Shown: in pieces, positions 1 to 45,313 of the stretch
How positions within the stretch are numbered: position 1 is the first letter of the stretch
Layout of the letters: each line of letters opens with the position of its first letter
Assembly (NCBI GenBank): GCA_018004935.1
Contig: JAGNBF010000063.1
Span: 1-45,313, forward strand
DNA: 45,313 bases
Origin: Chloroflexota bacterium
Lineage (GTDB): Bacteria > Chloroflexota > Anaerolineae > Promineifilales > Promineifilaceae
Direction of reading: 5' to 3'
Made by a program: the position numbers and the translations under genes
The notes under the pieces: model-generated
Database searches by the model: none
Seen by the model: the letters and a program-made list of their open reading frames with translations, nothing else
What the model was told of the DNA's origin: nothing

Positions 1-759
1 CACCAAAACCACATTAATGGTAAGAAGAGTAGCAACCAACCGGGCCGGGCGCATGCCCACAGCCATAGTTTCCGGGCGGGGGGCCGAGGGAGCCACAATG
101 GCCATCAAGGGGGGTTGGGGGGGGCGTAGGGCCAGCCAGAAACGAGCCTGCCATAACGTCCACCGGGAAATCCACTGGCGGCGCAACCGCTGACGCCCTG
201 GGCGTCCGGCCCGCCACCAACGGTAAACAAGAAAAAGGGTGTAACGAAGCGGCCGCACCACCAGCCAAATGAATAATCGTCCCAACTGGTGCCCCATCCA
301 CACACAGAAGCGCCACAATTGCCCAACCAACCAACGACTAAAGCGCCACAGTTGCCAGACCAGCCAACGGCTAAAACGCCACAGTTGCCAGACCAGCCAA
401 CGGCTAAAACGCCACAATTGTCGCAATAACCAGCGCAACGGAGCCGTTATCCACACCACAGGTTGCCAGATGAAGGCAACCAACAGGTGGCGCAAAGCCA
501 GCCCCATCCGGCCTATTCCTTGCCAGGCTTCTTGAAAGGGGTTGAGAAAATAATAAACGAGCAGTTCGTGGATTGGCTCCCAGAACTCCCAAATGAGGCG
601 ACTAATGGCTTTGATCGTGGCCCACAGTTGTCGCCCTGACCAGCGTAGGGCACGGCCTCCCAGCAGGGCCAACTGCCAAAACGGCCAAATGAGGATGCGG
701 AAAGGGATGAGCAAGAGCCACAAAAGGCCCCGGCCAACTTTCCATAATCGCGCACGCAT
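1..759 (-). CDS. Trp/Arg-rich repeat protein, partial at window edge
   Basis: An open frame starts at an ATG (759-757) and runs off the left edge without a stop, giving at least 253 residues. I do not recognise a family. Residues about 1-35 are a hydrophobic, Trp-rich stretch that could anchor the protein in the membrane. Around residues 110-145 an 11-residue unit, QLWRFSRWLVW, repeats in tandem about three and a half times, encoded by a 33-bp DNA repeat. The unit places Trp, Leu and Val on one face and Arg on the other, suggesting an amphipathic membrane-surface helix. The visible C-terminal end turns hydrophobic again (LVATLLTINVVLV). The frame carries one GCGGCCGC site. Competing short frames on both strands here have poor composition. 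That it is a gene is an inference from the long frame and regular repeat; function is unknown. Confidence 0.6.
   Translation of the reverse strand, partial: MRARLWKVGRGLLWLLLIPFRILIWPFWQLALLGGRALRWSGRQLWATIKAISRLIWEFWEPIHELLVYYFLNPFQEAWQGIGRMGLALRHLLVAFIWQPVVWITAPLRWLLRQLWRFSRWLVWQLWRFSRWLVWQLWRFSRWLVGQLWRFCVWMGHQLGRLFIWLVVRPLRYTLFLVYRWWRAGRPGRQRLRRQWISRWTLWQARFWLALRPPQPPLMAIVAPSAPRPETMAVGMRPARLVATLLTINVVLV
331..429. repeat. 33-bp tandem repeat inside the partial Trp/Arg-rich gene
   Basis: Units begin at about 331, 364 and 397, the last one incomplete and diverged. The period is a multiple of three, so the frame is kept and each unit adds 11 residues to the protein. The two most similar units differ at only a few bases. 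Confidence 0.9.
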
Positions 760-809
760 AGGGGCAGTCTAACACGGGTCAAGAATATGTCAAGTTCCCA
801 GGGAAAAAT

Positions 810-891
810 GAGTATATCCACGTTTTGTGGGGGGACCTGACAGGTTTTAGAAACCTGTCAGGTCTGTGCCCCACGATTCATGGGTATACTC
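810..891 (+). repeat. R3 palindromic repeat, copy 1
   Basis: The element starts GAGTATATCCACG, has a central hairpin with arms ACAGGTTT/AAACCTGT and loop TAG, and ends ATGGGTATACTC. A near-identical copy lies at 42813-42891 on the other strand, with the loop inverted relative to its flanks. A hairpin-only version is at 3530-3562. Confidence 0.9.
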
Positions 892-900
892 GGGAAAAAT

Positions 901-1146
901 TCAGCAATTCTCAATTTAACCAACGGCTAAAACCGTTGCCCGCCAAAAGCACACCCGAAAAATGGCCCAACCCGTAGAACAGCCTTTCAGGCTGTTCGCC
1001 CTACACGCCCTTGAGGGCTGAGCTTTGCCAAAGCCTGGATCTGCCTGCATAGAGAGCGCACAGCCGGGAAAGGCTGTGCTATGCTCAGTTGACCGCCGGG
1101 CGGTCGCACCATTTTTAGACGTTCAGGCCAAATTGAGAATTGCTGG
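901..1146. repeat. R4 element with inverted terminal repeats
   Basis: Both ends carry AGCAATTCTCAATTT in inverted orientation (about 901-916 and 1130-1145). Inside is a hairpin built from ACAGCCTTTCAGGCTGT (about 978-996). Related copies are at 37003-37182, at 19647-19974 (interrupted by R1) and in part at 15100-15185. No coding potential is visible, so it resembles a small non-autonomous element. Confidence 0.75.
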
Positions 1147-1505
1147 ACATCCGTTAGCTGATTGGCGAAAAATGGTTGTCATAGAGATAATAACCGGTCT
1201 GAAATGAGCGCTATGGCTTTTGCGATTGTGGATTGGGAACTATACACGTCCACGAGGGCTGAGCTTGTCGAAGCCCTCGCGGCCATGTATAGATCTCTGA
1301 CTCTCGCTCAGAATTATCAACTTAGGAATGAGAATTAAATAACCTGCTGGCTAAGAGTGGCACGGTCAGGAGACCGGCCACAGCAGTTTCGTAGGTTATT
1401 TAATCTTCGATCCTTAGGACTTATGCGCTGTGGCCCCACCGAGCCACACCGAGTATGGTCAGGAGACGGACTTGAGCAAACCCGTAAGTCCTAAACCAAT
1501 AAAGG

Positions 1506-1605
1506 TATCTTCTCAATGTTTCGGGGAAATGTGGCCTGAGCTTGTCGAAGGCCGTTGGTTACGACAGGCTCAATCAACGTCACCGCACTTTATTGAGAAG
1601 ATAAT
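1506..1605. repeat. R2 palindromic repeat, copy 1
   Basis: It begins TATCTTCTCAATGTTTC, contains CCTGAGCTTGTCGAAGG, and ends TTTATTGAGAAGATA, so its termini are inverted repeats. Other copies are at 5512-5609, 15250-15346 and 42230-42308, with a fragment at 34439-34455. Confidence 0.85.
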
Positions 1606-1711
1606 AATGACTTGAGTTTAGAGTTCAGAGCCAGAGCTAGAGGGTTTTCCAGAGTAATTTCCTCTTGCTCTCTCCTCTCGCTCTAAACTCCAGTAATGAA
1701 GGATAGAAACC

Positions 1712-3481
1712 ATGTTAAAAACACATAATGCCGGACAGCTCCGGTTGGAAGATGTTGGTCAGACAGTGACGCTGGCTGGATGGGTGAACAAACGTCGCGA
1801 TATGGGCGGGGTTATTTTTATTGATTTGCGCGACCGTGATGGCAAAACGCAGGTGGTGATAGATAGCGGCCGCAGTGCCGAAGCCTCAGCCATTGCCGCT
1901 CAAATACGTTCTGAATACGTCATTCAGGTAACTGGGGTGGTCTCACCGCGGCCGCAAGGGCAACAAAACCCCAACTTGCCTACCGGTGACATTGAGGTAT
2001 TGGCTGATGCCGTCACCATTTTAGGCCCGGCCAAAACACCCCCCTTCCTTATTGATCGGGAAGAAACGGTAGACGAATCGGTACGCCTGAAATACCGCTA
2101 CCTGGATTTGCGCCGCGAGCGCCTGCAACGGAACCTCATCGTGCGCCACAAAGCGATTAAGTTCATCCGTGATTTCTTGGACCAAAAAGGGTTCCTGGAA
2201 ATTGAAACGCCCATCCTATTCAAAAGTACGCCCGAAGGAGCACGCGACTATCTTGTACCCAGCCGGGTGCATCCGGGTAAGTTTTATGCCCTACCGCAAA
2301 GCCCGCAACAACTGAAACAACTCCTCATGGTGGCGGGTATCGAACGGTATTTCCAGATTGCCCGCTGTTTCCGTGACGAAGATTTACGGGCAGACCGCCA
2401 GCCGGAGTTCACCCAGTTGGATATGGAAATGAGTTTTGTCCAACGAGATGATATTCTGAATCTGGTGGAAGAGTTGGTGCGAGGGATGATCAAAGCAGTG
2501 AGTCTGGTGCCTCTGGCTTATGAGCAGTTCCCTCGTCTCAGCTATAAGGAAGCCACCGAACGGTACGGCACAGATCGGCCAGATATTCGTTATGGCCTGG
2601 AACTTAATGACATTACGGACCTGGTAGCAAGTAGTGCCTTCCGGGTGTTTGCCGAGAACGCGGCCGCGAACAAACCCACCAAAGCCATCTGCGTCCCTGG
2701 TTGTGGCGATTACAGCCGCAAACAACTAACCGACCTGGAAGACCTGGCCCGCGCCAATGGTGCTAAAGCCCTGGCCTGGCTGGCGATCAACTCCGAAAAC
2801 GGGGAAATCCGTGGCCCCATTGTGAAATTCTTTAGCGTGGAGCAACTTGTCGCCATTACCGAACGGCTTAATGCCAAACCCGGCGACCTGATTCTCATCG
2901 CCAGTGATGCCAAAGCCATTGTTCACAACATCCTAAGCGCCTTGCGTATGGAAATGGCCCGTCGTTTAGGCTATACCGACAAAAAAGAGCTGGCTCTCTG
3001 CTGGGTAATAGATTTCCCCTTGTTTGAAGAATCGTTAGAAGAAGGGCATCTGGCTCCTAGCCACCACATGTTCACTTCACCCAAACGTGAACATATCCCC
3101 TTATTAGACACAGATCCCCATGCGGTACTTAGTGAACAATATGACCTGGTGTGTAATGGGTTTGAAGTGGCCGGGGGTAGCATTCGTATCCATGAACGTA
3201 CTCTGCAAAACAAAATTATGCAGATGATCGGCTTCTCCGTGGAAACGGCAAAGGCGCAATTTGGCCACATGCTAGAGGCGTTTGAGTATGGTGCCCCACC
3301 CCACGGAGGGATCGCCCCTGGTATTGACCGCATTGTAGCCCTTATGTGTGGCGAACCCAATATTCGGGAGGTGATGGCTTTCCCCAAAACTGCCCAGGCC
3401 ACTGACCTCATGGCCGATGCCCCATCAGAAGTGGTGGAGCGGCAGTTGCAGGAGTTAAAGATTCAGATTGTGCGGGGGTAG
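1712..3481 (+). CDS. aspS: Aspartyl-tRNA synthetase
   Basis: A class II aminoacyl-tRNA synthetase that charges tRNA-Asp in the cytoplasm. The 589-residue length is normal for the bacterial form. An N-terminal OB-fold anticodon-binding domain (about 1-105) is followed by the catalytic core, interrupted by the bacterial GAD insertion (about 290-400). Motif 2 ([14 protein letters not shown], near 220) and motif 3 ([13 protein letters not shown], near 535) are intact. The anticodon-domain signature reads [11 protein letters not shown]: Met31 sits where non-discriminating enzymes such as that of Pseudomonas have His, so I lean towards an Asp-specific enzyme. The start is supported by AAGGA eight bases upstream. 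Three GCGGCCGC sites fall in the gene, in three different codon frames. It stands alone and converges with the dGTPase-like gene. Confidence 0.98.
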
Positions 3482-3529
3482 TAAATATAGATACGCCATT
3501 CCTCAGAGTGTGGAAATAAGTTCCGCTAA

Positions 3530-3562
3530 GACCTGACAGGTTTTCGGAAACCTGTCAGGTCT
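3530..3562. repeat. R3 core hairpin between aspS and dgt
   Basis: Arms GACCTGACAGGTTT and AAACCTGTCAGGTC flank a TCGG loop. It lies between two convergent genes and could stop transcription, but no long T run follows. It is better read as a solo core of repeat R3. Confidence 0.75.
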
Positions 3563-3610
3563 AAACTAGGAAATTATTTTGGAACGGGTACTGGGTACTC
3601 ACCCAGCTTT

Positions 3611-4765
3611 TTACGCCAGGGTAAATGGATCAAACAGCCGTTGCCACTCTTGCAGGGCATAACGGTCGGTCATACCGGCAATATAATCGGTAACTACTTG
3701 CGGGAGGGGGGTGTGGGTCAGTCGTTTTTTGGTTTCCGTGGGTAACATGCGTGGCTCTTTGACATAAGCTTCAAACAACTCGGTCACGAATCGTTCGGCT
3801 TTAGCCTGCATCCGCATCAGCCGGTAATGGCGGTACATGCGTTCATAGAGGAACCCCTTGAGTTGTTTGACCCGGGTCTGTACTTCCGGGGAAAAATGGA
3901 CGACGGTGGTGGGGTGTGTTTCCACCTTCGCGGCCGCGTCTATCCCTTCGGCCGTCAAAATAGCGGAGGTTGTCATTACAACATCCGAAACCAACAGTCC
4001 CACTAATTCGCGGATAAGCTGGTGGCGAATAAGATTATTGAACTGTTTGCCATCCCATTGGATACGTTGACGCAATTCACGCCACAGTTCCAACTCCTCT
4101 AACTCATCAGGGGTAAACAAACCAGCCCGCAAACCATCATCCAGATCATGAGAATCATAGGCGATGGGGTCAGCGAAGTTGGTGATTTGCGCTTCCAGGG
4201 AAGGGCGTTTGTGTGGTTCATACTGGGTGGCTTCGCTTTTGTCGTAGGTGGTTTCGTGTTTAAGCATCCCGGCACGGGTTTCGTAAGTAAGATTGAGGCC
4301 AGGAAAATTAGGGTAACGATTCTCCAAGAGGGTTATGATGCGGTAACTTTGGGTGTTATGGTTGAAGCTACTACTGTATTGTTGCATGAGTCGGTTAAGC
4401 GCCCCTTCCCCGGCGTGGCCAAAGGGAGGGTGCCCCAGATCATGGGCCAAACAAATCGCTTCCGTGAGATCCGTATTAGCCCCAAGACCGGCGGCGATGG
4501 AGCGGCCCAATTGGGCAACTTCTAAGGTATGGGTAAGGCGTGTGCGGTAATGATCCCCTTCCAGGGTGACAAATACCTGGGTCTTGTACTCCAGTCGCCG
4601 AAAAGCGGTTGTGTGAATGATACGATCTCGATCCCGTTGGAAGGCGGTGCGACTGGTGGATTCAGGTTCAGGGTGAGCGCGGCCGCGAGAATCTCCACTT
4701 AGAGTTGCATAAGGTGCCAGGGTGAGGCGTTCCAGTTCGTCTCGTTTTTCTCGATTGTAAATCAT
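3611..4765 (-). CDS. dgt: dGTPase-like deoxynucleotide triphosphohydrolase (HD domain)
   Basis: Predicted cytoplasmic enzyme of the dGTPase family, which splits dNTPs into deoxynucleoside and triphosphate and helps balance dNTP pools. The 384 residues match the shorter type of the family. The HD metal site is complete: His79 (RLTHTLEV), His108-Asp109 (CLAHDLGHPPFGHAGEG) and a distal Asp in SHDLDDGL. The N-terminal TAFQRDRDRIIHTTAFRRLEYKT signature is typical. An AGGAG eight bases upstream supports the ATG. Two GCGGCCGC sites are present. The precise substrate (dGTP only or several dNTPs) cannot be read from sequence. Confidence 0.93.
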   Translation of the reverse strand: MIYNREKRDELERLTLAPYATLSGDSRGRAHPEPESTSRTAFQRDRDRIIHTTAFRRLEYKTQVFVTLEGDHYRTRLTHTLEVAQLGRSIAAGLGANTDLTEAICLAHDLGHPPFGHAGEGALNRLMQQYSSSFNHNTQSYRIITLLENRYPNFPGLNLTYETRAGMLKHETTYDKSEATQYEPHKRPSLEAQITNFADPIAYDSHDLDDGLRAGLFTPDELEELELWRELRQRIQWDGKQFNNLIRHQLIRELVGLLVSDVVMTTSAILTAEGIDAAAKVETHPTTVVHFSPEVQTRVKQLKGFLYERMYRHYRLMRMQAKAERFVTELFEAYVKEPRMLPTETKKRLTHTPLPQVVTDYIAGMTDRYALQEWQRLFDPFTLA

Positions 4766-5638
4766 AGCCTTTACTCCTGTAAACGAATCCCTCTACTTGT
4801 CCTCGTACAGCTTAACACAAGTCTCTAATACATCAGGGCGGAACTCTCTAGCAGGTTTAGAAACCAGGTTTTTCCCCTGCAAAGCGCTTCCGAACTTGAT
4901 ATAAAAACCTGGTTTCTACTTACGCCATACTGTACTAATACATCAGGGCGGACCTCTCTAGCAGGTTTAGCCTGAAAACCCATCTCCCCTTCCCGGTGGA
5001 AAGAGGGAACCTGATTTACGGGCGAAAGAGGGTGCATGTGGTGTTAAAAAACAGTCAGGTAATAGGGTTTCCCCCACCCCAGGGGCGGGGAACTTTCTCA
5101 TGTGCCGGATATGGAGCGCGGCCGCGCTCCATATCCGGCACGTCTACTGTTTCCCCCTTCCCGCCGGGAATCGCAGGGGGAGGGGTGAATCAACACATTC
5201 CCGATTAATCATTTAATAAACAAATGCCCCACTTACCCCACCTACTTGCCATAACGATGGGGCAAGTGTAACATAAACTTACCCCACCAGCTATGGTCCA
5301 GGTGTAGGGTGATTGCATACTCGGGTTTCCCCCTAATCCCGCCCCTGAGCGGGGTCCCTTTTATGGGTCGTTTTTCCCCCTTGGGGATGGGGGGATGGGT
5401 TCCTTGGGCTGAGAGGGTTAATGATTTGTCGCTACCGTTTTTATTGGGGAATGGTGAACCTTTGCTCCCCAGGTCATTGGTAACTGGCCCCTGTTTATTG
5501 TTCGCTGTGTGTCTTCTCAATAAAACGCGGTGACGTTGGTTGAGCCTGTCGCAACCAACGGCCTTCGACAAGCTCAGGCTATGTTTCCCCCGAAACATTG
5601 AGAAGATAGTTCGCTGTTTACTCATAGGAGAGTGCCGT
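4766..5638. repeat. Repeat-filled intergenic region (direct repeat, R1, R1-like, R2)
   Basis: No gene is visible in about 870 bp. A 36-bp direct repeat beginning CTAATACATCAGGGCGGA occurs at 4825 and 4935, 110 bp apart; between the copies lies a hairpin with arms AAACCAGGTTTTT and AAAAACCTGGTTT. Then come an R1 element (5041-5225), a diverged R1-like stretch starting GATTGCATACTCGGGTTTCC (about 5310-5420) and an R2 copy (5512-5609), which ends just upstream of the LysM gene. Confidence 0.75.
5041..5225 (+). repeat. R1 element with NotI-centred palindrome core
   Basis: Conserved left part with TCCCCCACCCC and GGGGCGGGGAACTTT, conserved right part with TTTCCCCCTTCCCGCC, and an A/T-rich end ATTCCCGATTAATCATTTAA. 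Between them is a perfect 40-bp palindrome (5102-5141) that starts GTGCCGGATATGGAGCGC and has GCGGCCGC at its centre. Confidence 0.88.
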
Positions 5639-6424
5639 GTGCCGCGTTCATCTTTAATGCGTATGACGGTGACAACCCTTTTATTGGCCGGGTTAGTGGC
5701 CCTGGTAGGGTTTTGGATATTGTTGCGGGTACAGCGGAATGATAATGAGGCCGCGGCCGCGCTCACCCCGTCGCCTGATGCCAACGCTCTGCTCCTGACT
5801 CCCACAGTCATGGCAGAACGCCGCACCGAGGTGGTGTTGGTTGATGGGCAAAACGTGGCTTTGGACATTCTTAATAGTAAGGATGTTTTGACAGAGCAGG
5901 ATTGGGCGCAATTTGGGTTACCGATACCCTCAGGGCAGACGGTTCTGCCTACGGCTACTACCGTGCCCCCGCCCAATGTTGTAGCCGAGGGACAACCCGT
6001 TGTGGCTACAGCCGTACCCACAATCGCCGTTCCCCTTGAGGCTACCGTGCCTCTGGTTATCCCCACAAATACTCCTATGCCCGCGGCCGCCGTTCCCGCC
6101 AATGTCCCCCAAATTGTCTTCAAACTTTACACCGTTGTGGCTGGGGATAGTCTGTATTCTATTGCTCTGGCTCAGAATAGTTCCATCGAACTCATGGCCC
6201 TACATAGCATTGACGCGGGAAACCTGCAACCGGGCACTCAGCTAAATCTGCCCTATGCCAACCCCGCTTATTGTCCTGGTTATCGGGCTTATGTTATCCG
6301 TGATCATGACACCGTGTTCAGTATTGCCCGCACTTACAACACCACCGTGGATACCATCGCCCAACTTAATCACCTGGATGCCAATTATGTCATTAAAGTG
6401 GCTGAAGTACTCTGTTTGCCATAA
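5639..6424 (+). CDS. Membrane-anchored LysM-domain protein
   Basis: Predicted cell-envelope protein of 261 residues. A single N-terminal membrane segment (TVTTLLLAGLVALVGFWILL) is followed by a Pro/Thr/Val-rich low-complexity linker (about residues 60-160) and two C-terminal LysM domains, YTVVAGDSLYSIALAQNSS and YVIRDHDTVFSIARTYNTT. LysM binds peptidoglycan or related N-acetylglucosamine polymers. I chose the GTG at 5639 because AGGAGAG lies six bases upstream. The frame stays open upstream to 5540, but that part lies in repeat R2; an ATG at 5657 is an alternative. Two GCGGCCGC sites encode Ala-rich stretches in the linker. No partner gene is obvious. The envelope role is inferred from the domains. 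Confidence 0.85.
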   Translation: MPRSSLMRMTVTTLLLAGLVALVGFWILLRVQRNDNEAAAALTPSPDANALLLTPTVMAERRTEVVLVDGQNVALDILNSKDVLTEQDWAQFGLPIPSGQTVLPTATTVPPPNVVAEGQPVVATAVPTIAVPLEATVPLVIPTNTPMPAAAVPANVPQIVFKLYTVVAGDSLYSIALAQNSSIELMALHSIDAGNLQPGTQLNLPYANPAYCPGYRAYVIRDHDTVFSIARTYNTTVDTIAQLNHLDANYVIKVAEVLCLP

Positions 6425-6745
6425 AAATATGGGGTAAATGACAAATCCAGGTTTGTTTTTCGGACGTGCTTCTGGAATCCAACGGTTTTTGAGATTTAAC
6501 AAATTTAGGACTTACGGGGTCGCTCGAGATGGTCTCCTGACCGTGCTCGGTGTGACTCGGTGGAGACACCGGCCACAGGTATAGAGCTTCCCCCACCCCT
6601 AACCCTGCTCCCAGGGGCGGGGAACTTTCTTATGTGCCGGTTTTTGAGCGCGGCCGCGCTCAAAAACCGGCACTCCTGGTGTTTCCCCCTTCCCGCCAGA
6701 AATCGTAAGGGGGCGGTATAGTTACCCATGACAAAAGAGGTTATG
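6425..6745. repeat. Intergenic region with R6 and R1 copies
   Basis: An R6 copy (6504-6582, opposite orientation to that at 1411-1495) is followed by an R1 copy (about 6587-6725). The R1 core is a perfect 40-bp palindrome at 6634-6673. It shares its outer seven bases and its central GAGCGCGGCCGCGCTC with the core at 5102-5141. The five bases between differ (ATATG versus TTTTT), with matching changes in the opposite arm. Confidence 0.88.
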
Positions 6746-7378
6746 ATGGCCAGTAACGATTATCAATTTGTGACCCGGTGGCGGGTAAAAAGTACGGTTG
6801 AGGAAGTAAGTGATATTCTGGGCAATGCCCCTGACCTGATGCGCTGGTGGCCTTCTGTCTATCTAGATGTGCAACAGGTGGATCCAGGAGATGAAAAGGG
6901 GATTGGCAAGGTAGTACGGTTATATACCAAAGGTTGGTTGCCTTACACGCTAAACTGGCAATTCCGAATCATTCGTGTGAATTATCCCTATGGGTCTACT
7001 CTGGAAGCCTGGGGAGATTTTGTGGGGCGGGGTGTTTGGACATTTGCCCCGGATGGGGAATGGGTGAATATCACCTACGAATGGACGGTACGTGCGGATA
7101 AACCGTTATTAGAGAAGTTATCGTTTTTGATGAAGCCACTCTTTGCCGCCAACCATTATTGGGCCATGCGGATGGGGGAGAAGAGTTTGGCCTTGGAACT
7201 GGACCGACGACATGCGACTACGAGCGCCGCACGTGCCCTGGTTCCGGCCCCACCGCCACCTGCCTCACCCACACTCTTTTATGGCCTCGCGGCCGCGATC
7301 CTCATTCTCCCTCTCCTCTTATGGTTGAGCCGCCGTCTTGCCCGAAGTTATGACATGGGCGCAGAAGAACACGAATAA
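6746..7378 (+). CDS. SRPBCC (START-like) protein with C-terminal membrane anchor
   Basis: About 210 residues. Residues 1-150 look like an SRPBCC/polyketide-cyclase-type helix-grip fold (start FVTRWRVKSTVEEVSDILGN, then RWWPSVYLDVQQV and WTFAPDGEWVNITYEWTVRA), which binds a hydrophobic ligand. After a Pro-rich linker (PAPPPPASP) comes a single membrane helix (LFYGLAAAILILPLLLWL) and an Arg-containing tail, so the domain is probably tethered to the membrane. Start choice: AAGAGG sits five bases before this ATG; an in-frame ATG at 6728 is the alternative. One GCGGCCGC encodes the Ala run of the membrane helix. The ligand is unknown. Confidence 0.8.
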   Translation: MASNDYQFVTRWRVKSTVEEVSDILGNAPDLMRWWPSVYLDVQQVDPGDEKGIGKVVRLYTKGWLPYTLNWQFRIIRVNYPYGSTLEAWGDFVGRGVWTFAPDGEWVNITYEWTVRADKPLLEKLSFLMKPLFAANHYWAMRMGEKSLALELDRRHATTSAARALVPAPPPPASPTLFYGLAAAILILPLLLWLSRRLARSYDMGAEEHE

Positions 7379-7449
7379 AATGTCTCGACCGGCAGGGCGG
7401 GGTTGGGATAAATCCAGACAGGCAATCGCCCTTCCAAGAAACCCCCATC

Positions 7450-9876
7450 TCAGGGGTTCTTTGTCAGAGTTTCATAATGCAACAGCCCCAACGCATCAAT
7501 ATGGGCATTGGCGATTTTGGGCAGGGCAATAACCAGGCGTGGCTCCTGTGTCAGGTCTAATGTAGGATATTCTTGTGCCCAAAGTTCCTGAATATCGGTG
7601 TAAATAGCTTGCAATTGAGCCGGATTCAGGCTGGCCGCTGGCTCAAACAGATCCCCATACAATCGTTCCATGGTGGTGCTGTCATAGTTGGAGCAAATGG
7701 TTTCTGTGTTGGTGACGAAGTAGGTGATCCAATCCATACCGCCGACAAAGCGGGGGGGCGAGTTAAGGGGAGGCCAACCCAGCAAAAATGCGGGATAAGC
7801 ACATGACGTGATCTGGCCACTGAATACATCCCAGGGTGCACCCACCAGCGTAACCTGAAAGATGCCCGTTTCCTCTAATTGGGCTTTGATCGCTTCGGCA
7901 TAGGCGGGTTCCTGGGGGCCATAGCGACCATCGTTGAGGAAGTGGATGGTAACAGGGAGAGGGTTGGTGGCACTGTAGCCCGCGGCCGCGAGCAATTGCC
8001 GCGCCCGGTTCAAATCACGAGCCGGTTCCAGTGGTTGTGACTCAGCTAAATTGGTGGGGATGGGGCTATAAAGAGCCGAGCGGGTATCCTGATATACGTC
8101 ACGGGCCAGGGCCTCTCGGTCAATAGCATATGCGGCCGCTTGTCGCACCAAACGGCTATCCCAGGGCGGTTCACTTTGCTCAAACACCAGATAACTCTTA
8201 AACACCGGTGGCCCCACCGTCACATTGTAATTGCCTGTCCGTAAATCCAGAATGTCCTGGTAACGCAATCCTGTCCAGGCCATATCAATTGAACCCCGCT
8301 CCAGGGCCGAACGCATTGCGGCCGCGTCTGTATAAAAATGGAGCGTAATATTTTCAAATTGGGGTTCCGCCCCAGGCCATTGTGGATTCGCCTTCAGGCG
8401 CAAAAGTTCCCCTTGTTCCCAATTACTAATGGTATATGGCCCAATACCCCCACAGGTACTGATAGCATCAAAAACCAGGGTAAAACAGTTCTGGCTAACC
8501 ACAAAATAGGGTGGTGTGGCTAAAAGGCTCAGAAAATGGGGCATTGGCTCTTGCAAAACAATTTTGACCTGATAATCACTGAGCACCTGCACCGCATCAG
8601 CATCGGCAAAACCATTATCGGCCACATCCTTAAGGAAACTGTTGACAAGCCAGTTCCCTAAGCTGGCGGCCCGATCCAGCGACCATTTCACATCTAGCGC
8701 AGAGAAAGGGCGACCATCGGGAAAGGTCAATCCCTGGCGCAAAGGAATGGTGTACTCCAGACCATCGGCAGAAATGGTAGGCAGGCCAGCGGCCAAAACG
8801 GGAACCAGATTACTCTCAGCATCAAGCATGTAGAGGCCGCTCATGGTGTTGATTTTGATTTCCCAGGAGATGAGGTTGGGGGTCGCGGCCGCGGGGTCAA
8901 TGTTGGTCAATTCGCCAGTCACACCAATCACAATTTCATTAGCCGCCGTACCAATAAGGGATTCACCCGCTTCCAGCGTATCTGGAGCAATGAGCCAGGC
9001 AGTGGCCAGCCGGGGACCGGCCACCTCGTCCTGACCAATTTGGGCAATAACCTCATTGAGGGCCGCCAATAAAACTGTATTCTCCGCCGCCACAGCCATT
9101 ACATACTGTTTACTACTGATCCAGGCAGAATGACTATCATTCTCTGTTGCCCCCACCATTCTTAATTGCTGGAAATAGGTGATACTAAAATATTCAGCAT
9201 CAGTATGATCCACAATTGCCGCCCGGACAGTACCATCAATCACGGCCTGCAAAGCCTGGATGGGGGACTGAGTGAGCAATATATCTTCCTGGTTAAGGCG
9301 CAATTGCGCGGCCGCATTTACCCCTCGCGAAAACTCTTGCACCGCCACAGGCATGCCTGGCTGTAAATCAGTTGTTGCCTGAATCACCGTCTCATCAGCA
9401 CGCACCACTAACACCTGACCAATCTCCAGGTAAGGATTAGTGAAAGCCACACCGGCCACCGGCTCAGCCGGAACGGCAATGGCCGAGAGAGCCACATCAA
9501 ACTCCCCTTCAGCCACACTGGCCAACATGCCATCAAAAGGGGTGACGACAAATTCATATTGCCAGTTAGTACGGGTGCGAATCTCTTCCATCAGGTCCGC
9601 CTCAAAGCCAATAACATGACCAAATGGGTCAAAATCGCTGAATTGCCGGGTGCGCGAGGGAGCATCTATGGCGACAGTGATGTATTCAATCTCATCAACA
9701 GCCTGAGGCCAGGCACGGGTCGCGGCCGCGAGCGGTGTCGCTATCGGTTTATTCGTCGGCGTCGGTAAAGGAGTAATCGTCAGGGTGGGCACAACTTCTT
9801 CATTGCCACAACTCACCAAAAACAAAGAAATGAGCAGGCTGAGTACGATCAGTTTCCATAAGGGTTGAACACGCAT
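7450..9876 (-). CDS. Lipoprotein fusing two ABC-type solute-binding domains (family 3 + family 5)
   Basis: Predicted extracellular lipoprotein of 808 residues. The signal peptide ends in a lipobox, LVSC, with Cys23. A Thr/Pro-rich spacer follows. Residues about 50-290 resemble amino-acid-type binding proteins (SBP_bac_3: DFDPFGHVIGFEADLMEEI, VALSAIAVPAEPVAGVAFTNPY). Residues about 320-780 resemble peptide-type binding proteins (SBP_bac_5: MSGLYMLDAESNLVPVLAAG, KWSLDRAASLG, IDREALARDVYQD). No permease or ATPase gene lies nearby, so the protein may serve a transporter encoded elsewhere or act as a sensor. I chose ATG at 9876; TTG at 9882 is in frame. Six GCGGCCGC sites are spread along the gene. 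Substrates are unknown. Confidence 0.88.
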   Translation of the reverse strand: MRVQPLWKLIVLSLLISLFLVSCGNEEVVPTLTITPLPTPTNKPIATPLAAATRAWPQAVDEIEYITVAIDAPSRTRQFSDFDPFGHVIGFEADLMEEIRTRTNWQYEFVVTPFDGMLASVAEGEFDVALSAIAVPAEPVAGVAFTNPYLEIGQVLVVRADETVIQATTDLQPGMPVAVQEFSRGVNAAAQLRLNQEDILLTQSPIQALQAVIDGTVRAAIVDHTDAEYFSITYFQQLRMVGATENDSHSAWISSKQYVMAVAAENTVLLAALNEVIAQIGQDEVAGPRLATAWLIAPDTLEAGESLIGTAANEIVIGVTGELTNIDPAAATPNLISWEIKINTMSGLYMLDAESNLVPVLAAGLPTISADGLEYTIPLRQGLTFPDGRPFSALDVKWSLDRAASLGNWLVNSFLKDVADNGFADADAVQVLSDYQVKIVLQEPMPHFLSLLATPPYFVVSQNCFTLVFDAISTCGGIGPYTISNWEQGELLRLKANPQWPGAEPQFENITLHFYTDAAAMRSALERGSIDMAWTGLRYQDILDLRTGNYNVTVGPPVFKSYLVFEQSEPPWDSRLVRQAAAYAIDREALARDVYQDTRSALYSPIPTNLAESQPLEPARDLNRARQLLAAAGYSATNPLPVTIHFLNDGRYGPQEPAYAEAIKAQLEETGIFQVTLVGAPWDVFSGQITSCAYPAFLLGWPPLNSPPRFVGGMDWITYFVTNTETICSNYDSTTMERLYGDLFEPAASLNPAQLQAIYTDIQELWAQEYPTLDLTQEPRLVIALPKIANAHIDALGLLHYETLTKNP

Positions 9877-10103
9877 AGCCAATAGAGCCTTTGGTAAAAA
9901 CGGGCAACGTTCAAAAAACCAATGGTTTCGCCCATCATTCGGACCAAACTCCCAGCAACCAAACCATTTGGGTCTAAACGTTTACCTTTTCTGTTTCACA
10001 ACAATAGCGGAGTATAACAAGGGGGATAGGGGGGAACAAACCACCCCTGGAGTAAACCGGAGCGCTACTTATCGGGGGTTAAACTGAAGACAGGCACAAG
10101 CCT
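9877..10103. other. Intergenic, no feature recognised
   Basis: This gap separates two minus-strand genes. I see no repeat of the named families, no RNA gene and no strong hairpin with a T run. It presumably holds the promoter of the solute-binding lipoprotein gene. Confidence 0.5.
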
Positions 10104-11036
10104 CTAAATCGCCAATACATCAAAATCCACTTCCCATATACGAATGATCTTGTCGCGGCCAGTGAGGGTAGCCAGAAGAGGTAAACGAGGATGAAAGGCC
10201 AGACTGGTAAAAGCATTACCCAGGTGCGGTTCCTCTAAAACAGAAACAGTTTGCCACCGTTCACAATCCCAGATACGCACCGTGTCATCAGTGGCTTTAG
10301 AAGCAAAAAACCGATTATTACGCGCAAAGGAAACCGAGGTAATAGATCCTTCGTGCCCTTTTAAAACCTGAACCAGTTCCCCTGTAGCCACATGCCACAC
10401 CCGCACCGTCTTGTCTTCCGCCCCGGAAACAAGCCATTGCCCATCAGGAGATACATCCAGAGTGAGGATTTCACCCATATGGCCTTTCAGACATAGTTTG
10501 GGTTGACCATCGGGTAGGTGCCACAGACGAATGGTGGCGTCTCCAGAAGCAGAGATGGCATATTGACTATCGGGGGTAGTTATGACAGTCCCAACACGAC
10601 CACTGTGCCCATGACATATCTGCACATCAATCCCCTCGTGCAAGTCATAGATCCGCACTGTCTTATCAAACGAGCCAGATACGACCCACTGCCCATCATG
10701 AGAGATAGCCACACCATATACCAGATCGTCGTGATTGCGGAAGGTGCGCCAGGAAAGACCATTGGTGCTGTCCCATACCTTAATAATGTTTTTAGACGCA
10801 GAAACCAGAAAACGCCCATCTGGATTAATGTCTACGCCAAAAACGGAGCCAACATGACCCACCAGGGTTAATTTTTCTTTTTCTTGATCTAACACCCACA
10901 AACGCACCGTCTGATCATAAGACGCAGATACCAGGACTGGTTCATAGGTAGCCCAGGCCAGGCGCGTAATACGACCTTTGTGTCCGGTGAATGTCCAACG
11001 TAGGGTCAGGCCCGGCGGAATTTCCCTCGGCGACAT
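10104..11036 (-). CDS. WD40-repeat beta-propeller protein
   Basis: 310 residues made almost entirely of seven WD40 units, enough for a closed propeller. The blades end in RLWV, KVWD, RIYD, RLWH, RVWH, RIWD and RIWE, with the usual GH near each blade start and the ISPDGQWLVSGS-type turn. Such propellers act as protein-interaction platforms. There is no signal peptide and no second domain, so a cytoplasmic scaffold is likely. AAAGGA seven bases upstream supports the start. Unlike most neighbours the gene has no GCGGCCGC site. Its partner is unknown. Confidence 0.9.
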   Translation of the reverse strand: MSPREIPPGLTLRWTFTGHKGRITRLAWATYEPVLVSASYDQTVRLWVLDQEKEKLTLVGHVGSVFGVDINPDGRFLVSASKNIIKVWDSTNGLSWRTFRNHDDLVYGVAISHDGQWVVSGSFDKTVRIYDLHEGIDVQICHGHSGRVGTVITTPDSQYAISASGDATIRLWHLPDGQPKLCLKGHMGEILTLDVSPDGQWLVSGAEDKTVRVWHVATGELVQVLKGHEGSITSVSFARNNRFFASKATDDTVRIWDCERWQTVSVLEEPHLGNAFTSLAFHPRLPLLATLTGRDKIIRIWEVDFDVLAI

Positions 11037-11164
11037 GCGTGTATCCTTTTATAACAGTACTCAGGTTTAGAGATGGGAATTGTAACGCTAAAGGGGGTTA
11101 CTGTGCCAATCAAGGTAAGGTAGTCTAGCAATGCTCAATGTTATTTTTAGACGGTAGGAGCCAG

Positions 11165-11965
11165 CTAACTGAGCAAACCCCACAGACCAACCGCCACAAG
11201 CCCCCCAAAGATAGAGGAAATGAGATTAACGAGATCGTTATTGAGCCAGGACCAGCCATGTAGCGGCCGCGTTACCGTACCACACTTATGAATTTTCCGT
11301 TCTGTATCCTTGCCGCAAGTGTCACAGTAATAAATTTGTTGGACAGTAGCGCCCAGCAGGCTGTCAGACAACGACCCCGCCAGACCACCCAGACCACCCA
11401 ACGCGGCCGCAAGTCCTAACCCTATCCCCTCGCCCAGCCAGCCCGCTATCAGGCCAATCAGCATCCCCCCAAGAAAAGAAACCGTCGTCCCCAAAAACGA
11501 CACCCCTCCCGATGTACCCACATCCACCACCCGACCAGTCGTAATCAGGCGGGGGGGGCGTTTACTCAGCGTTCCCAGTTCGGTAGCCCAGGTGTCAGCA
11601 TTCACAGTGGCCATCACCCCAATAAACAAAGGAAACCAACCGGGATGGGGAATTAACCAGCTCAATAAGGCGATGAGCATCCCCAGTCCCCCATTCGCCA
11701 ACACCTGCCCAATATCCCGCGTATGACCTTTTTCAAATTTCTCTGCGGCCGCACGTTTTTCTCGCTCCTTGAAATGGGACAACACACTAGAAGTCACAAA
11801 AAACACCCCCAACATGACTCCCCAGGCCGGTCCCCCCAGGCCAAAAATCAACGTCCCGACCACCAACGCCCCCAGCGCCCCTGATACCGAAAGCGATCGA
11901 CGCCAATACGCAATCGCCACAATAACCATACTAATCAAAAAGGCATAAATGAGTTGAGTCCCCAT
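11165..11965 (-). CDS. DUF92 family integral membrane protein
   Basis: 266 residues with about six hydrophobic segments. The family features are visible: the N-terminal SVSGALGALVVGTLIFGLGG, the central VNADTWATELGTLSKRPPRLITTGR and GTSGGVSFLGT, and GLAGSLSDSLLGATVQ near the end. The plant relative VTE6 is a phytyl-phosphate kinase; the bacterial members are mostly uncharacterised. A Cys motif (CDTCGKDTERKIHKCG, near residue 220) may bind metal. The frame is open to 12061, but I chose ATG 11965 because AGGAG precedes it by five bases and the protein then starts with a membrane helix. Three GCGGCCGC sites occur. Confidence 0.88.
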   Translation of the reverse strand: MGTQLIYAFLISMVIVAIAYWRRSLSVSGALGALVVGTLIFGLGGPAWGVMLGVFFVTSSVLSHFKEREKRAAAEKFEKGHTRDIGQVLANGGLGMLIALLSWLIPHPGWFPLFIGVMATVNADTWATELGTLSKRPPRLITTGRVVDVGTSGGVSFLGTTVSFLGGMLIGLIAGWLGEGIGLGLAAALGGLGGLAGSLSDSLLGATVQQIYYCDTCGKDTERKIHKCGTVTRPLHGWSWLNNDLVNLISSIFGGLVAVGLWGLLS

Positions 11966-12462
11966 ACTGCTCCTGAAGTGAACTATTTTTAAGCCCCAGC
12001 AGAGAAAATCCCTCTTGTGTGTATCATGACCCCTAATGCAAACGAAGTTTATCACCCCCAAAAAACCTGAGCGAATCTAGATAAAACTCACACCTATCGG
12101 CTGACACCCTACACTACCCCACGTTCCCCATCTAGCGTTATAATCCCGAGTAGATGGGATTCCCACCCATCCCACTAACCTGGCTTTGGTCAAACATGGC
12201 CCCACTTGCTACCTTCCCAATTCATTTTTCCGTTGTAACTACTAAACCTCTCGAAGGCTGAGCTTGTCAAAGCCTGTTTTGCCTTCGACAAACTCAGACA
12301 ACAGGTTTAGTAGCTACTTTCTGTTCACTCCTTCTCAGGTACATGACGAAGAGAGACAGTGAGGAGTGAGTCAAGAAACCGGAAAGTCGCCTGGTAAACA
12401 AGAACGCCACAGTAAACAAGGTCAGTTTAAATCTCACCCCCAATAAACGGAGTGTATTTCCC
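11966..12462. repeat. Divergent intergenic region with one palindromic repeat
   Basis: The space between the DUF92 gene and gdhA holds one clear repeat at 12235-12316: ends GTAACTACTAAACCT and AGGTTTAGTAGCTAC, with CTTCGACAAACTCAG inside, related to R2 and R8. The remaining sequence has no recognisable feature and must contain the promoters of both genes. Confidence 0.7.
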
Positions 12463-13713
12463 ATGAGCGAAAATTTAAACCCTTTTACCATTGCCCAACA
12501 GCAACTCGACGAAGCCGCCAAAGTCCTACAACTTGACCCCGATATGCACGCATTCTTACGGGAACCCATGCGTGAATTCCACTTCACCATTCCCGTTAAA
12601 ATGGACGATGGTCATACCCAAACCTTCCGGGGCTTCCGTGTTCAATACAACGACGCTCGCGGCCCGGCCAAAGGCGGTATCCGTTTCCACCCCCAAGAAA
12701 CCATTGATACCGTGCGTGCCCTGGCCGCCTGGATGACCTGGAAAACGGCTGTTGTCAATGTTCCCCTCGGTGGGGGCAAGGGAGGCGTTATCTGTAATCC
12801 CCGGGAATTATCCCCAGGCGAACTAGAACGACTGAGCCGGGGCTACATGCGTGCTATTGCCAAATATGTAGGTGTAACCCAAGACATACCCGCCCCAGAT
12901 GTGAATACTCATCCGCAGATTATGGCCTGGATGTTAGATGAATATGAACTGATCACTGGTCATCGGGAACCCGGTATGATTACCGGCAAACCGTTAGAAT
13001 TGGGTGGCTCGGCAGGGCGTGGGCCAGCCACAGCAATGGGTGGCATCTTCACCATTCGCGAAATGGCCAAACACCTGAATATAAACCTGGAAGGGGCAAC
13101 CTGTGCCATTCAGGGTTTTGGCAATGTTGGCTCCTTTGCCACAAAACTGGCGGCTGAAATTTTGGGCATGAAAGTAATTGCCGTCAGTGATGAATTTGGT
13201 GGTATTTATAATGAGCATGGGTTAGATTATCAGGCGGTTTCCCAACACCTCAAACGACATGGCAAAGTGGGAGATTTCCCTGGCGCGGAAACAGTTACCA
13301 ACCAGGAATTGTTGACCTTAAAGGTAGATGTATTAATTCCTGCCGCTATCGAAAACCAACTCACAGCCGAAAATGCCGATAAACTCCAGGCCCGATTTAT
13401 TGCCGAACTGGCTAATGGTCCCACAACACCTGCCGCGGACAATATTTTGTATGATCGGGGCATTCCCGTCATTCCCGACTTCCTTTGCAATGCCGGAGGG
13501 GTAACCGTTTCTTATTTTGAAATGGTGCAAAATTCCTACCAATATTACTGGGAAGAAAATATGGTGAATGAGCGTTTGGATAAGCTGATGACGAAAGCGT
13601 TTCACGATGTTATTCGTATGGCCGAAGCCAAACAAGTGGATAACCGGGTAGCCGCATATCTGGTATCGGTGAACCGGGTGGCTGATGCCGTACGCCTGCG
13701 TGGTTGGATTTAA
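12463..13713 (+). CDS. gdhA: Glutamate dehydrogenase (Glu/Leu/Phe/Val dehydrogenase family)
   Basis: 416 residues, the normal size of the hexameric bacterial and archaeal enzyme that interconverts glutamate and 2-oxoglutarate plus ammonia with NAD(P). Substrate-domain motifs are present: VPLGGGKGGVIC, the catalytic Lys in GPAKGGIRFHP and the Asp in DIPAPDVNT. The Rossmann domain shows GFGNVGSFATKLA (near residue 220), and the C-terminal substrate loop PDFLCNAGGVTVSYFE is intact. Coenzyme preference is not clear from sequence. A strong terminator follows at once, so it is a single-gene unit. The gene has no GCGGCCGC site, in contrast with the lon-folC region. Confidence 0.97.
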   Translation: MSENLNPFTIAQQQLDEAAKVLQLDPDMHAFLREPMREFHFTIPVKMDDGHTQTFRGFRVQYNDARGPAKGGIRFHPQETIDTVRALAAWMTWKTAVVNVPLGGGKGGVICNPRELSPGELERLSRGYMRAIAKYVGVTQDIPAPDVNTHPQIMAWMLDEYELITGHREPGMITGKPLELGGSAGRGPATAMGGIFTIREMAKHLNINLEGATCAIQGFGNVGSFATKLAAEILGMKVIAVSDEFGGIYNEHGLDYQAVSQHLKRHGKVGDFPGAETVTNQELLTLKVDVLIPAAIENQLTAENADKLQARFIAELANGPTTPAADNILYDRGIPVIPDFLCNAGGVTVSYFEMVQNSYQYYWEENMVNERLDKLMTKAFHDVIRMAEAKQVDNRVAAYLVSVNRVADAVRLRGWI

Positions 13714-13718
13714 ATGAT

Positions 13719-13756
13719 AAAAAAGCCGGGTTTCGTAACGAAACCCGGCTTTTTTT
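13719..13756 (+). terminator. Rho-independent terminator of gdhA
   Basis: A near-perfect hairpin with arms AAGCCGGGTTTCG and CGAAACCCGGCTT and loop TAA, followed by a run of T, starts a few bases after the gdhA stop codon. Confidence 0.95.
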
Positions 13757-13816
13757 GTTTTTGGCAATTTATCTATTTTGCTTCAAAATTATGCTACTTT
13801 TGTCGCGGCCGCATCC

Positions 13817-13845
13817 TTGCAAAATTAGAACGATTGTTCTATAAT
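13817..13845 (+). promoter_or_regulatory. ssb promoter with LexA/SOS-box-like operator
   Basis: TTGCAA (13817-13822), 17 bp and TATAAT (13840-13845) form a good sigma-70-type promoter. In the spacer, running into the -10 box, is the perfect palindrome TAGAACGATTGTTCTA (13826-13841). Its GAAC-N4-GTTC core is the Gram-positive-type LexA box, and ssb is a common SOS gene. A GCGGCCGC site (13805) lies just upstream. Binding by LexA is inferred. Confidence 0.75.
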
Positions 13846-13895
13846 TAGTTGCCTGGCCCACCGTTTATTCATTCTTTGCCGAAGGAGCGTAAAAC

Positions 13896-14330
13896 ATGTA
13901 CCAAAAAATAATGATTATTGGCAATTTAGGGCGTGATCCGGAGATGCGCTATATGCCCGATGGCACTGCCGTTACCAGTTTTAGTGTGGCTACCAGCCGC
14001 CGCTGGAATGACAAGGCTTCGGGGCAGACGCGGGATGAAACTACCTGGTTCCGTGTTTCCGTATGGGGACGACAGGCCGAAACAGCCAATCAATATCTGA
14101 GCAAGGGCAAGAAGGTGTTGGTTGAAGGCCGTCTCAAGAGTGATCCCCAGTCGGGTGGTCCAGCCCTGTTTACTCGTCAGGATGGGACGGTCGGATCTAG
14201 TTTTGAAATCATCGCCGATGGGATTCGGTTCCTCAGCGGCCGCGAGGAAGGTGGTAGTTATGCCGGTGGTGAAGAGCATGAGGGCGGAGCGGCCAATCGT
14301 ACCCACGAAGAAGATGACATTCCGTTCTAG
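13896..14330 (+). CDS. ssb: Single-stranded DNA-binding protein
   Basis: 144 residues. An OB-fold domain (residues 1-105) begins MYQKIMIIGNLGRDPEMRY and includes TWFRVSVWGRQAE, the usual DNA-binding strands. A short Gly/Glu-rich tail ends in the acidic tip EEDDIPF that recruits replication and repair proteins. It coats single-stranded DNA in replication, recombination and repair. AAGGAG eight bases upstream supports the start. The promoter carries an SOS-box-like palindrome, so damage induction is plausible. One GCGGCCGC encodes SGR at the end of the OB domain. Confidence 0.97.
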   Translation: MYQKIMIIGNLGRDPEMRYMPDGTAVTSFSVATSRRWNDKASGQTRDETTWFRVSVWGRQAETANQYLSKGKKVLVEGRLKSDPQSGGPALFTRQDGTVGSSFEIIADGIRFLSGREEGGSYAGGEEHEGGAANRTHEEDDIPF

Positions 14331-14588
14331 CCTCTAACATAACCTATTTATTTGTAACTACACAGATCAGAAACCGGGTTTTTCCCTTGTAGGGCATGAG
14401 TTAGCCTGAGCAAAAACCCGGTTTCTCCAGCAAGGCTGTAGAGTTACATTTATGGTTCTTGGGGATTTCATGGGGTACGGACAACCCTTGTGGTTGCCCC
14501 ACACTGGGCAGGCACAAGGCCAGCCCGTACATCTGCGATCAACCCCCTGAATCCCCCAAGATCTATTATATTTTCAGGAAAGGAAAAG
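14331..14588. repeat. Intergenic hairpin plus R5 repeat
   Basis: A long hairpin with arms GAAACCGGGTTTTT and AAAAACCCGGTTTC (14370-14427) may end ssb transcription, although no clean T run follows. Next comes an R5 copy (14456-14572), with GGGGTACGGACAACCC, GGCACAAGGCCAGCCCGTAC and ends CTTGGGGATTTC / ATCCCCCAAG. Confidence 0.75.
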
Positions 14589-14840
14589 ATGGCCCGTTAC
14601 GATTTTCGTTGTTTAGAATGTGAGACTGTATTTGAGGAAAAACGACCCATGGCACAGGCAGATGTCGCGGCCGCGTGCCCTACCTGCCAAAGCACCCATA
14701 CCCGCAAACTACTCAATCGAGTAGCCTTTAATATGGCAGGCCATGATGGAGCCAGCCTTCCCCTGCCCATGTACAATGAAGGTGATGGTGGTAGTTGTTG
14801 TGGCGGTGGTGGTGGTAGTTGTGGCTGTCAGAGTCATTAA
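14589..14840 (+). CDS. FmdB-type zinc ribbon protein
   Basis: 83 residues. It starts MARYDFRCLECETVFEE and has a second knuckle ACPTCQS, so four cysteines form one zinc ribbon of the FmdB/CxxC_CxxC_SSSS family, a putative regulatory family of unknown mechanism. The tail is rich in Gly and Cys (GGSCCGGGGGSCGCQSH) and might bind another metal. AGGAAAGGAAA precedes the ATG; an upstream in-frame extension lies in repeat R5 and is rejected. One GCGGCCGC encodes the Ala run before the second knuckle. Confidence 0.88.
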   Translation: MARYDFRCLECETVFEEKRPMAQADVAAACPTCQSTHTRKLLNRVAFNMAGHDGASLPLPMYNEGDGGSCCGGGGGSCGCQSH

Positions 14841-15370
14841 CCCTATAACATCGCTTATGGAGTTTCCCCCACTCCTAACCCCGCCTTAGGGGTGGGGGGG
14901 ATTCCATTACCTGATTAATTTTTTAAACGACAATCACCTTTCCGGCTGGGAGCGTAGGATGATGGATCTTTCGTGGGAGCCATTCTAGGCCTGGATTATT
15001 GCGGAAAACGTAACGACTAAGCCCGTTGCCTGGGCTTGTCGAAGGCAAACGGGCTGAGACAAGCTCAACCCCCGAGAGGGTTAGTCATTACGGAAAAATT
15101 CAAAAACCGTTGACCGCCAAAAGCACACCCGAAAAATGGGCCAAGCCGTAGAACAGCCTTTCAGGCTGTTCACCCTCCCAGAGAGGTACAGAGAAAACAC
15201 AGAGAGACACCGTGTTTTAAAGAATTCTCTGTAAACCTCTTTGCCCCCTCTATTCAATATTTTGGGAAAACGTGACCTGAGCTTTTCGAAGGCGGTTGGT
15301 TGCGCCAGTCTCAACCAACGTCACCCTGCTTTATTGAGAAGATACCGGGAATCGGCTAAAATCCACCGTT
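14841..15370. repeat. Repeat-filled intergenic region before folC
   Basis: Contains a short, probably deleted R1 derivative (about 14855-14935) ending in the R1 terminus; a palindrome with GGGCTTGTCGAAGGC (about 15008-15092); a partial R4 copy with the ACAGCCTTTCAGGCTGT hairpin (15100-15185); and an R2 copy (15250-15346) ending about 25 bases before folC. No gene is seen. Confidence 0.75.
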
Positions 15371-16774
15371 ATGTCAGATACTGCTTACCAAGAAGCTCTG
15401 GATTACCTCAACCAGTTTGTCAATTACGAAAAGAAGATTGCCGAACAGTATGCGCCGGAAAAGATGGATCCCCTGCGGCCGCACCGTCTCCTCTCTCTTC
15501 TTCACAACCCCCACCAACAATACCCCACCATTCACATTGCTGGTACCAACGGCAAAGGCTCCGTCGCCATGATGTGTGCCAATAGTTTGCGTTGTGCCGG
15601 TCTACGTGTGGGCTTATATACCTCACCCCATCTGGTAGATTTCCGCGAACGGTTCCGTGTCATTACCCCAGATGACCCTGAAGGGCTGATTCCTCATACG
15701 GAATTTGTGACGGTAGTCAATGAGTTGAAGACCGCGGCCGCGCACATCCCCGCCATCACCTGGTTTGAACTCGTCACTGCCGTTGCCTTCATCCATTTCG
15801 CCCGACAGAAGGTGGATGTCGCCGTTATCGAGGTAGGATTAGGCGGACGGCTCGACGCCACCAATGTCATCACCCCGCTTGTCTCGATAATCACCAGCAT
15901 CAGCCTGGATCATACCAGCCTGCTAGGGAACACCGTCGCCGAAATTGCTGGGGAAAAAGGGGGCATCATCAAACCAGATGTGCCCGTCATCACCGCCCCC
16001 CAGGAACCAACCGCCCTGGAACGTCTACGCCAGATCGCGGCCGCGAACCAGTCCCCGTTCTTTGTTGTTGGGCAAGAGGGGGCAAGGGGGAAACACGGCG
16101 AGAGGGAGACAGGACAAGGGGGCGAATATTGGTGGTACAAAGGTGTGGGGCAAACCCTTACCGTCACGTCACCGGATGGCCTCACCCACCCATACCAACT
16201 GAATCTGTTGGGGGCGCATCAATATGATAATGGCACAGCCGCCATCGCCGCCCTGCACACAGTTCAACCCCATTTCCCTACCCTCACCCATGAGGCTATC
16301 CGGCAGGGATTGGCGACGACGATATGGCGCGGCCGCTTACAAACCCTACATCCCGGTGATACCCACACCCCACGCATTATCCTGGATTGTGCCCACAACC
16401 CGGACGCGGCCGCGATCCTGGCCCGCGCCCTACATCACACCTTCACCTACAACCGGCTCTGGCTCATCCTCGGTGTCACCCGTGACAAAGATGTGACCGG
16501 TGTACTGACCGAACTACTGCCCCTGGCTCATCAAATTCTCTTCACCATCGCCCCCCACCCCCGCGCCACCCCACCCACCGAACTGGCCGAACTGGCCCAC
16601 CAATTGGGGTACACCAGCCAGACCGAAGCCGACCCAATCGCGGCGATAAAAGGGGCGATTGCGGCCGCGGACCCATCTGATCTCGTGTGCATCGCCGGTT
16701 CCATCTTCCTCGTTGGCGACTTGCTTAATCGGTGGGAAAGTCTACAATCAACCTTCGCCCTGACCAGGGATTAA
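15371..16774 (+). CDS. folC: Folylpolyglutamate synthase / dihydrofolate synthase
   Basis: 467 residues, a Mur-ligase-family enzyme that adds glutamate to folates and, in bifunctional bacterial versions, to dihydropteroate. The ATP loop is HIAGTNGKGSVAMM (near residue 57). VAVIEVGLGGRLDATNV and SISLDHTSLLGNTVAEIAGEKGGI are the folate- and Mg-binding motifs, and ILDCAHNPDAA starts the C-terminal domain. Near residues 236-252 an insertion rich in Gly, Glu and Arg (QEGARGKHGERETGQGG) interrupts an otherwise ordinary region; its DNA is purine-only over long stretches. Six GCGGCCGC sites are present, an unusually high density. The gene starts just after an R2 copy. Confidence 0.96.
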   Translation: MSDTAYQEALDYLNQFVNYEKKIAEQYAPEKMDPLRPHRLLSLLHNPHQQYPTIHIAGTNGKGSVAMMCANSLRCAGLRVGLYTSPHLVDFRERFRVITPDDPEGLIPHTEFVTVVNELKTAAAHIPAITWFELVTAVAFIHFARQKVDVAVIEVGLGGRLDATNVITPLVSIITSISLDHTSLLGNTVAEIAGEKGGIIKPDVPVITAPQEPTALERLRQIAAANQSPFFVVGQEGARGKHGERETGQGGEYWWYKGVGQTLTVTSPDGLTHPYQLNLLGAHQYDNGTAAIAALHTVQPHFPTLTHEAIRQGLATTIWRGRLQTLHPGDTHTPRIILDCAHNPDAAAILARALHHTFTYNRLWLILGVTRDKDVTGVLTELLPLAHQILFTIAPHPRATPPTELAELAHQLGYTSQTEADPIAAIKGAIAAADPSDLVCIAGSIFLVGDLLNRWESLQSTFALTRD

Positions 16775-16822
16775 ATTTATGCTGAACCGCTAAGACGCCA
16801 GAAACGCTAAGAAATTACGGAG

Positions 16823-16925
16823 TCTTGGGGATTTCTTCGGGTAAGGGTTAACCTTGTAATCGCCCTTGAGCGTACAGGCACAAGGCCAGCCCCTGCAACT
16901 GGTGTCAACCCCCAAATCCCTAAGC
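16823..16925. repeat. R5 repeat between folC and lon
   Basis: A diverged R5 copy, with GGCACAAGGCCAGCCC in the middle and ends TCTTGGGGATTTC and CAAATCCCTAAG. It fills most of the gap between folC and lon. Confidence 0.7.
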
Positions 16926-17062
16926 GCCAAAAGGCACGACATCTTACTTTTCAGGTCTCTTTTCGGTGAGTAACTACACTTTTAAAACGTGTTACGTACC
17001 TGGCTTTGTGGAAGTTTATTCATCACCCATTACGCCTCACGCACCACGTCCCACGGATTTTC

Positions 17063-19561
17063 ATGCTTAATCAAAACGATCAAACCGTCCAATTCAGCCA
17101 ATACCCCGACCTTTTTTCGCCCATGCCGTATATCGGCGAAGAGATGTTTGAGGCTGAAGATTTAGAAGATGATGAGGGGTTTATCGAATGCCCCTTCATT
17201 CCCTTACGTGACCTTGTTTTCTACCCGCAAATGGTCATGCCCCTGTTTGTCGGGCGCGACCGTTCCCTGGCGGCAGTACAGGCCGCCGTTGCCAATGGCG
17301 AAACCATCATCCTCTCGGCTCAGCGAGATAGCAATCAGACTGACCCCGGGGCCAACGACCTGTACGATATCGCCACCGAAGCCGCTATCGGGCGGATGTT
17401 GCGGATGCCCGATAATAGTGCCACCGTCCTGGTGCAAGGTCGTCGGCGGGTACAAATTGTCGAATTTCTCCAATGGAATCCGTACATTCGGGTGCGGGCA
17501 CGAGTCATCCACGAGCCAGACGGGTGGCAGGCAGATACAGAAGCGCGGATGCGAACAGTGTTAGACCTGTTTGAACGGGTTGTAGAACTCAGCCGCCGTA
17601 TCCCAGATGACGCCTTCACCTTTGCCCTCAATATTGAAGAACCAGGCTGGCTGGCCGATTTTATCGCCGCCACCCTGGAGCTAAACCTGCTTCAACGGCA
17701 GGAACTCCTGGAAACCTTTGAACCTATTGAACGCCTACAAAAAATCAGTGTCTTCCTGGCTCAAGAAGCTGATGTGTTAGAACTGGAAGATCAGATTCAC
17801 TCCCAGGTACAACAATCCGTAGAGCGGTCACAGAGGGAGCATTTCCTACGCGAACAGATGCGCGTCATCCAGGGGGAACTGGGTGAAGGCGATATTTTTA
17901 GTCAGGAGTTGGAAGAAGTTAAACAGGCTTTTGCCAACAAAGTTCTGCCCGATGTGGTGAAGGCCAAGGTAGATAAAGAGATTGCCCGACTGGCGGCCAT
18001 GCCCCCCATGGCCCCGGAAGTGGGCATTGTCCGTACTTATCTGGACTGGATTCTGGAACTACCCTGGACAGAGAAACAAGAAGAGAACCTGGATGTGCCT
18101 CACGCGGCCGCGATCCTCAATGAAGATCATTATGGCCTGGAAAAAATTAAAGATCGCATCTTAGAGTTCATCGCCGTCAAAAAAATTGCCGCCAACAAGA
18201 TGCGGACACCCATTTTGTGCTTCGTTGGGCCGCCCGGAACCGGCAAAACATCCCTCGGTCGCTCCATCGCCCGGGCGCTAGGCCGGGAATTTGTGCGCGT
18301 CAGTCTAGGGGGTGTGCGTGACGAAGCCGAAATTCGAGGCCACCGCCGCACCTACATCGGCGCATTACCAGGGCGCATCCTACAGACTATGCGCCGGGTC
18401 AAATCGGTCAACCCCCTCTTCATGTTGGATGAAGTAGACAAATTAGGCCAGGATTTCCGGGGAGACCCGTCCTCAGCCCTACTAGAAGTATTAGACCCGG
18501 AACAAAACAAGGAGTTCCTCGATCATTACCTGGATTTGGATTACGACCTATCTAACGTGTTGTTTGTCACCACGGCCAACTCCCTGGATCCTATTCCGCG
18601 GCCGCTGTTAGACCGGATGGAAGTGATTGAGTTTTCCAGCTACATGGAAGAAGAAAAGCTAGAAATTGCTCGCACCCACCTCATCCCCAAACAGTTAGAA
18701 GAACATGGGCTGGCGGATACCAATGTGCGCTTCGATGAAGACGCTCTTAAGGCCATGATTCGCCAGTATACCTATGAGGCCGGGGTACGTAACTTGAACC
18801 GGGAAATTGCCAACGTGTGCCGCAAAATTGCTCGCCGCGTGGCCGAAGGGCGACGCCATCCCCATCGCATTTATGCTCGCCTGCTTCCAGAACTATTGGG
18901 GCCACCCCATTTTAGTGAAGAAGTTCTCCGCGAGAATGATGAGATTGGTGTAGCTACTGGGGTCGCCTGGACCTCAGCGGGTGGGGATACCATGCTCATC
19001 GAAGTAAATCTGATGCCGGGCAAAGGGAATCTGACCCTCACGGGGCAGTTAGGTGAGGTTATGCAAGAGAGTGCCCAGGCCGCCCTGACCTATACGCGCA
19101 GTCAATCAGGGAATCTGGGCATTGATGATCAATGGTTTGAGAAGATGGACATTCACATCCATATCCCGGAAGGCGCTGTGCCCAAGGATGGCCCCTCGGC
19201 AGGGGTGGCGCTGACGACGGCTCTGGTGTCGGCGTTTACCAATCGCCCGGTGCGGCGGGATGTAGGGATGACGGGGGAAGTGACTTTACGCGGCCGCGTT
19301 CTGCCCGTTGGTGGCATTCGCGAAAAGGCACTGGCGGCCCGGCGGCTGGGCATTACCACCTTTATCATGCCCCAGAAAAACAAGAGCGACCTGGAAGAAA
19401 TTCCCCGCAAATTACGCCAGGATTTGCGTTTCATCCTGGTAGAACGCATGGATCACATTTTGCAGGAAGCTTTGCTTCCCCCGGTGACACCCCCAAAACC
19501 GGCCCGGCGGCGCAAGAAGGCCAGTGAACCGGCAGAAGAGGCTGAAAGTAGCGAACCGTAG
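17063..19561 (+). CDS. lon: ATP-dependent protease Lon
   Basis: A Lon-type AAA+ serine protease that degrades damaged and regulatory proteins in the cytoplasm. With the ATG at 17063 it has 832 residues; a TTG at 17006 is in frame but has no clear ribosome-binding site. A LonN substrate-binding domain (about 30-230, CPFIPLRDLVFYPQMVMPLFVGR) is followed by the AAA+ module with Walker A GPPGTGKTS (near 390) and Walker B LFMLDEVDK. The protease domain has the catalytic dyad Ser712 (KDGPSAGVAL) and Lys755 (REKALAARR), 43 residues apart as in E. coli Lon. A short Lys/Glu-rich tail extends past the fold. Three GCGGCCGC sites occur, all in the second half. Confidence 0.97.
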   Translation: MLNQNDQTVQFSQYPDLFSPMPYIGEEMFEAEDLEDDEGFIECPFIPLRDLVFYPQMVMPLFVGRDRSLAAVQAAVANGETIILSAQRDSNQTDPGANDLYDIATEAAIGRMLRMPDNSATVLVQGRRRVQIVEFLQWNPYIRVRARVIHEPDGWQADTEARMRTVLDLFERVVELSRRIPDDAFTFALNIEEPGWLADFIAATLELNLLQRQELLETFEPIERLQKISVFLAQEADVLELEDQIHSQVQQSVERSQREHFLREQMRVIQGELGEGDIFSQELEEVKQAFANKVLPDVVKAKVDKEIARLAAMPPMAPEVGIVRTYLDWILELPWTEKQEENLDVPHAAAILNEDHYGLEKIKDRILEFIAVKKIAANKMRTPILCFVGPPGTGKTSLGRSIARALGREFVRVSLGGVRDEAEIRGHRRTYIGALPGRILQTMRRVKSVNPLFMLDEVDKLGQDFRGDPSSALLEVLDPEQNKEFLDHYLDLDYDLSNVLFVTTANSLDPIPRPLLDRMEVIEFSSYMEEEKLEIARTHLIPKQLEEHGLADTNVRFDEDALKAMIRQYTYEAGVRNLNREIANVCRKIARRVAEGRRHPHRIYARLLPELLGPPHFSEEVLRENDEIGVATGVAWTSAGGDTMLIEVNLMPGKGNLTLTGQLGEVMQESAQAALTYTRSQSGNLGIDDQWFEKMDIHIHIPEGAVPKDGPSAGVALTTALVSAFTNRPVRRDVGMTGEVTLRGRVLPVGGIREKALAARRLGITTFIMPQKNKSDLEEIPRKLRQDLRFILVERMDHILQEALLPPVTPPKPARRRKKASEPAEEAESSEP

Positions 19562-20048
19562 CCTGCCAAATGTGGTTGCCCAACCGGGCTGGCCTTGTGC
19601 CAGCCCGTACCAATCGCATTACCGTATTAAATTCTTAACCTTCCTAAACCGTTGAACGCCCGAAGCACGCTCAAAAAATGGCCCGAACTGTAGAACAGCC
19701 TTTTTGTAGTTAAAAAAATTAATCAGGTAATGGAATCCTCCCCACCCCTAACCCCGCCCCCAGGGACGGAGAATTTTTCCAATGGGGCATTTTTCGGGGC
19801 ATTCGCCCCGAAAAATGCCCCATTGGAATTTCCCCCTTCTCGCGGGAATCGGCAGGGGGGATGGGGTCAATGAATGCGTTACCCGATTAAAAATTTAATG
19901 AACAATCAGGCTGTTCACCCTCTCGTGAAAACAAAAAACGGTTACCGCCAGGAGCAAACCAAATTGAGAATTGCTGTTTACCCTGGCTGTCCGTTGCCCA
20001 TAACCAGGGTACGGGCTACAATGCGTGCCATTCAACGGTGAACGCACT
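19562..20048. repeat. R4 element interrupted by an R1 insertion
   Basis: A short R5-like palindrome (19566-19610) is followed by an R4 element from about 19647 to 19974. Its usual hairpin ACAGCCTTTCAGGCTGTTC is split after ACAGCCTT by an R1 element (about 19702-19906), and resumes with TCAGGCTGTTCACCC. The R1 core is a near-perfect palindrome (19777-19828) with loop ATTC. This is a direct record of R1 moving into R4. Confidence 0.85.
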
Positions 20049-20864
20049 ATGAGTCCTACACCTACACCTATCGCCACACAGATCCCTTGTCAGCAATGCA
20101 GTGCACCTTTACCCGTAGAGCAAGGGTCTCGCTTCATCAAATGTGAATTTTGTGGAGCCACCAATTTTGTTGACAAAACCCGTGCTGTTTTCCATTACGC
20201 CTTACAACAAACTGTCCGTGACACAGATGCCCTGGCCGCTTTGCGGCGATGGATGGCTGGCAATCAGACGGTCAAAGGGTTAGACACGAAAGCCCAGATT
20301 GGCCCGGCGCAATTTGAATATTTTCCCATGTGGTTGATACGGACTGAGCAAAATGGGGGGGAAAAGGTGTTTCTAGAACCCGCGGCCGCGCTCTCTATTA
20401 GTGCGCTCAAGGGTGAAACTATTCCTGCCGCTGACCTGGTGCCATATGATCATGAGTTGGACGCGGCCGCGGTTGAACCCACCGTTCCCTATGAAGCCAT
20501 GCTCCAATGGCTCAAAGACGAAAAAAGCATCGCCGATACTGCTATCCGGGAAGTCTCGTTGGTTCATTTGCCTCTGTTTGTCTTCAAATATGAGTTCAAA
20601 GGGGAGCGGTACACCGCCCTGGTAGATGCGGCCACGAGCAAAGTATTCGCCAACATTTTCCCCTCTAAATGGGAAGCCCCTTATTTGACGATTGCCATCA
20701 TTGCCTTCCTGGTCTACTTTTGCGCCGCTTTGGCCCCAATGGCCGGGTACCTGAGTGGTTATGGTGAAGGCATGGTTTTAGGCATCATCGCCTATGTAAT
20801 CATTGCTGTCGTGGCGGCGATACCGATTTTTGTCGCGGCCGCGTACATTTCTTCTAAGGTTTAG
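20049..20864 (+). CDS. Zinc-ribbon membrane protein 1 of 3
   Basis: 271 residues. The N-terminal zinc ribbon is CQQCSAPLPVEQGSRFIKCEFCG, similar in spacing to LSD1-type ribbons. A soluble middle region ends in LPLFVFKYEFKGERYTALVD, and two hydrophobic helices close the protein (about residues 205-270), so the ribbon probably faces the cytoplasm. I do not recognise a function. The next gene begins two bases after the stop and has the same order of parts, including the motif PL(W/F)V-x2-Y-(E/F)-(F/Y)-(K/R)-G-x2-Y followed by VD. Start choice: ATG 20049; ATG 20025 is in frame but poorly placed. Three GCGGCCGC sites are present. Confidence 0.75.
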   Translation: MSPTPTPIATQIPCQQCSAPLPVEQGSRFIKCEFCGATNFVDKTRAVFHYALQQTVRDTDALAALRRWMAGNQTVKGLDTKAQIGPAQFEYFPMWLIRTEQNGGEKVFLEPAAALSISALKGETIPAADLVPYDHELDAAAVEPTVPYEAMLQWLKDEKSIADTAIREVSLVHLPLFVFKYEFKGERYTALVDAATSKVFANIFPSKWEAPYLTIAIIAFLVYFCAALAPMAGYLSGYGEGMVLGIIAYVIIAVVAAIPIFVAAAYISSKV

Positions 20865-20866
20865 CA

Positions 20867-21973
20867 ATGGCTGTCAACGAACAAACTCAAGGCTTAACCT
20901 GCCCCAATTGTGCCAGCGTAGTACCCGTGCCCGAAGGTGTGCGCATTATCGAATGCCCATCCTGCCACTTGCGCTCCTTTGTGCAAGGGGAGCAGGGAGT
21001 TCGCCGCTGGCAGGTTGCCCGTAAGGTAGAGCGGGAACAGGCCGAACGAGCCGTAAAAGGGTTTTTCACCGGCATAAACAAAGCCGCAGACTTGAAGCGC
21101 AAAGCGGAAATTAAGGAAATGTTTCTGGCTTATCTGCCTTACTGGCGGGTGGCGGCTATGGTAGCGGGTTGGATGTTTGGCCGGGTGAAGTCAGGCAAAG
21201 ACAATACGCGTCCGGTAGAAGTAGAAATTATGGAAGAGATGCACTGGAATGACGCGGCCGCGGACGTGTCTGAATTTGGTGTGCATCAGGTTTCCCTCTC
21301 AAAAACCGATTTGCTCCCTTATGACTCGGATCAGCTCCATGCAGAAGGTATGGTCTTTGAACCGGCCGAATCCCCTACGGATGCGCTCGAAGAGGCACGC
21401 CAACATTTTGAGCATCGCGGCCGCAATAAACGGAGCCTGGCCCGCAAGTTTTTTGAGAAATTCCATGTCTTGCGGCAACAATTGGCTCTGGTGTATTACC
21501 CGTTGTGGGTAGCCCGATATGAGTATCGCGGCCGCAATTATCAGGTGGTGGTAGATGGGGTTAAAGGGAGTGTTCTCTATGGCAAAGCACCGGGTAACAT
21601 TTTTTACCGGGCCGCTATGCTGGTAGGGGGTATGGCTCTAGGCAACCTGATCCTGGTAAATGGAACCGTTATTGCCGCCCGGTTGTTCGTTTTTGTAGAC
21701 AGTGATGAAGACGGCACGTTTTTGCTCCTATGCGCACCCGCCGTAATTGGGTTGGGTTTGATCGCGGCCGCGTATCAGGCCTTCCGCTATGGGGAAGAAG
21801 TAGAAAGCCGCCAAAAAGGGGCCGAAAAAGCTGTTGGGGTAGGTTCCCGTGCCACTACCGACAATTCACCGGTTAGTGCCGTGCGAAATATGATGGGTGA
21901 CTCCGGCGGCGACTTCCTCACCACTGGCTTAAAAGTGCTAGAAGAGCTTTCCGAAATATCCCGCAAATCGTGA
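20867..21973 (+). CDS. Zinc-ribbon membrane protein 2 of 3
   Basis: 368 residues, co-transcribed with the preceding gene (two-base gap). A zinc ribbon, CPNCASVVPVPEGVRIIECPSC, is followed by a basic linker, a long charged region, YYPLWVARYEYRGRNYQVVVDG and two hydrophobic segments (about residues 245-310). The tail (about 320-368) is polar. It looks like an enlarged paralogue of the previous protein. Four GCGGCCGC sites are present: two are read as RGR and two as AAA, showing that the octamer is not tied to one peptide. Function unknown; a membrane-linked complex with its two neighbours is an inference. Confidence 0.75.
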   Translation: MAVNEQTQGLTCPNCASVVPVPEGVRIIECPSCHLRSFVQGEQGVRRWQVARKVEREQAERAVKGFFTGINKAADLKRKAEIKEMFLAYLPYWRVAAMVAGWMFGRVKSGKDNTRPVEVEIMEEMHWNDAAADVSEFGVHQVSLSKTDLLPYDSDQLHAEGMVFEPAESPTDALEEARQHFEHRGRNKRSLARKFFEKFHVLRQQLALVYYPLWVARYEYRGRNYQVVVDGVKGSVLYGKAPGNIFYRAAMLVGGMALGNLILVNGTVIAARLFVFVDSDEDGTFLLLCAPAVIGLGLIAAAYQAFRYGEEVESRQKGAEKAVGVGSRATTDNSPVSAVRNMMGDSGGDFLTTGLKVLEELSEISRKS

Positions 21974-21979
21974 ACCGTA

Positions 21980-22085
21980 AATAAAGGTAACAATACCCAT
22001 CTTCGATGCCTGAGCTTGTCGAAGGCAACACGAGGCTTCGATAAGCTCAGCCCTCAAGAGCCTTAGGAATGAGAACTAAATAACT
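21980..22085. repeat. Palindromic repeat between zinc-ribbon genes 2 and 3
   Basis: Contains CCTGAGCTTGTCGAAGGC and an imperfect complement, then CTTAGGAATGAGAACTAAATAAC, which matches the repeat end at 1321. The insertion separates the third zinc-ribbon gene from the first two. Confidence 0.7.
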
Positions 22086-22096
22086 TATTGACGCCT

Positions 22097-22642
22097 ATGA
22101 AACTCATCCCCCTCATCTGCCCCGAATGTAATACCCCCCTCAAACCAGATAACGAAGATGTTATGACCGTTTGCCCCCAATGCCAGCGTTTTTATCAGCT
22201 AGGGCAACAGGGCTTGCGGCCGCTGGCCGTACAATTCCGTTCCACAGGCCAAACCATGGCCAAAGAATGGATGCCTTTCTGGGTATTCCAGGGCAAAGTA
22301 GTGATTACCGAGCGGCAAACACAAGGGGGCAGTAACAAGAGTGCCCAGGCCGCCGAACAGTTATGGAGTTCTCCTCGTGTTCTTTATGTACCCGCCTGGG
22401 ATTTGCCCGTAAATCGGGTACAAGAGATCGGTGGGGCGATGATCCAGCAACAACCCGTTCTACAACACCTGGAACAACCCGACACTTTCCGCCTGCGACC
22501 AGCCATCATCACCGCCGCCGATGCTCAAAAAATGTTGGAATTTATCATTCTGGCGATTGAAGCCCGCCGCGAAGATTATCTAAAAAACCTGGTTTTTCAT
22601 TTACAGGTGGGAGAAGGAGTATTGTGGGCTTTGCCCCAATAA
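22097..22642 (+). CDS. Zinc-ribbon protein 3 of 3
   Basis: 181 residues. The N-terminus has a zinc ribbon, CPECNTPLKPDNEDVMTVCPQC, like the two preceding proteins. The rest is soluble, with VLYVPAWDLPVNRVQEIGG recalling the PL-W-V motif of the neighbours, and no membrane helix. It may be the soluble member of a three-protein system. ATG 22097 is chosen over an in-frame TTG at 22088. One GCGGCCGC. Function unknown. Confidence 0.7.
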   Translation: MKLIPLICPECNTPLKPDNEDVMTVCPQCQRFYQLGQQGLRPLAVQFRSTGQTMAKEWMPFWVFQGKVVITERQTQGGSNKSAQAAEQLWSSPRVLYVPAWDLPVNRVQEIGGAMIQQQPVLQHLEQPDTFRLRPAIITAADAQKMLEFIILAIEARREDYLKNLVFHLQVGEGVLWALPQ

Positions 22643-22654
22643 GTGAATTAAAAA

Positions 22655-22726
22655 TTCGTAGGACAATTTTGTAAATTGTCCACCGGGCGATTTAAAAAAT
22701 CGCCCTACATTTTCGCAGGAGGGATT
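22655..22726 (+). repeat. R7 double hairpin supplying the ribosome-binding site of the next gene
   Basis: Hairpin 1 has arms GGACAATTT and AAATTGTCC (22661-22681), hairpin 2 has arms GGGCGATTT and AAATCGCCC (22685-22705). Then CTACATTTTCGCAGGAGGG gives a strong Shine-Dalgarno sequence seven bases before the acetyltransferase ATG. The micro-ORF found in other R7 copies is missing here. Confidence 0.85.
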
Positions 22727-23875
22727 ATGACACTCACCATCGAACGGGTGGAGACGAGTAAACAATTACGTGAATTTATTAAGGTACCCTGGACCGTCTA
22801 CAAAGATGATCCCAACTGGGTTCCCTGGTTGTATTTTGAACGGTTGGAGTTCTTTGACAAAAGCAAGAACCATTTTTTTGCCCATGCCGAAGCCGATTAT
22901 TTCATTGCCCGGCGGGATGGTAAGGCGATTGGTTCTATAGCCGCCATTTTAAACCACCGACATAATGAGTTCCACGGGGAAAATGTGGCTCATTTTGGTG
23001 TGTTTGAGCTAATCAATGATGCCGAAGCCGCGGCCGCGCTCCTGCAAGCCGCCTGTGATTGGGCCAAAGCTCGAGGGGTAGACAAAATAATCGGCCCCAT
23101 GAGCCTCTCCACCAACGATGAATGTGGCATGTTATTAGAAGGGTATGATTCGCCCCCGGTAATCCTCATTACCTACAACCCTCCCTACTACCATGACTTT
23201 ATGGCCGCCAATGGTTTTCACAAAGCAATGGATTTGCTCTCGTGGGATGTGCCGCTGGAACCGCTCGTCAAAGGCAATGCTATGCCGGAAAAAGTGGTCC
23301 GGGTAGTGAATGCCTTACGCGACAAAGCCAATTTAAAGTTGCGGCCGCTAAACATGAAAGACCTGGACAATGAAATAGATCGCCTCAAAAAGGTCTACAA
23401 CAGTGCCTGGGAGAAAAATTGGGGCTTTGTCCCCCTCACCGATGATGAATTGGAACATCTGGTTAATGGCTTAAAACCCATTATAGACCCAGACATCATC
23501 CTGGTGGCCGAAAAGGATAGCGAACCCGTCGGTTTTTGCCTCTCCGCGCCCGATGTTAATGTCCCCCTACGCAAAATCCGCCCCGGCCCGTCCTTGCTTA
23601 GCTCCTATATTGGCGGGGCACGCATGGTGCTAAATCGTAAAAAAACCCCTTGCTTCCGTGTGATTGCCCTGGGTGTTGTTGAAGAGTTTCGCTCTGGTGG
23701 TATTGGGGCGCTTTTCTATCTGGAAGTAGTGCAACGTGGCTTTGCCAAAGGGTATACCCACATAGATGGCTCCTGGGTTCTAGAAACCAATGATGCCATG
23801 AATAAAGCCATTGCCATGATGGGCGGCAAGGTGTATAAAAAACATCGGGTATATGAGAAGCTATTATCGGTGTGA
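22727..23875 (+). CDS. GNAT-type N-acetyltransferase family protein (YghO-like)
   Basis: 382 residues. The N-terminal KVPWTVYKDDPNWVPWL signature and the length are like the YghO-type group of uncharacterised proteins. The C-terminal half carries a GNAT-like acetyl-CoA motif, ALGVVEEFRSGGIGALFYLEVVQRG, and a closing THIDGSWVLETNDAMNKAIAMMGGK. The substrate is unknown. AGGAGGG, provided by an R7 repeat, lies seven bases before the ATG. Upstream in-frame sequence belongs to the repeat. Two GCGGCCGC sites are present. Confidence 0.85.
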   Translation: MTLTIERVETSKQLREFIKVPWTVYKDDPNWVPWLYFERLEFFDKSKNHFFAHAEADYFIARRDGKAIGSIAAILNHRHNEFHGENVAHFGVFELINDAEAAAALLQAACDWAKARGVDKIIGPMSLSTNDECGMLLEGYDSPPVILITYNPPYYHDFMAANGFHKAMDLLSWDVPLEPLVKGNAMPEKVVRVVNALRDKANLKLRPLNMKDLDNEIDRLKKVYNSAWEKNWGFVPLTDDELEHLVNGLKPIIDPDIILVAEKDSEPVGFCLSAPDVNVPLRKIRPGPSLLSSYIGGARMVLNRKKTPCFRVIALGVVEEFRSGGIGALFYLEVVQRGFAKGYTHIDGSWVLETNDAMNKAIAMMGGKVYKKHRVYEKLLSV

Positions 23876-23973
23876 GGTAGACAGGTAACACTCTGATTTT
23901 TCTGCCTTTACCGGTTTTCTGGGAAAGATCAGGTGTGACCCAAAACCCCACATCCCTTCCCTCTGCATTCCCC

Positions 23974-24012
23974 ATGAACAGAACGCGCACCAAAAGAAAT
24001 GAAAATTTGTAG
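23974..24012 (+). CDS. R7 micro-ORF copy 1 (12 codons)
   Basis: ATG to TAG, reading MNRTRTKRNENL. The UAG stop overlaps the first base pairs of hairpin 1. No clear Shine-Dalgarno sequence precedes this copy. It may be a leader peptide or merely part of the DNA repeat. Confidence 0.3.
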   Translation: MNRTRTKRNENL

Positions 24013-24075
24013 GACGATTTGGTAAATCGTCCGGGCGATTTGCCAAATCGCCCTACATTTTCGTAGGAGTTTCCC

Positions 24076-24114
24076 ATGGGCCTACGGCGCACCAAGAGGA
24101 ATGAAAATTTGTAG
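24076..24114 (+). CDS. R7 micro-ORF copy 2 (12 codons)
   Basis: ATG to TAG, reading MGLRRTKRNENL, with TAGGAG from the preceding R7 unit six bases upstream. Compared with copy 1 the codons for Lys-Arg change from AAA AGA to AAG AGG, both silent. The stop again overlaps hairpin 1. Confidence 0.35.
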   Translation: MGLRRTKRNENL

Positions 24115-24295
24115 GACGATTTGGTAAATCGTCCACTGGGCGATTTGGCAAATCGCCCTACATTTTCGTAGGAGTTCCCCATGAGCCTACAGCGCACCAA
24201 AATGGATGAAAATAACGCCACCATTTTTCATTCCTATCCGTGTTTCTTCCTATCCGTGTTTCCACCATCCGTGGCTATTTTCACAGGAGAAAAAC

Positions 24296-24682
24296 ATGTT
24301 ACGAGAAATTATCCATACAACTCATGCCCCGGCGGCAGTAGGACCCTATTCGCAAGCGATTCGCCTCGGTAATCTGGTGTTTACATCTGGGCAAATTGCC
24401 TTAGACCCTTCCACCGGTAAACTGGTGGAAGGGGATGTGGTGGCCCAAACGCATCAGGTAATGAAAAATTTGCAATCAGTGCTCGCGGCCGCGGCCACGG
24501 ATCTCTCCCAAGTCATCAAAACCACCGTCTTCCTGCAAAACATGGGCGATTTCCCTGTCTTCAACCAGACCTACGCCCAATATTTCTCCAGCCAACCCCC
24601 TGCCCGCTCCACCGTAGAAGTAACTAAATTACCTTTAGGTGGCCTGGTGGAAATTGAATGTATCGCCCTTATTCAAGAGTAA
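24296..24682 (+). CDS. ridA: RidA family enamine/imine deaminase
   Basis: 128 residues, the standard size of this trimeric cytoplasmic family, which hydrolyses reactive 2-aminoacrylate and related imines formed by PLP enzymes. Family motifs are complete: AVGPYSQAIRLGNLVFTSGQIALDP, and near the end PPARSTVEVTKLPLGGLVEIECIA, with the conserved Arg that binds the carboxylate. ATG 24296 follows CAGGAGA; the upstream in-frame extension reads through repeat DNA. One GCGGCCGC encodes LAAAATD. Confidence 0.95.
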   Translation: MLREIIHTTHAPAAVGPYSQAIRLGNLVFTSGQIALDPSTGKLVEGDVVAQTHQVMKNLQSVLAAAATDLSQVIKTTVFLQNMGDFPVFNQTYAQYFSSQPPARSTVEVTKLPLGGLVEIECIALIQE

Positions 24683-24688
24683 ACGTAA

Positions 24689-24783
24689 CGATACACGTCC
24701 TTGAGGGCTGAGTTTGTCGAAGGCGAAGCCGGGCTTCGCCTTCGACAAACTCAGGCAGAGCCGTACCCCGTTTCTATAGATAC
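24689..24783. repeat. R8 palindromic repeat between ridA and the response regulator
   Basis: Starts GATACACGTCC, contains GCTGAGTTTGTCGAAGGC and the complementary GCCTTCGACAAACTCAG around GAAGCCGGGCTTC, and ends CTATAGATACG. Reverse-oriented copy at 32287-32378. Confidence 0.85.
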
Positions 24784-24792
24784 GAGCAAACA

Positions 24793-25476
24793 ATGAGTGG
24801 CGAAATTATTCTCGTCGTAGATGATGAAGCCCCCATCCGTGAACTGGCCCGCATGTACCTGGAGCAGGATGGCTACCGGGTAATTATGGCCGTCAATGGA
24901 CAGCAAGCTCTGGATCAGGTCAGACAACAAACACCTGATCTGGTGGTGTTAGATTTAATGTTGCCAGGAATTGATGGTTGGGAAGTGTGTCGCCGTCTCC
25001 GCGCCCAGGGGCACCTGCCCATCCTCATGCTCACCGCCCGTGATGATGACATTGACAAGATTGTGGGATTAGAGATGGGGGCAGATGATTATTTGACCAA
25101 ACCATTTAACCCCCGGGAGATGGTGGCCCGAGTGCGGGCGATATTGCGCCGTGCGGCCGCGGTTCCCTCTCCCCAAACCGAACTCCGCCGCCTGGGCAAC
25201 CTTACCCTTAACCCCATCAGCCGTGACGTTCTCATCGCTGACCGGCGCATCGAATTACGCAGTAAAGAGTTCGACTTGCTCCTGACCCTCATGGATCACC
25301 AAAACATGGTTCTCTCTCGTGAACAACTCCTTGATCTGGTTTGGGGCTACGAATTTTACGGTCAAACCCGTACCGTGGATGTCCACATCGCTCATCTGCG
25401 GGATCGGTTAGCCGGTAGTAACGTCAAAATCGAAACCGTTTGGGGCAAGGGGTACAAGTTACTGGTTGAGGCGTAA
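24793..25476 (+). CDS. OmpR-family response regulator
   Basis: 227 residues. The receiver domain (1-118) begins ILVVDDEAPIRELARMYLEQDGY. Asp54 in VVLDLMLPG is the phosphorylation site, and Lys in DDYLTKPF completes the active site. The winged-helix DNA-binding domain (about 128-227) ends VWGYEFYGQTRTVDVHIAHLRDRL and VWGKGYKL. It is the partner of the kinase encoded next. The ribosome-binding site is weak. One GCGGCCGC lies in the linker. The regulated genes are unknown. Confidence 0.95.
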   Translation: MSGEIILVVDDEAPIRELARMYLEQDGYRVIMAVNGQQALDQVRQQTPDLVVLDLMLPGIDGWEVCRRLRAQGHLPILMLTARDDDIDKIVGLEMGADDYLTKPFNPREMVARVRAILRRAAAVPSPQTELRRLGNLTLNPISRDVLIADRRIELRSKEFDLLLTLMDHQNMVLSREQLLDLVWGYEFYGQTRTVDVHIAHLRDRLAGSNVKIETVWGKGYKLLVEA

Positions 25477-25492
25477 AGGACGACAGACCCCC

Positions 25493-25520
25493 AAAACACC
25501 GGCAAAGTCCGGTGTTTTTT
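25493..25520 (+). terminator. Terminator-like hairpin between response regulator and kinase
   Basis: Arms AAAACACCGG and CCGGTGTTTT around CAAAGT, followed by T residues, 17 bases after the regulator stop and 25 before the kinase start. It should lower kinase expression relative to the regulator, or act as an attenuator. Confidence 0.85.
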
Positions 25521-25544
25521 ACCTTTTTACCGTTCATTCCCCCC

Positions 25545-27020
25545 ATGTTTCGTTCTCTCCGTAGCCGTCTACTTCTCTCATATGTCACTGTTATCAGCAC
25601 CGTGCTGGTGGTAATGACTATCTTTTTGTTGGCCGCCTCCCTCTCGGCCCAATTACGTTTTGACCCCACCTGGCGCGAACTCATTATTATTGCCCGCAGT
25701 GTTGATGCGGAGATTGTCCGTGCCCGGCAGGCGGGTATTGCCACAATTGAGACGGAACGGTTTGAGCAATTTTTAGGGCAGATCGCCACCAATCAGAATG
25801 TGCGTGTTTTGGCGGTACTGGCAGGAACAAGGGAAGTGATTTTTGACAGTCAAGGGGACAGTTGGGTGGGGGAAACGATCAGTACAAACCCTATCCGCAG
25901 TGTGTTGGCTGTGGATGAAAACATCAGTTTGGGCCATTATGAGGCTCCGGATGGCTCAAACTGGTTAGTTTTAACGCAGGCATTAGCAACATTTCGCGGC
26001 CGCAACCAACTTTTTATCGTTTATACGCGGCCGCGCCCCACCCCCTTCGCTATTTTCCGCCAGTTGTTTTTCTCCCCCTTGTGCCAGGCCGGGTTAGCCG
26101 CCTTTGTTGTAGCCGTACTACTCATGTTATGGCTCAACCGTTCAGTTACGCGGCCGCTAAAGGGGATGGTGCAGGCCAGTGAAGCGATGTCCGCCGGAGA
26201 TTACGCCCAACAAGTGCCCGTACAAGGGCCAGAAGAAATACAACGGGTGGCGCTTAGTTTTAATAAGATGGCCACTCAGGTACAGAAAGCCAACCTCTCA
26301 CAGCGCGACTTTGTGGCCAATGTATCTCATGACCTCAAAACACCTCTCACATCCATTCAAGGGTGGAGCCAGGCATTGTTGGATGAGGTGGCCCGAACAC
26401 CAGAGCAAGTAGGAAACGCGGCCGCGATCATTCATAGTGAAGCCGAACGAATGAACCGTATGGTCAGTCAATTACTTGACCTGGCCCGCATCGAATCGGG
26501 TCAGCTTAAATTAAACCTGACCCCCATCTCTCTAAGTGATCTCCTGACTGATGTCTACAACAATCTACTGGTACAGGCCCAAAACAAACAAATTCAATTG
26601 ACCCAGGCACTATCCCCTGTGTCTCCCATTTTGGGCGATGGGGATCGGTTGATGCAGGTGTTTACCAATCTGGTAGACAATGCCCTGACGCATACACCAA
26701 CCGGGGGCAGAGTACATCTGGTGGTGCGGCCGCATGGCGAAAAAGCCGTTGAAGTGTTGGTCCAAGATACGGGTAAAGGGATTCCCCCAGACGAGCTAGA
26801 GCGGATATTTGAACGGTTTTATCAGGTGGAAAAATCACGCACTCAGACAGGCGGCCGCAAAGGGGCGGGTTTAGGGTTAGCCATTGCCAAAGAGTTAGTT
26901 GAAGCCCAGCGCGGCCGCATTTCCGCTCATAGCCAGCCCGGCAAAGGCACGACCATGGCCATCCGCTTCCCCCTTTCATCCGCCCCCGAAAACTCAACCA
27001 TTACCCGCACCTTATCCTGA
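25545..27020 (+). CDS. Sensor histidine kinase
   Basis: 491 residues, inner-membrane. TM1 (about 10-30, LLLSYVTVISTVLVVMTIFLLAA) and TM2 (about 175-195, GLAAFVVAVLLMLWL) flank an extracytoplasmic sensor region of about 140 residues. HAMP (RPLKGMVQASEAMSAGDYAQQV) is followed by HisKA with His262 (FVANVSHDLKTPLTSIQGW) and HATPase_c with N (VDNALTHTPTGG), G1 (VQDTGKGIPPDELERIFERFYQV) and G2 (KGAGLGLAIAKELVE) boxes. The signal sensed is unknown. The ATG follows a C-rich leader with no clear ribosome-binding site, and a terminator-like hairpin sits just upstream, so expression may be low. Seven GCGGCCGC sites, the densest gene in the window. Confidence 0.95.
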   Translation: MFRSLRSRLLLSYVTVISTVLVVMTIFLLAASLSAQLRFDPTWRELIIIARSVDAEIVRARQAGIATIETERFEQFLGQIATNQNVRVLAVLAGTREVIFDSQGDSWVGETISTNPIRSVLAVDENISLGHYEAPDGSNWLVLTQALATFRGRNQLFIVYTRPRPTPFAIFRQLFFSPLCQAGLAAFVVAVLLMLWLNRSVTRPLKGMVQASEAMSAGDYAQQVPVQGPEEIQRVALSFNKMATQVQKANLSQRDFVANVSHDLKTPLTSIQGWSQALLDEVARTPEQVGNAAAIIHSEAERMNRMVSQLLDLARIESGQLKLNLTPISLSDLLTDVYNNLLVQAQNKQIQLTQALSPVSPILGDGDRLMQVFTNLVDNALTHTPTGGRVHLVVRPHGEKAVEVLVQDTGKGIPPDELERIFERFYQVEKSRTQTGGRKGAGLGLAIAKELVEAQRGRISAHSQPGKGTTMAIRFPLSSAPENSTITRTLS

Positions 27021-27158
27021 GAGGCAGAGGCCGTGTGTATAGAGCAATCGTGCCCCATACACAGCGTTTTTTACGGGTGTTTACCTGCAAAAAACAACAG
27101 AGGGAAAAGGTCCCGCCCCTATGAACACGCTTTGGGGTGAATGGTGGGGTTGCAACAG

Positions 27159-28052
27159 TTACGCTGAAGCCAACAAACGCTGGCCAAGGGCCAGGGAGCC
27201 TAACACCCCAGCCAGTCCCCCCAATGCCGGGGGGACAATGTATTGATCAATCTCCTGCAAAATGGCTGTGTGTTGTACATAGCCGCACAAAAGTGTCTGC
27301 ACCTGTTGCCGTACCAGGCCAAAAATGTGGGGTTGGCTCATTACGCCACCGCCTAAAATAATCCGTTGTGGGGAAAGGGTACAGATGAGGTTGACCAATC
27401 CGTAGGCAATATAATTGGCTTCTAGGACCCATGCCGGATGATCGGGGGGTAAAGTTTCGGCGGGTTGGCCCCAACGGGCTTTCATGGCTGGACCAGAAGC
27501 CAACCCTTCCAGGCAATCACCATGAAAGGGACAATGCCCGGCATAAGGATCATCGGCCCGGTTGTGGGGAATGAGGATGTGGCCCATCTCTGGGTGAATG
27601 AGGCCATGCATCAGGTGGCCTTCAACCATGCCTCCGCCACCAATGCCGGTGCCAATGGTCAGGTAAAGGAAGGTATCCAGCTCTTGCGCCGCTCCCCAGC
27701 AATATTCCCCGTACGCGGCCGCGTTTACATCCGTATCAAAAGCCATAGGCACCGGGATAGCCTGCTGAATCTGCCCCACCAGATCCGCATTAGCCCAACC
27801 CGGTTTAGGGGTAGAAGTAATGAAGCCAAATGTAGGTGAGAGGGGTTGAGGATCAATGGGGCCAAACGAACCAATACCAATCGCGGCCACCGGTTCTTTC
27901 TGCTGTTGAAAAAAGGCAATCGCCTGAGCTATCGTTTCTGCGGGGGTAGTGGTGGGAAAACGAACCGAATCACGAATATCTTGTGGCCCTGTGCCCACGG
28001 CACAAACAAATTTTGTCCCGCCCGCTTCAATGCCGCCAACGAGTGTTGTCAT
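27159..28052 (-). CDS. scrK: ROK-family fructokinase
   Basis: 297 residues. The N-terminal ATP loop is [28 protein letters not shown] and [12 protein letters not shown] are typical of ROK fructokinases (ScrK/GmuE type) and not of glucokinases. [12 protein letters not shown] carries the catalytic Asp, and [11 protein letters not shown] with [18 protein letters not shown] makes the zinc site of ROK kinases. It would phosphorylate fructose at C6 in the cytoplasm. It has no sugar-transport neighbours. The ribosome-binding site TAGGAG comes from an R7 repeat. One GCGGCCGC encodes part of VNAAAY. Confidence 0.9.
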
Positions 28053-28120
28053 GGTTTATGCTCCTACGAAAATGTAGGGCGATTTGGTAAATCGCCCGGT
28101 GGACGATTTACAAAATCGTC

Positions 28121-28159
28121 CTACAGATTTTCATTCCTCTTGGTGCGCTCAAAGCCCAT
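28121..28159 (-). CDS. R7 micro-ORF upstream of fructokinase (12 codons)
   Basis: ATG to TAG on the minus strand, reading MGFERTKRNENL, with AGGAG six bases upstream. It is followed by the two R7 hairpins and then the Shine-Dalgarno sequence of the fructokinase gene. The layout (leader ORF, hairpins, ribosome-binding site) is that of a leader-peptide attenuator, but translation is unproven. Confidence 0.35.
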   Translation of the reverse strand: MGFERTKRNENL

Positions 28160-28287
28160 GGGGAACTCCTGAGAAAACAAGTTGCGAGTGGCGAGTGAAC
28201 GCTTACTCGCCCACTCGCTACTCGCCTACTCACTATTTTCATTCCATTTGGTGAGCGACGCGCTCATGGGGAACTCCTACGTAAGCG

Positions 28288-28437
28288 TTCAGTTACCCCG
28301 CCCCCAGGGGCGGGGAACTTTTCTAAGGGGCATTTTTCGGGGCGAATGCCCCGAAAAATGCCCCATTGGAATTCCCCCTTCCCTCGGGAATCGGCAGGGG
28401 GATGGGGTCAATCAATGCGTTACCCGTTGATTAAATT
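28288..28437 (+). repeat. R1 element (loop GAAT)
   Basis: GGGGCGGGGAACTTTTCT, a palindrome with arms GGGGCATTTTTCGGGGC and complement around GAAT, then TTCCCCCTTCCCTCGGGAATC and GATGGGGTCAATCAATGC. The loop is the reverse complement of that in the copy at 19777-19828, although the flanks have the same orientation. Confidence 0.88.
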
Positions 28438-28593
28438 GAGAATTGTTACCATTCAGGATTCCCGTTGACCAGTCAGGAGAATCGTCCACTTAACTTTTCC
28501 TCATCCCTGAACTTTTGATATACGATTATTCTCGGGCTGATAGCTTTTCAGTGGGACCGATTATAATTCAGGAAAAAGAAAAGGGAGAATGAT

Positions 28594-30042
28594 ATGCGTT
28601 ATTGGCTGGCGGTCCTGTTTTTATTGTGTTTGGGGTGGGCAATGGGGGAAAATGCGGCCGCACAAGCAGTCCCTACAGTTACCTTTAGTTCTACGGAAAC
28701 GGTGAACAACTTTCCCACCAGTCTGATCTTCCGGGTCACAGTGGCCATAGATCAGGGCGAAATTACCAGTGCCCGGTTACGGCTTCGTAATAGCAACTTC
28801 ATTAACCTCGCCAGTAGTATCACCGTCATTGATCTAGAGGTCAACCCTGGCCCCAGCGTCAATCTAGACTACACCTGGGCCATTACGACTGTTCCCAGCA
28901 CCCCTTTCTTTTATACCTGGGAAATCACCGATACAGATGGCAATATCATTCGTAGCCCAGAAGAGTTGGTTTATTATGATGATACCCGTTATGACTGGCA
29001 GATATTAGAAAATGAATCTTTGCAAGTCTGGTGGCATGATCGTTCGGACTCATTTGGGGAGCAGGTATTTGCTATCGCTAATCAGGCGGTTGCCCTTCAG
29101 CAGACCGTTTTTCAGACAGAACTGGCATTTCCCATAAAAATCATCATCTACAATAATTTTGATGAATTTGCCGAATGGCAGGGGGGATTGGTGGATTTTA
29201 TTGGCGGGCAGGCCTTTCCCAATATTGGCGTGACCACCCAAATTGTGAGCGCTTTTGGTTCACAAGACGAATGGCTGAACGATGTGATTCCCCATGAGAT
29301 TTCCCATCTCTACCTGGCTCAGGCCAGTTTTGATCCGCGTGCCCCGGTGCCCACCTGGCTGGATGAAGGGGTGGCCCAGTTTAATGAATTCGGGGATCAC
29401 TCCTCAGCCTTAACCCTGGTAGAGCACGCGGCCGCAAACGGAGAACTCCTCTCTCTTTCCACTTTGCGTTATGGCTTTGGCTTCCAAAACAGTGAAGACC
29501 GCACCCGGCTGGCCTATGCCGAAGGGCTGAGCGCCGTAACCTATCTCGTCGAAACCTACGGCACAGAGGGTCTGGCCACCCTGTTAGCCGCCTACAACGA
29601 TGGCATCGGCACAGAAGGGGCGTTTAAGGCGGCGTTAGGTGTTACACCCGGTGAATTTGAAGCCGGGTGGTCGGTTTGGCTAGGATTAGAGGCGGGCGAA
29701 TTTGCCACGCCCACACCCTGGCCTTTGCCTACTTTTCGTCCTTCACCCACATCTATGCTCTTCGCCACCCGCCCCCCCATAACCAGCACCATCCAGACAG
29801 CCGCGAGCGCGGCCGCAACGCCTCCGACGCTGTCTATTACCAATACCCTACCTGCCACAGCCATTGCCCAGGCCAAGGTTACGGTTGTGGTCCAAACCCC
29901 TACCCCCGGCGCCACCCCCACCCGGAGTGATGTCGCCACCGGAGGAAGCTCTGGCGTTTGTGGGGGTCTTGCCCTTTTGTTACCATTAGTGGTTTGGTCG
30001 CGGCCGCGGCGCCCAAAGAAAACATCCGTCTCGACCATTTAG
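28594..30042 (+). CDS. Peptidase-MA-like secreted metalloprotease with C-terminal sorting signal
   Basis: 482 residues. An N-terminal signal peptide (MRYWLAVLFLLCLGWAMG) is followed by a beta-rich domain (about 25-130) and a gluzincin peptidase domain with His234-Glu-Ile-Ser-His238 and, 20 residues on, Glu258 in TWLDEGVAQF, the expected zinc ligands. Residues about 370-450 are Thr/Pro-rich. The C-terminus has GGSSGVCGG, a hydrophobic stretch (LALLLPLVVW) and RPRRPKK, which looks like a CTERM-type sorting signal or membrane anchor. So it is a predicted surface or secreted protease of unknown substrate. AAAGGGAGAA precedes the ATG. Four GCGGCCGC sites are present. Confidence 0.88.
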   Translation: MRYWLAVLFLLCLGWAMGENAAAQAVPTVTFSSTETVNNFPTSLIFRVTVAIDQGEITSARLRLRNSNFINLASSITVIDLEVNPGPSVNLDYTWAITTVPSTPFFYTWEITDTDGNIIRSPEELVYYDDTRYDWQILENESLQVWWHDRSDSFGEQVFAIANQAVALQQTVFQTELAFPIKIIIYNNFDEFAEWQGGLVDFIGGQAFPNIGVTTQIVSAFGSQDEWLNDVIPHEISHLYLAQASFDPRAPVPTWLDEGVAQFNEFGDHSSALTLVEHAAANGELLSLSTLRYGFGFQNSEDRTRLAYAEGLSAVTYLVETYGTEGLATLLAAYNDGIGTEGAFKAALGVTPGEFEAGWSVWLGLEAGEFATPTPWPLPTFRPSPTSMLFATRPPITSTIQTAASAAATPPTLSITNTLPATAIAQAKVTVVVQTPTPGATPTRSDVATGGSSGVCGGLALLLPLVVWSRPRRPKKTSVSTI

Positions 30043-30059
30043 GCACTAAGTGCGTTACT

Positions 30060-30300
30060 AGCGACAAAAAATTGGGGACCTTTCTCATCTGCCGGAAATT
30101 ACAGGGGGATGGGCGAATCAACTCATTACCCGATTAATAATTTAATCAACAAGCGGGAAAGGGGAAACTCCATTTGTGTTATTTTTCGCGGGCAAACGCC
30201 CGCGAAAAATAACACAAAAAAAAGTTCCCCACCCTGGGGGTGGGGAACTTTTCTCGGCACGGTTTGGGAGCGGTCGCATCCAAACCGCGTCAGTTGCTAC
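30060..30300. repeat. R1 fragments and hairpins between convergent genes
   Basis: A right half of R1 (30072-30160) abuts a hairpin with arms GTGTTATTTTTCGCGGGC and complement (about 30176-30220), then GTTCCCCACCCTGGGGGTGGGGAAC, itself a palindrome, and a diverged one (CGGTTTGGGAGCGGTCGCATCCAAACCG, given here as arms CGGTTTGG/CCAAACCG). It looks like two R1 copies joined head to head with different cores. It may also serve as a bidirectional terminator. Confidence 0.7.
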
Positions 30301-30304
30301 CCCC

Positions 30305-31402
30305 TTATCCCGTAATTGGCAACCCATTTAACGGCACACTCAACGTAACCAACCAGGCATAAATCCAGCCCGTTGTGCCATCCGCCAGGCGTACCTGTAC
30401 CCATTCCGATGTATGGTTCCGCCCCAATAAGGCCAACACCTGCCCCGGATAAACACCACTGAGTGTGTAATAACCTGTGCCAGGCCCGGAACGGACATTG
30501 GCGGCAGTCGTTACCGTGGCCGTGACACCACCAGCCGCTGGGGGCGGTGTCGTGCCTGTGCCCCCTTCCAAAACAGGTAAACTACTCACCACTACATTGG
30601 CTGTCACAAGAGAGGCATTGACCCACCCTTCTGTACCACTGCCCAGACGGATTTTTGCCCAGGTGCTATTGCTATTTCGCCCCAAAAGCGTGACATACGT
30701 TCCCTGATGAATGGCGGTGATAACACCGTAACTAACGCCAGGTCCATAGCGTACATTCAAAGCCCCCGTCGCCACCGTGCCGCTGGCCGTTGTTCCCGGG
30801 GTAGAGTTATCTAAAACGGTCAGATTAGCAATAGCAACATTGGCGGTAATAAGTGAGGCATTGGCCCATCCTTCTGTCCCATTGCTAAGGCGAATTTTGA
30901 CCCAACTACCATCAGCGTTACGCCCTAAGAGCGTGAAACTGGCACCCTGATAAACTGAGGTCAGAATCCCATAACCCACACCTGGCCCGGAACGCACATT
31001 CAAGGCCCCTGTGGCAACCGTACCACTGGCAGTGGTGCTCGGTGGGGGTGTTGTACTCCCATCTGCCAGAGGTAAACTGGCAATTGCCACCGTAGGAATG
31101 ATATAAGGAGCGCTTACCCAACCCTCGTGGCCGGTGGCAAGGCGAATTTTAACCCAACTATTGTTGTTATTGCGGCCAATCATTGTAACTGCTTGACCTT
31201 GATAACATACAGTTACCACACCGTAGCCTAAGCCTGGGCCGGAACGCACATTGAGTGCTCCTGTACCAATGGTGGCGGTGGCGCTACTTTGGTGCAAAGG
31301 AATAGCTGAGGGCGCGGCCGCGACAAACGATCCTGGTGTGCCCCATACAAGTAAAACAAATATGGCTACCAAAAGGGGAAAAGGTATAGCGTATTTTCTC
31401 AT
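30305..31402 (-). CDS. Secreted protein with four bacterial SH3 domains
   Basis: 365 residues. A signal peptide (FPLLVAIFVLLVWGTPGSFVAAA) is followed by four SH3b repeats. Each starts with (G)ALNVRSGPGxGYG or a variant and has LLGRNxxxSWVKIRLxxGxEGW; they are joined by short Thr/Pro linkers. Bacterial SH3 domains often bind cell-wall peptides. No enzyme domain is attached. The ATG at 31402 follows GGTGATC and leads into the signal peptide; the longer open frame to 31597 is rejected. One GCGGCCGC lies in the signal region. It converges with the peptidase gene. Confidence 0.9.
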   Translation of the reverse strand: MRKYAIPFPLLVAIFVLLVWGTPGSFVAAAPSAIPLHQSSATATIGTGALNVRSGPGLGYGVVTVCYQGQAVTMIGRNNNNSWVKIRLATGHEGWVSAPYIIPTVAIASLPLADGSTTPPPSTTASGTVATGALNVRSGPGVGYGILTSVYQGASFTLLGRNADGSWVKIRLSNGTEGWANASLITANVAIANLTVLDNSTPGTTASGTVATGALNVRYGPGVSYGVITAIHQGTYVTLLGRNSNSTWAKIRLGSGTEGWVNASLVTANVVVSSLPVLEGGTGTTPPPAAGGVTATVTTAANVRSGPGTGYYTLSGVYPGQVLALLGRNHTSEWVQVRLADGTTGWIYAWLVTLSVPLNGLPITG

Positions 31403-31723
31403 GGTGATCACCTTGGGTAAGTGAGTAGTGGCGAGCAGACGCGGCCGCAAACTCCCTTTGTGAGCCACATTTGCTACCACTGGCGCTAAACTTTCACGAA
31501 TAAGCGAAGTATAGAGCAGAGGCGCAACTCCCATCAAGAGGGAATCATCACTGAATATACCCATCACGGTCACATATTGGTGGCTTGGTGGGGACACCGG
31601 CTACAGCACGTAAGCCCTAAACTTTCCACAGGTTTATGTCAACTCATGGCTCTCAGCGACAAACCTGCGTCAGGTTGCCAAATCTTATTCCCGATGGTAT
31701 CAGATCTGCGGCAGACTGAACGG
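31403..31723. repeat. Intergenic region with a partial R6 copy
   Basis: Holds one GCGGCCGC outside any gene (31441) and a partial R6 (about 31575-31625, GGGGACACCGGCTACAGC to GTAAGCCCTAAAC). Nothing else is recognised. The promoter of the SH3 gene should be near 31440-31500. Confidence 0.6.
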
Positions 31724-32269
31724 CTACGGTGTACTTTTCATAACCTTGAGGAGTTGATTGATATCAGGATGATCCCCGGCATGGGCACTGTAATGGGCAA
31801 ACTGGATAACACCCTCTTCATCTACGACAAACGTACCCGGCAACATCTTGGTATTCCCCGTCGCTTCACCTTGCAAATGCCCACTGGTCATTGCTCGCAT
31901 TGAAGCCACGTAAAGGGCTGGATTGGCTATTCCCCATAAACCAAATTCTGTTAAGCCGTATTGTTTGTAAGCCTTTTCATTTTGGTCTACATGACACACA
32001 AGACTAGGAGCCAGTTTGCCACAAAAATGGCGTGCATGTTTTGGTTCTCCCAACCCAACGGCGATAATGCGTAACCCTGCGGCCGCAAATTTTTCGTGAG
32101 ACTGCTCCAACTGAGCTAGCCACTCGCGACAAAAAATTCAGCCAAAGTGCCGCAAAAATGTTAATACAATGGGGCCATCAGCCCAGCATGATTTCAAGTC
32201 AATTTTTTGCCCTCCAGCGTCATACACCTGTTCGGAGGGGGCCATCTGACCCACACGCAATCTTGTCAT
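31724..32269 (-). CDS. Peroxiredoxin-like (AhpC/TSA) protein, candidate selenoprotein with in-frame UGA
   Basis: Read through one UGA (32140-32138), the frame gives 181 residues of a thioredoxin-fold, PRXL2A-like peroxiredoxin: MTRLRVGQMAPSEQVYD, then PIVLTFLRHFG-U-IFCREW, AAAGLRIIAVGLGEPKHARHFC and GTFVVDEEGVIQFAHYS. The UGA is residue 44, where the family has the first Cys of CxxC (Cys47 is kept), so the motif becomes UxxC. An inner hairpin (32104-32116) has arms GCTC/GAGC and loop AGTTG, with an outer GTGG/TCAC pairing (32096-32123). Its loop begins 26 bases after UGA and has G at its second position, as in bacterial SECIS elements. AAAGGA precedes the ATG. The alternative is a single-base nonsense mutation. 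One GCGGCCGC. No selenium-system gene is in the window. Confidence 0.75.
32096..32123 (-). promoter_or_regulatory. Candidate bacterial SECIS hairpin
   Basis: Upper stem GCTC/GAGC, apical loop AGTTG (32112-32108), internal loop CTA/AGTC, lower stem GTGG/TCAC with one G-T pair. Distance from the UGA and the G near the start of the loop fit the known bacterial pattern. The stem is short, so the call is tentative. Confidence 0.5.
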
Positions 32270-33104
32270 CCTTGTGATTTCCTTTGTATCTATACAGGTG
32301 GGGTATGGCTCTGCCTGAGCTTGTCGAAGGCGGAGCCGGGCTTTGACAGGCTCAGCCCCCGAGGACGTGTATAGTTACTTTCCTTTTACTAAAAAATGGT
32401 CTAAGAATAACTTCCCTTTTGGCTGTGGCCGGTCCCCTGATCGCGCCACCCAAGTTATGTTCCGCCAAAACCTGATCGTAGTTTAAAAAATTAATCAGAT
32501 AATGGAATCCCCCCCACCCCTAACCCCGCCCCAGGGGCGGGGAACTTTTCTAAGGGGCATTTTTCGGGGCGAATGCCCCGAAAAATGCCCCATTGGAATT
32601 CCCCCCTTCCCTCGGGAATCGCAGGGGGAATGGGGTCAATGAATGCGTTACCCGATTAAAAATTTAATGAACAAACAGGTTTTCAGAAACGTGTCCGGTC
32701 CAAACCAGGAAGTTATATTTTTACGAACCCTAAGCCAGGCACCAGGTTCTTACACCCGCTCTTTCCTGACGCGCTACTTTATGCCTTGAAAAATTACCCG
32801 TCACTTTACCAATAACGGCGAGTAACCCGAAACAATTAACCCCCACCTCCCGCAATTAGTTATCATGTGTAGCTTAACACACAAATCAATATCGTCAATA
32901 TTTTGTCCATATTTCAGATAAAGATCCGCTCTTTGTCTAGCTATGAGTAATAAATTGATGATTATGCGGTTGTTTTTTTGTATTTATGGACGAGAAGGGT
33001 GCAATTTTTAGAACCAAATACAAACCAAAAACACGCCCCTGTTAAGATAAAATGTAAGCCACTCAAGCACACATCTATACACTAATAAACAAGGAGCTTT
33101 CACT
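32270..33104. repeat. Repeat-rich then A/T-rich intergenic region
   Basis: R8 (32287-32378), an R6-related piece with GGCCGGTCCCCTGA (about 32417-32445), and R1 (32478-32672, loop GAAT) set inside an R3-like repeat: AAACCTGA lies to its left and CAGGTTTTCAGAAACGTGTC to its right. From about 32780 to 33104 the sequence is A/T-rich with no repeat of the named families, and probably carries the promoter of the secreted-protein gene. No gene is seen. Confidence 0.75.
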
Positions 33105-34367
33105 ATGATAAGAAAATATGTGTTAACTGTTGCTTTTTTATTCCTGGGCCTGTGGTTTATTGCCTCTTCTAAACCAGCATACGCCGTCGCTTGCACGAGT
33201 AATGGTTCGGGAAATTGGTCAACTCCAGGTATTTGGTTAGGTTGTAATGGTGGGTATCCTGGCCAAACAAACAATGATGATACAGTCACGATTGCCACTG
33301 GGCATTCAATCACGCTAGACATCACTCCAGCTAACCCTATTAACCGTCTCACAGTACAGTCAGGTAGCAATTTCTATGCGGGCACTAATTCTCTAACCAT
33401 TAGTGGTTCTAGCGGCACACCTGGGCTTTACGTAGCTGGTGGTTTCTTTGGTGATACGGGCACCGTCATATTTAATAATAGCGTTGGTGCATTAGCACAA
33501 ACCCTTTCTGTGACTGGGGTCGGTGTAATAGAATTTAACCATACCATCATCAACAATGTCACTCTAGCCTCCACTGGTACACGTAGCATCAATGTTTTAG
33601 GCAATTTTACATTGAATAATGGGACCTTCACCCAAACCTCTAACCGTCAATTTCTCATGCGTGGCCTTACCCCCCAAACATTCGCTATGACGGGTTCCAG
33701 TGTAGCTACACTGGGTCGTTTCCGTATCGCCCTCGGTAGTGCCGTTACTTTGCCCCCCCTGGGCAATCCTCAACCAACAGCGGCAGATGTGGACAATGCC
33801 GGGACGTTAGAACAAACGGCCCCTACAGTCAATGGCTTTACCCGTATTCTAAACATCCGTAACTCCACCAATACTGCCGATACATACCTCGGTGTGGATT
33901 TGACTCCCACCGCCCCCCTGGGATCAACCATAGTGCGTATTGAAGGGCAAGAAAGTTTGAGTTGCACAAGTGGTGGTGACGCCTCTGAACCCTACGCCGG
34001 ACGTTGTTTCTTCATTACACCCACAAATACAGGGGTTCAAACAGTTGTGACCCTCTGGGCACTCACGCTTAAAGAAGAAGTGACTTTCCCCTTACCCGCC
34101 GTTTATCGTTATAGCTCAACCCTGTTTATCTGGGAAGAACTTACGAATCGAGCCAGTGGTTCTGCTGGTCTGTACACCTATGCTACAGGGACAACTTCAA
34201 ATTTCTCACCCTTTTTGATGGCTAACTCAGGGGATACGCCCACAGCTATTAACCTCCAAAATATGGACGTGATGGTTTCTAACGGGTTAGTTTTTCTAGG
34301 GGTGGTTCTCTTGCTCACGATTCTAACGGGGCTTTCCCTCTGGCGTGCTCGCCGTACCTTCGCCTAA
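33105..34367 (+). CDS. Secreted beta-rich protein with C-terminal membrane anchor
   Basis: 420 residues. A signal peptide (YVLTVAFLFLGLWFIASSKPAYA) is followed by a long Thr/Ser/Asn/Gly-rich region with SGNWSTPGIWLGCNGGYPGQTNNDDTVTI-type sequence (quoted in part: GNWSTPGIWLGCNGG), as found in repetitive surface beta-helix proteins. There is no catalytic motif I recognise. A hydrophobic C-terminal segment (GLVFLGVVLLLTILTGL) with RARR after it anchors the protein or is processed. AAGGAGC precedes the ATG. The gene is visibly richer in A/T than its neighbours and contains no GCGGCCGC, which suggests recent acquisition. Confidence 0.75.
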   Translation: MIRKYVLTVAFLFLGLWFIASSKPAYAVACTSNGSGNWSTPGIWLGCNGGYPGQTNNDDTVTIATGHSITLDITPANPINRLTVQSGSNFYAGTNSLTISGSSGTPGLYVAGGFFGDTGTVIFNNSVGALAQTLSVTGVGVIEFNHTIINNVTLASTGTRSINVLGNFTLNNGTFTQTSNRQFLMRGLTPQTFAMTGSSVATLGRFRIALGSAVTLPPLGNPQPTAADVDNAGTLEQTAPTVNGFTRILNIRNSTNTADTYLGVDLTPTAPLGSTIVRIEGQESLSCTSGGDASEPYAGRCFFITPTNTGVQTVVTLWALTLKEEVTFPLPAVYRYSSTLFIWEELTNRASGSAGLYTYATGTTSNFSPFLMANSGDTPTAINLQNMDVMVSNGLVFLGVVLLLTILTGLSLWRARRTFA

Positions 34368-34394
34368 ACAATCATTTGACACCAAACCAATAAC

Positions 34395-34424
34395 AAAAAA
34401 TCCCCCGAAATGGGGGATTTTTTT
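34395..34424 (+). terminator. Rho-independent terminator of the secreted-protein gene
   Basis: Arms TCCCCC and GGGGGA around GAAAT, with six A before and seven T after. A GCGGCCGC site follows directly (34428). Confidence 0.93.
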
Positions 34425-34847
34425 ATTGCGGCCGCGGCTATCTTCTCAATAAAGGTAACCGTTCAGTTTAGAGACAATTTTAGGCCGTTTTGGTTACTTC
34501 TACGGATTTAGAAAGGAACGGATTAAAGACGACCTCTGGAAGATCCGTTTATTTTTGGTTCTTTGGGGTTTCGTGGGGTACGGGCAACCCTTGTGGTTGC
34601 CCCCACTGGGCAGGCACAAGGCCCGCCCGTACATCTAGTGTCAACCCCCTGAATTCCCAAAGACCCTTATTTTTTAATCGGTTGATGTAACTCGACTGAA
34701 CGCTTACCAATAAAGTGTGGTGACAGCTAAACGTTCAGTTACTCCCCCCGGCGGTCAAACCGCCGGGCTAAATGTTAGATGCTCATTTAGCGCTTTACCG
34801 TGGCCGGTCTCCTGACAGCGCCACCCACATTATTTTTGCCTGATTCT
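34425..34847. repeat. Intergenic region with R2 fragment, R5 and R6-like repeats
   Basis: A short R2 end (34439-34455), a well-kept R5 copy (34558-34665), a small palindrome CGGCGGTCAAACCGCCG (34749-34765) and GTGGCCGGTCTCCTGACAGC (34799-34818), related to R6. No gene is seen. Confidence 0.7.
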
Positions 34848-35828
34848 TTAGTCGTTCATTTCAACGACCACTTTCCCCATAGCCCGTCTGTCCATCAGTA
34901 CGCGAAGCGCCTCACCGGTGCGTTCAAGAGGAAAGCGGTAAGCAATGTGGGGTTTGATCTGCCCCTGTTCATACCAGCCAAGGAGTGTGCGCAAAGATTG
35001 GCGCAAGGTGTCAGGGTCTTTTTGGGTGTAATTGCCCCAATAAACCCCCACCACGCTACAGTTTTTCACCAGAGTGAGATTAGCCGGTATCTGAGGAATG
35101 CGGCCGCTGGCGAAACCAATAACCAGAAGTCGCCCTTCCCATGCGATACAACGTAAGGATTGGTCAAACACATCACCCCCTACAGGATCGTAAATCACAT
35201 TGGCCCCCCGACCCTGGGTAAAGGCTTTGACCTGCTCAACAAAATTCTCTTCCCGGTAATTGATCACATAATCAGCGCCATATTGGCGGGCGATAGCCAG
35301 CTTCTCTGAAGTACTGGCGGTAGCAATAACGGTAGCCCCCATCAGTTTGCCAATTTCCACAGCGGTGAGACCCACCCCACCCGCCGCACCATGCACCAAT
35401 AAGGTTTCCCCTGGTTGGAGGTGGCCCCGATGGTTCAGAGCGATGTGGGATGTCCCATAAGCAATGGCGAACGCGGCCGCGTCTCCCCACGCCATTCTCT
35501 CCGGTACAGGCAAAACCAGGGCCGCCGACACCACAATTTCTTCAGCAAATCCGCCGGTTCCGGGAATAGCCACCACCCGATCCCCCAGCTTTAGATGACG
35601 TACCCCTTCCCCAATAGCCGCAATTTCCCCGGCAATCTCCATCCCGGGTATAAACGGGAAGGGTGGCTTCACCTGATATTGCCCCTGGATCATCAATGTA
35701 TCGGCAAAATTAACCCCACAGGCGCGAATCCGAATTTTGACTTCTCCTGCTTGGGGCGTGAGATCAGGTAAGTCGGTATAAACAACTGTTTCTGGGGGGC
35801 CAAACTGCTGACAAATGATAGCTTTCAT
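34848..35828 (-). CDS. Zinc-independent NADPH:quinone oxidoreductase (MDR superfamily)
   Basis: 326 residues. A GroES-like domain (FGPPETVVYTDLPDL, GVNFADTLMIQGQY, FIPGMEIAGEI) is followed by a Rossmann domain with VHGAAGGVGLTAVEIGKLMGA (near residue 145), the NADPH loop of the quinone reductase branch. Zinc-ligand cysteines of alcohol dehydrogenases are absent. It reduces quinones or enones in the cytoplasm; the natural substrate is unknown. Its ATG overlaps the stop of the XdhC-family gene by four bases, so the two are translationally coupled. Two GCGGCCGC sites are present. Confidence 0.92.
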   Translation of the reverse strand: MKAIICQQFGPPETVVYTDLPDLTPQAGEVKIRIRACGVNFADTLMIQGQYQVKPPFPFIPGMEIAGEIAAIGEGVRHLKLGDRVVAIPGTGGFAEEIVVSAALVLPVPERMAWGDAAAFAIAYGTSHIALNHRGHLQPGETLLVHGAAGGVGLTAVEIGKLMGATVIATASTSEKLAIARQYGADYVINYREENFVEQVKAFTQGRGANVIYDPVGGDVFDQSLRCIAWEGRLLVIGFASGRIPQIPANLTLVKNCSVVGVYWGNYTQKDPDTLRQSLRTLLGWYEQGQIKPHIAYRFPLERTGEALRVLMDRRAMGKVVVEMND

Positions 35829-36868
35829 ATTTCACCTCGGGGGCGCTGATGACGGGCGGCGATAATCTGGGCCATAACAGCAAGAGCAATTTCTTCCGGC
35901 GTTTCAGCACCAATATCCAGACCAATTGGCGCATAAAGCCGATCTATTTGCTCCTGGGGAATACCGGCTTCCTGTAACCGTTGGACTCGTTTGGCATGGG
36001 TCTTTTTACTCCCCAGCGCCCCAATATAAAACGCTTTGGCCGGTAAAACAATATGCAAGGCTGGATCATCAATCTTGGGATCATGGGTCAATAAAGCCAC
36101 AGCCGTACTCCGGTTAATCGGTGGCAGGTCCGCAAAGGCTGGTGTGGGCCATTTGGCAACGAGTTGATCTACATGGGGAAACCGTTCATCGCTCCCAAAC
36201 GCCCGGCGTGGATCAATGATGATGGTGCGATACCCCAGGATTTTGGCGTAATGAGCCAGGGCAATGGCAATATGGACGCCCCCAACCATGATAAGCGTGG
36301 GAACAGGCAGGTTTACTTCCACGAAGGCTTGAACCCCAGCGCCAAGTTGGGTCACACCACTTTGGCCGGTGTTGAGGGCGTCCTGCGCGGCCGCAATACC
36401 CCTCTCATCCCATTCCTCGCCCAAACTGCCAGTCGTACTCCCATCATCCCACACGATGAGTTTCTGCCCCAGCCGTGTTTCTGGTCCGGCGATAAGCGTC
36501 ACGGCCGCGGCCGCAATATCCCCATCTAATATCTGGTGCCAGGTCTGGTATGCGGCCGCGTGCAGAGGTTCCACAAAGACATTGATTTTGCCCCCACAGG
36601 CCAGCCCCACCGACCAGGCCGTCTCATCCGCCACGCCAAAGTGGAGCAGACGGGCTTGCCCGGTGGTTAATGCCTCTTGACCCGCTTCTACCACCGCCCC
36701 TTCCACACAGCCACCACTGACAGAACCCGCAATGCGGCCGCTGGCCGTCAAGGCCATTTTGGCCGCCACCTTGCGCGGGGCCGACCCCCAGGTTTCAATG
36801 ACGGTTGCCAGAGCCACCGCCTCATTTTCTTCTTGCCAGCGATCAATATCAGCCAGGACTTCTTTCAT
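35825..36868 (-). CDS. XdhC/CoxI family protein
   Basis: About 347 residues. The N-terminal XdhC_CoxI domain (VALATVIETWGSAPRKVAAKMALT, GSVSGGCVEGAVVEAG) is followed by a C-terminal Rossmann domain (VPTLIMVGGVHIAIALAHYAKILGYRTIIIDPR, and near the end YIGALGSKKTHAKRVQRL, GLDIGAETPEEIALAVMAQI). XdhC proteins insert sulfurated molybdenum cofactor into xanthine-dehydrogenase-type enzymes, but no such enzyme is encoded here. GAGGT seven bases upstream favours the ATG at 36868 over 36874. Four GCGGCCGC sites are present. Coupling with a quinone reductase is unusual. Confidence 0.9.
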   Translation of the reverse strand: MKEVLADIDRWQEENEAVALATVIETWGSAPRKVAAKMALTASGRIAGSVSGGCVEGAVVEAGQEALTTGQARLLHFGVADETAWSVGLACGGKINVFVEPLHAAAYQTWHQILDGDIAAAAVTLIAGPETRLGQKLIVWDDGSTTGSLGEEWDERGIAAAQDALNTGQSGVTQLGAGVQAFVEVNLPVPTLIMVGGVHIAIALAHYAKILGYRTIIIDPRRAFGSDERFPHVDQLVAKWPTPAFADLPPINRSTAVALLTHDPKIDDPALHIVLPAKAFYIGALGSKKTHAKRVQRLQEAGIPQEQIDRLYAPIGLDIGAETPEEIALAVMAQIIAARHQRPRGEI

Positions 36869-37518
36869 AGACATACCTCATAGATCATTTACGCTTGACG
36901 ATTTCACATGGTTATCAGGAAACCATTCCTTCAGTCGCAGAGTGGCTTCCTTGTTCAACCATTGCGTTCCAACCGTCAGTGAATTGACTCATTTATGACA
37001 GCAATTCTCAATTTGGCCTGAACGTCTAAAAGCCGAGGCCGCCCGGCCGTAAAACGGGCCGGGCTATGGTTACGAAGGCCGTTGGCCTGCTCTCTTAGCC
37101 CGTAGGGCCTGGTACTAATAGCCCGGCGGTTTGACCGCCGGGCGGATTACGGAACGTTTATCGTTCAAATTGAGAACTTCTGCATTTGTGGGGCTTTAAT
37201 ACCTTACAAATCAATGAGTCTTTAGGATTTCGTGGGGTGTTCGGTACTATAGGATCTAGCCTTGTGCCTGCCCAAACAGGGGCAACCACAAAGGTTGCTC
37301 CTGCAAAGGGTATCACCCCAGATTCCCAACCTCTTGTATTTTACGCCTGATTGCGGGAGAAATCAGGCTCTGTTTCCCCTCACAATCCTCAGTATTAACG
37401 GTGTGCTCGTTTCGCCAGGGGAACCCGATAGATAAGCCACAAGGTAGGGCAATGCTCCCCATTTAGCCCGGCAATAGTTCCCTGCCCATAAACCAGTTTT
37501 GCGCTATCATCAGTCGCC
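36869..37518. repeat. Divergent intergenic region with R4 and R5
   Basis: R4 (37003-37182), bounded by AGCAATTCTCAATTT and an inverted near-copy, holds GC-rich hairpins such as CCCGGCCGTAAAACGGGCCGGG. R5 (37214-37330) follows in diverged form. The rest has no recognisable feature and must carry the promoters of both flanking genes. Confidence 0.7.
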
Positions 37519-38883
37519 ATGAAACGCTACACTCCTATGGGATTGATTTTACTCCTGTATCTGGGGGTGGGGGCACTCTATGCCACCTTAACACCCCACT
37601 GGCAAGCCCCAGACGAACCGGCCCATTATAATTTTGTACGCCAACTGGCCGGGGGCAGACTGCCCGTTATTGAATCCACTGATTATGATCAGGCGTTTCA
37701 AGGTGAAGCCATTTCTGCCCAGTTTGCTCCGGTTTACGATGTGCCAGATCGTTATTTTTCTTATGAAGATTGGCAACCACCCCTGTATTATGCCTTGCTG
37801 GTGCCGGTCTATTGGCTCTTTGGGGGAGCATTAGTGCCGTTACGTCTGGCGTCCCTGGTGCCCGGGGCTGGGGTGGTCATTCTGACATATGCAGTGGCCC
37901 GGTTGGTCTTACGGCGCGAGATGTGGGCCTTGGTCGCGGCCGCGTTCGTGGCTTTTCTCCCCCAACACCTGGCGATCATGGCATCCGTTAATAACGACGC
38001 CCTGGCTGAGTTGATCATCGCCGCCATCGTATACATTTTAGTACGCGGGCTTAGCGAACGTGAACAGTCAGCCATGAACAGCGAACCATTAACGCCTCAC
38101 CCTCACCATTCACCATTTTCTCTTTACCCCATATTAGTTGGTTTTTTACTGGGTCTGGGGTTCCTCACCAAAGGCTCTGTCTACATCATGGCCCCAGTGA
38201 TTGGGCTGGCAGTTTTGCGGCGGTACTGGGGGCAATGGGCATTGGTAGGGCAACAGGGAGTGGTAATCGCGGCCGCGGCCGCGTTGCTGGCTTTCCCCTG
38301 GTGGTTACGCAACAGTATCGTCTACGGCCACCTCGACATCATTGCCTGGCAGGCCCACGGGGATGTCGTCGTGGGCCAACCGCGCACGGCGGAATGGTTC
38401 CACCAATACGGTATCTTTGACACACTCCAACGCTTCCTCACTACTACCTTTCACAGCTTTTGGGGACAATTCGGCTGGATGGGTGTGGTCATGCCCACCT
38501 GGGTTTATCGGGTTTTATTACTCCTGACGGTAATAGCAGGGGTAGGAGTCATTGCGGCCGCGGGCAAACCCCGTCGCCCCCTTCCCCCTTCAACCTTCAT
38601 CCTCCTCCTCACCCTCACCTTTGCCCTACTCCTTTACCTCGGGTACAACATCACCTTCGTCCAACATCAAGGGCGTTACCTCTTCCCGGCTCTCATTCCC
38701 CTGGCCTGTGGCCTGGCCGTAGGGCTAGGCACGCTTTGGGATAGGGCAAGCCATCTGTTAAACCGTTCCCTTACCATTCGTACCCTCTGGCCCGCTCTGC
38801 TCCCTCTTGGCTTCATCCTGGGGCTGGTAGGGTTAGATTTATTAGCCCTGTTTCGGTTTATTCTGCCAGCCCTTTCCACCTGA
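37519..38883 (+). CDS. Polytopic membrane protein, DUF2142/GT39-like glycosyltransferase
   Basis: 454 residues with about ten hydrophobic segments. The first extracytoplasmic loop has HWQAPDEPAHYNFVRQL; an acidic pair in this place is the catalytic feature of GT-C transferases (ArnT/PMT type) and of DUF2142 proteins. WQPPLYYALLVPVYWLFGG and FLPQHLAIMASVNNDALAE are typical of the same group. Such enzymes use polyprenyl-phosphate sugars to modify proteins or lipids. Acceptor and sugar are unknown. Four GCGGCCGC copies occur, two of them overlapping (38269 and 38275), encoding an Ala run in a membrane helix. Confidence 0.85.
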   Translation: MKRYTPMGLILLLYLGVGALYATLTPHWQAPDEPAHYNFVRQLAGGRLPVIESTDYDQAFQGEAISAQFAPVYDVPDRYFSYEDWQPPLYYALLVPVYWLFGGALVPLRLASLVPGAGVVILTYAVARLVLRREMWALVAAAFVAFLPQHLAIMASVNNDALAELIIAAIVYILVRGLSEREQSAMNSEPLTPHPHHSPFSLYPILVGFLLGLGFLTKGSVYIMAPVIGLAVLRRYWGQWALVGQQGVVIAAAAALLAFPWWLRNSIVYGHLDIIAWQAHGDVVVGQPRTAEWFHQYGIFDTLQRFLTTTFHSFWGQFGWMGVVMPTWVYRVLLLLTVIAGVGVIAAAGKPRRPLPPSTFILLLTLTFALLLYLGYNITFVQHQGRYLFPALIPLACGLAVGLGTLWDRASHLLNRSLTIRTLWPALLPLGFILGLVGLDLLALFRFILPALST

Positions 38884-38891
38884 GAGAGAAA

Positions 38892-38923
38892 TGAAAAAGG
38901 GTGTGCATTTTATGCACACCCTT
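38892..38923 (-). terminator. Terminator downstream of tRNA-Arg
   Basis: Hairpin with arms GGGTGTGCA and TGCACACCC around TTTTA or its complement. On the minus strand it is followed by five T, so it fits the tRNA; it may also stop the plus-strand gene ending at 38883. Confidence 0.8.
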
Positions 38924-38942
38924 CATCCATAAATAATCATAG

Positions 38943-39014
38943 TGCCCTCGCCGCGACTCGAACGCGGGCTCATGGCTTCGGAGGCCAATGCTCTATCCAC
39001 TGAGCTACGAGGGC
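38943..39014 (-). tRNA. tRNA-Arg (anticodon CCG)
   Basis: A complete 72-nt cloverleaf on the minus strand. The acceptor stem is GCCCTCG/CGAGGGC with discriminator A; the D arm is GCTC-AGTGGATA-GAGC; the anticodon arm TTGGC-CTCCGAA-GCCAT gives CCG; the T arm is CCGCG-TTCGAGT-CGCGG. It reads CGG codons. CCA is not encoded. It stands between the DUF2142/GT39-like gene and malQ. Confidence 0.97.
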
Positions 39015-39027
39015 TGAACGAAGCAAA

Positions 39028-39056
39028 ATTTTCCCATAGCCCTGAGTAAAAGTCAA
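39028..39056 (-). promoter_or_regulatory. Candidate promoter of tRNA-Arg
   Basis: TTGACT (39056-39051), 17 bp and GAAAAT (39033-39028) on the minus strand, placed just upstream of the tRNA and overlapping the end of malQ. Match to the -10 consensus is partial. Confidence 0.4.
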
Positions 39057-40552
39057 TACCGCCCGTATAACTCCGTCAGATCCCGCAATTGCTCCGTCAT
39101 AACAACCGTTATCTGTTCAGCCTGATAACGCCACTGCCAGTTCCCCCCAGCCCGTCCAGGATAGTTCATGCGCCCCTCTGGCCCAATGCGTAACAAATCC
39201 TGCATTGGCACAACGGCCATATCCCCCACTGAAGCAAAAGCCAGGCGAATCATATCCCAGGCCGGGTCTTCATTATAGGCATGGGCATAGCGGCGCATAT
39301 GCTGTTGCTCCGTCGCCGAAGCGGTCTGATACCAGCCAATGCTAGTATCGTTGTCATGCGTACCACTGTAAACAACACAATTTTGGCTGAAGGTATGGGG
39401 CAAAAAGCTACTATTCCGCTCCCCACCAAAGCCAAATTGCAGAATCTTCATGCCGGGAAAATCAAAACGTTCCCGTAAAGCCACTACCTCTGGCGTAATA
39501 ACCCCCAAATCCTCGGCAATGATGGGTAACTCGCCCAGGTGACGCGCCATAGCTTCAAAAACGGCGGCATCTGGCCCTTTTACCCAACGCCCAATGACGG
39601 CGATGGGTTCGCTGGCGGGAATCTCCCAATACGCTTCGAACCCTCGAAAATGGTCAATCCGCAAAATATCTACCTGGGTGAAGGTGGCTTTGAGTCGAGC
39701 CGCCCACCAGGCATAATCCGTTTCGGCCATCCGCTCCCAACGGTATAAGGGATTACCCCACCGCTGACCGGTAACACTGAAGTAGTCCGGGGGGACACCG
39801 GCAATAAATTTAGGTGAACTATCTTCATTGAGCCAGAACAGGTGCGGATTTGCCCACACATCGGCACTATCCATAGCCACAAAAATGGGCACATCGCCAA
39901 TGATGCGGATACCCCGGTTATTGGCATACTGTTTTAGTTCCAACCATTGGCTAAAGAAGAGGAATTGCAGAAATTGGAAGTAGGTGACTTCCTCAGCTAA
40001 TTCGATGCGCCATTGAGAGAGCGCGGCCGCGTCACGCTTTCTGATCGCTTCCGGCCACGTATGCCACATCCCCCCATCCTGCGCCGCAAAATGCTGTTTC
40101 AGAGCCATAAACAAGGCAAAGTCATCCAACCAGTGCCGATTATCCAGGCCAAAACGGGTAAACGCATTCCGCTGTACCGCCGTGCCCCTGGTCCGAAAAT
40201 GGTCAAAGGCCTGCCGAAACAGTTCGTTCTTGTACCCAATCACCCAACCAAAATCCACCTTATCGGCGGGGAAATTCGGCACCTCGGCTACGGCAGTGTC
40301 AGGCAAATAGCCTTGGGCTACCAGGCGGTCCGGGCTGATGAGCAACGGATTACCCGCAAAAGCCGAAAAGGATTGATAAGGAGAATCGCCATACCCCGTT
40401 GGCCCCAAGGGCAGAATTTGCCACAGTGACTGTTTACTCTGGAGCAAAAAATCTACAAAGTTATAAGCCGCATCCCCCAAATCACCGATACCATAACGAC
40501 TGGGGAATGAAGTAGGATGAAGTAACACGCCTGCGGCGCGGTTAAAACGCAT
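39053..40552 (-). CDS. malQ: 4-alpha-glucanotransferase (amylomaltase)
   Basis: 499 residues, the usual size for the GH77 enzyme, which transfers glucan segments between maltodextrins in the cytoplasm. Visible motifs are GVLLHPTSFPSRYGIGDLGDAAY at the start, GDVPIFVAMDSADVWANP, the nucleophile Asp in LRIDHFRGFEAYWEIPA, the acid/base Glu in IIAEDLGVITPEV, and YSGTHDNDTSIGWY with the third catalytic Asp. It follows glgA after 27 bases on the same strand, so the two probably form a glycogen/maltodextrin operon. AGAGG precedes the start. One GCGGCCGC. Confidence 0.97.
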   Translation of the reverse strand: MRFNRAAGVLLHPTSFPSRYGIGDLGDAAYNFVDFLLQSKQSLWQILPLGPTGYGDSPYQSFSAFAGNPLLISPDRLVAQGYLPDTAVAEVPNFPADKVDFGWVIGYKNELFRQAFDHFRTRGTAVQRNAFTRFGLDNRHWLDDFALFMALKQHFAAQDGGMWHTWPEAIRKRDAAALSQWRIELAEEVTYFQFLQFLFFSQWLELKQYANNRGIRIIGDVPIFVAMDSADVWANPHLFWLNEDSSPKFIAGVPPDYFSVTGQRWGNPLYRWERMAETDYAWWAARLKATFTQVDILRIDHFRGFEAYWEIPASEPIAVIGRWVKGPDAAVFEAMARHLGELPIIAEDLGVITPEVVALRERFDFPGMKILQFGFGGERNSSFLPHTFSQNCVVYSGTHDNDTSIGWYQTASATEQQHMRRYAHAYNEDPAWDMIRLAFASVGDMAVVPMQDLLRIGPEGRMNYPGRAGGNWQWRYQAEQITVVMTEQLRDLTELYGRY

Positions 40553-40579
40553 ACAAAACCTCTCACGACTGTGTACTGA

Positions 40580-42022
40580 TCACTGACTCCGACTCATCGC
40601 CTTTTCGTATAAGTCCACATATCCTTTGGCTGACCGTTCCCAGGAAAAATCTTGGGACATAGCCATCGTTTGCATGTGGCGCCAGTGAGTTTTGTTGTGA
40701 TAAAACACCCAAACCGCCCGGCGTAACGCTTCCCAGAAGGCGTCGGCAGTGTGTTGGCGGAATAAAAAGCCCGTCTGTCCATCCCAAATGGTGTCAGCTA
40801 GGCCACCGGTGGCTTTGGCTACCGGAATGGTGCCATAACGCATGGCAATAAGTTGCCCCAGACCGCAGGGTTCAAAACGGGAAGGCATGATGAAAATATC
40901 ACTGCCACCATAAATGAGGGGAGCCAGATTGGCATTGTAAGCCAGAACCGCCCGCATTTTGTCCTGGTGATACCCGGCCAGGTGAGCAAACATACGTTCA
41001 TACTCATCGGCCCCTGTGCCCAAAACAACAAATTGGGCATCGCCAGCCTGGGCATTGAGCAGGCGGTGGATCACTTCACCGGTAATATCTAACCCTTTTT
41101 GGTAATCGAGCCGCGTTACCATAGCCACTAACGGCACGTCATCCCGTTGGGGTAAATTCAGGGCGGCTTGCAGAGCACGTTTGACCTGATGTTTTTCGTC
41201 CAGATTGCTAGTGTCGTAATGATGGGGCAGGCGTGTGTCGGTGGCTGGGTTCCATTCATCCGTGTCTATACCATTCAATATGCCAAAAACATCTGGTGCG
41301 CGGTGTCGGAGCATGCCATCCAGATGAACACCCCCGGCTGGGGTCATAATTTCTTGGGCATAAGTGGGACTGACGGTATTGATGAGGGTGGCATGATGAA
41401 TGGCGCGGGCCATGAAGTTGACCTGATTGTACCCTTCTTCTTGTAGGGGGTAGGTCTGAATTTGCAGATAGTTGAAGATGTCCCAGGATGTTAAACCCTG
41501 GTGGGCCATGTTGTGAATGCTAAACAGGGTAGGAATGTTGCGCAGGCGATGATCGTTGTGGGCGGCGGTAGCCAGCCAGGTGATGGCTGGTGCAGTGTGC
41601 CAATCGTTGGCGTGAACAACATGCGGCCGCCAGTTCAAAATAGCTACAAGTTCCAGAGCCGCCCGGCTAAAGAAGGCAAATCGGTAAGGATCGTCATTAT
41701 AGCCATATACTTCAGGACGACCGAGGATGTTGCGTTCGGCGATGAAGTAGACAGGCACATCGCTATTGGGCAAGCGGCCGCGGAAAACCCCATTGATGAT
41801 GCTACTTCCGCCTACCGGCACATGCATATGTCCCGGCATCGCTTCCACACCCGAGTATCCGGCTTCAATATTGCCATAAGCTGGCATGATCACCCGTACA
41901 TCATGCCCCAACGCCTGTAACGCTTTGGGTAAAGACCCACCAACATCACCTAGCCCCCCGCGTTTGGCAAAGGGAGCTACTTCCGCACTAAGAAAGAGAA
42001 TGCGCAAAGAGGTACTCATCAT
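40580..42022 (-). CDS. glgA: Glycogen synthase (ADP-glucose type, GT5)
   Basis: 480 residues. The N-terminal signature LRILFLSAEVAPFAKRGGLGDVGGSLPKAL holds the ADP-glucose-binding K-x-G-G-L loop, here KRGGL where KTGGL is most common. The C-terminal half has SRFEPCGLGQLIAMRYGTIPVAKATGGLADT with the catalytic Glu. It builds alpha-1,4-glucan from ADP-glucose in the cytoplasm. First gene of the glgA-malQ unit; no glgC or glgB is nearby. ATG 42022 or the next codon can start the protein. Two GCGGCCGC sites are present. Confidence 0.97.
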   Translation of the reverse strand: MMSTSLRILFLSAEVAPFAKRGGLGDVGGSLPKALQALGHDVRVIMPAYGNIEAGYSGVEAMPGHMHVPVGGSSIINGVFRGRLPNSDVPVYFIAERNILGRPEVYGYNDDPYRFAFFSRAALELVAILNWRPHVVHANDWHTAPAITWLATAAHNDHRLRNIPTLFSIHNMAHQGLTSWDIFNYLQIQTYPLQEEGYNQVNFMARAIHHATLINTVSPTYAQEIMTPAGGVHLDGMLRHRAPDVFGILNGIDTDEWNPATDTRLPHHYDTSNLDEKHQVKRALQAALNLPQRDDVPLVAMVTRLDYQKGLDITGEVIHRLLNAQAGDAQFVVLGTGADEYERMFAHLAGYHQDKMRAVLAYNANLAPLIYGGSDIFIMPSRFEPCGLGQLIAMRYGTIPVAKATGGLADTIWDGQTGFLFRQHTADAFWEALRRAVWVFYHNKTHWRHMQTMAMSQDFSWERSAKGYVDLYEKAMSRSQ

Positions 42023-42347
42023 TTAAGAATAGGAATTTAGAGACACAAAAAATATCTGAAACCTTTCTCAGGCTATCTTCAGGCTCTAAACTGTCCCAGA
42101 AAACAGATAGATTGTCTGACTTGCTTGACTGTCAATGCCAAGAGTATGTGCAAGGTGGCGCACAACAGGTGGAAACAAGGCCTATTTATAACGAGAAATA
42201 GAAGGAAATACAAACTGGTATCGGGGGTGTCTTCTCAAGAATACGCGGGAGCCATTGGTTGAGCTTGTCGAAACCAATGGCCTTCGACAGGCTCAGGTTA
42301 CGATACCATATCGCCCTACATTTTCGTAGGAGACACTCTTGGGACAT
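42023..42347. repeat. Intergenic region upstream of glgA with R2 and R7 fragments
   Basis: About 200 bp without recognised features, likely holding the glgA promoter, then an R2 copy (42230-42308) with TTGAGCTTGTCGAAACC and GGCCTTCGACAGGCTCAGG, and the tail of an R7 unit (ATCGCCCTACATTTTCGTAGGAG, here 42309-42331, split into shorter motifs: ATCGCCCTACATTTTCG and TAGGAG). Confidence 0.7.
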
Positions 42348-42376
42348 AAAAAAACCCTGGCGAACCAGGGTTTTGT
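42348..42376 (-). terminator. Terminator of the small unknown gene
   Basis: On the minus strand, arms ACCCTGG and CCAGGGT with loop TTCG, followed by eight T. It lies 20 bases past the stop of the 92-residue protein gene. Confidence 0.9.
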
Positions 42377-42395
42377 TTTGAGCAAAAGGGGAAAA

Positions 42396-42674
42396 TCAAA
42401 TAAATTCTACAAAACCAAAACTATCATCTTCAGCGGGGAGGGCGGCAATTTTGATCTGGGCATCAGGGTGTTCTTCCCCACGAACCAGGAGTAATTCCTG
42501 ATTATTCCATTGATCCCACAAATCACCCTTAATGATGCGGAAACTACGCATTGCTCCACTCAGGCCTAGTGGCCCCCCTGATTCAATGTTGTAACCGTTC
42601 AGGGCAATACGAGCAATGGGTTTTTTCCCATTGGTACGATGTACCTGCACCTGAATTTCGTTTTTATGTGACAC
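42396..42674 (-). CDS. Small conserved-looking protein of unknown function
   Basis: 92 residues starting from GTG, chosen because AAGGA lies seven bases upstream; an ATG at 42716 is an in-frame alternative. I do not recognise a family. The sequence reads as a compact beta-rich domain (EIQVQVHRTNGKKPIARIAL, GDLWDQWNNQELLLVRGEE) with an acidic C-terminus. No signal peptide, membrane helix or cysteines. It has its own strong terminator, which supports its being a real gene, and lies behind the flavoprotein gene but is separated from it by an R3 repeat. No GCGGCCGC. Confidence 0.7.
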   Translation of the reverse strand: MSHKNEIQVQVHRTNGKKPIARIALNGYNIESGGPLGLSGAMRSFRIIKGDLWDQWNNQELLLVRGEEHPDAQIKIAALPAEDDSFGFVEFI

Positions 42675-42812
42675 CGTAGTTTCCTTCTTTTGTGTACCGG
42701 CTACCGATACAAACATTATAGGCCGTTTTACCGCTGTAAACAAGATCTATACATCATATTGTACCTAATGTACCATAATTGGCTTACAACAGGGCTTAAG
42801 TGTCTTGATGAT

Positions 42813-42891
42813 GAGTACCCATAAATCGTGGGGCACAGACCTGACAGGTTTTAGAAACCTGTCAGGTCCCCTACAAAACGTGGAGATACTC
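42813..42891 (-). repeat. R3 palindromic repeat, copy 2 (inverted loop)
   Basis: On the minus strand it matches the copy at 810-891 almost base for base, but the three-base hairpin loop reads CTA here and TAG there. Confidence 0.9.
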
Positions 42892-42912
42892 CTTGATGAC
42901 GGGCAGGTTACC

Positions 42913-44058
42913 TCACAATTTGGTCAGGAAGGTTTGGGCAAAACTACTGTTGGCGCCCATAGAGCGGATCAGTAAATCTACGAGAAAGGGGAACCGTAGA
43001 AGCCAGTGTTGCATGAAGAAGGAGCGTTTCATGCCTGGCCATAGGGTAGCGTCACATTCATCTTCATATGATTTAAGTTGCTCACGCGAGAAATCGCCTA
43101 TTTGCAAGGCCTGATGGGCCGCGGCCGCGGCGAGTTGCGCCGAAATAATGGCATTATGGATGCCCCCGCCGGTAAGAGGATTAATGAGGCACGCGGCATC
43201 TCCCACCAATAGAGCACCTTCATAAGCTCGTTGCATTTTTTGCGAACCGAAATTGAGTTGCCAGGTAGAAAGATCGTGAAGGCGGGTGGTTGTTTTGAAC
43301 CGTTTTTTAATGTCGGGGATGTTGATGAACTGGTCTAACATTTTTTCCAGATTACCACGCATCTGGCGGAAGTAATCAATACGGATACCCAGGCCAATAT
43401 TCACCTGCCCTTCTTCAGTAGGAAAGATCCAGGCATAACCGGGCAAAACGTCTTTGTAAAAGTAGAACTCAACCTGGTGGGCAATTTCAACAAAATCATC
43501 CAGGTAGGCGCGAATAGCCACGGCTCGGTGCATGTCTTGATGTTTATCCGGGCGAAGGGCACGAGCCAGGGCGGATGTAGCCCCATCAGCGGCAATAACA
43601 AGGTGAGCACGGATATCTTGAATGGAACCATTGCGCCGAACACGAACACCGACGACGCGGCCGCGATCCATCAGGGGTTCCATAACATTGGCCTGGCAAA
43701 AGGCCGCCCCAGAGTCCAGCGCATGTTGGTAAAGTAGATTATCAAATTTTAGCCGGGGCACTACATACGACTCTGATCCGGCCAGGCTCAGATTAAAATG
43801 GGAAACAAAGGTGTGACCCTGAGGGGACACCATTAACATACTATCAACCGGATAAAAATCCGCCTGGGCAATTTTTTCTTTCATGCCCAAAAGAGCCAAA
43901 ATATCAATCGCTCCGGCAGGAATGGCATCACCACAAGTCTTATCTCGGGGAAATTTCACTCTGTCTACCAGGAGTACATCATGCCCTTTTTGGGCCAGGT
44001 CCATAGCGGCAGTGGCTCCACCAGGCCCCGCCCCCACGACGATGACCTCATGTTCCAT
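42913..44058 (-). CDS. Geranylgeranyl-reductase-like FAD-dependent oxidoreductase
   Basis: 381 residues. The N-terminal FAD-binding motif is VIVVGAGPGGATAAMDLAQKGHDVLLVDR. KFPRDKTCGDAIPAGA is the hallmark of the geranylgeranyl reductase family, and LLVGDAACLINPLTGGGIHNAI is the second FAD motif. The family saturates isoprenoid chains of quinones, chlorophyll or lipids; which substrate applies here is unknown. GGAGGAG precedes the start. It follows the phosphatase gene after 33 bases on the same strand. Two GCGGCCGC sites are present. Confidence 0.93.
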   Translation of the reverse strand: MEHEVIVVGAGPGGATAAMDLAQKGHDVLLVDRVKFPRDKTCGDAIPAGAIDILALLGMKEKIAQADFYPVDSMLMVSPQGHTFVSHFNLSLAGSESYVVPRLKFDNLLYQHALDSGAAFCQANVMEPLMDRGRVVGVRVRRNGSIQDIRAHLVIAADGATSALARALRPDKHQDMHRAVAIRAYLDDFVEIAHQVEFYFYKDVLPGYAWIFPTEEGQVNIGLGIRIDYFRQMRGNLEKMLDQFINIPDIKKRFKTTTRLHDLSTWQLNFGSQKMQRAYEGALLVGDAACLINPLTGGGIHNAIISAQLAAAAAHQALQIGDFSREQLKSYEDECDATLWPGMKRSFFMQHWLLRFPFLVDLLIRSMGANSSFAQTFLTKL

Positions 44059-44091
44059 TTTTCTCCTCCTAAATTTGCGAATTGGCTCTTG

Positions 44092-44571
44092 TTATAACCC
44101 TTCTTGTTGTCGAATGGTTGCTAAAAGGGAGGTACAACTTTCAGCAACTAGTTGATAAACGGTTTCAAAGTCGCCGGTGTAATAGGGATCCGGCACATCG
44201 GGGCCATTGTTCTGGCGCGTGGCGGGGCAGGCAAAATCTAGAAGGCGGTATAGTCGGGGATGGCTGGCTGACAGACGGCTCAGGTTACTGAAGTTATTGC
44301 TATCCATAGCGATAATGTAGGTATGGGGGGCGGTGAGGTCTTGCGGCCGCACCTGGCGTGCACGTCCTTTATAATCAATGCCATGTTGAGCCAATATCCG
44401 CAGTGTACCTGGATGAGCCGTTTCCCCTTCATGCCAGGAACCTGTCCCTGCCGAATCCACCGTTATTTTGTCCTGTAATCCTGCCACCTGCACCATCTGT
44501 TGAAATACCGCCTCAGCCATGGGCGACCGGCAAATATTCCCCAGACAGACGAACAACACATTAATACTCAT
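44092..44571 (-). CDS. Low-molecular-weight protein tyrosine phosphatase
   Basis: 159 residues. The P-loop VCLGNICRSPMAE gives Cys9-x5-Arg15, and VPDPYYTGD near residue 125 gives the general-acid Asp. Length and fold match cytoplasmic LMW-PTPs, relatives of arsenate reductases; the DP motif favours phosphatase activity. ATG 44571 follows AAGGAG; the longer open frame to 44679 is rejected. It probably forms an operon with the downstream flavoprotein gene. One GCGGCCGC encodes part of VRPQ. Confidence 0.95.
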   Translation of the reverse strand: MSINVLFVCLGNICRSPMAEAVFQQMVQVAGLQDKITVDSAGTGSWHEGETAHPGTLRILAQHGIDYKGRARQVRPQDLTAPHTYIIAMDSNNFSNLSRLSASHPRLYRLLDFACPATRQNNGPDVPDPYYTGDFETVYQLVAESCTSLLATIRQQEGL

Positions 44572-44728
44572 GGAAACTCCTTGCATATCGCGCAGTGAAA
44601 ATAACGTACCCTCTCTTTCTCTTACGCACGCTCTCCTCTCCAAAACCAATTTAGGACACAGGGAGAAAAACAGTATCATCTACTGTTTTTCCCCCACCTA
44701 TTGCTCCATAACAAATTGTTGGTGTCTC

Positions 44729-45109
44729 AAGCCAGTCTATAAGCCGCATTCTGTACCCGCTGGCGCGGGTGGTGATCATCTCTCTGGGTGAACCATTACT
44801 GGGTCACTCTAGCAGTCTACCCGGACGTACCGCGAGACGAGCCGCCTCGCACCGGTCAGAGACCGGATTTCGCCCTGCTTGACCTTGCTCCCGGTGAGGT
44901 TTGCCTGGCCGATAACATTACTGCTATCGCCGGTGGTCTCTTACACCACCGTTTCACCCTCACCAGATGGGGCGAACCCCATTCTGGTACTGTACCTCTC
45001 TGTTGCACTTGCTGTCGGGTTGCCCCGCCCGGCCGTTAGCCGGCACCGTGCCCTATGGAGTGCGGACTTTCCTCGAGGTAATAACACCCCGCGATCACCC
45101 GACTAACTT
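44729..45109 (-). ncRNA. rnpB: RNase P RNA (bacterial class A)
   Basis: About 380 nt on the minus strand. The universal signatures are present: GAGGAAAGTCCGC close to the 5' end and ACAGAATGCGGCTTAT close to the 3' end. P1 pairs AGTTAGTC (45108-45101) with GACTGGCT (44737-44730). GGTGAGGGTGAAACGGTGG and other conserved core pieces lie between. It is the catalytic RNA that matures tRNA 5' ends. Open frames overlapping it are artefacts. The 5' and 3' ends are placed from the P1 helix and may be a few bases off. Confidence 0.97.
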
Positions 45110-45118
45110 GAGAAGAAG

Positions 45119-45147
45119 ATGGTAACACTGCCACAAAGGAGCGTCAA
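45119..45147 (-). promoter_or_regulatory. Candidate rnpB promoter
   Basis: TTGACG (45147-45142), 17 bp and TACCAT (45124-45119), about ten bases before the predicted 5' end of RNase P RNA. Confidence 0.6.
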
Positions 45148-45177
45148 GTTGGAGACTTATAAACCCCCACCCCCAGG

Positions 45178-45313
45178 GCGATTGCATATTCGGATTTCCC
45201 CCACCCCCAACCCCGCCCCCAGGGGCGGGGAGTTTTTTAAGGCGGGGAAAAACGGGGCTTCCGCCCCACTTTTCCCCCCCCGGGGGTGGCCCCCTTCCCC
45301 CTTTCGGCAGGGG
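45178..45313 (+). repeat. R1-like element cut by the window end
   Basis: Starts GCGATTGCATATTCGGATTT like the diverged copy at about 5310, then CCCCCACCCCCAACCCCGCC and GGGGCGGGGAGTTTTTT. The core is an imperfect palindrome (GGGGAAAAACGGGGC / GCCCCACTTTTCCCC). The right end lies outside the window. Confidence 0.8.

Follow-up and report, generated by a model that had tools for sequence, protein, structure and literature searches.

The selenocysteine (Sec) proteins nearest to the gene described here fall into several known groups. Metazoan selenoprotein L carries a UxxU motif, and PRXL2A represents the vertebrate selenoprotein U family (PRXL2/FAM213). UxxC forms of peroxiredoxin-like (Prx-like) selenoproteins have been on record from 2005 onwards, in the Sargasso Sea and GOS catalogues, as "Prx-like 1" and under pfam00578 (PMC1088965, PMC2398784), and recent reviews list Prx-like forms with both UxxC and UxxU (PMC9312934, PMC13188914). 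An AhpC/TSA family selenoprotein with pfam13911 and UxxS is part of the Olavius symbiont catalogue, as that catalogue is cited in PMC9312934. Among the selenoproteome papers that were text-searched, Chloroflexi are mentioned only in PMC1794560. The search found nothing specific on selenoproteins in this Chloroflexota group, which is weak evidence, subscription papers having lain mostly outside the search.

The gene lies in the window, that is, the whole stretch of 45,313 nucleotides of Chloroflexota DNA that was analysed. It is almost certainly a real selenoprotein gene with a predicted Sec at residue 44, and its product, judging from the sequence, is most likely a cytosolic thiol/selenol redox enzyme. 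Since UxxC Prx-like selenoproteins are already catalogued and an NCBIfam model exists, the gene is one further example of a known family. It shares Pfam00578, UxxC, and a bacterial SECIS (bSECIS) just past the UGA with the catalogued Prx-like proteins, compared by description, and it shares a full-length match, a thioredoxin fold, and an active-site Sec or Cys with the SelL-related proteins of NF040769. The Olavius symbiont protein, as summarised in the review, has the PF13911 match in common, but its motif is UxxS and not UxxC. Selenoprotein L proper has two Sec residues in UxxU, whereas this protein has U44-I-F-C47.

Reading frame and protein family

The frame runs on the minus strand from an ATG at 32269 to a TAG ending at 31724 and encodes a SelL-related, Prx-like UxxC protein of 181 residues, counting the UGA as Sec (MTRLRVGQMAPSEQ...LTFLRHFG-U-IFCREW...MKSTP). 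The initial annotation had described a frame interrupted by one UGA within FLRHFG-U-IFCREW and otherwise equipped with a start, a ribosome-binding site, and a stop. Its coordinates are right: the sole internal stop is the TGA of codon 44 (32140-32138), within FLRHFG-U-IFC, and the ATG, the TAG, and a Shine-Dalgarno-like stretch were all located. This stretch, AAAGGAAA, has its GGA core at 32281-32283 on the minus strand, 11 bases 5' of the ATG. No sigma-70-like promoter site was found just upstream of the gene. Codon 47 (TGT, 32129-32131, minus strand) encodes the predicted resolving Cys of UxxC. The window contains 70 sites at which a TGA stands between two open stretches of at least 35 codons each; among the best 40 of these 70, the codon-44 TGA alone combines a redox-type motif with a recognisable family.

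The two sides of the UGA were also said to read as one protein, and this holds because the family models match the joined protein. The NCBIfam model NF040769, "SelL-related redox protein," spans residues 10-176 with 145.6 bits against a cut-off of 120, and the downstream part alone reaches 88.8 bits, under the cut-off. The Pfam matches to the joined protein are AhpC-TSA (PF00578, 57.9 bits), AhpC-TSA_2 (PF13911, 51.1 bits), and Redoxin (PF08534). AlphaFold2 predicts a thioredoxin/peroxiredoxin fold (mean pLDDT 92.9, pTM 0.90) in which U44 stands just before a helix of residues 45-56, the place where the attacking residue usually sits. The best fold match in the PDB is 9usa, human PRXL2B (prostamide/prostaglandin F synthase; TM 0.75/0.82), which is also the best match by sequence (2.7e-9), followed among fold matches by Bcp, AhpE, and ResA proteins. 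The active cysteines of 9usa, a CxxC that is mutated in that entry, happen to be numbered Cys44 and Cys47 as well. PRXL2B differs in being eukaryotic and only about 20% identical, and the human form has Cys, not Sec. With PRXL2B as the best match, the label "PRXL2A-like," as first proposed, is fair for the wider relationship, but "SelL-related redox protein" is the better name. The motif is not the TxxC/TxxU of typical peroxiredoxins; it is G-U-x-x-C, with Sec in the thioredoxin-like first position.

The way in which such a protein would be made and would act can be outlined from established bacterial Sec biology and from the family and motif. SelB with Sec-tRNA(UCA) would bind a hairpin just past the UGA, and the UGA would be decoded as Sec at residue 44; the product would be a thioredoxin-fold protein whose active site reads U44-I-F-C47. 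The selenolate of Sec44 could then attack a peroxide or disulfide, Cys47 could resolve the intermediate by forming a selenenylsulfide, and the enzyme could be regenerated by thioredoxin or a comparable reductant.

Codon 44 in relatives and the Sec machinery

Among 98 genomes of the group, a homologue with exactly one internal TGA is present in 12 further genomes from the same family, at 46-53% identity. In every locus read out, the TGA aligns with the U44 codon in the motif RHFG-U-x-x-C, and the same arrangement extends to further families within the class and phylum. Across 31 aligned proteins, column 44 is U or C in all rows, and column 47 is nearly always Cys, with Sec in some paralogues. 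The homologue check proposed at the outset has, in other words, shown residue 44 to be either Sec (TGA) or Cys, and the in-frame UGA aligns with the redox-active Cys of homologues. The Cys members come mostly from a single family within the class, with scattered rows besides, and the two states are strongly clustered, with 5 changes on a 54-row tree versus 14 in shuffles.

These comparisons bear on several other explanations of the UGA. A sequencing or assembly error, the true codon being TGC or TGT and the protein an ordinary Cys protein, would fit with a window taken from a draft assembly of 229 contigs and with the existence of Cys homologues. It is very hard to reconcile, to the point of being highly improbable, with the TGA that this codon shows both in a dozen further assemblies from the family and in additional families of its phylum, and with a hairpin that goes with the TGA and not with a Cys codon. 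A TGC misread as TGA, which had been named as grounds for dropping the proposal, is thereby excluded, the TGA standing at the same codon in at least 12 independent genomes. A pseudogene carrying a premature stop deserves equally little credence. The UGA is formally a stop within the frame, but it is a single stop, always UGA and always at codon 44, in a protein conserved on both flanks, and the sequence 3' of it is itself conserved at 46-53% identity.

Least credible of all is a changed genetic code in which UGA stands for another amino acid such as Trp or Gly. Nothing specific speaks for it, and homologues have Cys at residue 44 rather than Trp or Gly. It was rejected for this window since TGA serves as a normal stop at other places in it. 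For example, the glycogen synthase gene (40580-42022) ends in a TGA in a frame shared with the following 4-alpha-glucanotransferase gene (39053-40552), and a TGA at 35827 terminates the XdhC gene.

Decoding of the codon-44 UGA as Sec needs support from the genome as a whole, a 7.98-Mb draft that is 96.6% complete. The initial annotation had called for a search for selA, selB, selC, and selD, and the complete bacterial selenocysteine set was found. There is one clear match each for selA (568.4 bits vs. a cut-off of 267.9) and selB (363.6 vs. 242), along with selD (375.9 vs. 125) and one tRNA-Sec (selC; 63.2 vs. 47 with the Rfam model); ARAGORN independently called a tRNA-SeC with anticodon UCA. 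The selB match and the tRNA-Sec exclude the refutation that had been proposed, a lack of selB or selC. Across the group, selA is above the cut-off in 81 of 98 genomes. It has no match in three relatives that carry the Sec gene (G020, G048, and G050), whose drafts are 68-90% complete. The selD of the source genome (L017) has an in-frame TGA of its own, in LASCAGU; being itself a selenoprotein gene, it may make SelD production selenium-dependent.

In bacteria, the decoding of UGA as Sec competes with termination. This general knowledge would also accommodate a gene with two products, with the UGA acting mostly as a stop that leaves a peptide of 43 residues, and with Sec insertion confined to times when selenium is available, in the manner of a selenium-dependent switch. 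The 43-residue peptide shows no sign of function, and such a switch is very unlikely, if a shade less so than the alternatives above.

Apart from the single-Sec gene with its Sec-or-Cys column, the relatives contain further forms. Selenoprotein L-like UxxU does occur, in paralogues with two in-frame TGA codons in LRHLA-U-x-P-U: L039 and L040 (both about 1500-2040), and L047 (60-596). Single-Sec LRHLAULPC forms are found in L042-L045 and L048. In L051, L052, and L053, the gene is a tandem pair in which a Cys copy (RHFGCIFC) of the same family ends just 5' of the Sec copy.

The hairpin downstream of the UGA

A small hairpin about 26 bases past the UGA, with a G near the start of its loop, had been pointed out, with the proposal of a SECIS prediction over 32140-32090, and a SECIS-like hairpin does lie in that place. 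It is a candidate bSECIS, GGCU(A)GCUC-AGUUG-GAGCAGUC, at 32100-32121 on the minus strand. Two 4-bp helices are separated by one bulged A (GGCU-(bulged A)-GCUC-AGUUG-GAGC-AGUC), the 5-nt loop AGUUG lies at 32112-32108 with G as its second base, the first loop base is at +26 after the UGA (25 nt spacing), and the minimum free energy is -9.6 kcal/mol. The published bacterial SECIS model has a loop of 3-9 nt with G in the first two positions, an upper stem of 4-16 bp, a UGA-to-loop distance of 16-37 nt, and a minimum free energy of -7.5 kcal/mol or lower (PMC13188914). The hairpin lies within all four constraints, with a stem of 4 bp, or 8 bp counted across the bulge.

Folding of the single sequence was rejected as proof of a SECIS. 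Against dinucleotide shuffles the hairpin shows no excess (z from +0.08 to -1.46), and 35% of synonymous recodings fold equally well, so that alone it stands at chance level. Its significance comes from the comparison with homologues. Over 14 Sec genes, a 6-bp stem is paired in 98.8% of cells, three of its six pairs show changes on both sides, and RNAalifold picks the same stem. The covariation is 0.423. Shuffles give 0.247 +/- 0.033, and sliding the partner strand by one to three bases, which destroys the stem, leaves no more than 0.090; the sequences are related, and shuffle counts are not probabilities.

The position of the hairpin is likewise tied to Sec. For 33 of 39 Sec genes, the top hairpin of a scan with G near the loop start has a loop that begins at +26 or +27, as against only 2 of 17 Cys genes, where positions are scattered; loops in the Sec genes are mostly AGUU or GGU. 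Synonymous recoding weakens the hairpin with a Fisher sum of 229 in the 39 Sec genes versus 54 in the 17 Cys genes, sums that are descriptive because the genes are related. Of 21 Sec genes, 17 have TTG and 2 have TTA as the Leu codon of the loop; in the same genes TTG makes up 22%, and the commonest Leu codon is CTG. The hairpin and this codon bias are, on the strength of such comparisons, RNA-level constraints beyond protein coding. The Cys copies of the tandem pairs L051 and L053 are without a hairpin at +26. Two more distant Sec homologues with RHFGUIFC, L046 and L049, also lack it, and their SECIS, if any, differs from the +26 hairpin.

Surroundings and meaning of the gene

The neighbours of the gene encode an SH3-domain protein, an alcohol dehydrogenase, and XdhC, and they form no operon with it. 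No conserved neighbourhood was found among the relatives; flanking frames are common mainly to one small subgroup (L026, L030, L031, L032, and L050), not to the window, and the neighbourhood was rejected as a clue to function. Because its flanking frames are not shared with relatives, the gene appears to stand alone. Just upstream of it is a short repeat (32286-32381, containing CTTCGACAAGCTCAGG), which recurs at 24682-24783 and, in shorter form, elsewhere in the window. Farther out, an intergenic repeat of about 140-205 bases (32478-32679) contains a perfect 17-bp palindrome, GGGGCATTTTTCGGGGC, at 32554-32591. The repeat also occurs at 19706-19910, at 28295-28435, and on several further contigs, and it has the look of a dispersed palindromic element. 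A bacterial class A RNase P RNA gene lies at 44724-45110 on the minus strand.

One of the practical consequences concerns automatic gene callers, which can shorten or overlook such genes: the table-11 frame list holds only the downstream part, 31724-32110 (128 codons). One could consider the Chloroflexota family as a Sec-rich group whose UxxC, UxxU, and tandem Sec/Cys forms make up a joint selenium-based peroxide defence with a specific, not yet described reductant partner, but this is an improbable extension. The gene leaves the picture of selenocysteine decoding unchanged. It provides a clean Chloroflexota case of a SelL-related protein with Sec, and the relatives supply homologues of both the Sec and the Cys type, paralogues with UxxU, and tandem Sec/Cys copies. 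The tandem copies in L051-L053 are a natural Sec/Cys control, and the homologue set as a whole is useful for setting Sec against Cys within a single fold and for tracing Sec/Cys exchange.
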